A stretch of 64,000 nucleotides of DNA. Origin: Erythrobacter sanguineus (GTDB lineage: Bacteria > Pseudomonadota > Alphaproteobacteria > Sphingomonadales > Sphingomonadaceae). A program made the position numbers and the translations under genes. This document shows positions 1 through 64,000 of this stretch, in pieces (position 1 is the stretch's first letter; each line of letters starts with the position of its first letter). The notes under the pieces were generated by a model. It saw only the letters and a list, made by a program, of their open reading frames with translations, had not been told where the DNA came from and did no database searches. The DNA lies in the NCBI GenBank assembly GCA_945878845.1, contig CAMCUB010000004.1, positions 1-64,000 on the forward strand. The letters are read 5' to 3'.

Positions 1-26
1 GCGGGGGCACGCGCCGCAAAGGGGAA

Positions 27-60
27 AGCCGGCAGGGGGCGACCTGCCGGCTTTTTCTTT
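27..60 (+). terminator. Rho-independent terminator of a gene upstream of the window
   Basis: Perfect 10-bp stem AGCCGGCAGG (27-36) / CCTGCCGGCT (43-52), 6-nt loop, followed by TTTTCTTT. Confidence 0.85.
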
Positions 61-62
61 GC

Positions 63-2969
63 CTATGGCTTGAGGGCGCCCTCGTCGGCCGTGGCGCCTG
101 CGGCTTCGGGAACGACCACGAAACGCACCGCCGCCCCGGGCGCGAGATAGCGCAGCGCGGCCTGATGGATGTCCTCCGGCGTGATGGCGCGGATCACATC
201 GGGCGCGGCGAGGAAGCGGTCGAGCCTTTGCGGCTCGCTCTGCGCGCGGGCGGCGAGGCCCAGCCACCCGCCGAGGTCCTTGAGGTAGTTGTTATATTCC
301 TCGAGATAGGGTTTGCGCGCCCGATCGATCACGTCGGCATCGAGCGGAGCGGCGCGCAAATCCGCGACCAGCGCGTCGACCGCATCGCGCGTTGCCGCGG
401 TCTTGTCAGCCGCCACCGAGGCGCTGATCGTGAAGGTGCCGAAGCCCGGATAGTGGTGGCTGGTGTTCGATCTGGCCGAGGGCGAATAGGTCTGCCCCAG
501 CTTCTCGCGCAACCGGTCGGTGAGTTCGAGCCGCACAATCCGCCCGAGCAGTTCGAGCCGCTGGTCTTCGGCCGCATCGCTGTCGTCGGTGGTCGGCCAG
601 ACCCATTGCAACAGCGCCTGATCGGGCTCGCCCTTGTGGGTGATCCGGTGCTCGCCGCGCGCGGGGGTGAAACTGCGCGTGCGGTTGTCGGCGCGGGGGT
701 TGAAGGCGGGCTCACGCGGGCCGAGCGCGCCCAGCGTGGCGGCCACCGCAGCAATCGCGGCGTCCTCGTCAAGATCGCCGACCAGTGCGATCTCGATCGC
801 GCCCTTCGCGAGCCGGTCGTCGAGCAGACCACGCAGCTGCGCGTAATCGAGCGCGAAGAAGGCCTCGCGCGGTTGCAGGCTGAAGCGCGGGTCATTGTCC
901 GACAGGATCGCCCCGCTCGCCGCCGAAAGCGCGCGGTCGGGGGTGGAATCGAGCGTATTGAAGAAGTTGTCGATGTTCTTGCGGAACCGCTCGACCGCCT
1001 CGGGCCGGTAGCCCGGATCGGTCAGCGTTGCCGCCAGCACCTGCAATTGCAGCGCCAGATCGCGCGGGGTGGTGGTGGCCGAGGCGATGAAGGCTTCGGT
1101 GTCGGTGCCGAGCCCGAAGCTGACACTGCGCCCGGCGAGCACGCTCGCCAGCTCGTCCTGGCTATGCTTGCCGAGCCCGCCTGCGGGCAGGGCGTTGGCG
1201 AGGTAGACCGCCAGCGGCGCCTCGCGCGTGTTCATCAGATCGCCCCCGTCGACCGCGAGCGCAAAGGCGATGCGATCCTTGCGCACGTCGGTCTTGCGCA
1301 GCGTCAGCCGCACGCCATTGGCAAAGCGCACCTCGCGCATGCCGAGGCGCGGGTCGACCTTGTCCGAGACGACCGTGCCGGCAGGGCCGAAATCGGTATA
1401 GCCGAAGGCGAGGGGGCCGTTGTCGACCGGCGCGGCGATCGCGAGAGCCATGCCGTCGTCGAAGGCTGCGCGCAAACCGGCCTCGCCGCCTTCGGGGGCT
1501 GTTCTGCCTTCGAAGCGGATCAGCGGCTCGGCGAGCGGCGCGGCGTCCTCGCGCAGCGCTTGCCACACCGCCTCGGGGGTGATCTCGGGCGCGAGGCGTT
1601 CGAATTCGGCGAGCGCGAAGTGGGGGGTGGTCGGCACCCGCTCGTCCGCCACCAGCGCGAGCGCGGCATTGGCGAACACCCCGTTGCCCCGCGTGTCGGC
1701 CGCTTTCACCGAGTTTTCGAGCGCGGTGCGGATATTGGCGAGCTGTTCGTCCACCTCGGCGCGGGTGAAGCCGTAGGTCATCGCCTGATTGACCTCGCGC
1801 ACCGCGGCAAGGACGCCCTTCTTCCATTCGCCATCGGCGCTGCTGATCGTGAAGCCGGTGATGCGCGCGTCTTCGAAGATGTCGCCCGACCCGAAGCTCG
1901 CGCCGCGGAACGGGGCGTCGGCCCCGCGCGCGAGGCGGGCAAGGCGGCGGCCGACGATGGCGTAGCCGATCGCGCGCAGCCGCTCGGCGCGGCGGGTGGC
2001 GATCGTGTCGGGCTCGTCGCACCACGGGGCGAGGCGGCTGATGGTGACGCTTTCGGGGAGCGCAGGATCGAGGTGGATGTCGGTCTGGCCCTTGAGGCTC
2101 ACGTCGATCGGCCCGGTTTGGGGCTGCGCGGGGGCGCCGCCGGCGGGTATCCAATCGGCGAAGCGCGCGCGGATCGCGGCCTCGACCACGGGGGCGGGGT
2201 AGTCGCCGACCACTAGCAGTACGGTGTTGGCGGGTCGGTAGGTACGCTCGTAGAGCGCGCGGATCTGCGCGGCGGTTGCGTTTTCCAGCACTTCAGCCGT
2301 GCCGATCGGCAGGCGGCGGCCGTAGCGGGCTTGCGGAGCGAGGAACGCGACACTGTCCTCGTAATTGCGCAGTTGGAAGCCCGCACGGTCTCGGCGTTCG
2401 GCGAGGATCACGCCGCGTTCGCGCGCGACCGCTTCCTCGGAGATGGTAAGCTCGCTCGCGGTCTCGCGCATCAACATCAGTGCGGTGCCCAGCAGCGCTT
2501 CGTCGTTGCGCGGCAGATTGAGCATGTAGGTAATGCTCTCATAGTCGGTCGAGGCGTTGGTATCGGCCCCGAAGGCCAGCCCCTCGCGTTCGAGCAGCTT
2601 GACCATCTCGCCTTCCGGGATGCCCTTGGAGCCGTTGAAGGCCATGTGTTCGAGAAAGTGCGAAAGACCGCGTTCGGTGTCGGCCTCCTCAAGCGCGCCC
2701 GAGCCGATGCGCATCCGCACCAGCGCAGTGCCGGCCGGGGTGGCGTTCTGACGGATGATGTAGCGCATGCCGTTGTCCAGCCGGCCGAAAACGTATCCGG
2801 GATCGACGGGCAGATCGCTCGCCTCGAACGGCCAGACGGGGGTGGGAGCAGGCGCGGGCGCCTCGGCCGCTGGCGCGGTCTCGGCGGCGTCCTGCGCGGC
2901 GAGCGCAGTGGTGAAGGGGAGCGGCGAGAGCGCCAGCAGCAAGCTGGCCGCAAGGGGAAAATTCCGCAT
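63..2969 (-). CDS. M16 family (insulinase-like) zinc metallopeptidase, secreted
   Basis: 968-aa ORF with signal peptide; HFLEH zinc motif in RGLSHFLEHMAFNGS; two-domain M16 layout. Confidence 0.93.
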   Translation of the reverse strand: MRNFPLAASLLLALSPLPFTTALAAQDAAETAPAAEAPAPAPTPVWPFEASDLPVDPGYVFGRLDNGMRYIIRQNATPAGTALVRMRIGSGALEEADTERGLSHFLEHMAFNGSKGIPEGEMVKLLEREGLAFGADTNASTDYESITYMLNLPRNDEALLGTALMLMRETASELTISEEAVARERGVILAERRDRAGFQLRNYEDSVAFLAPQARYGRRLPIGTAEVLENATAAQIRALYERTYRPANTVLLVVGDYPAPVVEAAIRARFADWIPAGGAPAQPQTGPIDVSLKGQTDIHLDPALPESVTISRLAPWCDEPDTIATRRAERLRAIGYAIVGRRLARLARGADAPFRGASFGSGDIFEDARITGFTISSADGEWKKGVLAAVREVNQAMTYGFTRAEVDEQLANIRTALENSVKAADTRGNGVFANAALALVADERVPTTPHFALAEFERLAPEITPEAVWQALREDAAPLAEPLIRFEGRTAPEGGEAGLRAAFDDGMALAIAAPVDNGPLAFGYTDFGPAGTVVSDKVDPRLGMREVRFANGVRLTLRKTDVRKDRIAFALAVDGGDLMNTREAPLAVYLANALPAGGLGKHSQDELASVLAGRSVSFGLGTDTEAFIASATTTPRDLALQLQVLAATLTDPGYRPEAVERFRKNIDNFFNTLDSTPDRALSAASGAILSDNDPRFSLQPREAFFALDYAQLRGLLDDRLAKGAIEIALVGDLDEDAAIAAVAATLGALGPREPAFNPRADNRTRSFTPARGEHRITHKGEPDQALLQWVWPTTDDSDAAEDQRLELLGRIVRLELTDRLREKLGQTYSPSARSNTSHHYPGFGTFTISASVAADKTAATRDAVDALVADLRAAPLDADVIDRARKPYLEEYNNYLKDLGGWLGLAARAQSEPQRLDRFLAAPDVIRAITPEDIHQAALRYLAPGAAVRFVVVPEAAGATADEGALKP

Positions 2970-3054
2970 GGATTTCAGGCGTCTCTCGCTTCGTTATCGG
3001 AACGCGCGAGACTAGCGGCTGAAACCGGCCTGTCAGCCTATTTCTGCTGCGGCG

Positions 3055-3858
3055 CTATTTCTTGAGGGGCGGTGGCCCGCGCAGGCGCGAGCGGGCGTGG
3101 GAGAGGTCGAACACCTCGCCCGGGCCATTGTCTTCCGCGCCCAGCAGACCGAGGCGGCGGGCGACTTCGCGATAGGCCTCTTCCTCGCCGCCAAGGTCGC
3201 GGCGGAAGCGATCCTTGTCGAGCTTCTCGCCGGTCGCCATGTCCCACAGTCGGCAGCCATCGGGGCTGATCTCGTCGGCAAGGATCACGCGGCTGTAATC
3301 GCCATCATAAAGGCGCCCGAATTCGAGCTTGAAGTCGATCAACCGGATGTCGATCGCGGCGAACATCCCGCACAGGAAGTCGTTGATGCGGATCGCCATC
3401 GAGGAGATGTCGTGCATCTCGTCGTTCGAGGCCCAGTTGAAGCAGGCGATGTGCTCTTCGGCCACGAGCGGATCGCCCAGCGCATCGTCCTTGTAATAAT
3501 ATTCGATGAGCGTGTGCGGCAGCGGCTCGCCTTCCTCGATCCCGAGGCGCTTGCTGATCGAGCCGGCCGCGACGTTGCGCACCACCACTTCGAGCGGGAT
3601 GATGTCGACCTGCCGGATCAGCTGCTCGCGCATGTTGAGGCGGCGGATGAAGTGGGTGGGGATGCCGATATGGCCGAGGCGGGTGAAGACGTGCTCGCTG
3701 ATGCGATTATTGATCACCCCCTTGCCGTTGATCGTGCCCTTCTTCTCGGCATTGAACGCGGTCGCGTCATCCTTGAAGTACTGGATCAGTGTGCCGGGCT
3801 CCGGACCCTCATAGAGGATCTTGGCCTTGCCTTCGTAGATCTTGGTGCGGCGGGACAT
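3055..3858 (-). CDS. purC: Phosphoribosylaminoimidazole-succinocarboxamide synthase
   Basis: [18 protein letters not shown]...; full-length similarity to the SAICAR synthetase family. Confidence 0.97.
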
Positions 3859-3884
3859 CGGCAGTTTCCCTTTTCAGCGAATGG

Positions 3885-3956
3885 TGCCCGGGGGCGGATT
3901 TGAACCACCGACACGCGGATTTTCAATCCGCTGCTCTACCCCTGAGCTACCCGGGC
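3885..3956 (-). tRNA. tRNA-Phe (anticodon GAA)
   Basis: Reverse complement GCCCGGGTAGCTCAGGGGTAGAGCAGCGGATTGAAAATCCGCGTGTCGGTGGTTCAAATCCGCCCCCGGGCA folds as a cloverleaf; anticodon loop TTGAAAA. Confidence 0.95.
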
Positions 3957-4098
3957 ATTCGCTGCGAGCGACGGGGAGATGCCATTCGGCTGCCCCGGCG
4001 AGCAAATGAGAGCGGCCCTATGGCGAAGGCGGCAGGGGTTGGCAAGGGGCTTTTGTCCACAAATTCGCCCCCCGGGCCGCAGGATCGTCACCCGCGCC

Positions 4099-4284
4099 TC
4101 AATCCTGCTCGCGCCAGCTTTCCTGCGCCACTTCGTCCGGATCGGCAGGCGGGCCGGGGACGGCGTAGGAATCCGAGAACCAGCGCGCCAGATCGCGGTC
4201 GCGGCAGCGCTGCGAACAGAAGGGGTGATGTTCGGGCCGGCGCGGCTTGCGGCAGATCGGGCAAGGTTTCGAGGCGAGTGTCAT
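4099..4284 (-). CDS. yacG: DNA gyrase inhibitor YacG (small zinc protein)
   Basis: 61 aa; CPICRKP...FCSQRCRDRDLARW motif. Confidence 0.9.
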   Translation of the reverse strand: MTLASKPCPICRKPRRPEHHPFCSQRCRDRDLARWFSDSYAVPGPPADPDEVAQESWREQD

Positions 4285-5243
4285 GCATCCAGAAGCTGGG
4301 CATTGGCGGCCTCAATGGCAAGCCCGGGATCGGTCGCAATCCGCACCTCGCGTCCGGTGCGGCGGGCGAGTTCCTCCAGCCACGGCTGCTTGAGCTTGGC
4401 CGTGAGCGCGGGATGCACCGTCAGCTGAAGCACGCGGCCCGTGCCCGTGTCCACTGCCAGCTCCGCCCGGCGCAGCGCCATGCGCGCGGCCATGCCGAGC
4501 CTTGCGGTGGCGAATCGGTGGAGCAACGAGGGCCCCTCGAGCCGCGCGACCAGCTGGACGAAGCCGAAGCCGTTCATCGCGGTGCGTTCATGCGGCCAGT
4601 CGGCGAGCGCCGCGTCCAACGCCGTATCGACCGCGCGGCGATCCTCCTTGGTCAGGAGCGTGGGGAAATCGATGCCGATATTGCCGCCAAGGTCGAACCA
4701 CGCCAGCGCCTGCGCGATGGCAGGGACGGCGGCCAGCGCCACCTCGCGCGGGGAGCCGATCCCATCGATGTCGATCACGGTCATGGCGGGGGTGACGCTG
4801 ACGAGGATCTCGCCCCCCGGGAATTCGAGGTTTGCCGAGGAGGCGCCGTGCCAGACCTCTTCCCACAGGCCTGCGGGGAAGCGCCGGACAACGCGGCCCT
4901 CGGGCCAGCCGCTGACGGGTGATGGGGCGTCCGACGCCGCAAAGCGCGCCTGCGCCCGTTTCAGCCTCCCCCGCTCGGCGATCGGGGCTCGGGTGATGAC
5001 GAGGTCGAGGCTCTGTCCTTCGGTAATGTGCGGGGGCAAGTGATCGACCAGCGCCTCGGTGCCATTGCCCAGCAACGCGACCCCGCGGCGCGTGCCCTTG
5101 AGCTTGGCGCTGAGTTTACCGGTCGTCCGAGTGCCTGCGGCGAGGTCCCCCGGCCACATCAGTCTGGCGGCCAGCACCTGCTCGCCTTCAACAAGCAGCG
5201 CGCGGGTTTCGCCGATGCCTTCCTCGATCAGCCACTCAGCCAA
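4281..5243 (-). CDS. Ribonuclease E/G family protein (short form)
   Basis: MAEWLIEEGIGETRALLVEGEQVLAARL; RNase G/E catalytic-domain-like sequence; overlaps yacG by 4 nt. Confidence 0.8.
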   Translation of the reverse strand: MAEWLIEEGIGETRALLVEGEQVLAARLMWPGDLAAGTRTTGKLSAKLKGTRRGVALLGNGTEALVDHLPPHITEGQSLDLVITRAPIAERGRLKRAQARFAASDAPSPVSGWPEGRVVRRFPAGLWEEVWHGASSANLEFPGGEILVSVTPAMTVIDIDGIGSPREVALAAVPAIAQALAWFDLGGNIGIDFPTLLTKEDRRAVDTALDAALADWPHERTAMNGFGFVQLVARLEGPSLLHRFATARLGMAARMALRRAELAVDTGTGRVLQLTVHPALTAKLKQPWLEELARRTGREVRIATDPGLAIEAANAQLLDA

Positions 5244-5808
5244 TCTGGAACCCCGCGGCCTTGAGCAGCGCGCGGGTGTGGTAGAGCGGCAGGCCCATCA
5301 CGCCCGAATGGCTGCCCCTGATCCACGCGATCAGCCCCTCGGCCGCGCCCTGGATCGCATAGCCGCCCGCCTTGCCGCGCCATTCGCCGCCCGCAAGATA
5401 GGCCGCGATCTCTTCGGAGGAGAGCCGCTTGAAGCACACCACGGTCTCGTCGAGCCGCTCGCGCAAACTGCCGTCGGGTGCGCGCAGCACCACGCTCGAG
5501 AGCACCTGATGGCGCCGCCCGCTCATCAGTTCGAGGCAGGCGCGCGCTTCGGCTTCGGTTTCGGTCTTGGGGAGGATGCGGCGGCCCACCGCGACCACCG
5601 TGTCGCCCGCCAGCACGAAGCCGGGGGCGTCAACGGCCAGCGCCTTCTCGCGCCCCATGCGCAGCGCATAGGTGCGGGGGAGTTCGAGCTTGCCGGGCGT
5701 CTCGTCGATGTCGGCCGGAACCACGGCGTCAGGCGCGAGGCCCAGCCGCGCGAGCAACTCGCGCCGCCGGGGCGAAGCCGAGGCCAGTGTCAGATGGGAA
5801 GAGCCCAT
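5236..5808 (-). CDS. maf: Maf-like nucleoside triphosphate pyrophosphatase
   Basis: LTLASASPRRRELLARLGL and VLAGDTVVAVGRRILPKT motifs. Confidence 0.95.
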   Translation of the reverse strand: MGSSHLTLASASPRRRELLARLGLAPDAVVPADIDETPGKLELPRTYALRMGREKALAVDAPGFVLAGDTVVAVGRRILPKTETEAEARACLELMSGRRHQVLSSVVLRAPDGSLRERLDETVVCFKRLSSEEIAAYLAGGEWRGKAGGYAIQGAAEGLIAWIRGSHSGVMGLPLYHTRALLKAAGFQIG

Positions 5809-5826
5809 GCCGCGGGCCCCCTGGCC

Positions 5827-6072
5827 CTATTGCGGGCCGGGGCCGCCGCGACCCGGCATGAAGCGGTAAGTGATGCGCGCCTTGGTCAGGTCATAGGGCG
5901 TGAGTTCGCACAGCACTTCATCGCCCACCAGCACGCGGATGCGGTTCTTGCGCATCTTGCCTGCGGTGTGGCCGAGCACTTCATGGCCGTTTTCAAGCTC
6001 CACCCGGAACATCGCATTGGGCAGCAATTCAACCACGCGCCCGCGCATTTCGAGGAGTTCTTCCTTGGCCAT
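5827..6072 (-). CDS. infA: Translation initiation factor IF-1
   Basis: [53 protein letters not shown]; internal start of the longer ORF 5827..6843. Confidence 0.97.
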
Positions 6073-6309
6073 GTATTCCCTTTGGTTTTCGTTGCGGCGC
6101 ACAATACGCCCGTCGATGCGAGGCAGCGCTTTAGCGATGCGGGAACCAAAAGGGAAGGCTCGTGCGTTAGTGCGATACTGACGGACCCGAAGCACCGGTC
6201 CGGTCCGGGGAGGACGCGCATCTCCGGGCCGGCCTTGTGCGTATCCGTATCGTCTCGCGGGAGCGGTAACAGCCGCCCCGACGCCCAATGCTGCAACCGA
6301 AGGGACTAC

Positions 6310-9300
6310 ATGAACCTCTCCCCGCTTACCCGCGCGTCCTTGCGCGCCGGCACCTGCGCGCTTGGGCTTGCGCTTGCCCTGCCGCTGGCAGCTGCCGATG
6401 CCGAAACCGCCGTCCAGCCCCAGCCCGAACCGGCTGCGCAGCCCGAGCCCGAAGAGCCCGAGAGCGCCAGCGACACCGCTGCAGGCGTGAACGAAATCGT
6501 GGTGCGTTCGGGCCGGGTGCGCGGGCAGCTGTTCGTCGATCAGGCCCCGCTGCTCCAGCTCGACGAGGCCGCGATCGCAGCCGAGGGCGTGACCTCGATC
6601 ACCGATCTCATCGCCCAGATCAGCGCGCGCACCGGCTCGGCGCGCGGGCGCGGGGGCGGCGGGCAGCCGGTGATCCTCGTCAACGGGATCCGCATCGGAT
6701 CTTTCCGCGAATTCGCCAACTACCCGCCCGAAGCGCTCGCCAAGGTCGAGGTGTTCCCCGAGGAAGTCGCCCAGCGCTTCGGCTTTCCGCCCGATCGCCG
6801 CGTCATCAACCTGATCCTCAAGGACAATTATTCGAACCGCCAAGCCGATCTGGAGCTCGAGGCACCCTCGCGCGGAGGCTATTCGCGCAACGAGCAGCAG
6901 CTCGGCATCCTCAAGATCGCTAACGGCGGCCGGATCAATGCCAGTGTGCGGGTCGAGGACACGACGCTGCTGACCGAGGCGGAACGCGATGTGCCGCAGA
7001 CCGCGGGCTCGCAGTCGCTGGTCGCGGGCGATCCCGATCAGGCCGAGTTCCGCAGCCTGCTGGCCGACAGCTTCGGGCTCGATGCCAATGTCTCATGGGC
7101 CAAGGCGATCATCGACAGCGGGACGTCGCTGTCTGCCAACCTTAACTACGCCCGCAACGAGAGCCGCAGCCTTGACGGGCTCAACACCGTGACGCTGACC
7201 TCGCCCACCGGCACCAGCGCATTGCGCACTTTCGGCGCCGACACCCCGCTGGCCCGGCGCACGTCGAGCGATACCATCTCGGCCGCCGGATCGATCAACC
7301 AGCCGCTCAATGCCTTCCGCCTGACGACCACCTTTGACGGCTCGTTCAGCGAGAGCACGACCGAGATCGACCGGCGGCTTGGGACCGCGCAGCTCCAGAC
7401 GTTCCGCGATGCTGCTGCGGCCGGCACGCTGGCGATCACCGGCCCGCTGCCGACGAGCGCCGACAACGGCTTCGATGTCGCGCTGCGCCGGACGATCACC
7501 ACCGAGACCCAGGCGACCCTCGAAGGCCCGCTCGCCGACCTTCCCGCCGGTGAAGTGCTGGCGACCTTCGACTTGGGCCTCGACTGGCGCCGGATCGAAA
7601 GCAGCGACACGCGCTCGGCGACGGCCGCCGAGCTGACCCGCCGCCGCCTGTCGACCGGCGCCAATCTGGTGGTGCCTCTGACCAGCGGGCGCGAGGAATT
7701 CCTCGACGGGCTGGGCGACTTCACGCTCAACCTTCAGGCCGGGCTCGAGGACCTCAGCGATTTCGGCATGTTGGGGGACTGGAACGCCGGGATCACGTGG
7801 AAGCCCACCGACGGGCTCGACCTGTCGGCGACCTATATCTGGCGCGAGGTTGCGCCGTCGCTTTCGGCGCTGGGCGATCCGCAAGTCGACAACCTCAACG
7901 TGCCGGTGTTCGATTTCGTGCGCGGCGAGACGGTGCTGGCGACGGTGCGGACGGGGGGCAATCCCGATCTCCCGCCCGAAACCCAGCGCGACTGGAAGTT
8001 CTCGGCCAACTGGGAGCTGCCGTTCTGGAAGGACGCGCGCCTGACGGTCGACTACATCATGAACCGCTCGGATAACGTGGTGAGCAGCTTCCCGCAGATC
8101 ACCGCCGAGACCGAGGCGGCCTTCCCCGGCCGGGTGACGCGCGATGCGAGCGGCCGGGTGGTGCGGGTTGACCGGCGCTCGGTGAGCTTTGCCGAGACCA
8201 AGGCGGACCGCATCCAGTTCACCTTCTCCACCAATGGCAGCATCGGCGGCGGCGAGGGCGGCGGCTTCGGCGGCGGTCGCTTCGGCGGCGGCGGTGCGCC
8301 TGCTGCTCCGGCTGCGGCCCAGCCGGCTCCGCCCACCACCGGCCCGGCGCCCGCGCCCCAGCCCGGCCCCGGTGGGCCGCCTGCCGGAGGCCCCGGCGCT
8401 GGTTTCGCGCCCACCGCCGAGCAGCGCGAGCAGTTCATGGCCTTCCGCGCGCGCCTGTGCGCCGATGACGGGCAGGCCTTCCTCGAAAAGCTCGTCGCCG
8501 CGATCGACAGCGGGGCGGACATCTCCGCAGAATATCCCGGGGTCGATCCCCAGCGCCTTGCGCCGATGCTGGCGCGGTTGCGGGGGGCTGACGGCAAGGT
8601 CGACCCGGCCCGCCTGGCCCAGTTCCGGACCCGGATCTGCAGCATCGACCCGATGCTGATGGGCGGCGGTGCTCCCGGCGCACCCCGCGTCGCGATGGTT
8701 AACATCACCCCCGATCCCAACGCACCGGCTGGACAAAGCGGGCCGCCGCCTGCCTTCGCCGCCTTCCGGGAACGCGCCTGCGGGCCCGATGGCAACGCCG
8801 CGATTGCCGCGCTGATCGCCAAGATCGATCGCGGCGAGGACATCTCGGCCGAGCTTCCCGGCGTCGACCCCGCCTTCATCAAGCTGGCGCTCGACCGTTC
8901 GCGCCTGCCCGACGGCACGCTCCCGCCCGAGGCGATTGCGCAATTCCAGCAGCGCTTCTGCGCGGCCGCGCCCCCGGCTGGCGCACCGGCGGGTGGCGCT
9001 CCCGGCGGCGCTCCGGGTGGGGCACCTGCCGGCGGCCCCGCCTTCAACCCGCTTGGTGGTCGCAACTTCCAGGGTTGGCGCTACTTCTTCAACCTGACCC
9101 ACACGATCGAGCTCGCCAACGAGATCCTCATCGCCCCCGGTCTCAATCCACTCGACCAGCTCGACGGCGAGGCGACCAGCGCGTTCGGCCAGCCGCGCCA
9201 TTCGAGCCGCCTCGAGGCCGGCCTGTTCGGCAAGGGCGTGGGCTTCCGCCTGTCGGGCGTCTACACCGGCGAGACCCGGCTCGATGGCACGCTTGCCGCG

Positions 9301-9543
9301 AACGACCTGTTCTTCGACGACATCGTCACCTTCAACCTGCGCGTCTTTGCCAACATGGGCGAGGTGACGGGCAAGAACGAGGGGCTGTGGAAGGACTTCC
9401 GCATCAGCCTCGTGGCCGACAACGTGTTCGACGCGCAGCGCCGGGTGCGTTACGGGGCGGGCGAGACGCCGGTCAACTACAACCCCTTCGTGATCGACCC
9501 GCTGGGGCTCTATCTCGGGATCGATCTGCGCAAGCTGTTCTAG
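6310..9543 (+). CDS. TonB-dependent-receptor-like outer membrane protein with Gly/Pro-rich insert and two Cys-bounded modules
   Basis: Signal peptide [29 protein letters not shown]; plug-like region ([53 protein letters not shown]); C-terminal barrel ending in F; start is internal to ORF 5059..9543. Confidence 0.85.
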
Positions 9544-10733
9544 GCGCGAGCGGCCGCCAGTGCCTCGGCGCAGGCATGGCCGCTCGCCCAGGCCCATTGG
9601 AAGTTGTAGCCGCCCAGCCAGCCGGTGACGTCGACCGCCTCGCCGATGGCATAGAGGCCCGGAACCTTGGCGGCCTCCATCGTGCGGCTTGATAGCTCCG
9701 CCGTGGCGATCCCGCCTGCGGTGACTTCGGCCTTGGCATAACCCTCGGTGCCGTTGGGGGCAAAGCGCCAGTCGGCGAGCTTGGTCTGGGCCGCGCGCAA
9801 GTCCTTGTCGCCGAGGTTGCCGAGTTCGCGCTCCAGGCCCAAGCGGTCGGCAAGCGCATCGGCGAGCCGGTCGGGCAGGCGCTCGCGCAGCAGCGTGCGC
9901 AGATGTGCGCGGGGGCGGTCACGCTTGGCTTCGAGCAGCCAGTCGGTCGCGGCATCGGGCAGGAAGGTGATCCCCACCGGCTCGCCATGCCGCCAGTAGG
10001 ACGAGACCTGCAAGATCGCCGGGCCGGAGAGCCCCTTGTGGGTGAACAACGCTGCCTCGGCGAATTCGGTCTTCCCTGCCCGCGCCCGCACCGGCGCGGC
10101 GACGCCCGAGAGCTCGCGGAACAGCGCGTCTTCTCCGCCGAGCGTCAGCGGCACGAGGGCAGGGCGGGGCTCGACCACCTTCAATCCGAATTGCCGCGCC
10201 AGCTTATATGCAAAGTCGCTCGCGCCCATTTTCGGAATGGACGGTCCGCCGGTGGCGATCACCAGCGCGGGCGCCTGCCATGCGCGGCCGTCGGCGGCGG
10301 TGACCGTGAAGCGGCCATCGCCCCCGCGCGCGCTTTCCGCCACGTCGACCCCGCAGGTGAGCGCCACCAATTCGGGCGGGCATTCTTCCAGCAGCATCGC
10401 CACGATCTGCTTGGCCGAGCCGTCGCAGAACAATTGCCCCAAAGTCTTCTCGTGCCACGCGATGCCGTAGCGTTCGACCAAAGCGATGAAGTCGGCGGGC
10501 GTGTAGCGGGCGAGCGCGCTCTTCGCGAAATGGGGGTTGGCCGAGAGGTAATTCGCCGGCCCCGCGCCGAGGTTGGTGAAATTGCACCGCCCGCCGCCCG
10601 AGATGAGGATCTTCTTCCCCGGCGCATCCGCCTTCTCGAGCAGCGCCACGCTGAGGCCACGCTGGCCTGCCTGCCCCGCGGCAAACAGCCCGGCTGCGCC
10701 TGCGCCGAGGATGATGACGTCGCTCTGTTCCAC
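9540..10733 (-). CDS. NAD(P)/FAD-dependent oxidoreductase, HI0933/YhiN family
   Basis: VEQSDVIILGAGAAGLFAAGQAGQRG; GKKILISGGGRCNFTN; GTG start inferred. Confidence 0.88.
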   Translation of the reverse strand: MEQSDVIILGAGAAGLFAAGQAGQRGLSVALLEKADAPGKKILISGGGRCNFTNLGAGPANYLSANPHFAKSALARYTPADFIALVERYGIAWHEKTLGQLFCDGSAKQIVAMLLEECPPELVALTCGVDVAESARGGDGRFTVTAADGRAWQAPALVIATGGPSIPKMGASDFAYKLARQFGLKVVEPRPALVPLTLGGEDALFRELSGVAAPVRARAGKTEFAEAALFTHKGLSGPAILQVSSYWRHGEPVGITFLPDAATDWLLEAKRDRPRAHLRTLLRERLPDRLADALADRLGLERELGNLGDKDLRAAQTKLADWRFAPNGTEGYAKAEVTAGGIATAELSSRTMEAAKVPGLYAIGEAVDVTGWLGGYNFQWAWASGHACAEALAAARA

Positions 10734-10798
10734 GAACCTGCCGATAGGGGGCCGCGCGGGAATTGCCAATCGCCCCCTCTCGTCCCTATCTGACCCCC

Positions 10799-12760
10799 AT
10801 GGCCCGAACACCCGCAGGCACCCCTCAACATCCCGGCAACGGCGATCGCTTCAATGAGGAGCGCGCCGCCTATACCGTGTCGAGCGCTCAGCCCGATCTG
10901 GAAGGCGGGGTGCAGGCGATCCGCGAGACGGTGAAGGTCTTGAAGCCCGTCCCCGGCGTCTACCGCATGCTCGATGTGCGCGGCGAGGTGCTCTATGTGG
11001 GCAAGGCGCGCAGCCTCAAGGCACGTGTCGCCAACTACACCCAGATCGCGCAGCTTTCGGGGCGGCTCCAGCGGATGGTCAGCCAGACCCGCTCGATGGA
11101 GATCATCACCACCAATTCCGAGGCCGAGGCGCTCTTGCTCGAAGCGCAGCTGATCAAGCGCTTCCGCCCGCCCTTCAACGTGCTGTTGCGCGACGACAAG
11201 AGCTTCCCCTTCATCCTGCTGCGCGCCGATCACGCCTTCCCGCGCATCCAGAAGCACCGCGGGGCGCGGCGGGCGAAGGGGAATTACTACGGACCGTTTG
11301 CGAGCGCAGGGAGCGTCAACATCACGCTGAACGCGCTGCAGAAACTGTTCCTGCTGCGCTCCTGCACCGACAGCTTCTTCAACAATCGCGACCGGCCGTG
11401 TCTGCTCTACCAGATCAAGCGTTGTTCGGCGCCCTGTGTGGGGCGGATCGACGAGAGTGGCTATGACGCGCTGGTGCGGCAAGCGAAGGATTTCCTCTCG
11501 GGCAAATCGGGTGCGGTGCAGGCTGACCTCGAAAAGCAGATGGCGGACGCGGCGGCGAACCTCGATTTCGAGACCGCCGCGATGCTGCGCGACCGGCTGC
11601 GGGCGGCGACCTTCATTCAGGGCAGCCAAGCGATCAATGCCGCCGGGCTGGGCGACGCCGATGTCTTCGCGCTGGCGGCCAGCAAGGGCCAGATGAGCGT
11701 CCAGTCCTTCTTCATCCGCGGGGGGCAGAACTGGGGCCATCGCGCGCTGTTCCCGCGCCACACGACCGATGTGGACGAGGCGCAGGTGCTTGCCGATGTG
11801 ATGCTGCAATTCTACGAGGAAGTGCCGCCGCCGCCGACCATTCTGGTAGACCGCGAACTGCCCGAGGCCGAGCTGATCGAAGCCGCGCTCTCCGAACTGG
11901 CGGGGCGCAAGGTGCGGCTCTCGATCCCCGAGCGCGGCGACCGGCGCAAGCTGATGATGCAGGCGCAGCGCAACGCGGTCGAAGCGCTCGAGCGGCGGCT
12001 GGCGGAGACCGGCACCAAGGCGCGCCTCAACCGCGAGCTGGCCGAGTTTCTCGAACTCGACGCAGCCCCGCAGCGGATCGAGGTCTACGACAACAGCCAT
12101 ATCCAGGGCAGCAAGGCCGTGGGCGCGATGGTGGTCGCGGGGCCGGAAGGCTTCGACAAGGGCCAGTACCGCAAGTTCAACATTCGCGAGGCGCAATCGA
12201 ACGACGATTTCGCGATGATGCGCGAGGTGATGACGCGCCGCTTCCGCAACTTCGCCGAAGGGGAGGAGAACCCCGAGGCCAAACACGGCGGGCACGAGAC
12301 AATCCTGCCCGACCTGATCCTGATCGACGGCGGCAAAGGGCAGCTCTCCAGCGTGATGCGGGTGCTCGAGGAGATCGGTATCGCCGATGACATCGCAGTG
12401 ATCGGCATCGCCAAGGGCCCGCATCACGGGCGCGAGGGCCGCGAGGTGTTCCACTTTCCCGACGGACGCGAGAAGCTGCTGCCGGTGAACTCGCCGCTCC
12501 TGTTCCACTTGCAGAACCTGCGCGACGAGGTGCACCGCTACGTCATCGGCGCGCACCGGGCGAAGCGCTCCAAGGCGATCACCGCGAGCCCGCTCGATGA
12601 AATCCCCGGCATCGGCCCCTCGCGCAAGCGCGCACTGCTGCTGCATTTCGGCACCGCGTCGAAGGTGCGGGCGGCGGCCTTGGAAGACCTCCAGCGCGCC
12701 CCCGGCGTCAGCGCCACAGTTGCGCGCAAGGTTTACGATTTCTACCACGCTGGCGGGTAA
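10799..12760 (+). CDS. uvrC: Excinuclease ABC subunit C
   Basis: PGVYRMLDVRGEVLYVGKARSLKARV (GIY-YIG), ...LILIDGGKGQL, C-terminal HhH. Confidence 0.97.
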   Translation: MARTPAGTPQHPGNGDRFNEERAAYTVSSAQPDLEGGVQAIRETVKVLKPVPGVYRMLDVRGEVLYVGKARSLKARVANYTQIAQLSGRLQRMVSQTRSMEIITTNSEAEALLLEAQLIKRFRPPFNVLLRDDKSFPFILLRADHAFPRIQKHRGARRAKGNYYGPFASAGSVNITLNALQKLFLLRSCTDSFFNNRDRPCLLYQIKRCSAPCVGRIDESGYDALVRQAKDFLSGKSGAVQADLEKQMADAAANLDFETAAMLRDRLRAATFIQGSQAINAAGLGDADVFALAASKGQMSVQSFFIRGGQNWGHRALFPRHTTDVDEAQVLADVMLQFYEEVPPPPTILVDRELPEAELIEAALSELAGRKVRLSIPERGDRRKLMMQAQRNAVEALERRLAETGTKARLNRELAEFLELDAAPQRIEVYDNSHIQGSKAVGAMVVAGPEGFDKGQYRKFNIREAQSNDDFAMMREVMTRRFRNFAEGEENPEAKHGGHETILPDLILIDGGKGQLSSVMRVLEEIGIADDIAVIGIAKGPHHGREGREVFHFPDGREKLLPVNSPLLFHLQNLRDEVHRYVIGAHRAKRSKAITASPLDEIPGIGPSRKRALLLHFGTASKVRAAALEDLQRAPGVSATVARKVYDFYHAGG

Positions 12761-12770
12761 AAGGCGCTGC

Positions 12771-13577
12771 ATGACGCTGTTCGCCTTTGTCATGGCTTCG
12801 ATGCTCGGGGTGCCGGCGATGATCGTCGCGCTGCTCATCCTTGCGCATCGGCTGACCCCGGCGCCGGTCTGGAAGACCTGGCCCGTGCAGACCGCGGCGA
12901 CGCTGGCGTTTCTGGGCTGCATTGCTGTGCCTGTCGCGATCATGCAGATCGACAGTCAGGGCGACTTCTTCGACGACGAGACGGCGCTGGTCAGCGAGGC
13001 TTTCGGCCTGCCTGCGGGCGTGACGGTGGGCAAGCAGGGCGACAAGAGCCTGCGGCTTGGCGATTGCTGGAGCAATGGGGTCAACTGGAATGCGGACGTA
13101 ACGTTTTCCGGCGCAGACACGTTCTACCAGTGGTTCTATGCCAAGGCCTTCCGGCAGGGGATCGTCACGCAGGTCGCCGAATATTACGGACAACCGCCCG
13201 CGAAGGTGAGCGTCGGTCCCGGCGCGCTCGACCTGCTCCCGCGCGATCCCAAATATGCGCTGTCCAAGGACCGCGGTTCCTACGATCTCAACACCCGGAT
13301 CGTGAGGTATTACAAGCCCTTCGTCTGCACGGCGATCGAGCGGGGCGATGACGGCAGCATCACTCTGCGCCGCTGCGATCCGATTGCCGAGGGCGGGGAT
13401 GTGGGCAATGGGGGGCAGGTGATCCTGCGGCCGGATGCCGGCAAGCAGACGCTCGAGGGGCGCATCTACTATGCGCGCGGGCCTTCGACCTGCACCAATC
13501 CGCTCCGCCGCACGTTCAATGGCGTGCTCGGCCTGCCGCACCCGCCGGGCGAGCCTTCGGCCTTTTCGGGACTGTAA
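12771..13577 (+). CDS. Hypothetical membrane-anchored protein
   Basis: 268-aa ORF, N-terminal hydrophobic segments, 10 nt after uvrC. Confidence 0.7.
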   Translation: MTLFAFVMASMLGVPAMIVALLILAHRLTPAPVWKTWPVQTAATLAFLGCIAVPVAIMQIDSQGDFFDDETALVSEAFGLPAGVTVGKQGDKSLRLGDCWSNGVNWNADVTFSGADTFYQWFYAKAFRQGIVTQVAEYYGQPPAKVSVGPGALDLLPRDPKYALSKDRGSYDLNTRIVRYYKPFVCTAIERGDDGSITLRRCDPIAEGGDVGNGGQVILRPDAGKQTLEGRIYYARGPSTCTNPLRRTFNGVLGLPHPPGEPSAFSGL

Positions 13578-13579
13578 GG

Positions 13580-13618
13580 CACGGGCCGGTGCGTCGCGCA
13601 GCGCTGCACCGGCCCGTG
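13580..13618. terminator. Probable bidirectional hairpin between convergent genes
   Basis: Perfect 13-bp inverted repeat CACGGGCCGGTGC / GCACCGGCCCGTG; no strong T-run. Confidence 0.6.
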
Positions 13619-13631
13619 TCTCGGCGTGGGC

Positions 13632-14570
13632 TTACTGCCCGTCGAGCGCCTTGCTCACCAGCACATTGACCGATACGCGGCGGTTCTGCGCGCGGCCTGC
13701 GGCAGTGGTGTTGTCGGCCGCCGGATCGGATGTCGCCATGCCGGTCGGGGTGAGCATCCGGTAGGGCTTCCACTTGCACACCTGCTGGAGGTGGTTGACC
13801 ACCGCCGCGGCGCGCTTTTCCGACAGGGTCTGGTTCGCGTCCTGCGAGCCGGTCGAATCGGTGTAGCCCAGCACCAGCATCAGCGAGTTCTCGTTGGCAT
13901 TGGCGGTCTGCGCAGCGGCGCACAGCTCGGCCTTGGCCGCGGGCGAGATCACCCATTTGCCGGTGTCGAAATAGACGTTGGTGGTGCTCTTGAGGTTGTA
14001 CTTGTCGATATCGCCGAGGCGGCCGCGCAGCGCTTCGGTGGCGGCGGCATTGGCCTGGATCGCCGCGCCCTGTTCGCCGAACTGCTGCTGGGTGCCGCCG
14101 CGGATCATCGCCGCGATCTGGCGGTCGTCGCTGTTGAAGCGCACTTCGCTGGCGACGAGGCCCTCGCCGTAGCGCACGGTCTTCACGATGACCGGCAAGC
14201 CGTTGATGAGCGCGCTCTGGTCGAAGGTCTTGTTGCCGATGCCGAGGAACCCGCCGCGGGTGCGGATTTCGGTGTCGGGGTGGAGCGTCACCAGCTGCAC
14301 CGTGCCGTCATCGGCGGTGATCTGCAGGCGCGAGCCCCGGCGCGCCGAGATGATGCCCGAAACGCGCTCGCCTTCCTCCATTTCGGTAAGCGGCGGCAGC
14401 GCGCCGTAGACGGTGGTGGTGGTCACCCCGTCCTGTTCGCCGATGACTGGGTCGGGGAGAGACCGGGGAATGGTCTGGGCGGCGCCCTGAGTGACAAGGC
14501 CCGAAGCACTGGCGGCGCCCAGCAGGGCGAGCAGCGCGAGGCTGCGGGGGCGATGAAAAATGGTCGTCAC
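13632..14570 (-). CDS. OmpA family protein
   Basis: C-terminal OmpA-like domain NVYFDTGKWVISPAAKAEL...LVLGYTDSTGSQDANQTLSEKRAAAV; GTG start (VTTIFHRPRS) inferred. Confidence 0.85.
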   Translation of the reverse strand: MTTIFHRPRSLALLALLGAASASGLVTQGAAQTIPRSLPDPVIGEQDGVTTTTVYGALPPLTEMEEGERVSGIISARRGSRLQITADDGTVQLVTLHPDTEIRTRGGFLGIGNKTFDQSALINGLPVIVKTVRYGEGLVASEVRFNSDDRQIAAMIRGGTQQQFGEQGAAIQANAAATEALRGRLGDIDKYNLKSTTNVYFDTGKWVISPAAKAELCAAAQTANANENSLMLVLGYTDSTGSQDANQTLSEKRAAAVVNHLQQVCKWKPYRMLTPTGMATSDPAADNTTAAGRAQNRRVSVNVLVSKALDGQ

Positions 14571-14761
14571 AGTGGTTATGCTCCTGCGGTTCGGACCCGC
14601 GATCCCGTAAGGGGGCCCGTTGTTGGCGTTCTGCGCGAAAGGGTGCGTGTTGCGCAACACCTTGCTCGCAGGTGAACGCATTTGCCCCAATAGCCGCAGG
14701 AGCGGGCAATCGGGGCAGCGGATACGACGAAACGAGCCGCAGGCGGCCCGATTGCGTGGGT

Positions 14762-16588
14762 CTATTTGGCTGCCTGGGCAGCGATCCAGCGGTCGATCTT
14801 GGCGTCCAGAACAGTCAGCGGCAGGCCGCCGGTGTTGAGCACTTCCTCGTGGAAGGCCTTGATGTCGAACTTCGCGCCCAGCTTGTCGGACGCGCGCTTG
14901 CGCAGTTCCTGGATCTTGAGCGCGCCGATCTTGTAGGCAAGCGCCTGGCTGGGAATGGCGATGTAGCGATCGACCTCCGCCACCACTTCGGTGCGGGTCA
15001 TGCCGGAGTTCTCGAGCATGTAGTCGATCGCCTGATCGCGGGTCCAGCCCTTGGCGTGGATGCCGGTATCGACCACCAGCCGCATCGCGCGCAGCATCTC
15101 GTCCTGCAAGGTGCCGTAGCGGTTCCACGGGTCCTTGTAGAAGCCCATCTCGAAGCCCAGCGTCTCGGCATAGAGCGCCCAGCCTTCGACATAGGCGGTC
15201 GTCCCGCCATAGCGCATAAAGGCGGGCAGGGCCTCGTTCTCCTGCGCAAGGCTGATCTGGAAGTGGTGTCCGGGCGCGCCTTCGTGGAGGTAGAGCGTCA
15301 CGTTGCCCGGCGTCAGTCGGCTCGGCAGGTCGTAGGCGTTGAAGTAGAACACGCCGGGCCGGTCGCCATCGGGCGAGCCCGACTGGTAAGAGCCGCCTGC
15401 CTCGAACTGTTCGGTCGAGGGGTCATAGGGGCGGATTTCCAGCTTCGACTTGGGCAGCTTGGAAAACAGCGCGCCGATCTTGCCATCGACCGCCTTGCCG
15501 ATGTCGTAGAAGTTCTGCGTCAGCCCCTCGCGGGTCTTGGGCTGGAACTTGGGATCCTTGCGGACATAATCGAAGAACTGGGTGAGCGTTCCCTTGAACT
15601 TGACCTCGCGCTGGAGCTTGACGAGCTCGCCCTTGATCCGCGCGACTTCGCTGAGGCCCAGCTGGTGGATGGTCTCGGGCGCAAGCGGCAGGGTGGTCGA
15701 ATCCTCGACGAGGCGCGCATAGAGCTTGTCGCCGCCCTTCATCTGGCTGAGGCCGATGCTGTCGCGCGCGGCGGGCAGGTATTCGTCGCGCAGGAAATCG
15801 CGCAGCCGCGTGTTGGCGGCGTAAAGCTCGGCGGTCTTGGCCTCGTAGGCCTTGGTGAGCCGCGCCTTGTCGGCGTCCGAAATGCCCTCGGGGAAGGTCT
15901 TGACCGGGGCCATAAACTGGGAGTCGGCGACCGGCGTCGCCAGCTGCGTGTCGAGTTGGGTGACCATGATCCCGACCGTCAGCTTGGTTTCCACCACGCC
16001 GCTCTTCATGCCCTGCCGGAACTTGGCGATCGCGCGGTCGATGAAGGCGATGTAGTCGTCGTGGCGGGTGAGGTTGTCCTCGTAATTGCCGAGGCGCTTG
16101 AACTGGGCGACCCCGGTGCCGCTCGCGAATTGCGGGTAGAAGGTGTGCAGCCCGAAGAAGTGGTTGAGCGGGCGCACTTCGGTCAGCGCGCGCATTTCGT
16201 CGCTGGCGCCCGCGAGCGCGCGTTCCTGCGTGTAGCGGAACACGTCGTAGGCCAGCGCGTCGGTATCATCGAGCTTGCTGCGATCGATCTGCGCGAGCAG
16301 CGCGAGGTTGAGCTTGATGTCGGTGCGCGACGCAAGGAAGCTCGAATCCGTCAGGAAATCGCCGAGGCGGCCGGCGTTCTCGTCATCGCCGCGGAACAGG
16401 CGGCTCAGGGGGTTGAGCGCGAGTTCGCGCGCGTCGGCATCCTCGAACAGGGCGAAGAGCTTGTCGTGCTCGGACTGGGGCGCGGCGGTAGCGGCGGCCT
16501 CGGGTGCGGCCGCGGTTTCGGCAAATGCGGGCGCGGCGAGCGAAAGCAGCAGCGCGCTCGAAGCGGCAAGAGCAAGGCGCAAGGTCAT
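14762..16588 (-). CDS. DUF885 family secreted protein
   Basis: MTLRLALAASSALLLSLAAPAFAE signal; LHEGAPGHHFQ motif typical of DUF885 proteins. Confidence 0.9.
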   Translation of the reverse strand: MTLRLALAASSALLLSLAAPAFAETAAAPEAAATAAPQSEHDKLFALFEDADARELALNPLSRLFRGDDENAGRLGDFLTDSSFLASRTDIKLNLALLAQIDRSKLDDTDALAYDVFRYTQERALAGASDEMRALTEVRPLNHFFGLHTFYPQFASGTGVAQFKRLGNYEDNLTRHDDYIAFIDRAIAKFRQGMKSGVVETKLTVGIMVTQLDTQLATPVADSQFMAPVKTFPEGISDADKARLTKAYEAKTAELYAANTRLRDFLRDEYLPAARDSIGLSQMKGGDKLYARLVEDSTTLPLAPETIHQLGLSEVARIKGELVKLQREVKFKGTLTQFFDYVRKDPKFQPKTREGLTQNFYDIGKAVDGKIGALFSKLPKSKLEIRPYDPSTEQFEAGGSYQSGSPDGDRPGVFYFNAYDLPSRLTPGNVTLYLHEGAPGHHFQISLAQENEALPAFMRYGGTTAYVEGWALYAETLGFEMGFYKDPWNRYGTLQDEMLRAMRLVVDTGIHAKGWTRDQAIDYMLENSGMTRTEVVAEVDRYIAIPSQALAYKIGALKIQELRKRASDKLGAKFDIKAFHEEVLNTGGLPLTVLDAKIDRWIAAQAAK

Positions 16589-16709
16589 CAGTGGTGGTCC
16601 CCCGGGAACATGAGATAATCGCGCGGCGCTAGGCCTGCGCGCGCAATGGCGCAAGAACGCCGGCGATGAGCGCCCAAGGCGCATCGACCGGCGGCGTGAC
16701 GCCGTGACG

Positions 16710-18206
16710 TCAGGCGGCAGCAAAACGCTCCCGCTGGAAGGCGGCATCCTTGCGCAGCTGATCGTGCTCGACCCACACAGAATGGGTGCCCGAACAGATC
16801 TTGTGCGGCAGCGCAAGGCGGCAGATCGGGCCTTTGGTCACGTTGCTGGCATCAAGGATCGCGCATTCCGAGGTGCCGGTGTTCTCGTCGATGAGGAAGG
16901 TCACCAGATGCCCGTCGTCCTCAACGGTTGCACCCTTCCTCGGGATCATCGGGCTTTCGCTGGCATAGACCCCCTCGGGCAGGCGATAGACCTGTTCCTC
17001 GCCGGTCTGCGTGTCGTGGCGGACATAGCCGTTGAATAGGAACCAGCCGGGCCGCGTGGTGGTCGACCAGACGTAGCGGCTTTTCTGCATCACATAGGCC
17101 GGGTTGATCATCCCGAATTCGACGATCTTGTCGCCGAGCCGCTCCTCGCGGGTCTCGCCGGTCTTGAGGTTGAACCGCCAGCGGTGGAGGCGCGACTGGA
17201 ACGAGTGCTCGTCCACATAGGCCATCATGTGGCTGTAGCGGCCCATTTCCTCGAGCGGATCGGGCATGGGCTTGGCCTGATGATAGCCTTCGAGGATGAC
17301 TTCATCCCCCTCTTCCCACGCATTGGTCCAGTGGAGCACATAGGTCGGCGCGGCCTCGAACCAGCGGATGTCCTCCGGCTGGCCGTGGCGCGGGATCAGG
17401 GCGAAGCGGGTGGGGACGCCATCATGGATGCGCGCCGCGTGGATGTTGCGCCCAAGCAGTTCCTCGTCCCAGAACAGCGGCATGTCATTGAGGATCGACC
17501 AGTTTTTCGTGATCGCCATGTCATGCGGCAGGCGCGGCCCTGGCAGCGGAACAGGGACGTAATGCACCAGCGCGCCGGTGCGGTCGACCACGCCGTAATG
17601 CATGAAGGGCGCGTGCTTGGAGTAGTTGAAGAACATCATCTCGCCGCTCGCCTCGTCGACCTTGGGGTGGGCCGAGATGCCGTCCAATGGCACCCACGGC
17701 GCCTTGCCCCGGCTGCCGAGCGTGACGGGATCGAGCATCCACGCCTCGCCGCATTGGTAGAGCGTGGCGTAGGCCGTCCCGGCATGGACGATGATGTCGG
17801 TGGAGCCGGTATCCTTCAGCCCCCCATGCGCGCCGAAGCCGGGCCGCACGCTCGTACCCCATGGATCCATCAGCCCGCCCCACAGACTGCGCCCCGCGAT
17901 CTGCTCGGCCTCGAAGCAATGGGTGCGTACGAAGCGGTTGCGGTAGCTCGCCTTCCCGCCCGAGATGTTGACCTGATGGATCATCGCGTCGCCATCAAAG
18001 GGATGGTGGCGCCCTAAGGGCTGGTGCACCTGGTTCTCGGTGTTCCTGAGATAGATCCCGTCGATGTCCGCCGGGATTGCGCCTTCGATCACCCGCAGTT
18101 CGGGCACGTCGACTTCCTCGTGCAGCGGCGTCCACGGGCCCGTCAGATAGGGGTGGTTCGACGGCTCGAGGCTGGTTTTCACCGGCGGGTGGCGCATGAT
18201 CTGCAT
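16710..18206 (-). CDS. Carotenoid oxygenase (carotenoid cleavage dioxygenase) family protein
   Basis: YLRNTENQ...HHPFDGDAMIHQV, FNYSKHAPFMHYGVVD, LPHDMAITKNWSI, GTHSVWV. Confidence 0.92.
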   Translation of the reverse strand: MQIMRHPPVKTSLEPSNHPYLTGPWTPLHEEVDVPELRVIEGAIPADIDGIYLRNTENQVHQPLGRHHPFDGDAMIHQVNISGGKASYRNRFVRTHCFEAEQIAGRSLWGGLMDPWGTSVRPGFGAHGGLKDTGSTDIIVHAGTAYATLYQCGEAWMLDPVTLGSRGKAPWVPLDGISAHPKVDEASGEMMFFNYSKHAPFMHYGVVDRTGALVHYVPVPLPGPRLPHDMAITKNWSILNDMPLFWDEELLGRNIHAARIHDGVPTRFALIPRHGQPEDIRWFEAAPTYVLHWTNAWEEGDEVILEGYHQAKPMPDPLEEMGRYSHMMAYVDEHSFQSRLHRWRFNLKTGETREERLGDKIVEFGMINPAYVMQKSRYVWSTTTRPGWFLFNGYVRHDTQTGEEQVYRLPEGVYASESPMIPRKGATVEDDGHLVTFLIDENTGTSECAILDASNVTKGPICRLALPHKICSGTHSVWVEHDQLRKDAAFQRERFAAA

Positions 18207-18289
18207 TTGTCTCTCCCTCGCCCCACAGAATGAGCGCGCGCCTTATTTCTGGCAAGGTGCTATGCGCATCTTCGCGCGGTCCAGCAGAA

Positions 18290-18303
18290 TTGATCCGGGT
18301 CAA
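18290..18303 (+). promoter_or_regulatory. FNR/FixK-type binding site
   Basis: TTGAT-CCGG-GTCAA, near-perfect match to the dyad TTGAT-N4-ATCAA; 53 nt before the universal stress gene. Confidence 0.75.
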
Positions 18304-18356
18304 AGCACAGCGCTGCGTTCGGGGCGATCATCCTCATCACGATTGGGAGATCCGCT

Positions 18357-19175
18357 ATGAAATCGATCCTGCTGCATATCGACCAAGACCCCGCCATGAA
18401 CGCGCGCCTGCAAGTCGCGCTCGACATGGCGCGCGCCACCAATGGCCACATCACCTGCCTCCAGACGGTGAGCTACGACGTGTTCATGCCGGGCGACTTC
18501 TACGGCTCGGCCATCGCCGCGGCGCTCCCCGTGATCCGCGAAAACGCCGACAATCTGCGCGCCAAGATCGAGCGCGAGCTGGAGCATGAAGGCGTGCCCT
18601 TCGACTGGCGCTTCGAATATGGCGTGGCCGGACAGCGCCTGATCGAGGCCTCGCCGCTCGCCGATATCGTGATCCTAGGTCCGGCCGAAGCGGGGATGGA
18701 CGGGCGCGGCCCCTCGGCGCTGGTCGGCGATGTGGTGACCCGCGCGCCGGTGCCCGTGCTGGTGGTGCCCGAGGGCATGCACAGCTTCGATGTCGGCGCG
18801 CCGATGCTGGTCGCGTGGAACGGCTCGGCCGAGAGCGCCCATGCCCTGCGCGCGGCGGTGCCGCTGCTGGCATGCTCGGTGAAGGTGACGCTCGCCTGCG
18901 TGGTCGAGGAGGCGGGTGCAGCGAAAGGCTTCGATTTGCCCAGCACCGAGGGCGCGAAATACCTCGCCCGCCACGGCATCGCCTGCGAGATCGTCGAGAT
19001 CCCGCGCGGCGAGGCGCGGATCGCCGACGCGCTGTTCTCTGCGGCACAGATGCGCGAATGCGTGCTGCTGGTGATGGGCGCCTATGGCCACGCGCGGCTC
19101 GCCGAGCTGGTGCTGGGCGGGGTAACGCGCCACATGCTGAGCGAGCCGCAGATGCCGGTATTGCTAGCGCACTAG
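18357..19175 (+). CDS. Universal stress protein (tandem UspA-like domains)
   Basis: MKSILLHIDQDPAMNARLQVALDMA; two Usp-like halves in 272 aa. Confidence 0.88.
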   Translation: MKSILLHIDQDPAMNARLQVALDMARATNGHITCLQTVSYDVFMPGDFYGSAIAAALPVIRENADNLRAKIERELEHEGVPFDWRFEYGVAGQRLIEASPLADIVILGPAEAGMDGRGPSALVGDVVTRAPVPVLVVPEGMHSFDVGAPMLVAWNGSAESAHALRAAVPLLACSVKVTLACVVEEAGAAKGFDLPSTEGAKYLARHGIACEIVEIPRGEARIADALFSAAQMRECVLLVMGAYGHARLAELVLGGVTRHMLSEPQMPVLLAH

Positions 19176-20497
19176 GCGCGCGGGCTATCCTCCGGGGCGG
19201 CCGCATAGGCCTCCGACAGCTGCCGGTACGAGCGCGAGGCGAAGGCGCCGAGGGTCAGCACCACGCCGAGCGTGCCGGTGATGCAGAACACCAGCGCGAT
19301 GCCGCGGTCCGCTCCGGTGCCGAACCAGCCGCCGATCAGCTTCGCGCCCGCGCCGGTGGTCATGAAGGGGATCGCCGCGAACTGCGCCACCGGCCCGATC
19401 AGGAAGGCGGTGAGCGGCGAGGCGGCCTGCTCGACCGACTGCGCAAAGCCGAACACGCGTCCCTGTCGCTCGAAGGGCACGACCCGTTGCAGCGTGGTCT
19501 GCTCGGCGGCTTCGGCAAAGGGGCCGAAGAACATCCAGATCACGCAGCCCGCCGCCAGCAGCGCGATCGAGGGCTGAATGGTGAACAGGCTCGCAGCGGC
19601 CCAAGCGATCAGGTTGACCAGCAGCAGCAGGCGCAGCGGCTTGCTGCCGAGCCCGAACCGGGCGATCACCACGCCGCTGACGATGAAGGCGCTTGAGGCG
19701 AGCGCCCATAGCAGGCCCCACGCCTCCACGCTCATCAGCGACAGGCCATAGCCGTCCATCAGCGCCATGAACACGCCGCCCAGGAGGTTGTTTAAGGTGG
19801 CGAACAGGATCAACGCGAACAGCCCCGGCACCGCCGCCACCACCCGGATCGTGCCGCGCAGGTCGATCTCCTTGCGCCCGTCCGCCGAGGCGGTCTCGGG
19901 CACGGGATCGTTGAAACGCACCGTCAGCAGATGGATGATGGCGAGCGCGCTTAGGGCGATCGCCAGCACCAGCGATCCGCGAATGCCGTCCCAAGCCACC
20001 AGAAAGCCGCTGATCGCCGACGTCACCAGAAACCCGATTCCGCCGACCATCCCGACCAGCCCATTGGCCTTGTCGCGCCGCTCGGGCGGGATCAGCAGGG
20101 TTACCAGCGTGGCGAGCGCGATCATGCGGATATTGCCCGCGATCACCGCGAGCATCACCAGCGTGATGAAGCCCCACAGCGGCACGCTTGCGGTCTCGCC
20201 CATCGCTTGCGGCGGGGTGAGCAGATAGACACCGAGCGCCGCCGCGAACAGCACCAGCGAGGCAGCACTCGATCCGAGCATGATCGGCTTCTTGCGGTGG
20301 TGATCGACCAGAGAGCCGAACCAGATCGCGAAAGCCCCGGTAAACAGCAGGTGGATCCCGCCGATCATGCCGGTGACGAACACCGAGCGGGTTTCGAGAT
20401 AGGCCCAGAACACCAGCGCGAACCAGACCGTGAAATTGACCACGTTCTGGAGCAGGTTGTTGGCGAGAATCGCGTGGAAAGGGTCGATCCGGGGCAT
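19172..20497 (-). CDS. MFS transporter
   Basis: 441 aa with about 12 hydrophobic segments; FTVWFALVFWAYLETRSVFVTGMIGGIHLL. Confidence 0.88.
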   Translation of the reverse strand: MPRIDPFHAILANNLLQNVVNFTVWFALVFWAYLETRSVFVTGMIGGIHLLFTGAFAIWFGSLVDHHRKKPIMLGSSAASLVLFAAALGVYLLTPPQAMGETASVPLWGFITLVMLAVIAGNIRMIALATLVTLLIPPERRDKANGLVGMVGGIGFLVTSAISGFLVAWDGIRGSLVLAIALSALAIIHLLTVRFNDPVPETASADGRKEIDLRGTIRVVAAVPGLFALILFATLNNLLGGVFMALMDGYGLSLMSVEAWGLLWALASSAFIVSGVVIARFGLGSKPLRLLLLVNLIAWAAASLFTIQPSIALLAAGCVIWMFFGPFAEAAEQTTLQRVVPFERQGRVFGFAQSVEQAASPLTAFLIGPVAQFAAIPFMTTGAGAKLIGGWFGTGADRGIALVFCITGTLGVVLTLGAFASRSYRQLSEAYAAAPEDSPRA

Positions 20498-20535
20498 GGC
20501 GCGCTTATCGGTCAGCGCTCAGGCCGGAGCAAGGC

Positions 20536-21477
20536 TCACTCCGGCGCGGGCGCAGCCTTGCTGTGGCGCTTTCGCATCATGCCCTCTTGTGCGACGCTCG
20601 CCACCAGCTCGCCCGCAAGGTTGAAGATCCGCCCGCGGTTGAACCCGCGCCCGCCGCCCGACCACGGCGCGTCGGTGGCGTAGAGCAGCCACTCGTCCGC
20701 GCGCGCATCGCGGTGGAACCACAGGGCATGGTCGAGGCTCGCGCCGACCAGCTCGTTGCGCATCCAGCTGAGGCCATGCGGCAGGGCGCTGGTGCCGAGC
20801 AGGGTGTAGTCGCTGGCATAGGTGATGATCGCGCGGTGGAGTTCGGGCGTGTCGGCCGCCCCGGTGATGGGCGCGCAGACGCGGAACCAGCTATGTGCTC
20901 GCGGCTCGCGCGGCTCGCTGCTCATCCAGTGGAGGCGATCGGTTGTGCGCATCTCGATTGGGCGTGGGCGCAGCATCATGCGGCGCTGCTGATCGCTGAG
21001 CCGGTCACCCCAAGCCTCGGCAATCTCGCGGCGCTGGTCCATGTCGGTGCGAAGGTCATCAGGTCGGGGCACGTCGGGCATGGGGGAATCGATGTGTTCG
21101 AGGCCCTCCTCCGGCAGCTGGAAGCTGGCGGTGAGGTTGAGAATCGGGACTGCCATCCCGTCCTCGCCCTCCTGGCTGGCGACGACGCGGCGGTTGGCGA
21201 AGCTCCTCCCGTCGAAATCGCGTTCGATCCGGTATTCGATCCCCGCCCCCTCGCGCCCGCCGCGCAGGAAATAGGCGTGGAGCGAGTGCGCGGCCTTGCC
21301 GTCAGCCACGCTCGCCTGCGCCGCCTGCAAGGCCTGCGCCAGCACCTGCCCGCCGAACACGCGCCCGATCCCGTCGGTCTGCGGCGGCCCGGCGTAAACG
21401 TCGGCGGCGCGCTTTTCGACGCTCAGCAGCCGGACAAGGCCGGCGACCAGTTCTTCATTCGTGGGATCGTCACTCAT
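20536..21477 (-). CDS. tesB: Acyl-CoA thioesterase II
   Basis: GRVFGGQVLAQALQAA, SLHAYFLRGG; TesB family. Confidence 0.93.
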   Translation of the reverse strand: MSDDPTNEELVAGLVRLLSVEKRAADVYAGPPQTDGIGRVFGGQVLAQALQAAQASVADGKAAHSLHAYFLRGGREGAGIEYRIERDFDGRSFANRRVVASQEGEDGMAVPILNLTASFQLPEEGLEHIDSPMPDVPRPDDLRTDMDQRREIAEAWGDRLSDQQRRMMLRPRPIEMRTTDRLHWMSSEPREPRAHSWFRVCAPITGAADTPELHRAIITYASDYTLLGTSALPHGLSWMRNELVGASLDHALWFHRDARADEWLLYATDAPWSGGGRGFNRGRIFNLAGELVASVAQEGMMRKRHSKAAPAPE

Positions 21478-21499
21478 GGCGCAGGGCCATGCGTGCGCT

Positions 21500-22378
21500 T
21501 TACGCGCCCGTCAACCCGAGCTTGCGCATGATGCGGAAGGCATAGGCCTTGGCATAGTTCTGGTGCGGGAAGCGGCCCGGGGCCTTTGGCTTGAACCCCC
21601 GCTCGCGCAGGATCGCGTTGAAGATCCGCGCGTCGCTCTCGCGATAGGACCATTCCGAGCGCCAGGTAATCGACAGCGAAACCGAGGGCGCGGGGCCGTT
21701 CTTCACGAAATGCGGCGCCATCACCGGCACGAACAGCGCCTCGCCGGGGCTGAGCGCGAACTCGGTGCCATGCGCCAGCATCGCGTCATCCCACTTCAAT
21801 TCGCGCGGGCCGCCCGAATGGTAGGTCTCGTGGGCTTCATCGGGCACGAAGCGGATGTCGCCAGCCGGGAACTGGGTCATCACCTTGCTGCCGCGGATCT
21901 GGAGCAGGATGTTGTGCTCCGGATCGAAGTGATAGGGCGTCACCGAATTGGGGCTGGAGACGAAGATGAACCCCTGCGGGGTCAGCATCGCACCCGTCGC
22001 AGCCTCGATCTCGGGGCGGATTTCTTCCAGCAGGCCGAGCAGCAGCTCCTCGTAGGCGGGCACCTGCTCGATGTTCTTGAGCACCGCCCAGCTTTCCGCC
22101 TCGGCCACCTTGCGGATCGTTTCGGCGATGGTCATGCCATTCGATCCCGGCTTGCCGTCGACCCCGATCGGCAGATCGCCGCGGTTGTATTCCACGCTGG
22201 TGAGCGGGAGCTTTTCGGCCAGCCCGGCCAGCGCCTCGATCTCGAGCAGTGGGTGGGCGGTCAGCGCGTGGGTGAGGATATGCGGCTGCTCGGGATAATG
22301 CCGCGCGAATTTGGCGCGCGCAGGCGCGTCGAACACGGTCGCGGGCAGGGCATCGGTGAAGCGGGCGGGGGCGTTCAT
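21500..22378 (-). CDS. Cupin-like (JmjC-type) domain protein
   Basis: SSPNSVTPYHFDPEHNILLQIRGSK...LFVPVMAPHFVKNG; ATGA overlap with the upstream gene. Confidence 0.8.
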   Translation of the reverse strand: MNAPARFTDALPATVFDAPARAKFARHYPEQPHILTHALTAHPLLEIEALAGLAEKLPLTSVEYNRGDLPIGVDGKPGSNGMTIAETIRKVAEAESWAVLKNIEQVPAYEELLLGLLEEIRPEIEAATGAMLTPQGFIFVSSPNSVTPYHFDPEHNILLQIRGSKVMTQFPAGDIRFVPDEAHETYHSGGPRELKWDDAMLAHGTEFALSPGEALFVPVMAPHFVKNGPAPSVSLSITWRSEWSYRESDARIFNAILRERGFKPKAPGRFPHQNYAKAYAFRIMRKLGLTGA

Positions 22379-23532
22379 TTCTGGCTCCTCGGGCGGGTTT
22401 CGTAAGCCTTGAGCAGGCGGAAAGCGGTGCGGCGAGGGAGGCCGCCGATGGCGATGTTGAGGCTCGCCATGCGCCGCGCATCGCGCCACAGGCGTTCGAT
22501 CATCGGATGGCCTTCGACCGCGCAGCTATCGGCCCAGTGGATGTCTTCGCGCTCTAACAGCGCGAGGTTCTCCAGTTGCAGCAGCATCCCCGGAGAGAAG
22601 CGCGCATAGGCCTCGTCGAAGGCGGTCTTGTAGCTGTAGGCGCCGGGGGCGGTGATGAAATTGGCGAGCATCGCGATGGCGCGGCCATCGAGCCTGAGCG
22701 CCAGCCGTTCCAGCCGTCCGGCCGCCGCGGCGCCCGCGAGCGCCTCGGTGAACAGGGCGGCGGTGTCGGGTGCAGAGGCGAGCGCTGAGCCTGCCTCGCC
22801 CTTCCATCCAGCCGCTTCCAGCGCGAGGAATTCGGCGGTCCATTCGGCGATGCCCTCGGCGCCCTCGACCCGCTCGAAAGCGAGCGCGCCCTCTTCCGCG
22901 AGGCGGTTGTTCTGGCGGCGTAGTTCTTTGCGCTTCTTGGCGCTCATCGCGCTCTCGAGATAGGCCGCTGCCGAGGTCTCGCCCGTCAGCATCGCGCGGT
23001 TCTCCTGCGCGGCGCAATAATGCATCCGGCCCGAGCCGGCGAGGACACAGAGGAGTGCAGCGTGGACCGGGCCCTCGGCGGGCATCTGCGGCAGGTGCAG
23101 GAACAGCGCGCGGCCCGCGCGGCGGTCAAAATGGGCGAGAAGGTCTTGCCAGAAGGCCTCCTCCAGCCCCTCGGCCATCAGCGGCACGCCGCAGAAGGCA
23201 TTGGCGTGGAGCCACACCGCGGCATGGGTGAGCGGGTGGCCGTAATAGCGCGCCTGCCGCGCCACCGGCATCAGCCCGGCCAGACGGCCATCATGGAACC
23301 AGACCTTGACCCGCACGCCGTCCTCCGCGCCCCACTGGCGCAGCGAGGGGAGGAGATACCAGGGCTCGAAGAAAGGATTGGGCTCGGCCGCGCGCAGGGC
23401 GAGGCGCTCCCATGCGGCGAGAAAGGCGGGCTCTTCCAGTTCGGCAAGGGTAAGAAGGCGCACGCCAGCCGTCCCCGCAGCGGGCGCACGCCCTGAGCGG
23501 GTGCGAAAGCTGTCCGCTGACCCCATGTCCAT
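22375..23532 (-). CDS. GNAT / CelD(BcsL)-type acetyltransferase
   Basis: PNPFFEPWYLLPSLRQWG, KKRKELRRQNNRLAEEG, GWKGEAGSAL, YKTAFDEAYARFSPGMLL. Confidence 0.85.
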   Translation of the reverse strand: MDMGSADSFRTRSGRAPAAGTAGVRLLTLAELEEPAFLAAWERLALRAAEPNPFFEPWYLLPSLRQWGAEDGVRVKVWFHDGRLAGLMPVARQARYYGHPLTHAAVWLHANAFCGVPLMAEGLEEAFWQDLLAHFDRRAGRALFLHLPQMPAEGPVHAALLCVLAGSGRMHYCAAQENRAMLTGETSAAAYLESAMSAKKRKELRRQNNRLAEEGALAFERVEGAEGIAEWTAEFLALEAAGWKGEAGSALASAPDTAALFTEALAGAAAAGRLERLALRLDGRAIAMLANFITAPGAYSYKTAFDEAYARFSPGMLLQLENLALLEREDIHWADSCAVEGHPMIERLWRDARRMASLNIAIGGLPRRTAFRLLKAYETRPRSQK

Positions 23533-23660
23533 GACCGTTAACCTCGCCTTGCCGCAGGTATCTGCGCATTCATGCAGGTTGATGCCACAGGGCGATTAAG
23601 AAAGCCTCAGCGCAGGCGCCGGATGTCCGACGGGGGGACAGGGTCTCGGGCAAAGATAAA

Positions 23661-23686
23661 CCCCGCCGGGATCGCTCCCGGCGGGG
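23661..23686 (-). terminator. Rho-independent terminator of hppA
   Basis: Perfect 10-bp stem CCCCGCCGGG / CCCGGCGGGG; minus strand continues TTTATCTTTG. Confidence 0.85.
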
Positions 23687-23711
23687 TTCATGAATTCACC
23701 AGACTGGCGGG

Positions 23712-25805
23712 TTACGCCGCGCCAGCTGCCAGCGCCGCAAGCAGCAGCAGCGCGACGATATTGGTGATCTTGATCATCGGGTTGACGGCCGGGCCGGCGG
23801 TGTCCTTGTAAGGATCGCCGACCGTGTCGCCCGTCACCGCAGCCTTGTGGGCTTCGGAGCCCTTACCGCCGTGATTGCCGTCTTCGATGTACTTCTTGGC
23901 GTTGTCCCACGCCCCGCCGCCCGAGGTCATCGAGAGCGCGACGAACAGCCCGCCCACGATCACGCCCAGCAGCAGCGCGCCCAGAGCCGCAAAGCCGTTC
24001 GCCTGGCCCGCCACAGCGGTGATCACCAGATAGACGACAATCGGCGCCAGCACCGGCAGCAGCGAGGGAAGGATCATCTCCTTGATCGCCGCCTTGGTGA
24101 CGAGGTCCACCGTGCGGGCATAGTCCGGCTTGGTCTCGTAGGTCATGATGCCCGGGTTCTTGGCGAACTGGTCACGCACGTCCTTCACCACTTCGCCCGC
24201 CGCGCGGCCCACCGCCGTCATGCCCATCGCCCCGAACAGATAGGGGAGCAATGCGCCCAGCAGCAGCCCGACGATGACATACGGGTTCTCGAGGCTGAAA
24301 TCGACCGTCACACCCTTGAACAGCTCGCGCAGGTCGGCGGTGTAGGTGGCGAACAATACCAGTGCGGCGAGCCCGGCCGAACCGATGGCATAGCCCTTGG
24401 TCACGGCCTTGGTGGTGTTGCCGACCGCGTCCAATGCATCGGTCTTCTCGCGCACAGAATCGTCGAGGCCCGCCATTTCGGCAATACCGCCGGCGTTGTC
24501 GGTGACCGGGCCATAGGCGTCGAGCGCGACGACCATCCCGGCGAGCGCCAGCATCGCGGTGGCGGCATAGGCAATGCCCATGAGCCCGGCGAGCTGGTAG
24601 GCGATGATGATCCCTGCGCAGATCACCAGCGTCGGAAGCGCAGTGGCCTCCATGCTGATGGCGAGACCCTGGATCACGTTGGTGCCGTGGCCGGTTTCCG
24701 AAGCCTTGGCGATCGAGCGTACCGGGCGGTAATTGGTGCCCGTGTAATACTCGGTGATCCAGATGATCAGCCCGGTGATGACCAGCCCGAGGAAGCCGCA
24801 GTAGAACAGGGTGCGGCCATTATAGGCCTGCCCTGCAATAGCGGTTTCCATGTCGCCCAGCGTGGCGCTGATGGCGAACCAGATGGCCGGAACCGACAGC
24901 ACGGCGGTGACAAGGAAGCCCTTGTACATCGCGCCCATGATGTTCTTTCCGCCGCCGAGGCGCACGAAATAGGTGCCGATGATCGAGGTGACGATGCACA
25001 CGCCGCCGATCAGCAGCGGCAGCACCATCAGCGCAAACAGGTTCTCGGCGCCCTTCAGCAGCAGAGCGGTCAGCACCATGGTGGCGCCGACGGTCACGAC
25101 ATAGGTCTCGAACAGGTCGGCGGCCATGCCGGCGCAGTCGCCGACGTTGTCGCCGACGTTGTCGGCGATCACGGCCGGGTTGCGCGGATCATCCTCGGGG
25201 ATGCCGGCTTCGACTTTGCCCACCAGATCCGCGCCGACGTCGGCCGCCTTGGTGAAGATCCCTCCGCCCAGACGCGCGAAAATCGAAACCAGCGAAGCGC
25301 CCAGCGCCAACGAGGTGAGGCCGATCACCACCGGACGGCTGTCGGGCGCGAGCGCCGCAGGGCCGGTGAGATACCAGAAGAAGCACGCGATCGCGAGCAG
25401 CGCGAGCCCTGCCACCAGCATACCGGTAATGGCCCCTGCACGGAAGGCGAGGGTCAGACCCTCCTGCAAACCCTTCATCGCTGCGGCGGCGGTGCGCACG
25501 TTGGAGCGCACCGAGACGTTCATGCCGATGAAGCCGGCAACGCCCGAAAGCACCGCGCCCAGCACGAAGCCAACCGCCGGGATCGCGCCCAGCGTGACGG
25601 CAACGATCACTGCGACGATCACGCCGACAATGGCAATCGCGGTGTATTGGCGCTTGAGGTAAGCCTGCGCGCCTTCCTGGATGGCGGCGGCGATTTCCTG
25701 CATTTTATCATCGCCGGCATCCGCGCCAAGCACCTGACGGCCGGTGATGAAGCCATAGACAATGGCAAGCAGCCCCAGCCCAATCGAAATGAGCAATAGA
25801 TTCAC
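23712..25805 (-). CDS. hppA: Membrane-bound proton-translocating pyrophosphatase
   Basis: [57 protein letters not shown] start [13 protein letters not shown]. Confidence 0.95.
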
Positions 25806-25833
25806 GAGCAATCCCCTCTCGTCATTATGTCGC

Positions 25834-25849
25834 CTCCCGTTGCCGGGAG
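25834..25849 (-). promoter_or_regulatory. 5'UTR hairpin with GCAA tetraloop overlapping an SD sequence
   Basis: Minus strand CTCCCG-GCAA-CGGGAG followed by GCGACATAATG. Confidence 0.5.
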
Positions 25850-26003
25850 CCAAGCGCCTCGTTTTGATCCCATGGGCGCGAGGCGCACAGTCATAGGGGT
25901 TCGCAATGGGCTGGCAAGCCCGCCCGCGAGTGCCAAAGACGGTTTTGCGCCGCTTTGCGCAATTTAGAGAGGCGCGGGGCGCGGTGCCGGGGCGCGGGCG
26001 CGC

Positions 26004-26861
26004 TCAGCCGTGGCGGTAGCCGAGGCTGGCGGGATCGGCGAGCGCGGTGTCGCCGAGCAGCAGAGGCGCGGGGCCGCGGGGGGCGACGGTGCCGATCCGA
26101 TGCACTGCGACGGGCAGCGCGGCGGCAGGCGGGGCGGTGAACAGCACCTCGTAGTCATCGCCCCAGCGGATGCATTTTTCGAACTGCGCTGGGTCGGCGA
26201 CCGGGACGGCGGCAAGGTCGAGCGCCAGCGTTACCCCGCTCGCCTCGGCCATGCGGAAAGCATCGAGCAGCAGCCCGTCCGAGACGTCCATCATCGCGCT
26301 CACCAGCGGGGCGAGCGCGCGGCCCTCGGCAAGGCGGGGGACCGGTCGGTCGAAGGCGGCGCGGTGTTCGCTCGAGCCCTCGAAGCCGAGCATCGCGCGC
26401 CCCACGGGGCCGGTGATCCACACCCCGTCGCCCGGCTGCGCCCCACTGCGGGATGGCACCGGTACATGGGTCGCCCGCCCGATGGCCGTCAGGCCGAGGG
26501 CGCGCGCGCCGGCTGCTGCAATCGTATCTCCGCCGAGCAAGGGGGTGTCGAAGGCGGTCAGAGCCGCGCGCAAGCCCTCAATGAACCGCGCATCGTCGCG
26601 CCCGAGCATGTGGCCCAGCAGCACGCCCACCGGCTCCGCGCCCTTGGCGGCGAGGTCGGACAGATTGGTCGCAACCAGCTTCCACGCCACGTCCGCCATG
26701 TCGGCATCGGCGCGGAAATGGGTGCCCTCGGCCATCATGTCGTGGGTGATGACGAGGGTTTCGGTGCCGAACGCGATGACCGCGGAATCATCCATGAGCC
26801 CGCGCGCGCCCGGGTGGAGCGGCAGGGCGCGCAGCGCGGCGATGAAGTCAGGCTCGTTCAC
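26004..26861 (-). CDS. thiL: Thiamine-phosphate kinase
   Basis: GARGLMDDSAVIAFGTETLVITHDMMAEGTHF; LLGGDTIAA; MDVSDGLLLD. Confidence 0.93.
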   Translation of the reverse strand: MNEPDFIAALRALPLHPGARGLMDDSAVIAFGTETLVITHDMMAEGTHFRADADMADVAWKLVATNLSDLAAKGAEPVGVLLGHMLGRDDARFIEGLRAALTAFDTPLLGGDTIAAAGARALGLTAIGRATHVPVPSRSGAQPGDGVWITGPVGRAMLGFEGSSEHRAAFDRPVPRLAEGRALAPLVSAMMDVSDGLLLDAFRMAEASGVTLALDLAAVPVADPAQFEKCIRWGDDYEVLFTAPPAAALPVAVHRIGTVAPRGPAPLLLGDTALADPASLGYRHG

Positions 26862-26872
26862 AGGGCGATGGA

Positions 26873-27343
26873 TTAGCCCGCGCGCGCTTCCTTGGCCACC
26901 GCATCAAGGATGCCGTTGACGAACTTCGCCTGCCCGTCGTCGAAGAACGCCTTGGCGACCTCGACATATTCGTTGATCGTCACGGCGGCAGGCACGTCGG
27001 CGCGGGCGATCAGTTCATAGGTGCCGGCGCGCAGCACCTGCAACATGGTCTTGTCGAGCCGCGCGAGGCTCCAGCCGTTTGCCAGCTTTCCGGCGACCAG
27101 CGCGTCTATCTCGTCGCGGCGGGCATCGACGCCGCGCACCACGTCATCGAAGAACGGCACCTCGGCGTCGGCATACTCGGCCTCATCGAAATCCTCGTCG
27201 TCGATCGTGCGCCCCAGCCGATGCTGGTGGAATTCGTCGAGCAGCCGGGCGAGCGCGGTGCCCTCCATGTGCTGCTGATACAGCGCCTGGACGGCGGCAA
27301 GGCGCGCGGCCGAGCGGGCTTGCGAACGGGCGGGATGGTTCAT
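26873..27343 (-). CDS. nusB: Transcription antitermination factor NusB
   Basis: ARSAARLAAVQALYQQHMEG...ARADVPAAVTINEYVEVAKAFFDDGQAKFVNGILD. Confidence 0.95.
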   Translation of the reverse strand: MNHPARSQARSAARLAAVQALYQQHMEGTALARLLDEFHQHRLGRTIDDEDFDEAEYADAEVPFFDDVVRGVDARRDEIDALVAGKLANGWSLARLDKTMLQVLRAGTYELIARADVPAAVTINEYVEVAKAFFDDGQAKFVNGILDAVAKEARAG

Positions 27344-28638
27344 TTGATCCTCAGTTCCACGGACTTGGCGTGGGCAGGCAGCCCCTCGGCATGGGCGAGG
27401 GTTGCGGCGGCGGGGCCGATCGCGGCGAAGGACGCAGCGTCAAGCCCCAGAAAACTGGTGCGCTTCATGAAATCGAGCACCGACAGCCCGCTCGAAAAGC
27501 GCGCGCGGCGTCCGGTGGGCAGCACGTGGTTGGGGCCAGCGACATAATCGCCCACCGCCTCGGGGGTCATCCGGCCAAGGAAGATGCTCCCGGCGTGGCG
27601 GATCGCGGTCAGGTAAGGCTCGGGATCGTCGACCGCGATCTCGACGTGCTCGGCGGCCAAGCGGTTGGCGAGGGCAGGGGCTTCGGCGAGCAGATCGTTG
27701 ACCACGATCATCACACCATGCGCGTCCCAACTGGCGCGCGCGGTTCTGGCGGTCGAAAGCTGGGTGATCTGCAAGTCGATGCAATCCTCCACCTGCCGCG
27801 CGAAGCCCGCATCGTCGGTGATGAGGATCGATTGCGAGGTCGGGTCATGCTCAGCCTGACTGAGCAGGTCGGCAGCGATCCAGTCGGGATCATTCTTGCC
27901 GTCGGCGATGACGAGGATCTCGGAAGGCCCGGCAACCATGTCGATGCCCACCACGCCGTAAAGCTGGCGCTTGGCCTCGGCCACCCAGGCATTGCCGGGG
28001 CCGGTGATGACATCGACCGGCTTGATCCGCTGCGTGCCATAGGCGAGCGCGCCCACCGCCTGCGCCCCGCCGACGCGCCAGATCTCGTCGACGCCCGCGA
28101 TATGCGCGGCGGCGAGCACCATCGGGTTCGACTGGCCCTTGGGCGTGGGCGTGACCACCACCAGCCGCTCGACTCCCGCGACTCGCGCCGGAATGGCGTT
28201 CATCAGCAGCGAGGAGGGATAGGCCGCGCGTCCGCCGGGGACGTAGAGCCCCGCCGCATCCACCGCCCGCCAGATCGCGCCCAAGCGCACGCCGTCGCCG
28301 TCGACATAGTCGCGGTTCGCCGGAAGCTGCGCCTCGTGATAGGCACGGATGCGCGCGGCGGCGAGTTCGAGCGCGTCGCGCAAGGCGGGGTCGAGATCGT
28401 TATAGGCCTGTTCGCACCGCTCGCGGGTGACGATCCAGTCGCTGTCATCGACCAGCGCATAGCCATCGAAGCGCTGGGTGTATTCGACCAGCGCCGCATC
28501 GCCGCGGCCCTTTACCGCCTGAAGGATCGTCTGGACCTGCCCTGCGACATCGCTGTCAGCCTCGCGCCGCGCGTCGACGATCCGCGCAAACTTCGCTTCG
28601 AAATCGGGCTGCAGGGTTGAGAGCAGGTTGACGGTCAT
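27340..28638 (-). CDS. hisD: Histidinol dehydrogenase
   Basis: [41 protein letters not shown]; start inside longer ORF 27340..28884. Confidence 0.96.
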
Positions 28639-29327
28639 GCGGCGACGGCCTTTGCGCTGCGCTCGTCGGCCTCGCGCCGGAAGGCGTCGACCAGCGCGGC
28701 GACGCGGCGGTCCGTCTTCAATGCGGTGCGGTTGACGATCAGGCGCGCCGAAATCTCGAGGATCACCGCTGTCTCGACGAGGCCGTTCTCGCGCAAGGTG
28801 GTGCCGGTTGAGACGAGGTCGACGATCTGGCGCGCAAGGCCCAGCGAGGGGGCCAGCTCCATCGCGCCGTTGAGCTTGACGCATTCGGCCTGCACGCCCG
28901 CGGCCGCAAAGTGGCGGCGGGTGAGGCTGGGATATTTGGTCGCGACCCGCAGGTGGCTGACGGTGCTGCCCTCGTCACTGTCGCTCGCCATGCGCGCGAC
29001 CGACAACCGGCACAGGCCGATGCCAAGATCGACCGGCGCGTAGAGATCGGCGTAGTCGAATTCCTCGATCACGTCGGAACCCACGATCCCGACCTGCGCC
29101 GCGCCGTGGGCGACGAAGGTCGCGACATCGAAGGCGCGCACACGGATCAGGCGCATGTCGGCGCGGGTGGTGCCAAAGGCCAGCGCGCGGCTCTTGGGAT
29201 TGTGGAAGTCAGCATCCGGCTTCACCCCGGCGCGCGCCATCACCGGCAGCGCCTCGTCGAGGATGCGCCCCTTGGGGACAGCGAAGGTCAGCTGTCCAGT
29301 ATTGTCGGGAAGGCCGATGGTGGTCAT
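28635..29327 (-). CDS. hisG: ATP phosphoribosyltransferase
   Basis: [23 protein letters not shown]...[12 protein letters not shown]...[14 protein letters not shown]. Confidence 0.95.
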
Positions 29328-29366
29328 GATCGGGGGCGCACTTAGGGTCGGACGGGGAAAAGGGCA

Positions 29367-30461
29367 ATGGCAATGGCGGCGAGCGAGCCGGGAATCATGG
29401 GTCTGGAAGACTTTACGTCGGCGCTCGAATGGCAGGCCCGCCATGCGGAGGAAAACGGCGCGCCAGCGACGGCCCGGGTGATCCGCGCACTCGCTGGGGT
29501 GCGGGCGAGCGACACGGCGACCGGACGCCGGATCGCGGGTTGGCCGGGGCTGACGCTCAAGGACGCGATGCCGCTGCGGATCGCAGGCGGCTTTCACCAC
29601 CTGCTGCTGACCGGCGCGGATCATCGGCTGGCTGAGGTCTATTCGGGCGCGATCACCGATCAGGCCGAGGTGGATGCGCTGGTGCTCGACCTGACGCACC
29701 GCTTCGATGCGCGGCTGCTGCCGTGGCTCGATGGCCCGCCGCAGACCAACGAGGCGGGCCGCGCGGCAAGCATCATGGCCGGGCTCTTGTGGCTGGCGCA
29801 GCGGGTACATGTCCCGCGGTTCGACCTGTTCGAGCTCGGCGCAAGTGCGGGGGTCAACACGATGATCGACCGCTATTTCTTCCGGCTCGGCAGCACCGAG
29901 GTCGGGCCGGAAGACTCGCCTATGCGGATTGTGCCCGAATGGCGCGGCGCCTCGCCGCCCGCGCCGCCCACTTGCTTCGCGATCACCTCGGTGAAGGGCT
30001 GCGATATTGCCCCGATCAATCTCGCCGACCCCGAGGCGGCGCTGCGGCTCAAGGCCTATGTCTGGCCCGATGCCGGGGAGCGGATGGCCCGGATCGATGC
30101 CGCAATTGCGCTTGCGAGGGCGACACCGCCCGATCTGATCGCCGCCGATGCGGGGGACTTTGCCGCCGCGATGCTCGCCCGCCCCGCGCAGCCGGGCACC
30201 GCGCGGGTGATGTTCCATTCGAACATGTGGCAATACATGCCCGCCGCCACGCAAGGCCGCATCACCGCCGCCTTCGAGGCCGAGGGCGCTGCGGCGACCC
30301 GCGACACCCCGCTCGGCTGGATTGCGCTGGAAACCGACCCCGCTACCTTCCGCCACGAACTGCGCGTCCGCCTGTGGGACGGCGACAGGCACAGGGGCGA
30401 GGAGCACCTGCTGTCCCACGCGCACCCGCATGGGGCATGGGTGGAGTGGCTGGCGGGCTAG
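29367..30461 (+). CDS. DUF2332 family protein
   Basis: [25 protein letters not shown]...[19 protein letters not shown]...[10 protein letters not shown]. Confidence 0.82.
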
Positions 30462-31354
30462 CCTTCCAGGAACGCCTCCATCGCCGCGTTGACCGCCTCC
30501 GGCGCTTCCCAGGGGACGAAATGCCCGCAGTCGGGCACGCGCACGATGGTGAGCGGGTCGATGATCTCCTCCAGCCCGTCGAGATTCTCCGGCGGCAGGG
30601 CGAGGTCGTCGAGCGCCCAGATCACCAGCGTCGGGATGGTGAGCTTGGGCAGGGCGGGGGGCGTCCAGCCCTCGGGAATCGCGAAGGGCGCGTCCATCGT
30701 CGGCACGTCGATCGGGCTTGCGCGGTAGTAGTTGAGCATCCCGAAGGCCGCGTCGCGGTTCTGCCAGTCGAGCAGCAGCTGGTTGCGCTCCTCGGGTTCC
30801 ATCGCGCTGGGGCGGTCCCATTTCACTTCCTTGAGCAGCAGGCCGGTAAGCCCGTGCTCCTTCACCAGCGCATCGTTGGCGGGATCGCGGAAGCCGCGGA
30901 TGTACTGGCTCGCCTTGCGCTGGCCGGGGTGGGTGTAGAGCAGCTTCTGGAAGGTCACCGGATGCGGCGCATTGGCGATGATCGCCTTGTTCACCCGCGC
31001 ATGCTGGCCCCCCAGCGCCACGCCCCAGGCAATCGCGCCGCCCCAATCGTGGCCGACGATGGTCAACTGCGCGATCCCCAGCGTGTCGGCGAGCAGGAAG
31101 ATATCGCCGATCAGATTGGCCGGGGCATAGGCTTCGACCTCCTGCGGCTTGGACGAGCCGCGATAGCCGCGCTGGTCGGGGGCGATGCAGCGGAAGCGGC
31201 CCGCGAAATGTGCGATCTGGTGGCGCCACGTCCGATGGCTCTCCGGGAAGCCATGCAGAAAAATCAGCACCGGCGCATCCACCGGGCCCTCGTCGACGAT
31301 GTTGAGGTGGATGCCGTTGGGCAGATGCACCCGCTTCAGATCAAAGCTCATCAC
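30458..31354 (-). CDS. Alpha/beta hydrolase (epoxide-hydrolase-like)
   Basis: [18 protein letters not shown]...[11 protein letters not shown]...[11 protein letters not shown]. Confidence 0.92.
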
Positions 31355-32160
31355 TGCTGCTCCAGCTTGTCCATGTAGCCCTTGGCGACCATGTCCGCGG
31401 TCTGATCAAACAGTGCCTCGGGCGTGCGGCGCGCTTCGCCCATCGCGAGCTCGAACCCTTCGGCGACGATGATCTCGCGTGTCCCGCTCGCGATCCCGTC
31501 GAGCATCTGGCGGGCGGCCACTTCGGCGGGGATGCCCTCGTCGATTGCTTTGTCTGAGCGCCCGCGCGCGGTGCCCTCGGCGGTGAGCGCGTTCCTCGAC
31601 ACATTGGTCGCGACCGAGCCGGGGTAGATGGTGTGGACGCTGACGCCGTTCACCGCCAGCTCCGCGCGCAGCGCATCGGCATAGCCCGCGAGGCCGAACT
31701 TGGCGGCGCAATAGGCGGTGCGCATCGGCACCCCGACCTTGCCCGCGATCGAGGAGATGAACCCGAGCGCGCCCGATCCGCGCTCCGCCATGTGGCCGAT
31801 CAACCCTTGGGTGAAGGCGATCTGGGCGACGAGATCGACCTCGATGATGTCGCGATAGACCTGCATCGACGTCTTGAGCGCGCGGCTCCGCTGCGAGATG
31901 CCGGCATTGGCGAAGGCGATGTCGACATGGCCCTTCCACGCAATCGCCTTTGCGGTCGCGTCAGCCAGAGCGGCCTCGTCGCGCACATCGAAAGCGAGGA
32001 TCATCGTCTCGCCACAATCCGCTGCGACCTCTTCCAGTCGCGCCGCATCGCGCCCCGACAGCACCACATGCGCGCCGCGCGCCGCCAATTCGCGCGCCAG
32101 CGCAGCGCCGATGCCCGATGATGCGCCGGTGATCCAAGCCACCTTGCCTGCGTAATCCAT
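31351..32160 (-). CDS. SDR family NAD(P)-dependent oxidoreductase
   Basis: VAWITGASSGIGAALARELA; YCAAKFGLAGYADAL. Confidence 0.93.
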   Translation of the reverse strand: MDYAGKVAWITGASSGIGAALARELAARGAHVVLSGRDAARLEEVAADCGETMILAFDVRDEAALADATAKAIAWKGHVDIAFANAGISQRSRALKTSMQVYRDIIEVDLVAQIAFTQGLIGHMAERGSGALGFISSIAGKVGVPMRTAYCAAKFGLAGYADALRAELAVNGVSVHTIYPGSVATNVSRNALTAEGTARGRSDKAIDEGIPAEVAARQMLDGIASGTREIIVAEGFELAMGEARRTPEALFDQTADMVAKGYMDKLEQQ

Positions 32161-32209
32161 GTCTCTCTCCCTTTCGGCGAGAGGTAGCGGGCAGGCAGGC
32201 GGGGCGCAA

Positions 32210-32662
32210 TCAGGTTGCGATTGCAGACCGGATCATATCGGCGAGATCCACCGGGAACACCGCCTCGTGCCAGCTTTCCAGCTCGGCGAGGGTAAACCAG
32301 CGGTGCTGCGTCATCAGCGCCTGCTCGAGTTCGGTATGGCCCGCCGTGTCGATCCGCGCCTCGTCCACGCGGATCAAAAAGAAGCGTTCGTCGGCCTGCA
32401 CCGGCTCGCCCTCGACCGTGATGAATTCGGGCGTCATGCGCGCGATCTGGGGGCCGGGATCGGCGATGATGCCGGTCTCCTCGAGCAATTCGCGCCGTGC
32501 GGCATCCTCGAAGCTCTCACCCGGATCGACCTCGCCGCCCGCCGTCACCCAGAAGGGATCGCGCCCCGGCACGTCATAACGGAACATCAGCGCGCGGCCC
32601 TCGGGATCGAGCACGATGAGCCGCGCGGCGGGACGAAGGCGCAGGGCGGGGTTGAGCGTCAT
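32210..32662 (-). CDS. NUDIX hydrolase
   Basis: GGEVDPGESFEDAARRELLEETGI Nudix box. Confidence 0.93.
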   Translation of the reverse strand: MTLNPALRLRPAARLIVLDPEGRALMFRYDVPGRDPFWVTAGGEVDPGESFEDAARRELLEETGIIADPGPQIARMTPEFITVEGEPVQADERFFLIRVDEARIDTAGHTELEQALMTQHRWFTLAELESWHEAVFPVDLADMIRSAIAT

Positions 32663-32925
32663 CCGGCCGGCACACTCGCCTTGATCGCCACGGCATGCAC
32701 CCGCTGCCCGACGATATCGCCCAGCGCCGCGATCACCGCGCGCTGGCGGGCGAGGCGGTTCATCGCGGCGAAGACTGCCGCTTCGATCTCGATCGTGAAA
32801 TGCGATTCGCCCGAGCCGTCGTCGCCCATGTGGCCCGAGTGCTTGGCGCTGTCGTTGATGATCGCGAGCTTCGTCGGGGCGAAAGCCTCGGTCAGAAGCG
32901 CATGCATTTCCTCGGCGACACTCAT
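32659..32925 (-). CDS. BolA family protein
   Basis: LLTEAFAPTKLAIINDSAKHSGHMG...SHFTIEIEAAVFAAMNRLARQRAVIAALGD...VHAVAIKA. Confidence 0.9.
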   Translation of the reverse strand: MSVAEEMHALLTEAFAPTKLAIINDSAKHSGHMGDDGSGESHFTIEIEAAVFAAMNRLARQRAVIAALGDIVGQRVHAVAIKASVPAG

Positions 32926-33004
32926 CACGGATTTCCTTTTTTGCATAGCCGGAAGGGCAATTCGGGCTTGGAACTTGCCCGCCCGATAGCCATTCAAGTC
33001 GCTT

Positions 33005-33607
33005 ATGCCTTCACCACGATTCCACGGCCGCGTCGAGAGCCCCGGGCGGCGCTGCGAAGCTCCCGGCTGCCGCGAGGACGGCGAATTCCGCGCGCCCGGG
33101 CAGCGCCCGCACGGGTTCGACGGACCGGGCGAGTGGCGCTGGTTCTGTCTCCAGCATGTGCGCGAATTCAATGCCGGATACGACTGGTTCGAAGGCATGA
33201 GCGCCGAGGAAATCCTGCGCGCGCAGTCCCCGATTGCCGGGTGGCAGACCGAAAGCCGCGTGTTCCGCCCCACCGCCGGGATCGCCGACGGCCCGCGCTG
33301 GGCCGACTATGCCGATCCGCTCGACGCGATCGCCGCCCGCGCCCGCGGGATCAAGTCGCGCGCCGAGCGTGACGCCAAGGCCGCGCATGATTTCGCGCGG
33401 GCGCGCTTCAGCCGCGAGGAGGCGGCCGCGCTCGAGGTGATGGGCCTCGGCTCCGACACCGACCGCACCCGCCTGCGCCGCCGCTATTCCGAGCTCGTCC
33501 GCCGCTACCACCCCGACCGCAACGGCGGCGACCGCGCCCACGAGGCGCAGCTCACCGCCGTGGTCGACGCCTATCAGGTGCTGAAGAAAAGCGCGGCTTT
33601 CGCCTAG
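33005..33607 (+). CDS. J-domain (DnaJ-like) protein with N-terminal Cys/His motif
   Basis: C-terminal TRLRRRYSELVRRYHPDRNGGD J domain; N-terminal CEAPGC and WFCLQH. Confidence 0.88.
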   Translation: MPSPRFHGRVESPGRRCEAPGCREDGEFRAPGQRPHGFDGPGEWRWFCLQHVREFNAGYDWFEGMSAEEILRAQSPIAGWQTESRVFRPTAGIADGPRWADYADPLDAIAARARGIKSRAERDAKAAHDFARARFSREEAAALEVMGLGSDTDRTRLRRRYSELVRRYHPDRNGGDRAHEAQLTAVVDAYQVLKKSAAFA

Positions 33608-34230
33608 GCCTGCGCCGCCTTGATGATCGCGGCGTCGATGGCGTTGGCCTCGGCATAGGCGGGGCGCTGGGTGATGCGCTCGACATAGGCGCGGAAACTG
33701 GGGCGCTCGGGGATCGAGCCGAAGCGCAGGCCCCAGACGAACTGGCTGCCCACATAGGTGTCGGCCATGGTGAAGCGCGACCCTGCGGCGTAGTCGTTCG
33801 CCGACAGCCAGCTGTCGAGCGCGTCCAGCGTCAGCTCGAAGCTGCCGAAGCCTGCCATGCCGGTCTTGCCCTCGGGCACCTGCCAGCCCATCGCCTGCGC
33901 CACCACCGCCTGCTCCAGCGGCCCGGCGGCGAAGAACAACCAGCGGAAATAGGCGGCTTTCTCGTGGGCGTCGGGGAGCAGGCCCGCTTGCGGGTGCGTT
34001 TCGGCGAGGTAGTGGTTGATCGCGGCGCATTCGGTGACGACATGGTCGTGGCCGCCATGGTGATGCACCAAGGCGGGCACCTTGTTCATCGGGTTGATGT
34101 CCTTGAAGGCCTCGGGCCGCGTCGCCCAGTCGAATACGACGTGCTCGTAATCCGCGCCCGCTTCGTGGAGCGCCCAGCGGCTGATCTGACCACGGCTCAT
34201 GGCGACGGTGTAGAAGGTGAATTCGGCCAT
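33604..34230 (-). CDS. Glutathione S-transferase family protein
   Basis: FTFYTVAMSRGQISRWALHEAGADYEHV...INPMNKVPALVHH. Confidence 0.88.
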   Translation of the reverse strand: MAEFTFYTVAMSRGQISRWALHEAGADYEHVVFDWATRPEAFKDINPMNKVPALVHHHGGHDHVVTECAAINHYLAETHPQAGLLPDAHEKAAYFRWLFFAAGPLEQAVVAQAMGWQVPEGKTGMAGFGSFELTLDALDSWLSANDYAAGSRFTMADTYVGSQFVWGLRFGSIPERPSFRAYVERITQRPAYAEANAIDAAIIKAAQA

Positions 34231-34254
34231 TGGTGTCCTCTCCCTCAGGGTAAT

Positions 34255-35106
34255 TTATGTGCGCGGTGCATCCTGCCGAAACGCCCAGCGCAGCGTACGG
34301 CCCATGCCCCATGTGGCGGCCCGTGCGGGCAGGGCGGTGAGCATCGGGCGCTGGAGGCTGAGCGTCGCGCGCGCCCACTCGGGCAGCATCGCGACGGCGT
34401 CGGCGGTGATCATGGTCTGGACGGCGAGCGGCGTGCCCGAAGGGCGCTGCGCGAGCACCAGCTGCGCGATCTCGCGCGCTTCCTTCGAGGTGGCAAGATC
34501 GCGGGCCAACTCGCGGAAAATCCTGTCGGCCTCCGCCCGCGTCTCGGGCACCGGATCGGCGCCGAGCGCGCGGGCGATGACGGCAAACTGGCGGTAATAT
34601 TCGTCTTGCTCGGCGACGGGCATACCGGGGCGGACATGGCGGATATAGCCCGCAAGGAAGCTCTGCGCCTCGGTAACATGCACCCAGGCGAGGGTGCGCG
34701 GATTGGTCGCCTCGTAACGGGTGCCATCGGGCAGGGTGCCGCCGACGCGGGCGTGGATGCGGTTGACCCGCTCAATCGCCTTCATCGCCTCGTCGCGGTG
34801 GCCGAAGGTGGTGACTGCGATAAACCGCGCGGTGCGCCGCAGCCGTCCGTGCATATCCTCGCGGAAATTCGAGTGGTCGAGCACGCCTTGCAAGGCGTGC
34901 GGGTGGAGCATCTGCAGCAGCAGCGCGCGCACCCCGCCGGTCATCATCCCGACGATATCGGCATGCACCAGCCGGATCGGCGTGTCGCGCGCGAACAGCG
35001 CCTCGTCCGAAGGCGGGGTGGGGGTCTGCCCGGCGCTGGCATCGTGGAACACGCCGCGCACCTGCGAAACCAGCCTGAGGCGCAGCGATTCGAGGGGATC
35101 GGCCAT
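34255..35106 (-). CDS. Oxygenase MpaB family (DUF2236) protein
   Basis: ALLLQMLHPHALQGVLDHSNFREDMHGRLRRTARFIAVTTFG; TLAWVHVTEAQSFLAGY. Confidence 0.83.
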   Translation of the reverse strand: MADPLESLRLRLVSQVRGVFHDASAGQTPTPPSDEALFARDTPIRLVHADIVGMMTGGVRALLLQMLHPHALQGVLDHSNFREDMHGRLRRTARFIAVTTFGHRDEAMKAIERVNRIHARVGGTLPDGTRYEATNPRTLAWVHVTEAQSFLAGYIRHVRPGMPVAEQDEYYRQFAVIARALGADPVPETRAEADRIFRELARDLATSKEAREIAQLVLAQRPSGTPLAVQTMITADAVAMLPEWARATLSLQRPMLTALPARAATWGMGRTLRWAFRQDAPRT

Positions 35107-35191
35107 TGCGGGCCAGCCTAGGCTCGGGAAACGCAATTATCGAGCGATCATCGCCCTTTTTTCGGACGCTCCAGCGCCTATCTCGCGAGCC

Positions 35192-35875
35192 ATGCAGATC
35201 AACGCCGACTTTGCCGCCCCCGTGATCGTCGCAAGCAGCAGTCTGCCGTGGCAGGCCTCGCCCATGCAGGGGGTCGACCGGCGGATGCTCGACCGGGTCG
35301 GCGGCGAGGTTGCGCGGGCGACCAGCATCGTCCGCTATGCGCCGGGCAGTTCCTTCCCGGGCCACGTCCACGCTGGCGGCGAGGAGTTCATTGTCCTCGA
35401 AGGCGTGTTCCAGGACGAGCATGGCGACTATCCGGCGGGCACCTATGTGCGCAATCCGGTCGGCACGGCGCATGTGCCGAGCTCGGCGCCGGGGTGCACG
35501 ATCTTCGTCAAGCTGTGGCAGTTCGATCCTGCGGACCGGGCGCAATTCGCGCTCGACCTCGCGAGCCTGCCGCTTGCCCCCGACCCGGCGCGGGCGGGGA
35601 TCGCCGCAGCGGTTCTCAGCGCGCGCCCGGACGAGGACGTGCGGCTCGAGGTGTGGGAGGCGGACACAAGCGATACGCTGGCCGCGCCCGGCGGGTTCGA
35701 GCTGCTGGTGCTCGAAGGCAGCCTCGCCCACGAAGGCGGAACGCTCGCCCGCCACGACTGGGCGCGCTTTCCCGAGGGTGCGGCGCTGCCGCTGGTTGCG
35801 GGCCCCGAAGGCGCGCGGGTGTGGATCAAGCGCGGGCACCTCGCCGCGATCCGCCTGCCGCACCCAGCGCCCTGA
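35192..35875 (+). CDS. Cupin domain protein (ChrR-like double cupin)
   Basis: YAPGSSFPGHVHAGGEEFIVLEGVFQDEHGDYPAGTYVRNPVGTAH. Confidence 0.83.
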   Translation: MQINADFAAPVIVASSSLPWQASPMQGVDRRMLDRVGGEVARATSIVRYAPGSSFPGHVHAGGEEFIVLEGVFQDEHGDYPAGTYVRNPVGTAHVPSSAPGCTIFVKLWQFDPADRAQFALDLASLPLAPDPARAGIAAAVLSARPDEDVRLEVWEADTSDTLAAPGGFELLVLEGSLAHEGGTLARHDWARFPEGAALPLVAGPEGARVWIKRGHLAAIRLPHPAP

Positions 35876-35951
35876 CTTGCAAATTAAGCAGGCCCCGCAA
35901 GGCAAAGCAGCGCTTGCAGGCGTGGCCCTTGCACTCTAACCGAACCCCACG

Positions 35952-36941
35952 ATGACTGCACCTTCCCGCTCCACTGTCGCCGGCGCCAGCGCCATGCCCA
36001 CCCAGCCCGACACCACGGTCGACGTCCGCGAGATGTTCGGCATTGATGTCGACTGGCAGGTCCCCGCCTTCTCGCAGCCCAGCGAGCACGTGCCCGAGAC
36101 CGACGGCGCCTATGTGTTCGATCCGGACACGACGCTGGCGATCCTTGCGGGCTTCGCGCACAACCGCCGGGTGATGGTGCAGGGCTATCACGGCACCGGC
36201 AAATCGACCCACATCGAACAGGTCGCAGCGCGGCTCGGCTGGCCGAGCATTCGCGTCAACCTCGATGCCCATATCAGCCGCATCGACCTGATCGGGCGCG
36301 ATGCGATCGTATTGAAGGACGGGCTGCAGGTCACCGAGTTCAAGGAAGGCATTCTCCCCTGGGCGCTCCAGCACCCGGTGGCGCTGACCTTCGACGAATA
36401 TGACGCAGGCCGCCCCGACGTGATGTTCGTGATCCAGCGCATCCTCGAATTCGATGGCCGCCTGACGCTGCTCGACCAGAACCGCGTGATCACGCCCAAC
36501 CCGTTCTTCCGCCTGTTCGCGACCACCAACACGGTCGGCCTCGGCGACACCTCGGGCCTCTATCACGGCACGCAGGCGATCAATCAGGCGCAGATGGACC
36601 GCTGGAACATCGTTGTGGCGCTCAACTACCTCAAGCCCGAGGTCGAGCAGCAGATCGTAAAGTCCAAGACCCCCAAGGCCGACGACAAGCTGATCGCCGA
36701 CATGGTCAAGGTCGCCGAGCTCTCCCGTCAGGGCTTCATGAACGGCGACATCTCGACCGTGATGAGCCCGCGCACCGTCATCACCTGGGCGCAGAACGCG
36801 GCAATCTTCGGCTCGACCGGCTTCGCCTTCCGCCTCAGCTTCCTCAACAAGTGCGACGAGGCCGAGCGCACGCTGGTGGCCGAATATTACCAGCGCGTGT
36901 TCGGCGAGGATCTGCCGGAGGGCGCGGGCAAGAAGCGCTGA
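35952..36941 (+). CDS. cobS: Cobaltochelatase subunit CobS (AAA ATPase)
   Basis: [46 protein letters not shown]...[21 protein letters not shown]. Confidence 0.9.
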
Positions 36942-37010
36942 CGGGCAGGCTTGCCGATTGCGGCAAGCTGCGCAAATCGCTAAGCTTCCGCCCGGAATCC
37001 TGACGGGGGA

Positions 37011-37877
37011 ATGATCTTGCGACCGCTGCTTGCCACCTTTTCGGTGCCCGCCCTGTTGCTTGCTTGCGGGGGGGCTGCGCTGGCCCAGCAGAAGCTGCCC
37101 GACCGGATCGAATCCCCGGTCCTGTTCTTCCCCGCCGATGTCGAGGCTGCCGAACGCCAAGCGAAAGAGGGCGAGATATTCCTCACCATCCCGTTTCGCT
37201 GGGCCTTTTCGGGCAAGCTCGACCGCGATGTCGAAGTTGTCGCTGGCGAGCACCGCGCCACCCTGCGGGCAGGCGAGCTGCTCCCCAAAGTGCTGATCCC
37301 CGCTCCCGGAAAGACCAACGAGGGCCGGTTCCTGTTCTGCACCCGCAACAAGGTGATCGAGGATCGCAAAGGCGCCGCGCCGCTTGCCGCGCTGGTCGAT
37401 TCGCTGCGTGACAGCCTGCGCGATGCGCAGTTCTGCGTCGAGGACACCGATGCCGACGGCAAGGTCGATCGCGGCGTGGTGTTCGGCAAGAGCAAGACCG
37501 AGATCGTGGGCGAGAGCTTCGCGCCCGCCACGGTGACCGACTTTGCCAACGAGATCATCCCCGGGGGCGGGGACCGGGTCGACATCAAGCTCGACGCAGT
37601 GGGCAAGAAGCGCTCGCGGCTGCTCGTCAATGTCTGGCAGAACGGCGATCCGCGTCCGTTTAGCGAGATGCAGAGCGGGCGGTTCTCCGCCGAAGTCTTT
37701 CCCTCGATCGAACACAAGACAAGCTTTCCGGCGGCGACCACGGTGTTCGGCGTGCGCATCTCGGTGCTCGGTGTCGAGCCGGCGGCCAACACCGCCACCC
37801 TCGGCTGGCGCCCGCTGGCAGGGCGCCGCGAATTCGTGATCATCCCGCGCGTCACCAACGTCTACACCACTTTCTGA
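37011..37877 (+). CDS. Hypothetical secreted protein
   Basis: 288-aa ORF with signal peptide, no recognised domain. Confidence 0.7.
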   Translation: MILRPLLATFSVPALLLACGGAALAQQKLPDRIESPVLFFPADVEAAERQAKEGEIFLTIPFRWAFSGKLDRDVEVVAGEHRATLRAGELLPKVLIPAPGKTNEGRFLFCTRNKVIEDRKGAAPLAALVDSLRDSLRDAQFCVEDTDADGKVDRGVVFGKSKTEIVGESFAPATVTDFANEIIPGGGDRVDIKLDAVGKKRSRLLVNVWQNGDPRPFSEMQSGRFSAEVFPSIEHKTSFPAATTVFGVRISVLGVEPAANTATLGWRPLAGRREFVIIPRVTNVYTTF

Positions 37878-37959
37878 GGCGCGCGGATGGCGGGTGATTT
37901 GTCTGCCTCGCCAAGGCGCTTGCCCACAAGTGTCCTAGGCTGGTAACACAGCCTTCACC

Positions 37960-40134
37960 ATGGCGTTCTTCGACCGATTCCGGAAAGACCCGCGCGCCCG
38001 CGCCGATGCAGGGACAGGCACGCCTGCCGGGTTCTTCCCGCTCTACGAATCCACGCGTCCCGTCGATGACGAGGATGATGACGACCTGCCGCGCCCGCGC
38101 GTCTCGGCCGATCCTGCCTTCGACGAATGGGACGCCAAGCTTGGCCTTGTGGACGAGGCGCTCGCCGCGACCGAGAAGAAGCGCCTGCGCTGGTGGCAGC
38201 GCGATTACTGGCGCCAGCGCTCCAAGCTGTGGTGGACGGGGCGGGGCGTGCTCGCCACTTTCGCGGTGCTCGCGCTGCTGATCGGCTGGCTCACCATCAC
38301 CGCGCCGCTCTCCAAGAGCCTCGAGCCCATCGCCCCGCCGCAGGTCACCCTGCTCGCCAGCGACGGGACGCCGATTGCCCGCCAAGGCGCGATCGTCGAG
38401 GCGCCGGTCAAGATCAAGGACCTGCCGCCGCACGTGGCGCAGGCCTTCATCGCGATCGAGGACCGGCGGTTTTACAGCCACTGGGGCATCGACCCGCGCG
38501 GCATCGCCCGGGCGGCGTGGACGGGCTATGGCGGGGGTTCCACCATCACCCAGCAGCTTGCGAAGTTCACCTTCCTCACCCCCGAGCAGAGCCTCACCCG
38601 CAAGGCGCGCGAGGCGCTGATCGCGCTGTGGCTGGAGGGCTGGCTGACCAAGGACGAGATCCTCGAACGCTACCTCTCCAACGCCTACTTCGGCGACAAC
38701 CAGTATGGCCTTCGCGCCGCGAGCTTGCACTACTTCTACCGCCAGCCCGAGAAGCTGCGCCCCGAACAGGCGGCGATGCTGGCGGGGCTGCTCCAGGCGC
38801 CCTCGCGCTATGCGCCCACCAAGCACTACGACAAGGCCAAGGCGCGCATGGAGCTGGTGGTGGGGTCGATGGTCGACGAAGGCTACCTCACCCGCGCCGA
38901 GGCCGATGCTCTGCCCGATCCGCGCATCGACGTGCGCACCCGCAACGACAACCTGCCGACCGGCACCTACTTCGCCGACTGGGCGCTGCCGCTGGCGCGT
39001 GAGGGGATGGAGGCGAGCTATTCGCAGCAGACCCTCACCACCACGCTGGACTCGCGGCTGCAGGCGCTCGCCAGCCGCATCGTCGCGCGTGCGCCCTTGA
39101 ACGGGGCGCAGGTCGCGCTGGTGGCGATGCGGCGCAATGGCGAGGTCGTGGCGATGGTCGGCGGGCGCGACTACGCCAAGTCGCCCTTCAACCGCGCCAC
39201 GCAGGCGCGCCGCCAGCCCGGATCGACCTTCAAGACCCTCGTCTACCTCACCGCGCTCGAGGAGGGCTGGGAGCCCGACGACACCATCCCCAACACCCCG
39301 ATCACCCAAGGCGCTTACCGTCCCAAGAACGCGCGCGAGCAGTACTCCGCCCAGATCACGCTCGAAGACGCCTTCGCCTCCTCGAGCAATGTCGCGGCCT
39401 TCCGGCTGTTCCAGGCGGTGGGCAGCGACAAGGTGATCCGCACCGCACGCCGCCTCGGCATCACCGCCGCCATGGCCGAGGGCGACCCGAGCCTTGCGCT
39501 TGGCACCTCCTCGATGACCCTGATGGAGCTCACCGCGGCCTATGCCGGGATCGCGGCCAACGCCTACCCGGTCGAGCCCCACGCCTTCCCGCGCGGTGAG
39601 CGCAGCTGGTGGGAGTGGATGACGACCGGCTCCAAGTCGATGTCCTCGCGCGTCCACGAGGACCTTGAAGGCATGCTGCGCGCCGCCATCAACCGCGGGA
39701 CCGGACGGGGGGCCTCACTGCCGATCGCCAACTACGGCAAGACCGGGACGACGCAGGACTACCGCGATGCGCTGTTCGTGGGCTATGCGGGCGACCTCGT
39801 GGTTGGCGTGTGGATCGGCAAGGACGACAACACGCCCCTCAATGGCGTCACCGGCGGCAGCCTGCCTGCGCGCATTTGGCGCGACTTCATGCTCTCCGCG
39901 CTCAAGATCGACGCCGCGCCTGCTCCGCAAGCCGACGACACGCCCGATCCCGAAGGCCCGGTCCAGCCGCTCGACGTGATCGAGGGCGAGATCCCGCTCG
40001 GGCAGGACGGCACCAGCCTCAAGGTCGACGAGAACGGGGTCTCGCTGCGGCAGGACGGCGTGCCGCTTGAGGTGCGGGTCGAGGAGGGCGGCGTGGTGGT
40101 CAAGCCCGTCGCCGCGCCCACGCCGCCGCCGTAA
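37960..40134 (+). CDS. Penicillin-binding protein 1A (glycosyltransferase/transpeptidase)
   Basis: AFIAIEDRRFYSHWGIDPRGI, GGSTITQQLAK, RQPGSTFKT, KTGTTQDYRDALFVGY. Confidence 0.95.
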   Translation: MAFFDRFRKDPRARADAGTGTPAGFFPLYESTRPVDDEDDDDLPRPRVSADPAFDEWDAKLGLVDEALAATEKKRLRWWQRDYWRQRSKLWWTGRGVLATFAVLALLIGWLTITAPLSKSLEPIAPPQVTLLASDGTPIARQGAIVEAPVKIKDLPPHVAQAFIAIEDRRFYSHWGIDPRGIARAAWTGYGGGSTITQQLAKFTFLTPEQSLTRKAREALIALWLEGWLTKDEILERYLSNAYFGDNQYGLRAASLHYFYRQPEKLRPEQAAMLAGLLQAPSRYAPTKHYDKAKARMELVVGSMVDEGYLTRAEADALPDPRIDVRTRNDNLPTGTYFADWALPLAREGMEASYSQQTLTTTLDSRLQALASRIVARAPLNGAQVALVAMRRNGEVVAMVGGRDYAKSPFNRATQARRQPGSTFKTLVYLTALEEGWEPDDTIPNTPITQGAYRPKNAREQYSAQITLEDAFASSSNVAAFRLFQAVGSDKVIRTARRLGITAAMAEGDPSLALGTSSMTLMELTAAYAGIAANAYPVEPHAFPRGERSWWEWMTTGSKSMSSRVHEDLEGMLRAAINRGTGRGASLPIANYGKTGTTQDYRDALFVGYAGDLVVGVWIGKDDNTPLNGVTGGSLPARIWRDFMLSALKIDAAPAPQADDTPDPEGPVQPLDVIEGEIPLGQDGTSLKVDENGVSLRQDGVPLEVRVEEGGVVVKPVAAPTPPP

Positions 40135-40150
40135 CGCCGTTCAGCTGGCG

Positions 40151-40285
40151 GCGTGTTGGAGACACATGAGACACTGTCCAGAAGCGGAAATCCCTTTGCC
40201 CCGCACCAGCGCTGCAAAGCATGGGAAAGGGCGCTCCGACTCGTCATGGGCACGACCCTGACAGGCGCGGGCCGTGTAGGAAAGT
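40151..40285. ncRNA. Candidate structured RNA/3'UTR element, copy A (24-nt repeat at 5' end as read on + strand)
   Basis: GCGTGTTGGAGACACATGAGACAC identical to 58570-58593; downstream GGGAAAGGGCG..TCCG..TCAT and CAGGCG..GTAGGAAA also shared with copy B; strand undetermined. Confidence 0.4.
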
Positions 40286-40288
40286 GTT

Positions 40289-40693
40289 TCAAACCATCAG
40301 GATATTCATGACCGCCGTCGCGATTGGCCGCGCGCGGTCGGCCTGCCATGCCTCGACCGTCACATTGGCATTGCGCCGCCCCAGCCGGGTGATGCGCCCC
40401 ACCGCAAAGCTCGCCTGCGACTTGCCCGCGGCGAGATATTGGACGGTGATGTTGATCGGCTTGAGCAGCGGATCGCGCCCGGCCGCGATCAGCGCGGTGC
40501 GCAAGGCGGCATAGCCCGCATTCTCGAGCAGGCCCGCGGTCGCCCCGCCGTGGAAGTGCTGCGGGCGGCCTTCGACGACGGGGCCGAAATCCACCGTCAG
40601 CACCGGCATACCGCCCTCGCTCTCGCCGGTCAGCGTGACGCCGAGCGAACGGGCATAGGCAGGAAGTTCCAGCCCCTCAGGCATCGCCGCCAC
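40289..40693 (-). CDS. PaaI-type hotdog thioesterase
   Basis: HFHGGATAGLLENAGYAAL hotdog motif. Confidence 0.82.
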   Translation of the reverse strand: MAAMPEGLELPAYARSLGVTLTGESEGGMPVLTVDFGPVVEGRPQHFHGGATAGLLENAGYAALRTALIAAGRDPLLKPINITVQYLAAGKSQASFAVGRITRLGRRNANVTVEAWQADRARPIATAVMNILMV

Positions 40694-41168
40694 CCTTCAG
40701 CGCGGGATTATCCTCGCGCGGATCGGCGCCGATGGTCATGAAGCAGCCCGCGACATGCGCCACCGGATCGGCGAGGTCATCATCATAGGCGATGCCCCGC
40801 ACAAAAGCCGCCGAGCGCGTGATGCGGTAGCACTCGACGCGCCCCTTCACGCTCGCCCGCTCACGCGCGGGGCGCTGGTAATCGACGCGCAGGTCGAGCG
40901 TCGCGACCGGCTGGAAGGTGCCGCGCGTCTGCCAGATTGCCATACCGCTCGCCATGTCCATCAGGCTGATGATCGGGCCTGAGGCCAGCACTGGCCGGCT
41001 GCGGTCCCCCAGCAGATCCTCACGCCACGGCAGTTCGAGCTCGACCCAGTTGTCGCCCTGATCGGTGAACCTCAGGCCGAGCCAGCCGGTATGGCCGTGG
41101 CGGAAAAACCACTTCGAGGCTTCGCGCGCGTCGAACCGGGGGGTGGGCGTGTTCATGGGGGTGCGCAT
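40677..41168 (-). CDS. PaaI-type hotdog thioesterase (second, adjacent)
   Basis: GPIISLMDMASGMAIWQTRGTFQPVATLDLRVDYQRPA; start could also be 41156. Confidence 0.82.
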   Translation of the reverse strand: MRTPMNTPTPRFDAREASKWFFRHGHTGWLGLRFTDQGDNWVELELPWREDLLGDRSRPVLASGPIISLMDMASGMAIWQTRGTFQPVATLDLRVDYQRPARERASVKGRVECYRITRSAAFVRGIAYDDDLADPVAHVAGCFMTIGADPREDNPALKGGGDA

Positions 41169-41223
41169 AGGGCGAGGGGCGGTCGCCGCGCAATGCCTGA
41201 ATTGGGGGGCAGAACGGGCAGGC

Positions 41224-41424
41224 CTAGGCGTCGTAGGCAATCACGATCGCGAAGATCACCGCGACGGCCAGCAGCATCAGGAACATGAGCCAGCAGCCCC
41301 GCCGCCGTCGCCGCCGCCGTTCGGCCAAAGCTTCGGCGGCGGCATCGGTGCCAAGCTCGGCCAGCACCTCGCCGACGACTTCGACCGCGCCGACGATCAC
41401 TTCTCCCGCCGCGTCCAAGGGCAT
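41224..41424 (-). CDS. Small hypothetical C-terminally membrane-anchored protein with poly-Arg tract
   Basis: 66 aa: ...AERRRRRRRGCWLMFLMLLAVAVIFAIVIAYDA; ATG directly abuts the ruvX TAG. Confidence 0.55.
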   Translation of the reverse strand: MPLDAAGEVIVGAVEVVGEVLAELGTDAAAEALAERRRRRRRGCWLMFLMLLAVAVIFAIVIAYDA

Positions 41425-41913
41425 CTACAGGACTCCACCCGCCAGCCGGTCGATCGCGCCCTGCAAAATCACCGCCGCTGCATGGCTGTCGATCGCGGCA
41501 GCGCGCTTGGCGCGGCTCATGTCCTGGCCGATCATCGCGGCTTCGGCGGCCTGGGTCGACCAGCGCTCGTCCCACAGCAGGATCGGGAGCGCGAAAGCCT
41601 CGGCGCAGTTGCGGGCATAGGCGCGGGAGGCCTGCGCGCGCGGGCCTTCGGAGCCGTCCATGTTGCGCGGCAGGCCGAGCACCAGCCCCTTGACGCTGCG
41701 GCTCCTGATCAGTGCCGCCAGCGTTTCGCGGTCCTTGCCCCACTTGCCGCGCGCAATCGTCGTGCCGTTGGTGGCAAAGCGCCAGCCCGCATCGCAGGTC
41801 GCGGTGCCGAGCGTCTTGGTGCCGAGGTCGAGCCCGAGCAGCACGCCGCCCGCCTCGCCCACAGCGTCGGCAAAGCCGCGCGCGTCCTCGAAGATCAGCT
41901 CGCGGGCTTCCAC
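41425..41913 (-). CDS. ruvX: Putative pre-16S rRNA nuclease / Holliday junction resolvase RuvX (YqgF)
   Basis: LLGLDLGTKTLGTATCD; LVLGLPRNMDGSEGPRA; LWDERWST. Confidence 0.93.
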   Translation of the reverse strand: MEARELIFEDARGFADAVGEAGGVLLGLDLGTKTLGTATCDAGWRFATNGTTIARGKWGKDRETLAALIRSRSVKGLVLGLPRNMDGSEGPRAQASRAYARNCAEAFALPILLWDERWSTQAAEAAMIGQDMSRAKRAAAIDSHAAAVILQGAIDRLAGGVL

Positions 41914-43040
41914 GCGCTCGCCCGGCGGATCACGTCGGCTTGTGTGTTGGCCCAGAACAGCGGCAGGTCATAGACGTGGTAATTATTGCCCGGCAGCACG
42001 TAGGAGCCCATCTCCGGCGGCGCGCCGATCAGCAGCAACCCGCGCTTGTCGCAAGCCGCTGGGACGAGAGCGGGCACAAGCTCGCCCTTCTCCATCGAAT
42101 CCTCGGGCACCAGCGTGCCGAGATTGGCGCTCTTGTCCGCTATGCCGCCGGTGAGGCCGGTGAGCGGGTTGGTACATAGCATCGGCTCGGTGCCCGGCGC
42201 GGTGCCGTCGAGCGCGGGGGAGTTCGCATAGGCATCGAGCACTAGGGCGGGGTCGGCAGGTTCGGCGAAGCTCGACCAGCTGATCACGCAGCCGGTCTGG
42301 TCGGCGGCGGTGCAGGCCGGCGTGCCCATCACCGGCAGATCATGCAGCGGCGAGACCGGCCAGCCGATCACATAGGCCGCAACCAGCCGCGCGGCGAGCG
42401 GGGTGCCCTTCACCTCCTCGGCGATCAGGCGCTTCAGATGCAGCGACCCTTGCGAATGGCCCGCGAGCACGATCGGGGTCTTGGAATCAACGCTTGAGAC
42501 GAAGAAGCGGAACGCCTCGCGCACGTCGGCATAGGCGGCATCGACCGCCTGCCTGCCCTCGGGCGCGTCGGTGAGGAAGGCGCCGAAGGTAGCCTGCCGG
42601 TAGCGCGGGGCCCAGATCTCGGACGCGGCGTTGAAGGGGCTTGCCATGCCGCGCAGATAGATGCGGGCGATGCGCTCGGCTTCGGGATCGCCGCCATTTT
42701 CGAGCGGGGCGTTCCAGCTGGAGCGGTTCACGAAGCTGGTGGGGTGGACGAAGAAGACGGCGAACTGCGCCTTGGGCTCGGCCGGGGTGGGCAGCAGCCC
42801 GCGATCCCCCGCATAGGCGGGCTGCCAGCGCGCCGGGTCGTTCACGCCGATGCCGGGGCGCGAATACCACAGCTTGGGGTCTTCATAGGCATTGGCAGCA
42901 AGCGGCTTGACCGGGGTGAAGGGCGCCGAGGGCACCATCGCCAGCCGGGTCAGCTCGGTCGGAAAGCGCGCGAGCAGGAAGGCGCCCACCATCACCACAA
43001 TGATGCAGAAGGCGAAGAAATAGAGGAACTTGCGGGCCAT
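41895..43040 (-). CDS. DUF3089 family (alpha/beta-hydrolase-like) membrane-anchored protein
   Basis: AVFFVHPTSFVNRSSWNAPL...VLAGHSQGSLHLKRLI. Confidence 0.85.
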   Translation of the reverse strand: MARKFLYFFAFCIIVVMVGAFLLARFPTELTRLAMVPSAPFTPVKPLAANAYEDPKLWYSRPGIGVNDPARWQPAYAGDRGLLPTPAEPKAQFAVFFVHPTSFVNRSSWNAPLENGGDPEAERIARIYLRGMASPFNAASEIWAPRYRQATFGAFLTDAPEGRQAVDAAYADVREAFRFFVSSVDSKTPIVLAGHSQGSLHLKRLIAEEVKGTPLAARLVAAYVIGWPVSPLHDLPVMGTPACTAADQTGCVISWSSFAEPADPALVLDAYANSPALDGTAPGTEPMLCTNPLTGLTGGIADKSANLGTLVPEDSMEKGELVPALVPAACDKRGLLLIGAPPEMGSYVLPGNNYHVYDLPLFWANTQADVIRRASAWKPAS

Positions 43041-43059
43041 TTTGTGCGCGCCCTTCGGG

Positions 43060-43959
43060 TTACTTGGCCGCCGCCCCTTCGGCGATGGCGGGCCGCAGGG
43101 TGGTCCACGCCCGGTCGCCGCGCAGGCTGGTGTACCAGCTCGCCGGGTTCCAGGTGGTCGAGCCGTCGAGGCTGAAGGTGATGAACTCCGCGCGCCCGCC
43201 GATATTGGCGAGCGGCACCGCGCCGCCCAGACCGCGCGGCAGCGGCGCGCGGCTGTCCGCGCTCAGGTCGCGGTTGTCGCCCATCACGAAAACGCTGTCA
43301 GCCGGCACCTTGTAGGGCCCGAAATTGTCGAGCTCCTGGTTGATGAAATCGATGGTGAGGAAGGTCGCGCCGTTGGGGAAGGTTTCGCGGTAGGCACGCG
43401 GATCGAAATAGTCCTTGCCGTCGGGGCCGGTCTTGCGGAACTCCTCGAAATTGTCGAGGCAGGGGTGCTGGCCGTTGTCGTCCTGGCACATCAGTTCGGG
43501 CTCGAACGGCAGGCGGACGGAGGGCACGAGCTCGCGCTTCACGGGCTTGCCGTCGAGGATGATCTGGCCGTCGCGCACCTCGATGGTGTCGCCGGGCAGC
43601 GCGACCACGCGTTTGATGTAATCCTCGTCGCGCTCGGGATGGACGGGGATGACGATGTCGCCATATTCGGGGGTGGCGGGCCAGACGCGGGTCGAACTGC
43701 GCGGCAGGATGTGGAAGCTCGCCGAGGCCCAGGACCAGCCATAGGGATACTTGCTCACCACCAGCCGGTCGCCCACCCACAGGCTCGGCATCATCGAGGT
43801 CGAGGGGATGTAGAACGGCTTGGCGACGAAGCTGTGGAACGCCAGCACCGCGAGCAGCATCAGCGCAAGGCCGCGGATTTCGGCGAACCAGTTGATCTTT
43901 TCAGGGGCTTCGCTGTCGGTCACTTGCGGGCTTTCGCTTGTTGCAATCGGGGTCGCCAT
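43060..43959 (-). CDS. lepB: Signal peptidase I
   Basis: FYIPSTSMMPSLWVGDRLVVSKYPYG; DYIKRVVALPGDTIEV; VMGDNRDLSADSR. Confidence 0.95.
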   Translation of the reverse strand: MATPIATSESPQVTDSEAPEKINWFAEIRGLALMLLAVLAFHSFVAKPFYIPSTSMMPSLWVGDRLVVSKYPYGWSWASASFHILPRSSTRVWPATPEYGDIVIPVHPERDEDYIKRVVALPGDTIEVRDGQIILDGKPVKRELVPSVRLPFEPELMCQDDNGQHPCLDNFEEFRKTGPDGKDYFDPRAYRETFPNGATFLTIDFINQELDNFGPYKVPADSVFVMGDNRDLSADSRAPLPRGLGGAVPLANIGGRAEFITFSLDGSTTWNPASWYTSLRGDRAWTTLRPAIAEGAAAK

Positions 43960-43968
43960 GGGGAGGGC

Positions 43969-44373
43969 CTAGGGCAGGGGTATGGCTTCGATGATCACGA
44001 AGGCCTGTGCCCATGGGTGATCGTCGGTGAGGGTCAGGTGAATCCGCGCCTCATGGCCTTTCGGCGTCATTTCTTCAAGCCGCAATGCCGCGCCGCCGGT
44101 GAGCATCAGGGTCGGCGCGCCCGAAGGCGCATTCACTACACCAATGTCCTTCATGAACACCCCGCGCTTGAACCCGGTGCCGACGGCCTTGGAGAAGGCC
44201 TCCTTGGCGGCAAAGCGCTTGGCGTAGGTGCCCGCGATGGTGAACGGCCGGCTGCGGGCCTTGGCGATCTCGGTGGGAGTGAAAACGCGGTTCTCGAACC
44301 GCTCGCCATAGCGGGCAAGCGAATTGGCGATCCGCTCGATATTGCAGAGGTCGGAGCCCATGCCGATGATCAC
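43969..44373 (-). CDS. acpS: Holo-[acyl-carrier-protein] synthase
   Basis: [29 protein letters not shown]. Confidence 0.95.
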
Positions 44374-44654
44374 TTGAACGCCCTTATGATAACCGCGACC
44401 AGCAGGCCGATGGCGACCACGTGGAGCATCACCTGCGCCTTGAACAGCGGGTGCGCGAAGTCACCCTTGGCGACGCGGATCGCGCCGACGAAACCGAAGA
44501 TCATCAGCGCGATCCAGCCGACCGCAAAGACCATCATGACCTTCTGGCTCAGCGCAAAGCCGAGGAAGCCGATGGCGATGAGGAACAGCGCGGCCGCGCC
44601 AAAGGCCCAGCGCTTCTGTTCGCCGGTGAGGGCGGGGAGCTCGGGTTCGCTCAC
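44370..44654 (-). CDS. Small hypothetical membrane protein
   Basis: 94 aa, about 3 hydrophobic segments; 4-nt ATGA overlaps with both acpS and pdxJ. Confidence 0.75.
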
Positions 44655-45400
44655 CGCACCTCGTCCATCAGCTCGCGCATCCGGCGGATCGCTGTTTCGA
44701 GGCCGACGAACACCGCCTCGCCGATGAGGTAGTGGCCGATGTTGAGCTCGGCGATCTGGGGGATGGCGGCGATGGGTTGCACGTTGTCGAAGGTGAGCCC
44801 GTGGCCCGCGTGCGGCTCGATCCCGTTCTTGGCGGCGAGCGCGGCCATGTCGGTGATGCGGCGCAGCTCGCGGGTCACGCGCTCGGCGTCATTGTCGAGG
44901 AAGGCGTGGGCATATTCGCCGGTGTGGAATTCGACCACCGGCGCGCCGAGGCGCAGGGCGGCGTCGAGTTGCCGCTCGTCCGCCTCGATGAACAGCGAGA
45001 CGCGGATGCCCGCGCTGCGCAGTTCCTCGCAGATCGGGACGAGGGTGTTGTGCATCCCCGCGGCGTCCAGCCCGCCCTCGGTGGTGCGCTCCTCGCGCTT
45101 TTCGGGGACGATGCAGGCGGCGTGGGGCTTGTGGCGCAGGGCGATGGCCAGCATCTCGGGCGTGGCGGCCATTTCGAGATTCAGCGGCAGATTGGTCGCT
45201 GCCTGAATGCGCGCGAGATCCTCGTCGCGGATATGGCGGCGGTCTTCGCGCAGGTGCGCCGTGATCCCGTCGCCGCCGACCGCCGCGACGATCTCCGCCG
45301 CGCGCACCGGATCGGGATGATCCCCGCCGCGCGCGTTACGGATGGTCGCGACATGATCGATGTTGACACCGAGACGAAGGTGCGAGGGGGTAAGGGTCAT
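44651..45400 (-). CDS. pdxJ: Pyridoxine 5'-phosphate synthase
   Basis: LRLGVNIDHVATIRNARGG...DGITAHLREDRRHI; EPHAGHGLTFDN. Confidence 0.96.
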   Translation of the reverse strand: MTLTPSHLRLGVNIDHVATIRNARGGDHPDPVRAAEIVAAVGGDGITAHLREDRRHIRDEDLARIQAATNLPLNLEMAATPEMLAIALRHKPHAACIVPEKREERTTEGGLDAAGMHNTLVPICEELRSAGIRVSLFIEADERQLDAALRLGAPVVEFHTGEYAHAFLDNDAERVTRELRRITDMAALAAKNGIEPHAGHGLTFDNVQPIAAIPQIAELNIGHYLIGEAVFVGLETAIRRMRELMDEVR

Positions 45401-46473
45401 GAGGTTCCTTGCGGGCAGGCGGCCGCGGCGAGCAGATCGTGGCTGAACCCGCTCCCCTGCCACACTTCGCCGAAATCGAAGGGCTTTTGCTGGGAGAAGG
45501 CGACCACAGCAATTTGCTTGTCGGGCAGGATGAAATTGCGCACCTGCACCGCGCCGATATCGCCGCGGCGCTCGACGATCTTCACCGGCGCGTCGCAGCC
45601 CTTCAAGGGCACCTCGAACACCCATTGGCCGAGCGCCATGTAGCCCAATGCCGGATCGCCCTTCCACATCTCCGCCAGCGCCTCGGGGCCGAGCAGGTCG
45701 CCGGGCATCAGGGCGTTGTCGATGGCGAGAATATCGTCAGGCTCACCATAGAGCCCGGCCGACGCGCCGTAGGCCGACAAATCGACTTCCTCCTCGCGCT
45801 TGCCGTCGATGAAGCCCCAGCGGGTGAATTGCTCACCCGGATAGGCGCCCGCGAACTCGAAGCCGAGGGGGCCGGCGATGTCGCGCAGGAACAGCTTGTC
45901 CCAGCTGAGGCCCGTCACCGCTTCGAGCACCGCGCCCAGCACCATGAAGTCGCAATTATTGTAGGCCCAGTCCCCGCCGGGCGCGCCGGTGACGGGCCCG
46001 GCGCAGAAACCGGTCACCGGATCGCGGCTGCCCTTGAAATCGGCATCGTAGAATTCAGGCGCATCGGCGGGGTTGGGCAGGCATGCGCGGTGCTGGAGCA
46101 GGTTGCGGATCGTCGCAGTGCCCGCATTGGCCGAGCGGAAGGCGGGGAGATAGGTCGCGACCGGCTGGGCGAGATCGATCTTGCCGCGCTCGACCTCGCG
46201 CATCACGAGGATCGCCACGATCTGCTTGGTGACCGAGGCCCAGCGCCAGGTCAGCCCGTCGGGCCAGCCGCGGTCGGGTTCGGGGAGGAGGCCGGTCCAG
46301 CCGAACCGGGCGGGGTAATCGTCCCGTGCAGGATCGGTGCTGTCCGAGATGACGATATCGCCCTCGAACTTCGCCGCGCGGATGACGGCGCCCACCTCGT
46401 CCAAGGGGAAGTCCTTCGCGACCGCCGCAGCAGGAAGGCTGAGGGCCAGAATGGCGGCGAGGGTGCGGATCAT
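45397..46473 (-). CDS. Serine hydrolase / class C beta-lactamase-like protein
   Basis: RWASVTKQIVAILVM (SxxK), YNNCDFMVLGAVLE (YxN). Confidence 0.85.
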   Translation of the reverse strand: MIRTLAAILALSLPAAAVAKDFPLDEVGAVIRAAKFEGDIVISDSTDPARDDYPARFGWTGLLPEPDRGWPDGLTWRWASVTKQIVAILVMREVERGKIDLAQPVATYLPAFRSANAGTATIRNLLQHRACLPNPADAPEFYDADFKGSRDPVTGFCAGPVTGAPGGDWAYNNCDFMVLGAVLEAVTGLSWDKLFLRDIAGPLGFEFAGAYPGEQFTRWGFIDGKREEEVDLSAYGASAGLYGEPDDILAIDNALMPGDLLGPEALAEMWKGDPALGYMALGQWVFEVPLKGCDAPVKIVERRGDIGAVQVRNFILPDKQIAVVAFSQQKPFDFGEVWQGSGFSHDLLAAAACPQGTS

Positions 46474-46481
46474 TGGGGGCG

Positions 46482-47063
46482 CTATTCCTTGCGGCTTCCG
46501 GGCTTCGTCACTTCTACGGCCGCCAGCGCTTCGGGGATGTCACTTTCGTCATAGGTCGGAAAATCGAAGGCGAGCAGCGGATAGAACGGCACGCCCAGAT
46601 CGACCGACCCGCAGGAACGGTCGATGATTGCGCATTCGGCGATCACTTCGCCGCCCTCGCGCGCGACCGCGGCGATCGCTTCGCGGCTGGAGAGGCCGGT
46701 GGTGACCACATCCTCGACCATCAGCACCTTGGCGCCCGGCGTGAGCGCGAAGCCGCGGCGCAGGTGAAAGACACCGTCCGGGCGTTCGAGGAACAGCGCG
46801 TCGAGCCCCATCGCGCGGCCGACTTCGTGGCCGATGATGATCCCGCCCATCGCCGGGGAGACCACCACGTCGATCTGTTCGCGCACTTCGGCAGGGATGC
46901 CGGCGACCACCGCCTCGGCGATCCGGGCGGCGCGGGCAGGGTTCATCAGCACCCGCGCGCATTGCAGGTAATGGCCGCTGTGGCGCCCGGACGAGAGCTT
47001 GAAATGGCCCTCGAGCAGCGCGCCAGACCCGCGGAACTCGGCCAGAACTTGCTCTTGATTCAC
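46482..47063 (-). CDS. pyrE: Orotate phosphoribosyltransferase
   Basis: GALLEGHFKLSSGRHSGHYLQCARV; VLMVEDVVTTGLS. Confidence 0.95.
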   Translation of the reverse strand: MNQEQVLAEFRGSGALLEGHFKLSSGRHSGHYLQCARVLMNPARAARIAEAVVAGIPAEVREQIDVVVSPAMGGIIIGHEVGRAMGLDALFLERPDGVFHLRRGFALTPGAKVLMVEDVVTTGLSSREAIAAVAREGGEVIAECAIIDRSCGSVDLGVPFYPLLAFDFPTYDESDIPEALAAVEVTKPGSRKE

Positions 47064-47310
47064 AGACGAACTCCTCGAAAAGCCTAGGGAATGGCACCAG
47101 CTTGCGCGGGCGGCACGGGCGCGTGCATAATTTTCTCCCTAGAAGCGCTTGAGGCCCTCGGCAAGCACGGCTAAGGGCGACGATGAAGCTGGCCAAACGG
47201 TCGGCCAAACGCTGTCCGTGACGGGTCTCGAGGGGACCATACGCTGCGGGCAGTATGGGATCAGATTAGAACCACTTGGACACATGCTCATGGGTCAGAG
47301 GGACACCCGT

Positions 47311-48330
47311 ATGAAAAATTCTATCCTGGCGGTGATTGCTGCCGGGCTCGCGGCGTTTATTCCGCTGGCCGTTCCGGCGCATGCGGTAGTCGCGCCCACC
47401 GATGCCGCTGCGGCGGCTGCTGGCCCTGCGACAGACGCACTGGAATCGCCCGCTTCGGCGCCCACGGCAGACGCTGCGGCCGCTGAAACGACGAGCGCCT
47501 ACACCCCGATGAAGCCCACCGCGGGCAAGGGCATGCCGACGTCCTACGAGGACGATCCGATGAAGAGCCTGACCTTCCAGGACCAGTATTCGGACAACGG
47601 CGAATATGCGCTGTGGATGCACGATATCATCCTGATGCCGGTGATCACCGCGATCAGCCTGCTGGTGCTCGGCCTGCTGCTTTACGTGGTGTTCCGCTTC
47701 AACCGCCGCGCCAATCCGGTGGCCTCGAAGACCACGCACAACACCATGATCGAAGTGGTGTGGACGATCCTGCCGGTGATCATCCTCGTGATCATCGCCG
47801 TCCCCTCGATCACGCTGCTGGCGCGCCAGTATGAAACCCCGCCCGCCAATGCCGTCACCATCAAGGCGACCGGCTACCAGTGGTACTGGGGCTACACCTA
47901 TCCCGATCACGGCGAGATCGAAGTGATCTCGAACATGCTGGATGAAGCCGCTGCAGCCAAGTCGGGCGAGCCGCACCAGCTGGCGGTCGACAACCGCATG
48001 GTGGTGCCCGCGGGCGTGCCGTTGCGCATCCAGACCACCGCGAGCGACGTGATCCACGCCTTCGCGGTGCCCTCGCTGTGGTTCAAGATGGACGCCGTTC
48101 CGGGCCGTCTCAACGAGAAGCTGCTGACCATCAAGGAGCCGGGCGTCTATTACGGCCAGTGCTCCGAGCTGTGCGGCGCGCGGCATGGTTACATGCCGAT
48201 CGTCGTCGAGGCGCTGCCGCCGGCCGAATTCGCTGCCTGGGTGAAGGCGCAGGGCGGGACGATGCCCGGCGAGGAAGCGGCTCCGGCCGCTGCCGCTGCC
48301 GAGCCTGCCGCCGCGAACACCGCTGGCTGA
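47311..48330 (+). CDS. coxB: Cytochrome c oxidase subunit II
   Basis: TYPDHGEIEV...GYQWYWGY; VYYGQCSELCGARHGYMPI CuA site; alternative ATG at 47284. Confidence 0.95.
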   Translation: MKNSILAVIAAGLAAFIPLAVPAHAVVAPTDAAAAAAGPATDALESPASAPTADAAAAETTSAYTPMKPTAGKGMPTSYEDDPMKSLTFQDQYSDNGEYALWMHDIILMPVITAISLLVLGLLLYVVFRFNRRANPVASKTTHNTMIEVVWTILPVIILVIIAVPSITLLARQYETPPANAVTIKATGYQWYWGYTYPDHGEIEVISNMLDEAAAAKSGEPHQLAVDNRMVVPAGVPLRIQTTASDVIHAFAVPSLWFKMDAVPGRLNEKLLTIKEPGVYYGQCSELCGARHGYMPIVVEALPPAEFAAWVKAQGGTMPGEEAAPAAAAAEPAAANTAG

Positions 48331-48365
48331 ACCGACTAGATTGTACCTGAGAAGAGTAGCTGATC

Positions 48366-50075
48366 ATGGCAACCACCGCTGAAGGCTTCGACATTCACGA
48401 TCACGGGCACGACACCCACGATCACGCGGACCACAAGCCGGGCTTCTTCGCCCGCTGGTTCATGTCGACCAACCACAAGGACATCGGCACGATGTATCTG
48501 ATCTTCGCGATTATCGCGGGGATCGTAGGGGGTGCCATTTCGGGCATCATGCGTGTCGAGCTGCAGGAACCGGGCATCCAGTACCTGCAGTGGTGGGCCC
48601 AGTTCATGGGCGGCGGCAATGATCTGAACACTGCGCTCCACATGTGGAACGTGTTCATCACCGCGCACGGGTTGATCATGGTGTTCTTCATGGTCATGCC
48701 CGCGATGATCGGCGGCTTCGGCAACTGGTTCGTCCCGCTGATGATCGGCGCGCCGGACATGGCCTTCCCGCGCATGAACAACGTGTCGTTCTGGCTGACG
48801 GTGGCTGGCTTCGTCAGCCTGCTGTTCTCGCTGTTCGTCCCCGGCGGCACCGGGCCTGGTGCGGGCACCGGCTGGACGGTCTATGCGCCGCTCTCGACCA
48901 CCGGTTCGGTCGGTCCGGCGGTCGACTTCGCGATCTTCTCGCTCCACCTTGCGGGCGCAGGTTCGATCCTGGGTGCGACCAACTTCATCACCACCATCTT
49001 CAACATGCGCGCGCCGGGCATGACCCTGCACAAGATGCCGCTGTTCGTGTGGTCGGTGCTGGTCACCGCCTTCCTGCTGCTGCTGGCGCTGCCGGTTCTG
49101 GCCGCTGCCATCACCATGCTGCTGACCGACCGCAACTTCGGCACCACCTTCTTCAACCCGGCCGGCGGCGGTGATCCGGTGCTCTATCAGCACCTGTTCT
49201 GGTTCTTCGGCCACCCCGAAGTCTACATCATGATCCTGCCGGGCTTCGGCATGATCTCGCAGATCATCGCCACCTTCTCGAAGAAGCCGGTGTTCGGCTA
49301 TCTCGGCATGGCCTACGCGATGGTCGCGATTGGCGTGGTCGGCTTCATCGTCTGGGCGCACCACATGTACACCGTGGGCCTCGACGTGAACACGAAGATG
49401 TACTTCACGGCCGCCACCATGGTGATCGCGGTGCCGACCGGCGTGAAGATCTTCAGCTGGATCGCGACGATGTGGGGCGGCAGCCTCAGCTTCAAGTCGC
49501 CGATGGTCTGGTCGATGGGCTTCATCTTCCTGTTCACCGTGGGCGGCGTCACCGGCGTGGTGCTCGCCAATGGCGGGATCGACGACAACCTGCACGACAC
49601 CTACTACGTCGTCGCGCACTTCCACTACGTGCTGTCGATGGGCGCGGTGTTCTCGATGTTCGCCGGCTTCTACTATTGGTTCCCGAAGATGAGCGGGCGG
49701 ATGCACTCCGAACTGCTGTCGCACATCCACTTCTGGACCTTCTTCGTCGGCGTGAACGTGATCTTCTTCCCGCAGCACTTCCTGGGGATGCAGGGCATGC
49801 CGCGCCGCTATCCGGACTATGCCGAGGCCTACCACTTCTGGCACCAGATCAGCTCTTACGGCTATTACATCATGGCCGGCTCGATGCTGTTCTTCTTCGT
49901 CAACATCCTCTACGCGCTGCTGGCCGGCAAGAAGGCCGAAGCGAACCCGTGGGGCGAAGGCGCGACGACGCTCGAGTGGACCCTGCCGAGCCCGCCGCCC
50001 TACCACCAGTTCGAGACCCTGCCCGTCATCACGGATGCGAACGACTACCACGATCACCGTCCTTTGACGGCCTGA
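48366..50075 (+). CDS. ctaD: Cytochrome c oxidase subunit I
   Basis: [39 protein letters not shown]. Confidence 0.98.
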
Positions 50076-50159
50076 TCGGCTCCCCCGCCGGAGCGAAATG
50101 AACGAGGGGGAGCGCGGGCCTAGGTCTCGCGCTCCTTCGCAATGGAACCGATAGGCATA

Positions 50160-51101
50160 ATGGCAAGCACCGCACCCCAATCCGGCTCGAAGGTATCTGC
50201 TGCGCAGATGCCCACGGAGTGGCGCGATTTTCTCGCGCTCACCAAGCCGCGGGTGATGACGCTGGTGATCTTCACCGCGATCTGCGGCATGCTGGCGGCG
50301 CCTGGCACCATTCACCCGGTGATCGCTTTCACCGCGATCCTCGCCATCGCGATGGGCGCAGGCGGGTCGGCGGTGCTCAACATGTGGTGGGAAGCCGATA
50401 TCGATGCGGGCATGAAGCGCACCATGAACCGCCCGCTGCCGGGCGGACGGATGGCGCGCGAGGATGCACGCGATTTCGGCGTTTTCCTGTCGGGCGTGTC
50501 GATCGTGCTGATGGGCCTTGCGGTGGGCTGGCTCGCCGCTGCGCTGCTGCTGGCGGCGATCATCTACTACGCCGTGATCTACACCATGTGGCTGAAGCCG
50601 CGCACCCCGCAGAACATCGTCATCGGCGGCGGCGCGGGCGCCTTCCCGCCGCTGATCGGCTGGGTCGCCGTGACGGGTGACATCACCGCGATGCCGCTCC
50701 TCCTGTTCGCGATCATCTTCTTCTGGACGCCCCCGCATTTCTGGGCGCTCGCGCTGTTCGTGCAGACCGATTACGCCAAGGTCGGCATTCCGATGCTCCC
50801 TGTGGTCGCGGGCGAGAAGGTCACGCGCCGCCAGATCATGTTCTACACCCTGCTCCTCGCACCCATCGCCGTCGCCCCCTGGGCTATCGGCGGGACGAGC
50901 TGGATCTATGGCTCGGTCGCGGTGGTGCTCTCCGCGATCTTCGTGGTGCTCGCCATGCCGGTCTTCACTCGCATGCGCGCCGAGACTGACGCCATGACGC
51001 CGGAAAAGACGCTGTTCAAATTCTCGATCGTCTACCTCTTCGTGCTGTTCGCTGCGCTCGTCGCCGACCGCGTCGCGGCCTATCAGGGGCTCATCGCATG
51101 A
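50160..51101 (+). CDS. ctaB: Protoheme IX farnesyltransferase (heme o synthase)
   Basis: [42 protein letters not shown]; alternative ATG at 50142. Confidence 0.96.
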
Positions 51102-51229
51102 CCCCCGACGAGGAAAAGGAATTCCTCCGCCGCCGCAAGGCGCGCAATCTGGTGGTCGCGGGCACGCTGATCTTCTTCGTGGTGCTGTTCTACGCCATCA
51201 CCATCGTGCGCATCGGAGGCCAGCACTGA
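51098..51229 (+). CDS. 43-aa single-TM protein in the cox operon
   Basis: [47 protein letters not shown] overlap with ctaB and TGATG overlap with ctaG; absent from the supplied ORF track (below size cutoff). Confidence 0.85.
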
Positions 51230-51828
51230 TGGCGTCTGCCGCGCCCCTTTCGCCTGAAGCCGCGCGCAGCAACCTGCGCGTCGGGCTGATGGCAGTTGCG
51301 GGCGCGCTGGCGATGCTGGGCTTGGGCTATGCCTCGGTGCCGCTCTACCGCCTGTTCTGTCAGGTCACGGGCTTCGGCGGCACCACCATGATCGCCTCCG
51401 AGAGCAAGGCCGCCGCGGCCGCTGCCGCTGCGACAGGCCAGAAAATCTCGATCCGCTTCGATGCGACGAGCGCGATGGGCATGCCCTGGACTTTCGAGCC
51501 CAGCCAAGCGACCGACACCGTCACCATCGGTGAGCGCGACATCGCCACCTACATCGCGCGCAACAACAGCGAGCAGACCATCACCGGGGTCGCCACCTTC
51601 AACGTGACGCCCGAACAGGCCGGCAAGTACTTCAACAAGGTCCAGTGCTTCTGCTTCACCGAGCAGACGCTCGCGCCCGGGCAGGAAGTGACCATGCCGG
51701 TGCTCTATTTCGTCGACCCGGCGATGCTGAACGACCCCAACATGAAGGGTGTCGAGCAGATCACGCTGAGCTATACTTTCCACCGCGCCGAGGCGCCGCA
51801 GGACGCGGCTCCCCGGAGCACCAATTGA
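51229..51828 (+). CDS. ctaG: Cytochrome c oxidase assembly protein CtaG (Cox11)
   Basis: YASVPLYRLFCQVTGFGGT; FNKVQCFCFTEQTL. Confidence 0.95.
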   Translation: MASAAPLSPEAARSNLRVGLMAVAGALAMLGLGYASVPLYRLFCQVTGFGGTTMIASESKAAAAAAAATGQKISIRFDATSAMGMPWTFEPSQATDTVTIGERDIATYIARNNSEQTITGVATFNVTPEQAGKYFNKVQCFCFTEQTLAPGQEVTMPVLYFVDPAMLNDPNMKGVEQITLSYTFHRAEAPQDAAPRSTN

Positions 51829-51858
51829 TCCGCTAAACCCAGGGACGGGAACATCCAC

Positions 51859-52728
51859 ATGGCTGGCAAGGCAAACCACGATTACCACATCCTCGAACCC
51901 GATATCTGGCCGCTGATCGGCTCGATCGCGGCGCTCACCTTCACCAGCGGCATGGTGCTCAGCTTCCACCCCGACCTGTTCGGGCAGAGCGGCAAGATCG
52001 TGGCTGGCCTCGGGCTTGCCGGGCTGATCGCGACCTTCTTCATGTGGTTCAAGAACATCGTGGTCGAAGCCCAGCGCGGCGATCACACCCCGGTGGTGCA
52101 GCTGCACCTGCGCTACGGGATGATCCTGTTCATCGCGTCGGAAGTGATGTTCTTCGTCGGCTGGTTCTGGAGCTTCTTCGATTTCGCGCTGTTCCCGACC
52201 GCGCTCGAATATGACCATGCCACCGGCGCCACCACCAGCCTGTTCGGCACCGAAGGCGCGGTTGCGGCCTTCATCCCCGAAGGCATGGAAGTGCTCGATC
52301 CCTTCGCGCTTCCGCTGCTCAACACGCTGATCCTGCTGTGCTCGGGCACCACGGTGACCTGGGCGCACCACGCGCTGATCCATGGTGACCGCGAGGGCCT
52401 CAAGCAGGGCCTGTGGGCGACCGTCGCGCTCGGCGTGCTGTTCAGCGCGATCCAGGCCTACGAATATTCGGCCGCGCCCTTCGGCTTCGGCGGGAACACC
52501 TATTCCTCGGCCTTCTACATGGCGACCGGCTTCCACGGCTTCCACGTGCTGATCGGGACGATCTTCCTCGCCGTCTGCCTCTATCGCACCTATCTCGGCC
52601 ACTTCACCCCGCGCCAGCACTTCGGCTTCGAAGCGGCGGCGTGGTACTGGCACTTCGTCGACGTGGTGTGGCTGTTCCTGTTCGTCGCCATCTACGTCTG
52701 GGGCGGCTGGGGCGCCGAATACCACTGA
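51859..52728 (+). CDS. coxC: Cytochrome c oxidase subunit III
   Basis: HDYHILEPDIWPLIGSI; YMATGFHGFHVLIGTIFL; AAAWYWHFVDVVWLFLF. Confidence 0.96.
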   Translation: MAGKANHDYHILEPDIWPLIGSIAALTFTSGMVLSFHPDLFGQSGKIVAGLGLAGLIATFFMWFKNIVVEAQRGDHTPVVQLHLRYGMILFIASEVMFFVGWFWSFFDFALFPTALEYDHATGATTSLFGTEGAVAAFIPEGMEVLDPFALPLLNTLILLCSGTTVTWAHHALIHGDREGLKQGLWATVALGVLFSAIQAYEYSAAPFGFGGNTYSSAFYMATGFHGFHVLIGTIFLAVCLYRTYLGHFTPRQHFGFEAAAWYWHFVDVVWLFLFVAIYVWGGWGAEYH

Positions 52729-53102
52729 TGACCGCAGGGCCTTCCGATCCTGTGCAAAACAAGGGGCAGCCGGGACTCGTCTCGGCTGCCCTTTCCGGTT
52801 TGTGCCCCCGCTGCGGCGCGAAGACGCTTTTTTCCGAACCGGCCGGGCTGGCGGAGGAATGTGCGAACTGCGGGCTCGATTTCTTCGCGCTGGAGCGCGG
52901 CGGGCGCTTTGTCGGCGTGGTGACGATGCTGCTGGCGCTGGCGCTGATCATGGCCGCACTGGCGGTCGACGAATGGCTGCGCCCGCCCTTGTGGGCCAGC
53001 CTCGTGGTCTGGGGGCCGGTTACGGTCGGCTGCGTGATCGGCGCGCTTCGCATCTACAAGACCATGTGGGTCTATCACCAATACGAGGAACGCTCCGAAT
53101 GA
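52728..53102 (+). CDS. DUF983 family protein
   Basis: GLCPRCGAKTLF...CANCGLDF zinc-ribbon plus two TM segments. Confidence 0.9.
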   Translation: MTAGPSDPVQNKGQPGLVSAALSGLCPRCGAKTLFSEPAGLAEECANCGLDFFALERGGRFVGVVTMLLALALIMAALAVDEWLRPPLWASLVVWGPVTVGCVIGALRIYKTMWVYHQYEERSE

Positions 53103-53662
53103 CCGCCCGCCGCGTGCCGATTTTTGCGACCATCGTGGTGATAGCGGCGGTGCTCACCATGGTGGCGCTGGGTGTCTGGCAGTTGGGGCGCCGGGCCGAG
53201 AAAGAGGCCCTGCTTGCCAGCTACACGGCAGCAGCGGGTGAGAACGGGGTCGTTCCCTTCCCGATCGCAGGCGACGGCGCCGATGTCTGGTTCCGCCGCA
53301 GCGAGGTCGAATGCCTCGGCGCACCGGTGATCGAACCTGTCGCAGGCACTGCGGCGAGCGGCCAGAAGGGCTGGGTGCAACGCGCGAGCTGCAAGGTGAG
53401 CGGGGATGCCGTCGTCCCGGTCGATCTCGGTTTCAGCCGTGACCTTGCCAAGCCCGCTTGGCCGGGCGGTAAGCTCACCGGCGTAATCGCCCCCGGTCCG
53501 CGCCTTGTCGCCGACCCGCCGATTGCCGGTTTGCAGCCCATGGCCAAGCCCGATCCCGGCGACTTGCCCAACAACCACCTCGCCTATGCCGGGCAGTGGT
53601 TCTTCTTCGCCCTGACCGCGCTTGTCATCTACGTGCTGGCATTGCGGCGGCGAGGGCGCTAG
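53099..53662 (+). CDS. SURF1 family cytochrome oxidase biogenesis protein
   Basis: VALGVWQLGRRAEKEALL; NNHLAYAGQWFFFALTALVIYVLAL. Confidence 0.9.
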   Translation: MTARRVPIFATIVVIAAVLTMVALGVWQLGRRAEKEALLASYTAAAGENGVVPFPIAGDGADVWFRRSEVECLGAPVIEPVAGTAASGQKGWVQRASCKVSGDAVVPVDLGFSRDLAKPAWPGGKLTGVIAPGPRLVADPPIAGLQPMAKPDPGDLPNNHLAYAGQWFFFALTALVIYVLALRRRGR

Positions 53663-53674
53663 TCGCCTTCGCAT

Positions 53675-55084
53675 ATGCAATACGTCTCGACACGCGGCAG
53701 CGCACCGGCGCTCGATTTCGAAGGGGTGACGCTCGCTGGGCTAGCCAACGACGGGGGGCTCTATGTGCCCGCCGAGTGGCCGCGCTTCTCGGCCGACGAG
53801 ATCCGCTCCATGCGCGGCCTCGCCTATCCCGATCTCGCCGCGCGGATCATGGCGCCCTTTGTCACGCCCAGCCTGACCGAGGATGAACTCCTCGCCCTGT
53901 GCCACAAGGTCTATGGCGATTTCGGCCACGCTGCGGTCACCCCGCTGGTGCAGCTCGATAAGCAGCACTGGCTGCTCGAACTGTTCCACGGGCCGACGCT
54001 GGCGTTCAAGGACGTCGCACTGCAACTGCTCGGCCGCTTGTTCGAGAACTTCCTCGAGCGCCGCGGCGAGCGCCTGACCATCGTCGGCGCGACCAGCGGG
54101 GACACCGGCTCGGCGGCGATCCAGGCCGTGGCCGGGCTCGACCGGGTCGAAATCTTCATGCTCCACCCGCGCGGGCGGGTCAGCGACGTTCAGCGCCGCC
54201 AGATGACCACGGTGCGCGCGCCCAATGTCCACAACCTCGCCATCGAGGGCAGCTTCGACGACGCGCAGGCACACGTGAAGCGCATGTTCACCGATGGCGA
54301 CGTGATCCACACGCTGAACCTCGGCGCGGTCAATTCGATCAACTGGGCGCGGCTGATGGCGCAGGTGGTCTATTACTTCGCCAGCGCGCTCCAGCTTGGC
54401 GCGCCCGACCGCACCGTCGCTTACTCGGTGCCGACCGGCAATTTCGGCGACGTCTTCGCAGGCTATGTCGCCGCGAAGATGGGCCTTCCGATCGAGCGCC
54501 TGATCGTCGCCACCAACATCAACGACATCCTCCACCGCGCGCTCTCCAGCGGCGACTATTCGGCGGGCGGGGTGACCGCGACCATCACCCCCTCGATGGA
54601 CATTCAGGTCTCCTCCAATTTCGAGCGTCTGCTGTTCGACGCCGGCGGGCGTGACGGGGCGGCGATGGCCGAGCAGATGCGCGCCTTCGAAGCCTCCAAG
54701 GCGATGCAGCTCACCAACGCGCAAGCACAAGGCGCCTCCGCGCTGTTCACCAGCGCCCGCGCCGGCCAGACCGAGACTGCCCGCGCGCTGCAATGGGCCT
54801 ACCGCGCCTGCGGACGGGTGATCGATCCGCACACTGGCGTGGGCCTCCACGCCGCGCGCGCGCTGGCGGACAATGGCACCGTGCCCGCCGGCGTGCCGCT
54901 CGTCACCCTCGCCACCGCACACCCCGCCAAGTTCCCCGACGCGGTCGAGCGCGCGGTGGGCATGCGCCCGGCGCTCCCGGCGCGGGTCGGCGACCTGTTC
55001 GGGCGCGAGGAGAGCTTCGTCGAGATCCCCGGCGATTACGCCGCGACCCGCGACTACGTGCTCGGTCACGCCGGGAACGCCTGA
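53675..55084 (+). CDS. thrC: Threonine synthase
   Basis: MQYVSTRGSAPALDFEGVTLAGLANDGGLYVP; FHGPTLAFKDVALQLLG. Confidence 0.97.
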   Translation: MQYVSTRGSAPALDFEGVTLAGLANDGGLYVPAEWPRFSADEIRSMRGLAYPDLAARIMAPFVTPSLTEDELLALCHKVYGDFGHAAVTPLVQLDKQHWLLELFHGPTLAFKDVALQLLGRLFENFLERRGERLTIVGATSGDTGSAAIQAVAGLDRVEIFMLHPRGRVSDVQRRQMTTVRAPNVHNLAIEGSFDDAQAHVKRMFTDGDVIHTLNLGAVNSINWARLMAQVVYYFASALQLGAPDRTVAYSVPTGNFGDVFAGYVAAKMGLPIERLIVATNINDILHRALSSGDYSAGGVTATITPSMDIQVSSNFERLLFDAGGRDGAAMAEQMRAFEASKAMQLTNAQAQGASALFTSARAGQTETARALQWAYRACGRVIDPHTGVGLHAARALADNGTVPAGVPLVTLATAHPAKFPDAVERAVGMRPALPARVGDLFGREESFVEIPGDYAATRDYVLGHAGNA

Positions 55085-55986
55085 TGGCGCGCCTCGTCCA
55101 GCAGCCGCTGGTTATGGCGTGCGAGGGGTGGGACTCGTATCGCCTGCTCGACAGCGGGGCAGGGCGCAAGTGGGAGAGCTTCGGCCCCTACAGCTTCGTC
55201 CGCCCCGAGCCGCAGGCCCTGTGGCAGCCGCGCCAGCAGGATTGGCGCGCGGATGGCGAGTTCATTCCCGGATCGGACGAGGACGGCGGCGGGCGCTGGC
55301 AGTTCACGGGACAATTCACCGGACGCCTGCCTGACGAGGGCTGGGAGCTTGCGTGGAACGAGGTCCGCTTCACCGCGCGGCCCACACCTTTCCGCCACCT
55401 GCAATTCTTCCCCGACATGGCCCCGGTGTGGGACTGGATGCGCGGCCGCCTCGAGGGGATGGATGCGGCCGAGACCATGAACCTGTTCGGCTATACCGGC
55501 CTCGGCACGCTGGCGCTCTCGCGCCATGGCAAGGTGACGCATGTCGATGCCTCCAAGAAGTCGGTCGCCCAGGCGCGCGAGAACGCCGTGCTCTCGGGCA
55601 TGGCTGAGCGCCCGATCCGCTGGCTGACCGACGATGCCGCCAAGTTCACCGCGCGCGAGGTGCGGCGCGAGCGGCGCTATGACGGGATCATCCTCGATCC
55701 GCCGAAGTTCGGGCGCGGGCCCGAGGGCGAGGTGTGGCGGCTGGAGGAACACCTCCCCGGCCTCGTCACCGATTGCGCCCGGCTGCTCGACGGCGACAGC
55801 CGCTTCCTGTTCCTCACCGTCTATGCCGTGCGGATGAGCAGCCTTGCGATCGCGGGGCTGCTCGAAGAGGCGCTCGGGCACCTGCCGGGGGTGATCGAGC
55901 ACGGCGACCTCGCGGTGCGCGAAGAGGGCGAGGGCGGGCGGCTGCTGCCGACCGCGATCTTCGCCAGATGGAGCAATCCCGTCTAA
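55084..55986 (+). CDS. Class I SAM-dependent methyltransferase (RlmI/RlmK-like)
   Basis: MNLFGYTGLGTLALSRHGKVTHVDASKKSVAQARENAVLSG...DGIILDPPKFGRGP. Confidence 0.88.
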   Translation: MARLVQQPLVMACEGWDSYRLLDSGAGRKWESFGPYSFVRPEPQALWQPRQQDWRADGEFIPGSDEDGGGRWQFTGQFTGRLPDEGWELAWNEVRFTARPTPFRHLQFFPDMAPVWDWMRGRLEGMDAAETMNLFGYTGLGTLALSRHGKVTHVDASKKSVAQARENAVLSGMAERPIRWLTDDAAKFTAREVRRERRYDGIILDPPKFGRGPEGEVWRLEEHLPGLVTDCARLLDGDSRFLFLTVYAVRMSSLAIAGLLEEALGHLPGVIEHGDLAVREEGEGGRLLPTAIFARWSNPV

Positions 55987-55996
55987 GGGCGCTGCC

Positions 55997-56380
55997 ATGA
56001 CCGATTCGCTCACCCTTGAAGTCAATGATCTCGTCGTCGATGTCCTGACCGGCATCTATTCCGAGGAGACCGGCAAGCCCCAGCCGCTGCGCATCTCGAT
56101 CGCGGCGCGCTATGCCGTGGCCGATCGCTATGATCCCGACACGCCGCTCGAGGCTTCCAAGAACTACATGGACTTGAAGTTCGCCGCCTCCGAAGGCCTG
56201 CCCGCGGGCGTGCACTTCAAGCTGATCGAGGCGGTCGCGGACCATATCTGCGAGACCCTGTTCGTGGGCGACGCCAAGGTCGAGGCGGTGACGGTCAAGA
56301 TCGTCAAGCTCGCCATTGCCGAGGCGAACGAGCAGATCGGCATCACGCTCCATCGCCAGCGCCGTCCTGACCACGGTTGA
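55997..56380 (+). CDS. folB: Dihydroneopterin aldolase
   Basis: LEVNDLVVDVLTGIYSEETGKPQPLRISI; FKLIEAVADHICETLF; short FolB-like. Confidence 0.82.
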   Translation: MTDSLTLEVNDLVVDVLTGIYSEETGKPQPLRISIAARYAVADRYDPDTPLEASKNYMDLKFAASEGLPAGVHFKLIEAVADHICETLFVGDAKVEAVTVKIVKLAIAEANEQIGITLHRQRRPDHG

Positions 56381-56384
56381 GCGC

Positions 56385-56702
56385 ATGCAGCGGCAGCTCG
56401 AGATCGGCCTGCTGCCAGACGGCGCGCTTGATGCGCAGACCGCCTTCATGGCGCTCCACCTCGAGGCCGCGCGCGCACTGCTGGCCGACACCGCGACCAC
56501 CGCGCTCGCCATCGTCCTGCCGCCCGCCGCGCATGGCCACCGCGACTGGCGCCTCGCGCTCGCCCGCGATCTGGCGCGTGAAGTCGCTCCCAAGCGCGTC
56601 AATATTGTCTCCGGTCACCCTGGCGAGGCGCTCGCCGCCACATTGCGATTTTTGGCAGATGCGCCCGGGGTGACAGGGCAGTATCTGGTGTGCCATGAAT
56701 GA
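56385..56702 (+). CDS. Small hypothetical (possible Rossmann-like) protein
   Basis: 105 aa between folB and moaA, overlaps the moaA start by 8 nt; start uncertain. Confidence 0.6.
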   Translation: MQRQLEIGLLPDGALDAQTAFMALHLEAARALLADTATTALAIVLPPAAHGHRDWRLALARDLAREVAPKRVNIVSGHPGEALAATLRFLADAPGVTGQYLVCHE

Positions 56703-57753
56703 GCCCGTGTCGCTTTCCGAACCCCGCCAGCCCGACCTGATCCTCGTCGGGGATCGCCCGCGCCCGCTGGTCGATGGCTTCATGCGCCGCATCACCTATC
56801 TGCGCCTCTCGGTCACCGACCGCTGCGACTTGCGCTGCTCATATTGCATGCCCGAGCGCATGACCTTCCTCCCCAAGAAGGAGGTCCTCAGCCTCGAGGA
56901 GCTATACGAGCTTGCCACCGGCTTCATCGCGCGCGGCGTCACCAAGATCCGCATCACCGGGGGCGAGCCGCTGGTGCGGCGCGACATCATCGACCTGTTC
57001 GGCGCCTTGGGCCGCAGGCTCGGCGATGACCTCGAAGAGCTGACGCTGACCACCAACGGCACCCAGCTTGCGCAGCACGCCGACGCTTTGGCCAAGGCCG
57101 GGGTGCGGCGGGTCAACGTCTCGCTCGACACGCTCGACGCTGCGAAGTTCGCCGAACTCACCCGCCGCGACAGCCTGCCCCAGGTGCTCGAAGGCATCGC
57201 CGCGGCCAAGGCGGCCGGGATCAGGGTCAAGCTCAACGCCGTGGCGCTGAAGGGCGTCAACGAGGATGAGCTTCCCGACCTCATCGCCTGGGGCCACGCC
57301 CAAGGCCACGATGTCACTCTGATCGAGGTCATGCCGCTGGGCGATGTCGAGGAGGAGCGGCTCGACCAGTATCTGCCGCTCGACACCGTCCGCAGCGCGC
57401 TCGAGAGCCGCTGGACGCTGACCGACAGCGACCACAAGACCGGCGGCCCCTCGCGGTATGTCGACATCGCCGAGACCGGAGGCAGGCTCGGTTTCATCAC
57501 CCCGCACACCTCCAACTTCTGCTCCGGGTGCAACCGGCTTCGCGTCACCGCCACCGGCCAGCTGTACCCCTGCCTCGGCGGCGGCGAGCGGGTTGACCTG
57601 CGCGCCGCGCTGCGCTCGGACACGCCCGACGCCAGCCTCTCCGCCGCGCTCGACGAGGCGCTGCGGATCAAGCCCGAGAAGCACGCCTTCCGCATGGACC
57701 AGCGCGGCGCGGCCCCTGCTCTGGCGCGGCATATGTCGATGACCGGCGGCTGA
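56695..57753 (+). CDS. moaA: GTP 3',8-cyclase
   Basis: LRLSVTDRCDLRCSYCMPE radical-SAM motif; NFCSGCNRLRVTATGQLYPCL. Confidence 0.97.
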   Translation: MNEPVSLSEPRQPDLILVGDRPRPLVDGFMRRITYLRLSVTDRCDLRCSYCMPERMTFLPKKEVLSLEELYELATGFIARGVTKIRITGGEPLVRRDIIDLFGALGRRLGDDLEELTLTTNGTQLAQHADALAKAGVRRVNVSLDTLDAAKFAELTRRDSLPQVLEGIAAAKAAGIRVKLNAVALKGVNEDELPDLIAWGHAQGHDVTLIEVMPLGDVEEERLDQYLPLDTVRSALESRWTLTDSDHKTGGPSRYVDIAETGGRLGFITPHTSNFCSGCNRLRVTATGQLYPCLGGGERVDLRAALRSDTPDASLSAALDEALRIKPEKHAFRMDQRGAAPALARHMSMTGG

Positions 57754-57790
57754 GCATGCCGCCGCGTCATCGCAAGGAGCCCCGACCGGC

Positions 57791-58114
57791 ATGGCCCACC
57801 ATCCCCGCCAGCGCAGCATCGCGGTGCTCGCCGCGCCCACCGGCAGCGCGGCTGTGATCCGCGTCGTCTACCTCGGCAAGCTCGCCGATGTCGCGGGTAA
57901 GCCGGTGAGCGAGTTCGCTTCCAGCTCGGGCGATCTCGACTGGCCCGACCTGCTCGCCCTGTTCGACACCCATGTGCGCGAGGGGCTGGCCGCCGCCGTC
58001 CGCGACCCGCGCGTCAAGGTCGCGCTTAACGGCGCTGTGCTCGCCGATCGCGAGGCGCTGGTTGCGCGCCATGGTGACGAGATCGCGCTGCTCCCCCCCG
58101 TCTCGGGCGGCTGA
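57791..58114 (+). CDS. moaD: Molybdopterin synthase small subunit (MoaD/ThiS)
   Basis: IRVVYLGKLADVAG...DEIALLPPVSGG C-terminal GG; alternative GTG start at 57854. Confidence 0.88.
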   Translation: MAHHPRQRSIAVLAAPTGSAAVIRVVYLGKLADVAGKPVSEFASSSGDLDWPDLLALFDTHVREGLAAAVRDPRVKVALNGAVLADREALVARHGDEIALLPPVSGG

Positions 58115-58117
58115 GCC

Positions 58118-58588
58118 GTGCCCCATCGCGACATCCGCCTGCTGACCGAGCCCTTCAATCCCGGCACGCTGATCGGCCCGTTCACGCAGGCCAATCCGGG
58201 CCTCGGGGGCGTGTGCACCTTCGTGGGCGAGGTGCGCTTTGATGAGGGCGTCGAGGCGCTGGAACTCACCCATTACGAGCCGCTGACCCTCCCCGGCATG
58301 CACGAGCTGGCCGACCGCGCCTTTGCCCGCTTCGCCCTGATGGGCCTGCTGATGGTCCACCGCGTCGGCGTGATGCGCCCGGGCGAGCCGATCGTCTGCG
58401 TCTCGGCCGCCGCGCTCCACCGCCGCGATGCCATCGACGCGGTCGACTTCTGCATGGATCACTTGAAGAGCGCCGCGTGGTTCTGGAAGCGCGAGAAACG
58501 GGCGGGCGAGTGGCACTGGATCGAGCCGCGCCAACAGGACCACAGCGATCTCGCCCGCTGGCACACGCCGCGTGTTGGAGACACATGA
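58118..58588 (+). CDS. moaE: Molybdopterin synthase catalytic subunit
   Basis: GGVCTFVGEVR...LELTHYEPL...HRVGVMRPGEPIVCVSAAALHRRDAIDAVDFCMDHLKSAAWFWKRE; GTG start. Confidence 0.94.
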   Translation: MPHRDIRLLTEPFNPGTLIGPFTQANPGLGGVCTFVGEVRFDEGVEALELTHYEPLTLPGMHELADRAFARFALMGLLMVHRVGVMRPGEPIVCVSAAALHRRDAIDAVDFCMDHLKSAAWFWKREKRAGEWHWIEPRQQDHSDLARWHTPRVGDT

Positions 58589-58720
58589 GACACAGTATAA
58601 AGGCCAAATAACCTTCCCCTGCGCGGGCGATATCCAAGGGGCCTGAACAGGGTAGGGAAGGGCGGGTATCCGGTTCATCCGCCAGTGTGTGACACAAGGC
58701 AGGCGAGTAGGAAAATTCTA
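58570..58720. ncRNA. Candidate structured RNA/3'UTR element, copy B
   Basis: Same 24-mer as 40151-40174; overlaps the moaE stop codon; CCTTCCC (58613) can pair with GGGAAGG downstream; strand undetermined. Confidence 0.4.
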
Positions 58721-58734
58721 TCGCGCCGCCCTAT

Positions 58735-58748
58735 TTGACCCCGATCAA
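58735..58748 (+). promoter_or_regulatory. FNR/FixK-type binding site
   Basis: TTGAC-CCCG-ATCAA; a -10-like TGCATAAAT lies at the spacing expected for a class II (-41.5) site. Confidence 0.78.
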
Positions 58749-58773
58749 AGCAGCCCCGCGCTCGCTTGCATAA

Positions 58774-58797
58774 ATCCTTTCCAACAACGGAAAGGAT
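58774..58797 (+). promoter_or_regulatory. Hairpin overlapping the SD of the downstream gene
   Basis: Perfect 9-bp inverted repeat ATCCTTTCC-AACAAC-GGAAAGGAT; 3' arm contains AAAGGA 7 nt before ATG 58804. Confidence 0.65.
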
Positions 58798-58803
58798 CAC
58801 ACC

Positions 58804-59244
58804 ATGAGCCACATCGTCCACGATCTCATCGCCAGCGGTGACGCGCGCATCGTCGCGCAGCCGGAAGCCACAGCGCCTGTCCGCCACCAGGTCGAGGCCG
58901 ACCGCAATTTCGGGCTCCCCACGGCGCTCTACGGCGCGACCGTGGCGGGCTATCTCGGCTTTCTGCTGGTGGTCGGCAGCGCCTTCGCCAATCCGGTGCT
59001 GGCGATCCCGATGGCGATCTTCGTGGTGTTCATCATCGCCGGCTTCGGCATCCCCGCGATCTGGACGCGGCTGGCGGGCAATGCTTCGGAGCCGCAGACC
59101 CTCGGCGAGTTCGAGGCGCGCGGCATCCAGACCGCCACCGGCCGCCTCGCGGCGAAGGACGCGACCATTCAGGTGCTGATCCTGCCGGTGCTGCTGGTGG
59201 TCTGGGGTCTCACACTGGCGGTGATCGCCGCGCTGGTGCGCTGA
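58804..59244 (+). CDS. Small integral membrane protein, unknown function
   Basis: 146 aa, three hydrophobic segments; good SD; downstream of FNR box. Confidence 0.82.
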   Translation: MSHIVHDLIASGDARIVAQPEATAPVRHQVEADRNFGLPTALYGATVAGYLGFLLVVGSAFANPVLAIPMAIFVVFIIAGFGIPAIWTRLAGNASEPQTLGEFEARGIQTATGRLAAKDATIQVLILPVLLVVWGLTLAVIAALVR

Positions 59245-59343
59245 CCCCACCTGTTCTGGCCCGACAAGCTCCCCTCGGGGCGGCGGCACCTCTCCCCCGC
59301 TGCCGCCCCGAACCCTTTCGGAGCATGCCTACGCCCGCTCCGC

Positions 59344-59396
59344 CTCTCCATTCGGCCGCCACGTGTACCATCGGGGTATGGCGGCCGGGTGGAGAG
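59344..59396. repeat. Long inverted repeat between convergent genes
   Basis: CTCTCCA-tt-CGGCCGCCA ... TGGCGGCCG-gg-TGGAGAG, plus inner TACC/GGTA. Confidence 0.8.
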
Positions 59397-59417
59397 ACGC
59401 GGCGGGCGCCTGCGTTC

Positions 59418-60107
59418 CTACCGTCCCGAAATATCCTGCAGCAGCCCCGCATCGAGCAGCGCGATGCCGCGTTTCCCCTCGCGCTGGATCGCGCCCATGT
59501 CCTCAAGCTCGCCCAGCTTGCGGCTGACGGTCTCGATGGTGAGCCCCAGCATGTTGGCGATCTCGCCGCGGGTCAGGGGCAGTTCGAAATGCGACGCCAC
59601 ATGGCACGAGCTGTCGCTCGCGGCGGCTGCGAAATCGTGGAGCAGGGCGGCCAGCCGCGCCTCGGCGCTGGCGTGGCCGGTGAGTTCGAGCAGGTTGCGC
59701 GTCGCCAGCAGATCCGCCTGGCTGCGGCGCAGCAGCGCGCGGGCGAGCGCGGGGTAATCCTCGATCGCGCGTTCGATGTCGCCGCGCGCGAAGGTACACA
59801 GCCGGCTCTCGGTCAGCGCCACCACGTCGTGATGCGCAAAGGGCGCGAACAGCTCGCCGATGAAGCCTGCGGGGTGGACGAGCGCGAGGATCTGCTCGTT
59901 GCCATCGACATCGATCGCCGAGACCTTCAATGCGCCGGTCAGCAGGGTGGCGCAGGCGGCTTCCTCGTCCCCGGCCGCAAACAGCATCTCGCCGCGCTTC
60001 AGCGTTCGCGTGCGGCCTGCGGCGGCCATCGCGTCACGTTCTTCGGAGGTGAGCACCGCGCAGGCGGCGGTCTCTTTCACCGGGCAGGTGCTGCACGCAA
60101 GGTTCAT
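59418..60107 (-). CDS. Crp/Fnr family regulator, FNR-type (Fe-S) oxygen sensor
   Basis: MNLACSTCPVKETAAC (C-x2-C-x7-C) plus later Cys in ESRLCTFARG; C-terminal HTH LTRGEIANMLGLTIETVSRKLGELE. Confidence 0.92.
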   Translation of the reverse strand: MNLACSTCPVKETAACAVLTSEERDAMAAAGRTRTLKRGEMLFAAGDEEAACATLLTGALKVSAIDVDGNEQILALVHPAGFIGELFAPFAHHDVVALTESRLCTFARGDIERAIEDYPALARALLRRSQADLLATRNLLELTGHASAEARLAALLHDFAAAASDSSCHVASHFELPLTRGEIANMLGLTIETVSRKLGELEDMGAIQREGKRGIALLDAGLLQDISGR

Positions 60108-60607
60108 GATCCCATCACTCCCCACAATCGGGCGATAATCTCGTCCTCACGGGCGAGGGTGGCGGCGACTTCGGTTTGGACGGCGGTGAGCGCCGGGTCA
60201 GGGCTGAGGGCGCCCGCTGCCTCGGCAGCGAGGGTGTCGAGCGCGGCGAGCGCAAGCGCGGTCCGCCCGCGCTGGGCATCGAGATCGGCGAGCGCGATCA
60301 ACGCGGCGGCGCGGGCGTTGCTCTCGGCGGACTGACCGGCTGCCGCGCGGGCAAGCTGGTCCGCTTCTCCGGCGCGCGCGGCAAAGGCGCTGTCCGCGCT
60401 CGCGGCCGCGGCGCGCAGCTCGGCAAGACGGGCAGCGCTTGTCGCGGGGCGAATCGGGGTGGGCGCAGGCGCTGGAGCCACGGGGGCCGCGCCGGTCTCG
60501 AACGGGCGCATTGCCAGCGAGGGGTAGTCGCCCGGCGTCGCCGCACAGGCGGCAAGCCCCGCAGCAAGCGAGGCGATAAGGACGGATTTTGTCAGTGGTG
60601 CGCGCAT
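60104..60607 (-). CDS. Hypothetical lipoprotein
   Basis: LIASLAAGLAACAATPG lipobox; ATGA overlap with the FNR gene. Confidence 0.7.
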   Translation of the reverse strand: MRAPLTKSVLIASLAAGLAACAATPGDYPSLAMRPFETGAAPVAPAPAPTPIRPATSAARLAELRAAAASADSAFAARAGEADQLARAAAGQSAESNARAAALIALADLDAQRGRTALALAALDTLAAEAAGALSPDPALTAVQTEVAATLAREDEIIARLWGVMGS

Positions 60608-60707
60608 AAAGATCCCATGTCCCGTTACCATGACACTTGGCGATGGCAAAGAGTCGTGACGCAGGCGTTCGTCCCACTTTTTGGTGACGCCGCGCGTGCG
60701 AGGGGCG

Positions 60708-60736
60708 TTGACTTGGCCCCGCCTTTCCCCTAACGG
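60708..60736 (+). promoter_or_regulatory. Putative housekeeping promoter of rplU-rpmA
   Basis: TTGACT - 17 nt - TAACGG. Confidence 0.4.
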
Positions 60737-60749
60737 CACGCATCCTTTA

Positions 60750-60774
60750 CGGGGCTGCATCTTCGCAAGCCCCG
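60750..60774 (+). promoter_or_regulatory. rplU 5' leader hairpin
   Basis: CGGGGC TGC ATCTTC GCA A GCCCCG stem-loop in the L21 leader. Confidence 0.45.
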
Positions 60775-60843
60775 CATTGCCGTTCGGTTTTTGTGGCGCA
60801 AGCACCTGGGCCGGACACTGCACAGACAAGAGAGTTTAGAGCC

Positions 60844-61221
60844 ATGTTCGCTGTAGTGCGCACGGGCGGCAAGCAATATCGGGTTGCCGCCGGAGACAAG
60901 ATTGCCGTTGAAAAGCTCGCAGGCGAAGCCGGCGACACGATCACGCTGGGCGACGTCCTGCTGGCCGGTGAAGGCGAGACCCTCGCCGATGCCGGTTCGG
61001 TGACCGTCTCGGCCGAGATCATCGCCCAAGCCAAGAGCGAGAAGGTGATCGTCTTCAAGAAGCGTCGCCGCCACAATTATCGCCGCAAGAACGGCCACCG
61101 CCAGCAGATGACCCTGCTGCGCATCACGGCTGTCGGCGCTGCCGCTGCCGAGAAGCCGAAGAAGGCTGCCGCCAAGAAGACCAAGACCGAAGACGCCCCC
61201 GCGGCGGCCTCGGCCGAATAA
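60844..61221 (+). CDS. rplU: 50S ribosomal protein L21
   Basis: [30 protein letters not shown]...[20 protein letters not shown]. Confidence 0.97.
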
Positions 61222-61233
61222 GGAGCCCGCACC

Positions 61234-61503
61234 ATGGCACATAAGAAAGCAGGCGGTTCGTCGCGTAACGGTCGTGATTCGGCCGGTCGTCGCCTTGGCG
61301 TGAAGAAGTTCGGCGGTCAGGAAGTGATCGGCGGCAACATCATCATCCGTCAGCGCGGCACCCGCGTGTACCCGGGCGTGAACGTGGGCATGGGCAAGGA
61401 CCACACCCTCTACTCGCTCGCCGAAGGCGTCGTGCGATTCCACGCCGGCAAGCTCGGCCGCAAGTACGTCTCGGTAGACGTCATGGCCGAAGCCGCCGAA
61501 TAA
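61234..61503 (+). CDS. rpmA: 50S ribosomal protein L27
   Basis: [28 protein letters not shown]. Confidence 0.98.
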
Positions 61504-61570
61504 GCGGACGATTCGCGCAAGGGATCGTCCGGCAAGGATGGTCCCGGTGGGTGCAAGGCCCACCATTCGA

Positions 61571-61615
61571 GGGAGACAGGACCATCCTCACGCCGAGGGG
61601 GTCCGTCTCCCTTTT
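61571..61615 (+). terminator. Possible rho-independent terminator after rpmA
   Basis: GGGAGAC-a-GGACC / GGTCC-GTCTCCC stem followed by TTTT. Confidence 0.6.
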
Positions 61616-61661
61616 GCGTGCTCCCTCACCATTGCCGCGTGAATTCGAAAGTTTCGCGGCC

Positions 61662-62255
61662 ATGAAATTGTCATGCGTCCCCCCTAGGGGCGGGCGCGGG
61701 GCGAGGAAGGGAGAACTCGTGTTCCATCGCAGCGAAAGACTGTTCCTGAGACCCGCTTTCCCCGAGGATTGTGGCGCGATCCTGGCCGGCATCGGCGAGG
61801 AGGCGATCGTGCGCAATCTGGCGCGCGCGCCGTGGCCCTATAGCCTCGAAGACGCGCGCAGCTTTGCTGCCCTGCCGCAGGACAAGCGCCTGCCGCACTT
61901 CCTTGTGACGCTGCCCGGTGTTGGCGTGATCGGCTCGGCAGGGATGGGCGAGCATGAGGGCGAGCCCGAGCTCGGCTACTGGATCGCGCGCCAGCATTGG
62001 GGCCGCGGCTATGCCACCGAGGCGGCGGGCGCGGTGCTGCATGTCGCGCGGATGCTCGGCCACCGGCGGGTGGTTGCGGGGCACTTCGTCGACAATCCGG
62101 CCTCGGGCAAGGTGCTCCGCAAGATCGGCTTCGTCCCCACCGGGCGAGGCGGCCAGCGCTTCAGCGCCGCCCGCGGCCACACGGTCGAATCGGTCGAGTA
62201 TGCGCTCGATCTGGAGGCCGACATGGACCCCGCGCCGTTTGCGCGCGCCGCCTGA
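61662..62255 (+). CDS. GNAT family N-acetyltransferase
   Basis: RSERLFLRPAFPEDCGAILAGI...ELGYWIARQHWGRGYATEAAGAVLHVA; real start may be GTG 61719. Confidence 0.88.
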   Translation: MKLSCVPPRGGRGARKGELVFHRSERLFLRPAFPEDCGAILAGIGEEAIVRNLARAPWPYSLEDARSFAALPQDKRLPHFLVTLPGVGVIGSAGMGEHEGEPELGYWIARQHWGRGYATEAAGAVLHVARMLGHRRVVAGHFVDNPASGKVLRKIGFVPTGRGGQRFSAARGHTVESVEYALDLEADMDPAPFARAA

Positions 62256-62316
62256 GGGAGCCAAGACCGGCGGGCGGCTTGTTCGCACCTGCAAATTCTC
62301 CTAGAGGCGCAGGCAT

Positions 62317-62913
62317 ATGGTCGCGAGAAAAAGACTGACACCCGAGGAATCGCGCAGCACCGCGCTCGCCGCGGCGCGTGCGCTGCTGATCGAGACGGGT
62401 CCGCAATCGGTGACGCTGAAGGCGGTCTCGGCCCGCATCGGGCGCACCCATGCCAACCTGCTGCACCATTTCGGCTCGGCCTCCGGGCTCCAGCGCGCAC
62501 TGGCCGAGCATCTGGCGCGCACCGTGTGCGAGACGATTCTGCAGGCGGTCCATGCCAGCCGCGCCGGGCTGGGATCGGCGCGCGAGGTGGTCGATCTCGC
62601 CTTCGACGCCTTCGACCGTGAGGGTGCGGGCGCGCTCACCAGCTGGATGCTGCTGACCGGGAACGAGGATGCCCTGGACCCGATCATCTCGGTGATCCAC
62701 GACCTGCTCGACGAACTCACTCCGACCGAACCGCCCGAGCATATCGCCGAGCGGCGGCTGCACCGCGACACGCTGAGCCTCGTGCTGATGGCGCTGGGCG
62801 ATGCGCTGATCGGCGGAGCGCTGGCGAAGTCGCTCGGCCTGCCGCGCGATGCGGCGCGCGAGCGGGCGACAGCGATGCTCGAAGCGAGCCTCGCCGGGCA
62901 CCAGACGGCTTAA
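62317..62913 (+). CDS. TetR family transcriptional regulator
   Basis: STALAAARALLIETGPQSVTLKAVSARIGRTHANLLHHFGS HTH. Confidence 0.9.
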   Translation: MVARKRLTPEESRSTALAAARALLIETGPQSVTLKAVSARIGRTHANLLHHFGSASGLQRALAEHLARTVCETILQAVHASRAGLGSAREVVDLAFDAFDREGAGALTSWMLLTGNEDALDPIISVIHDLLDELTPTEPPEHIAERRLHRDTLSLVLMALGDALIGGALAKSLGLPRDAARERATAMLEASLAGHQTA

Positions 62914-63644
62914 CTTTCGGCTGGTAGCACTCCGGCGCGCTGCCAAGCGGGCAGGCGCGCGGGATCGAGTGCCTCCACCCTCAGGTGATCGACGGCGAGG
63001 CCGAGGTCTTCGTAGGCCGTCACCCGCCGCGCCTCGTCGGACTCCGCGAGGGGCACCACTACCAGCCGCCGGTTGACCTTCTGCCGCCAGTTCATCCGCG
63101 CGGTGTTCTCCTGCCCGACATAACAGCCCTTGGTGAAGCTGACGCCTTGCAATTCGACCGCGTTGGTCTCGAGCCACAGGGTGTCGCCCATCTCCGCCCG
63201 CCCCTCGGGCACGCCCAGTGCGAGGCGGTGGGCGAGCCATGCGGCGTCTGCGCTCGCGCCCTCGGGTGCGGCGAGCCAGCGGTGGCCGAGGGCGGGGAGG
63301 CGAGGGTCGGGGACCGCACCCTCGCACGCGTCGGGGCTCCAGTGCACGCCAAGGCTTTCGTCGCGCGCGATGGCGATCTTGCGGCGCAGGCGGTACATCG
63401 ACAGGCGCTTCGCCAGCTCGTCGGCGTGCTCGGCCTCGCAATCGAGCAGCAAGTCCGCGCCGTCAGCCCACACCAGAAAATCGAACAGGTGCTTGCCCTG
63501 CGCGCTCAGCAGGGCGGCGTAGCAGGGGAGCGGGCCGGCGGTGTCATTGGTGACGAGGCCTTGGAGGAAGGCGGCGACATTCTCCGCCTCGTCAAGCGGC
63601 GACAGGCGAACAAGCGCGCGGGTGTTCAGCAGGGTTGCAGTCAT
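62910..63644 (-). CDS. ygfZ: Folate-binding protein YgfZ (CAF17-like)
   Basis: FLQGLVTNDTAGPLPCYAALLSAQGKHLFDFLVW; KGCYVGQENTARM signature. Confidence 0.93.
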   Translation of the reverse strand: MTATLLNTRALVRLSPLDEAENVAAFLQGLVTNDTAGPLPCYAALLSAQGKHLFDFLVWADGADLLLDCEAEHADELAKRLSMYRLRRKIAIARDESLGVHWSPDACEGAVPDPRLPALGHRWLAAPEGASADAAWLAHRLALGVPEGRAEMGDTLWLETNAVELQGVSFTKGCYVGQENTARMNWRQKVNRRLVVVPLAESDEARRVTAYEDLGLAVDHLRVEALDPARLPAWQRAGVLPAES

Positions 63645-63682
63645 GGGTGACAGATAGGCACAGGCAAAGCTAAGGGGAAGCC

Positions 63683-64000
63683 ATGAGCGACCGCCTGACC
63701 ATCCGCCGCCCCGACGACTGGCATCTCCATTTCCGCGATGGCGACATCATGCGCGAGGTGGTGCCCTATACCGCGCGCCAGTTCGCCCGCGCGATCGTGA
63801 TGCCCAACCTCACCCCGCCGGTGACGACCACCGCGCTGGGTGCAGCCTATCGCGACCGCATCCGCGCTGCCGTGCCCGAGGGCGTGCAGTTCGAGCCGCT
63901 GATGACCTGCTACCTCACCGATACCACCGAAGCTGAGGATCTGGTGCGGGGCGCCGCGACAGGCGTGTTCACAGCAGCCAAGATGTATCCCGCCAACGCC
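63683..64000 (+). CDS. pyrC: Dihydroorotase (partial, runs off window)
   Basis: [46 protein letters not shown]. Confidence 0.93.

Follow-up and report, generated by a model that had tools for sequence, protein, structure and literature searches.

A dispersed box closing a putative leaderless promoter unit in Erythrobacter sanguineus, with a terminase-like HTH protein as candidate binding factor

The window analysed here is the whole stretch of 64,000 nucleotides at the start of contig CAMCUB010000004.1 of Erythrobacter sanguineus. The 24-mer GCGTGTTGGAGACACATGAGACAC has two exact matches in it, at 40151-40174 and 58570-58593, both on the plus strand. The first (copy A) lies between the genes for PBP1A and a thioesterase, and the second (copy B) follows moaE. 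An earlier reading made from the sequence only had described this double occurrence as very unlikely to be a chance event, and this is confirmed by a scan of the window in which no third match is found at up to three mismatches and by 100 shuffles which gave 0 matches. Both copies belong to a longer unit that is predicted to be read on the minus strand and has the following features.

40153..40193, minus strand: left box of copy A, about 39 bp, predicted binding site of the HTH protein, core GTTGGAGACACATGAGACAC-TGTCC, with a T-run (AAA on the plus strand) at its inner edge
40245..40247, minus strand: ATG of copy A, placed where transcription is predicted to begin (leaderless start), in a frame without stops through the box
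40255..40263, minus strand: predicted extended -10 element of copy A, TGnYAnnnT
40276..40283, minus strand: right box of copy A, TTTCCTAC, the predicted -35 element (GTAGGAAA on the plus strand), 17 bp from the -10 hexamer
40135..40292, no strand: stretch of copy A missing in most relatives, where the empty site lies between two stop codons
58572..58612, minus strand: left box of copy B, AGTATAAAGGC variant, whose TGA at 58586-58588 is the stop of the moaE reading frame
58676..58678, minus strand: ATG of copy B at the predicted transcription start, where ORF 57767-58678 begins
58707..58714, minus strand: right box of copy B, TTTCCTAC (predicted -35 element)
58564..58732, no strand: stretch of copy B missing in most relatives

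The idea of a family of two members reflected the limits of the window. In the whole genome (3.2 Mb, 57 contigs) the 22-mer core has 22 copies within three mismatches, against 0 matches for its reversed control, and a slightly wider pattern gives 28 copies. On this evidence the repeat is the core of a predicted binding box, scattered in about 25 copies over this genome. A public collection of genomes contains at least 114 exact stretches, which belong to Erythrobacter, Porphyrobacter, and related MAGs; these loci were retrieved with an exact 20-mer, a search that leaves decayed boxes unseen. Of the 96 genera of the family, 29 contain the universal core ACACnnnnnACACwGTCCw, and the predicted boxes, in species-specific dialects, thus occur in at least 29 genera. 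Loci of other genera that match with three mismatches (L138, L145) are attributed to chance. Rfam returned 0 matches to the repeat, also at a lax threshold, and no description of the system or of its motif strings was found in the open-access literature. The earlier description of a genuine, conserved, and unrecognised repeat with a shared downstream architecture is upheld, and the search that it had proposed in the rest of the genome and in relatives yielded further copies in both.

In the aligned copies, the left box of about 39 bp reads [C/G]TGTTGGAGACACATGAGACAC-tGTccagaa-crGAAAAcc. It is followed by a middle that is first C-rich and then G/A-rich, with sequence unrelated between copies, by weakly conserved TCATG and TGnCA, and by GTAGGAAA on the plus strand at 120-160 bp from the left box. 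Indeed, 95 of 101 units share less than 75% identity with each other in their bodies. Read on the minus strand, the order is promoter, ATG at the predicted start, ORF open only to the box, T-run, and box. Nearly half of the copies in the window's genome carry the variant AGTATAAAGGC after the core. Many unlinked positions have a lineage-specific AGTATAAAGGCAGAAATCTC in place of TGTCCAGAACCGGAAAACC, as though one site had served as the template for another (58572-58612, L001, L010, L013, L015-L017, L019). The box consists of 9-bp iterations, given that one copy (L022) contains a third such unit (ATGAGACAC) and that CTGACACAC is present three times in the boxes of G030 and G060.

The right box on the minus strand forms part of a predicted extended -10 promoter, TTTCCTAC-N12-TGnYAnnnT, with 17-bp spacing. 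Its -35 is TTTCCT, unlike TTGACA, and its -10 is YAnnnT with the TG extension; by sequence the two elements lie upstream of the start at the 16-18 bp distance of sigma70-like promoters. An ATG occupies the predicted start in 99 of 110 copies. In 98 of these 99 its reading frame runs through the box without a stop, and the +2 frame does so in 78 of 99; the conserved ATGA puts a stop in the +1 frame. In a second set, collected with the dialect-independent universal core and consisting mostly of other dialects and genera, the corresponding open frames are 36 of 39 against 23 of 39. Stop codon frequency rises from 0.21% before the box to 2.55% just after it (169 thinned units), so that the constraint on the ORF ends at the box, and a T-run precedes the box in 135 of the 169 units. 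The right box is also located 48-65 bp before the start codons in three gene families, encoding the HTH protein, a DUF6456 protein, and a phage-type lysozyme. Since it precedes DUF6456 in 30 of the 30 species compared, whether boxes are present or absent, it represents a promoter class independent of the box. The promoter and the leaderless start are thus predicted features supported by statistics. At one locus (L079) a promoter of the right-box type occurs without a box, and its ATG is at the start site of an ordinary gene, 3' of a hairpin.

The protein that would recognise the box is encoded elsewhere in the genome. It is an HTH protein homologous to the terminase small subunit (phrog_4044, E 4.6e-16 and 1.5e-16), its structural matches in BFVD are terminase small subunits (E ~2e-4), and comparison with the Sf6 TerS structure gives a probability of 0.77 with a non-significant E value. 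A PDB sequence search gave 0 matches, the domain searches gave no catalytic domain, and the tail is strongly acidic. Its immediate neighbour is a solute symporter gene, and the short flanks read contain no terminase large subunit or head/capsid genes. Of the 61 genomes of the genus, 26 encode a close orthologue, and elsewhere only distant paralogues are found. Boxes occur in 26 of the 26 genomes with a close orthologue versus 6 of the 35 without (p=1.4e-11); the association tests treat species as independent, so that their p-values are overstated, and the dialect switches represent several independent events.

Boxes at unlinked sites change together by lineage, orthologous positions included, which argues for a trans-acting recogniser. 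For example, the dialect is TTGGAGACACATGAGACAC in the window genome, TAGGAG... in G028, and ...CATGT[G/T]ACAC in G283. The dialects are paired with the recognition helix of the HTH protein: SRAHLYRMRR goes with GAGACAC, SRSTAYRMRR with TGACACAC, SxQTAYRARR with GGAACAC, and APMTAYRWRR with GTTACAC. A prediction made from this pairing was borne out, as ACCGCATGTTACACnGTCC, read from the box near one gene, is present in exactly the 5 of 61 genomes with SHQT[AV]YR. Furthermore, in 23 of 26 species the HTH protein's own gene has a box within or at its 3' end, and the right box lies upstream of that gene in nearly all of them. The automatic search gave no box at 7 of the 26 orthologues; in 4 of these 7 a ACCGCATGTTACAC box stands right next to the gene, and in the other three (G033, G036, and G053) only related coding peptides are found. 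Co-evolution thus strongly supports the HTH protein as the best candidate for a trans-acting factor at the boxes, and the joint change of sites and protein between species points to a system not described so far.

Six genomes bear boxes without a close HTH orthologue. Decayed boxes in G010 and G058 suggest a recent loss of the orthologue. G002 and G013 are box-rich, and a diverged paralogue may serve them. In the window genome, the orthologue (L011 / G000:C12:39231-39764) has an in-frame TAG before the HTH and the boxes are intact; either a recent loss or a shorter product would account for this.

The reading preferred here is a minus-strand promoter unit ended at the box by the terminase-like HTH protein, to which a probability of about 45% is given. 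The binding is derived from co-evolution and the promoter and ORF from sequence statistics, and the roadblock step is inferred. The right-box promoter (TTTCCT, 17 bp, TGnYAnnnT) would start a minus-strand transcript at or beside the ATG, and this transcript would be translated without a leader. The left box, 100-150 bp downstream, would be the DNA site of the HTH protein, which once bound would act jointly with the T-run immediately ahead of the box to halt RNA polymerase, making the box the transcription end. Termination at this point is suggested because the ORF constraint stops suddenly there, because of the T-run, and because boxes lie at the ends of right-box units. The unit body has no hairpin signal above chance, and a classical intrinsic terminator is therefore not supported. 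An open frame and a T-run ending at a predicted protein-binding box resemble roadblock termination and antitermination systems; the difference is that termination is here a prediction and that the HTH protein family is not known as a terminator. Against the preferred reading stand the lack of conservation in the peptide sequence of the unit, the six box-bearing genomes without a close HTH orthologue, the in-frame TAG in the orthologue of the window genome, and the position of about half of the sites away from convergent gene ends.

In evolutionary terms, Sphingomonadaceae may have domesticated a phage packaging protein, which would now bind DNA throughout the genome at tens of dedicated chromosomal sites, each with a leaderless promoter unit, and fast protein-site divergence would have produced clade dialects that amount to a natural specificity code. 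The odds of this proposal are considered a little better than even. If true, a protein of viral packaging would underlie an undescribed system on the chromosomes of at least 29 genera, and its protein-DNA code could be read, the site being predicted by residues of the helix. In these genomes it would also account for many antisense ORFs now called "hypothetical" and for otherwise unexplained inserts between genes.

The genomic distribution of the units is relevant to a different origin. Between the genes for PBP1A and the thioesterase, at most 67 bp are found in 25 of 30 loci, and the unit is present only in the window genome and G058; at moaE it is present only in the window genome and G032 among 30 aligned loci. 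By these comparisons both sites are clean insertions, absent from most relatives. Box-rich and box-free species are interleaved on the tree of flanking genes. In gene calls corrected for antisense ORFs, the gene on the right has its 3' end facing the unit in 50 of 67 ortholog clusters (p=7e-5). Convergent junctions make up 31 of 66 locus clusters versus 8 of 68 window junctions (p=8e-6); roughly half of the sites lie elsewhere than between convergent genes. In being short insertions that are dispersed between genes, common where gene ends converge, and missing at the same place in relatives, the units resemble REP/RAYT and MITE elements. The copies could then be non-autonomous MITE-like elements moved with the HTH protein, whose gene, flanked by a right box on one side and a left box on the other, would represent the complete element. 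The empty sites of a few bases to about 67 bp agree with this, and the convergent-end preference is what tolerated insertions would leave. However, the comparison of empty and filled sites at A and B gives neither terminal inverted repeats nor target-site duplications, and the bodies are unrelated between copies. As to REP elements, no palindrome is seen in the units, and their middle shows no stem signal. The HTH protein is not a known transposase, and its lack of a recognised catalytic domain also speaks against mobilisation. Moreover, at many positions common to box-bearing species the box is intact while the middle is unalignable; in genomes that have the system, selection therefore seems to maintain the boxes, which is not expected of pure drift after insertion. 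This origin is considered unlikely.

The sites without a nearby right box flank the DUF6456 gene, lie inside the phage-type lysozyme ORF, or flank the HTH gene, and in all three families the right box is on the far side of the gene. Boxes close the DUF6456 unit in several dialects. In three species (L062, L068, L082) a perfect box lies within the lysozyme coding region, with the right box before the gene.

Phage pac sites are often located within or at the gene of the terminase protein itself. The boxes might likewise be pac-like packaging starts, at which the terminase-like protein marks dispersed sites for a gene transfer agent or prophage to package host DNA. As in TerS/pac systems, the protein is a terminase small subunit homologue, a DNA site lies at or in its own gene, and protein and site are paired species by species, here as judged from sequence. 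The DUF6456 gene, which the boxes follow, is annotated as gafA in Sphingomonadales (PMC9765227). A phage-packaging or gene-transfer-agent role is attractive given this gene (PMC9765227, PMC9638019) and the boxes inside the lysozyme gene. Unlike TerS/pac, the short flanks read hold no large subunit or head genes, about 10-30 sites are dispersed over the chromosome and paired with a promoter, and the protein has a strongly acidic tail. The link to GafA/GafYZ control of gene transfer agents is that the DUF6456 (gafA) gene has the same right-box promoter, often with a box after it; the papers searched yielded no promoter of the right-box kind for Sphingomonadaceae. No significant link is seen between boxes and TIGR02218, the RcGTA-type tail gene (17 of 26 versus 15 of 35 genomes, p=0.12). 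This gene is absent from the window genome and from box-rich G003, G028, G048, and G054, so that dependence on a gene transfer agent is unsupported by this test. Packaging also leaves the promoter and open frame unexplained, and it is regarded as distinctly unlikely.

The ATG at the start site and the frame open up to the box could also mean that each unit is a leaderless gene for a small protein with a function of its own in the cell. This is quite improbable, as the copies encode peptides of unrelated sequence, the frame that runs through the box can be any of the three (48 a, 29 b, 22 c), GC bias by codon position is weak, and a conserved end is absent.

The sequence-only reading had proposed a plus-strand ncRNA or 3'UTR family with conserved covarying structure. 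The conserved 24-mer and the C-rich then G-rich block of every copy are present as it described, and the pyrimidine/purine blocks are real. These blocks are not copy-specific: the middle folds with no better energy than chimeras made from two copies (z +0.5) or dinucleotide shuffles (mean z -0.09), and arm pairing is no better within than between copies (z -1.4). The apparent stems are a product of C-rich and G-rich composition, and since they have no copy-specific pairing the covariation argument, with its compensatory changes that keep a structure, fails. TCAT and GTAGGAAA are truly conserved, and they belong to the minus strand, as the start ATG and the predicted -35. With no copy-specific pairing, no Rfam match, and boxes that change together with a DNA-binding helix, such an RNA is barely credible, and the evidence favours a protein-binding DNA box with a promoter reading in the opposite direction.

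Helical phasing between boxes, with p~1e-6 at first, fell to p~0.02 after thinning of related copies and is not claimed. Finally, GTTCAGC recurs 10-25 bp before many boxes, between the gene's stop codon and the unit (e.g., 40139-40145).
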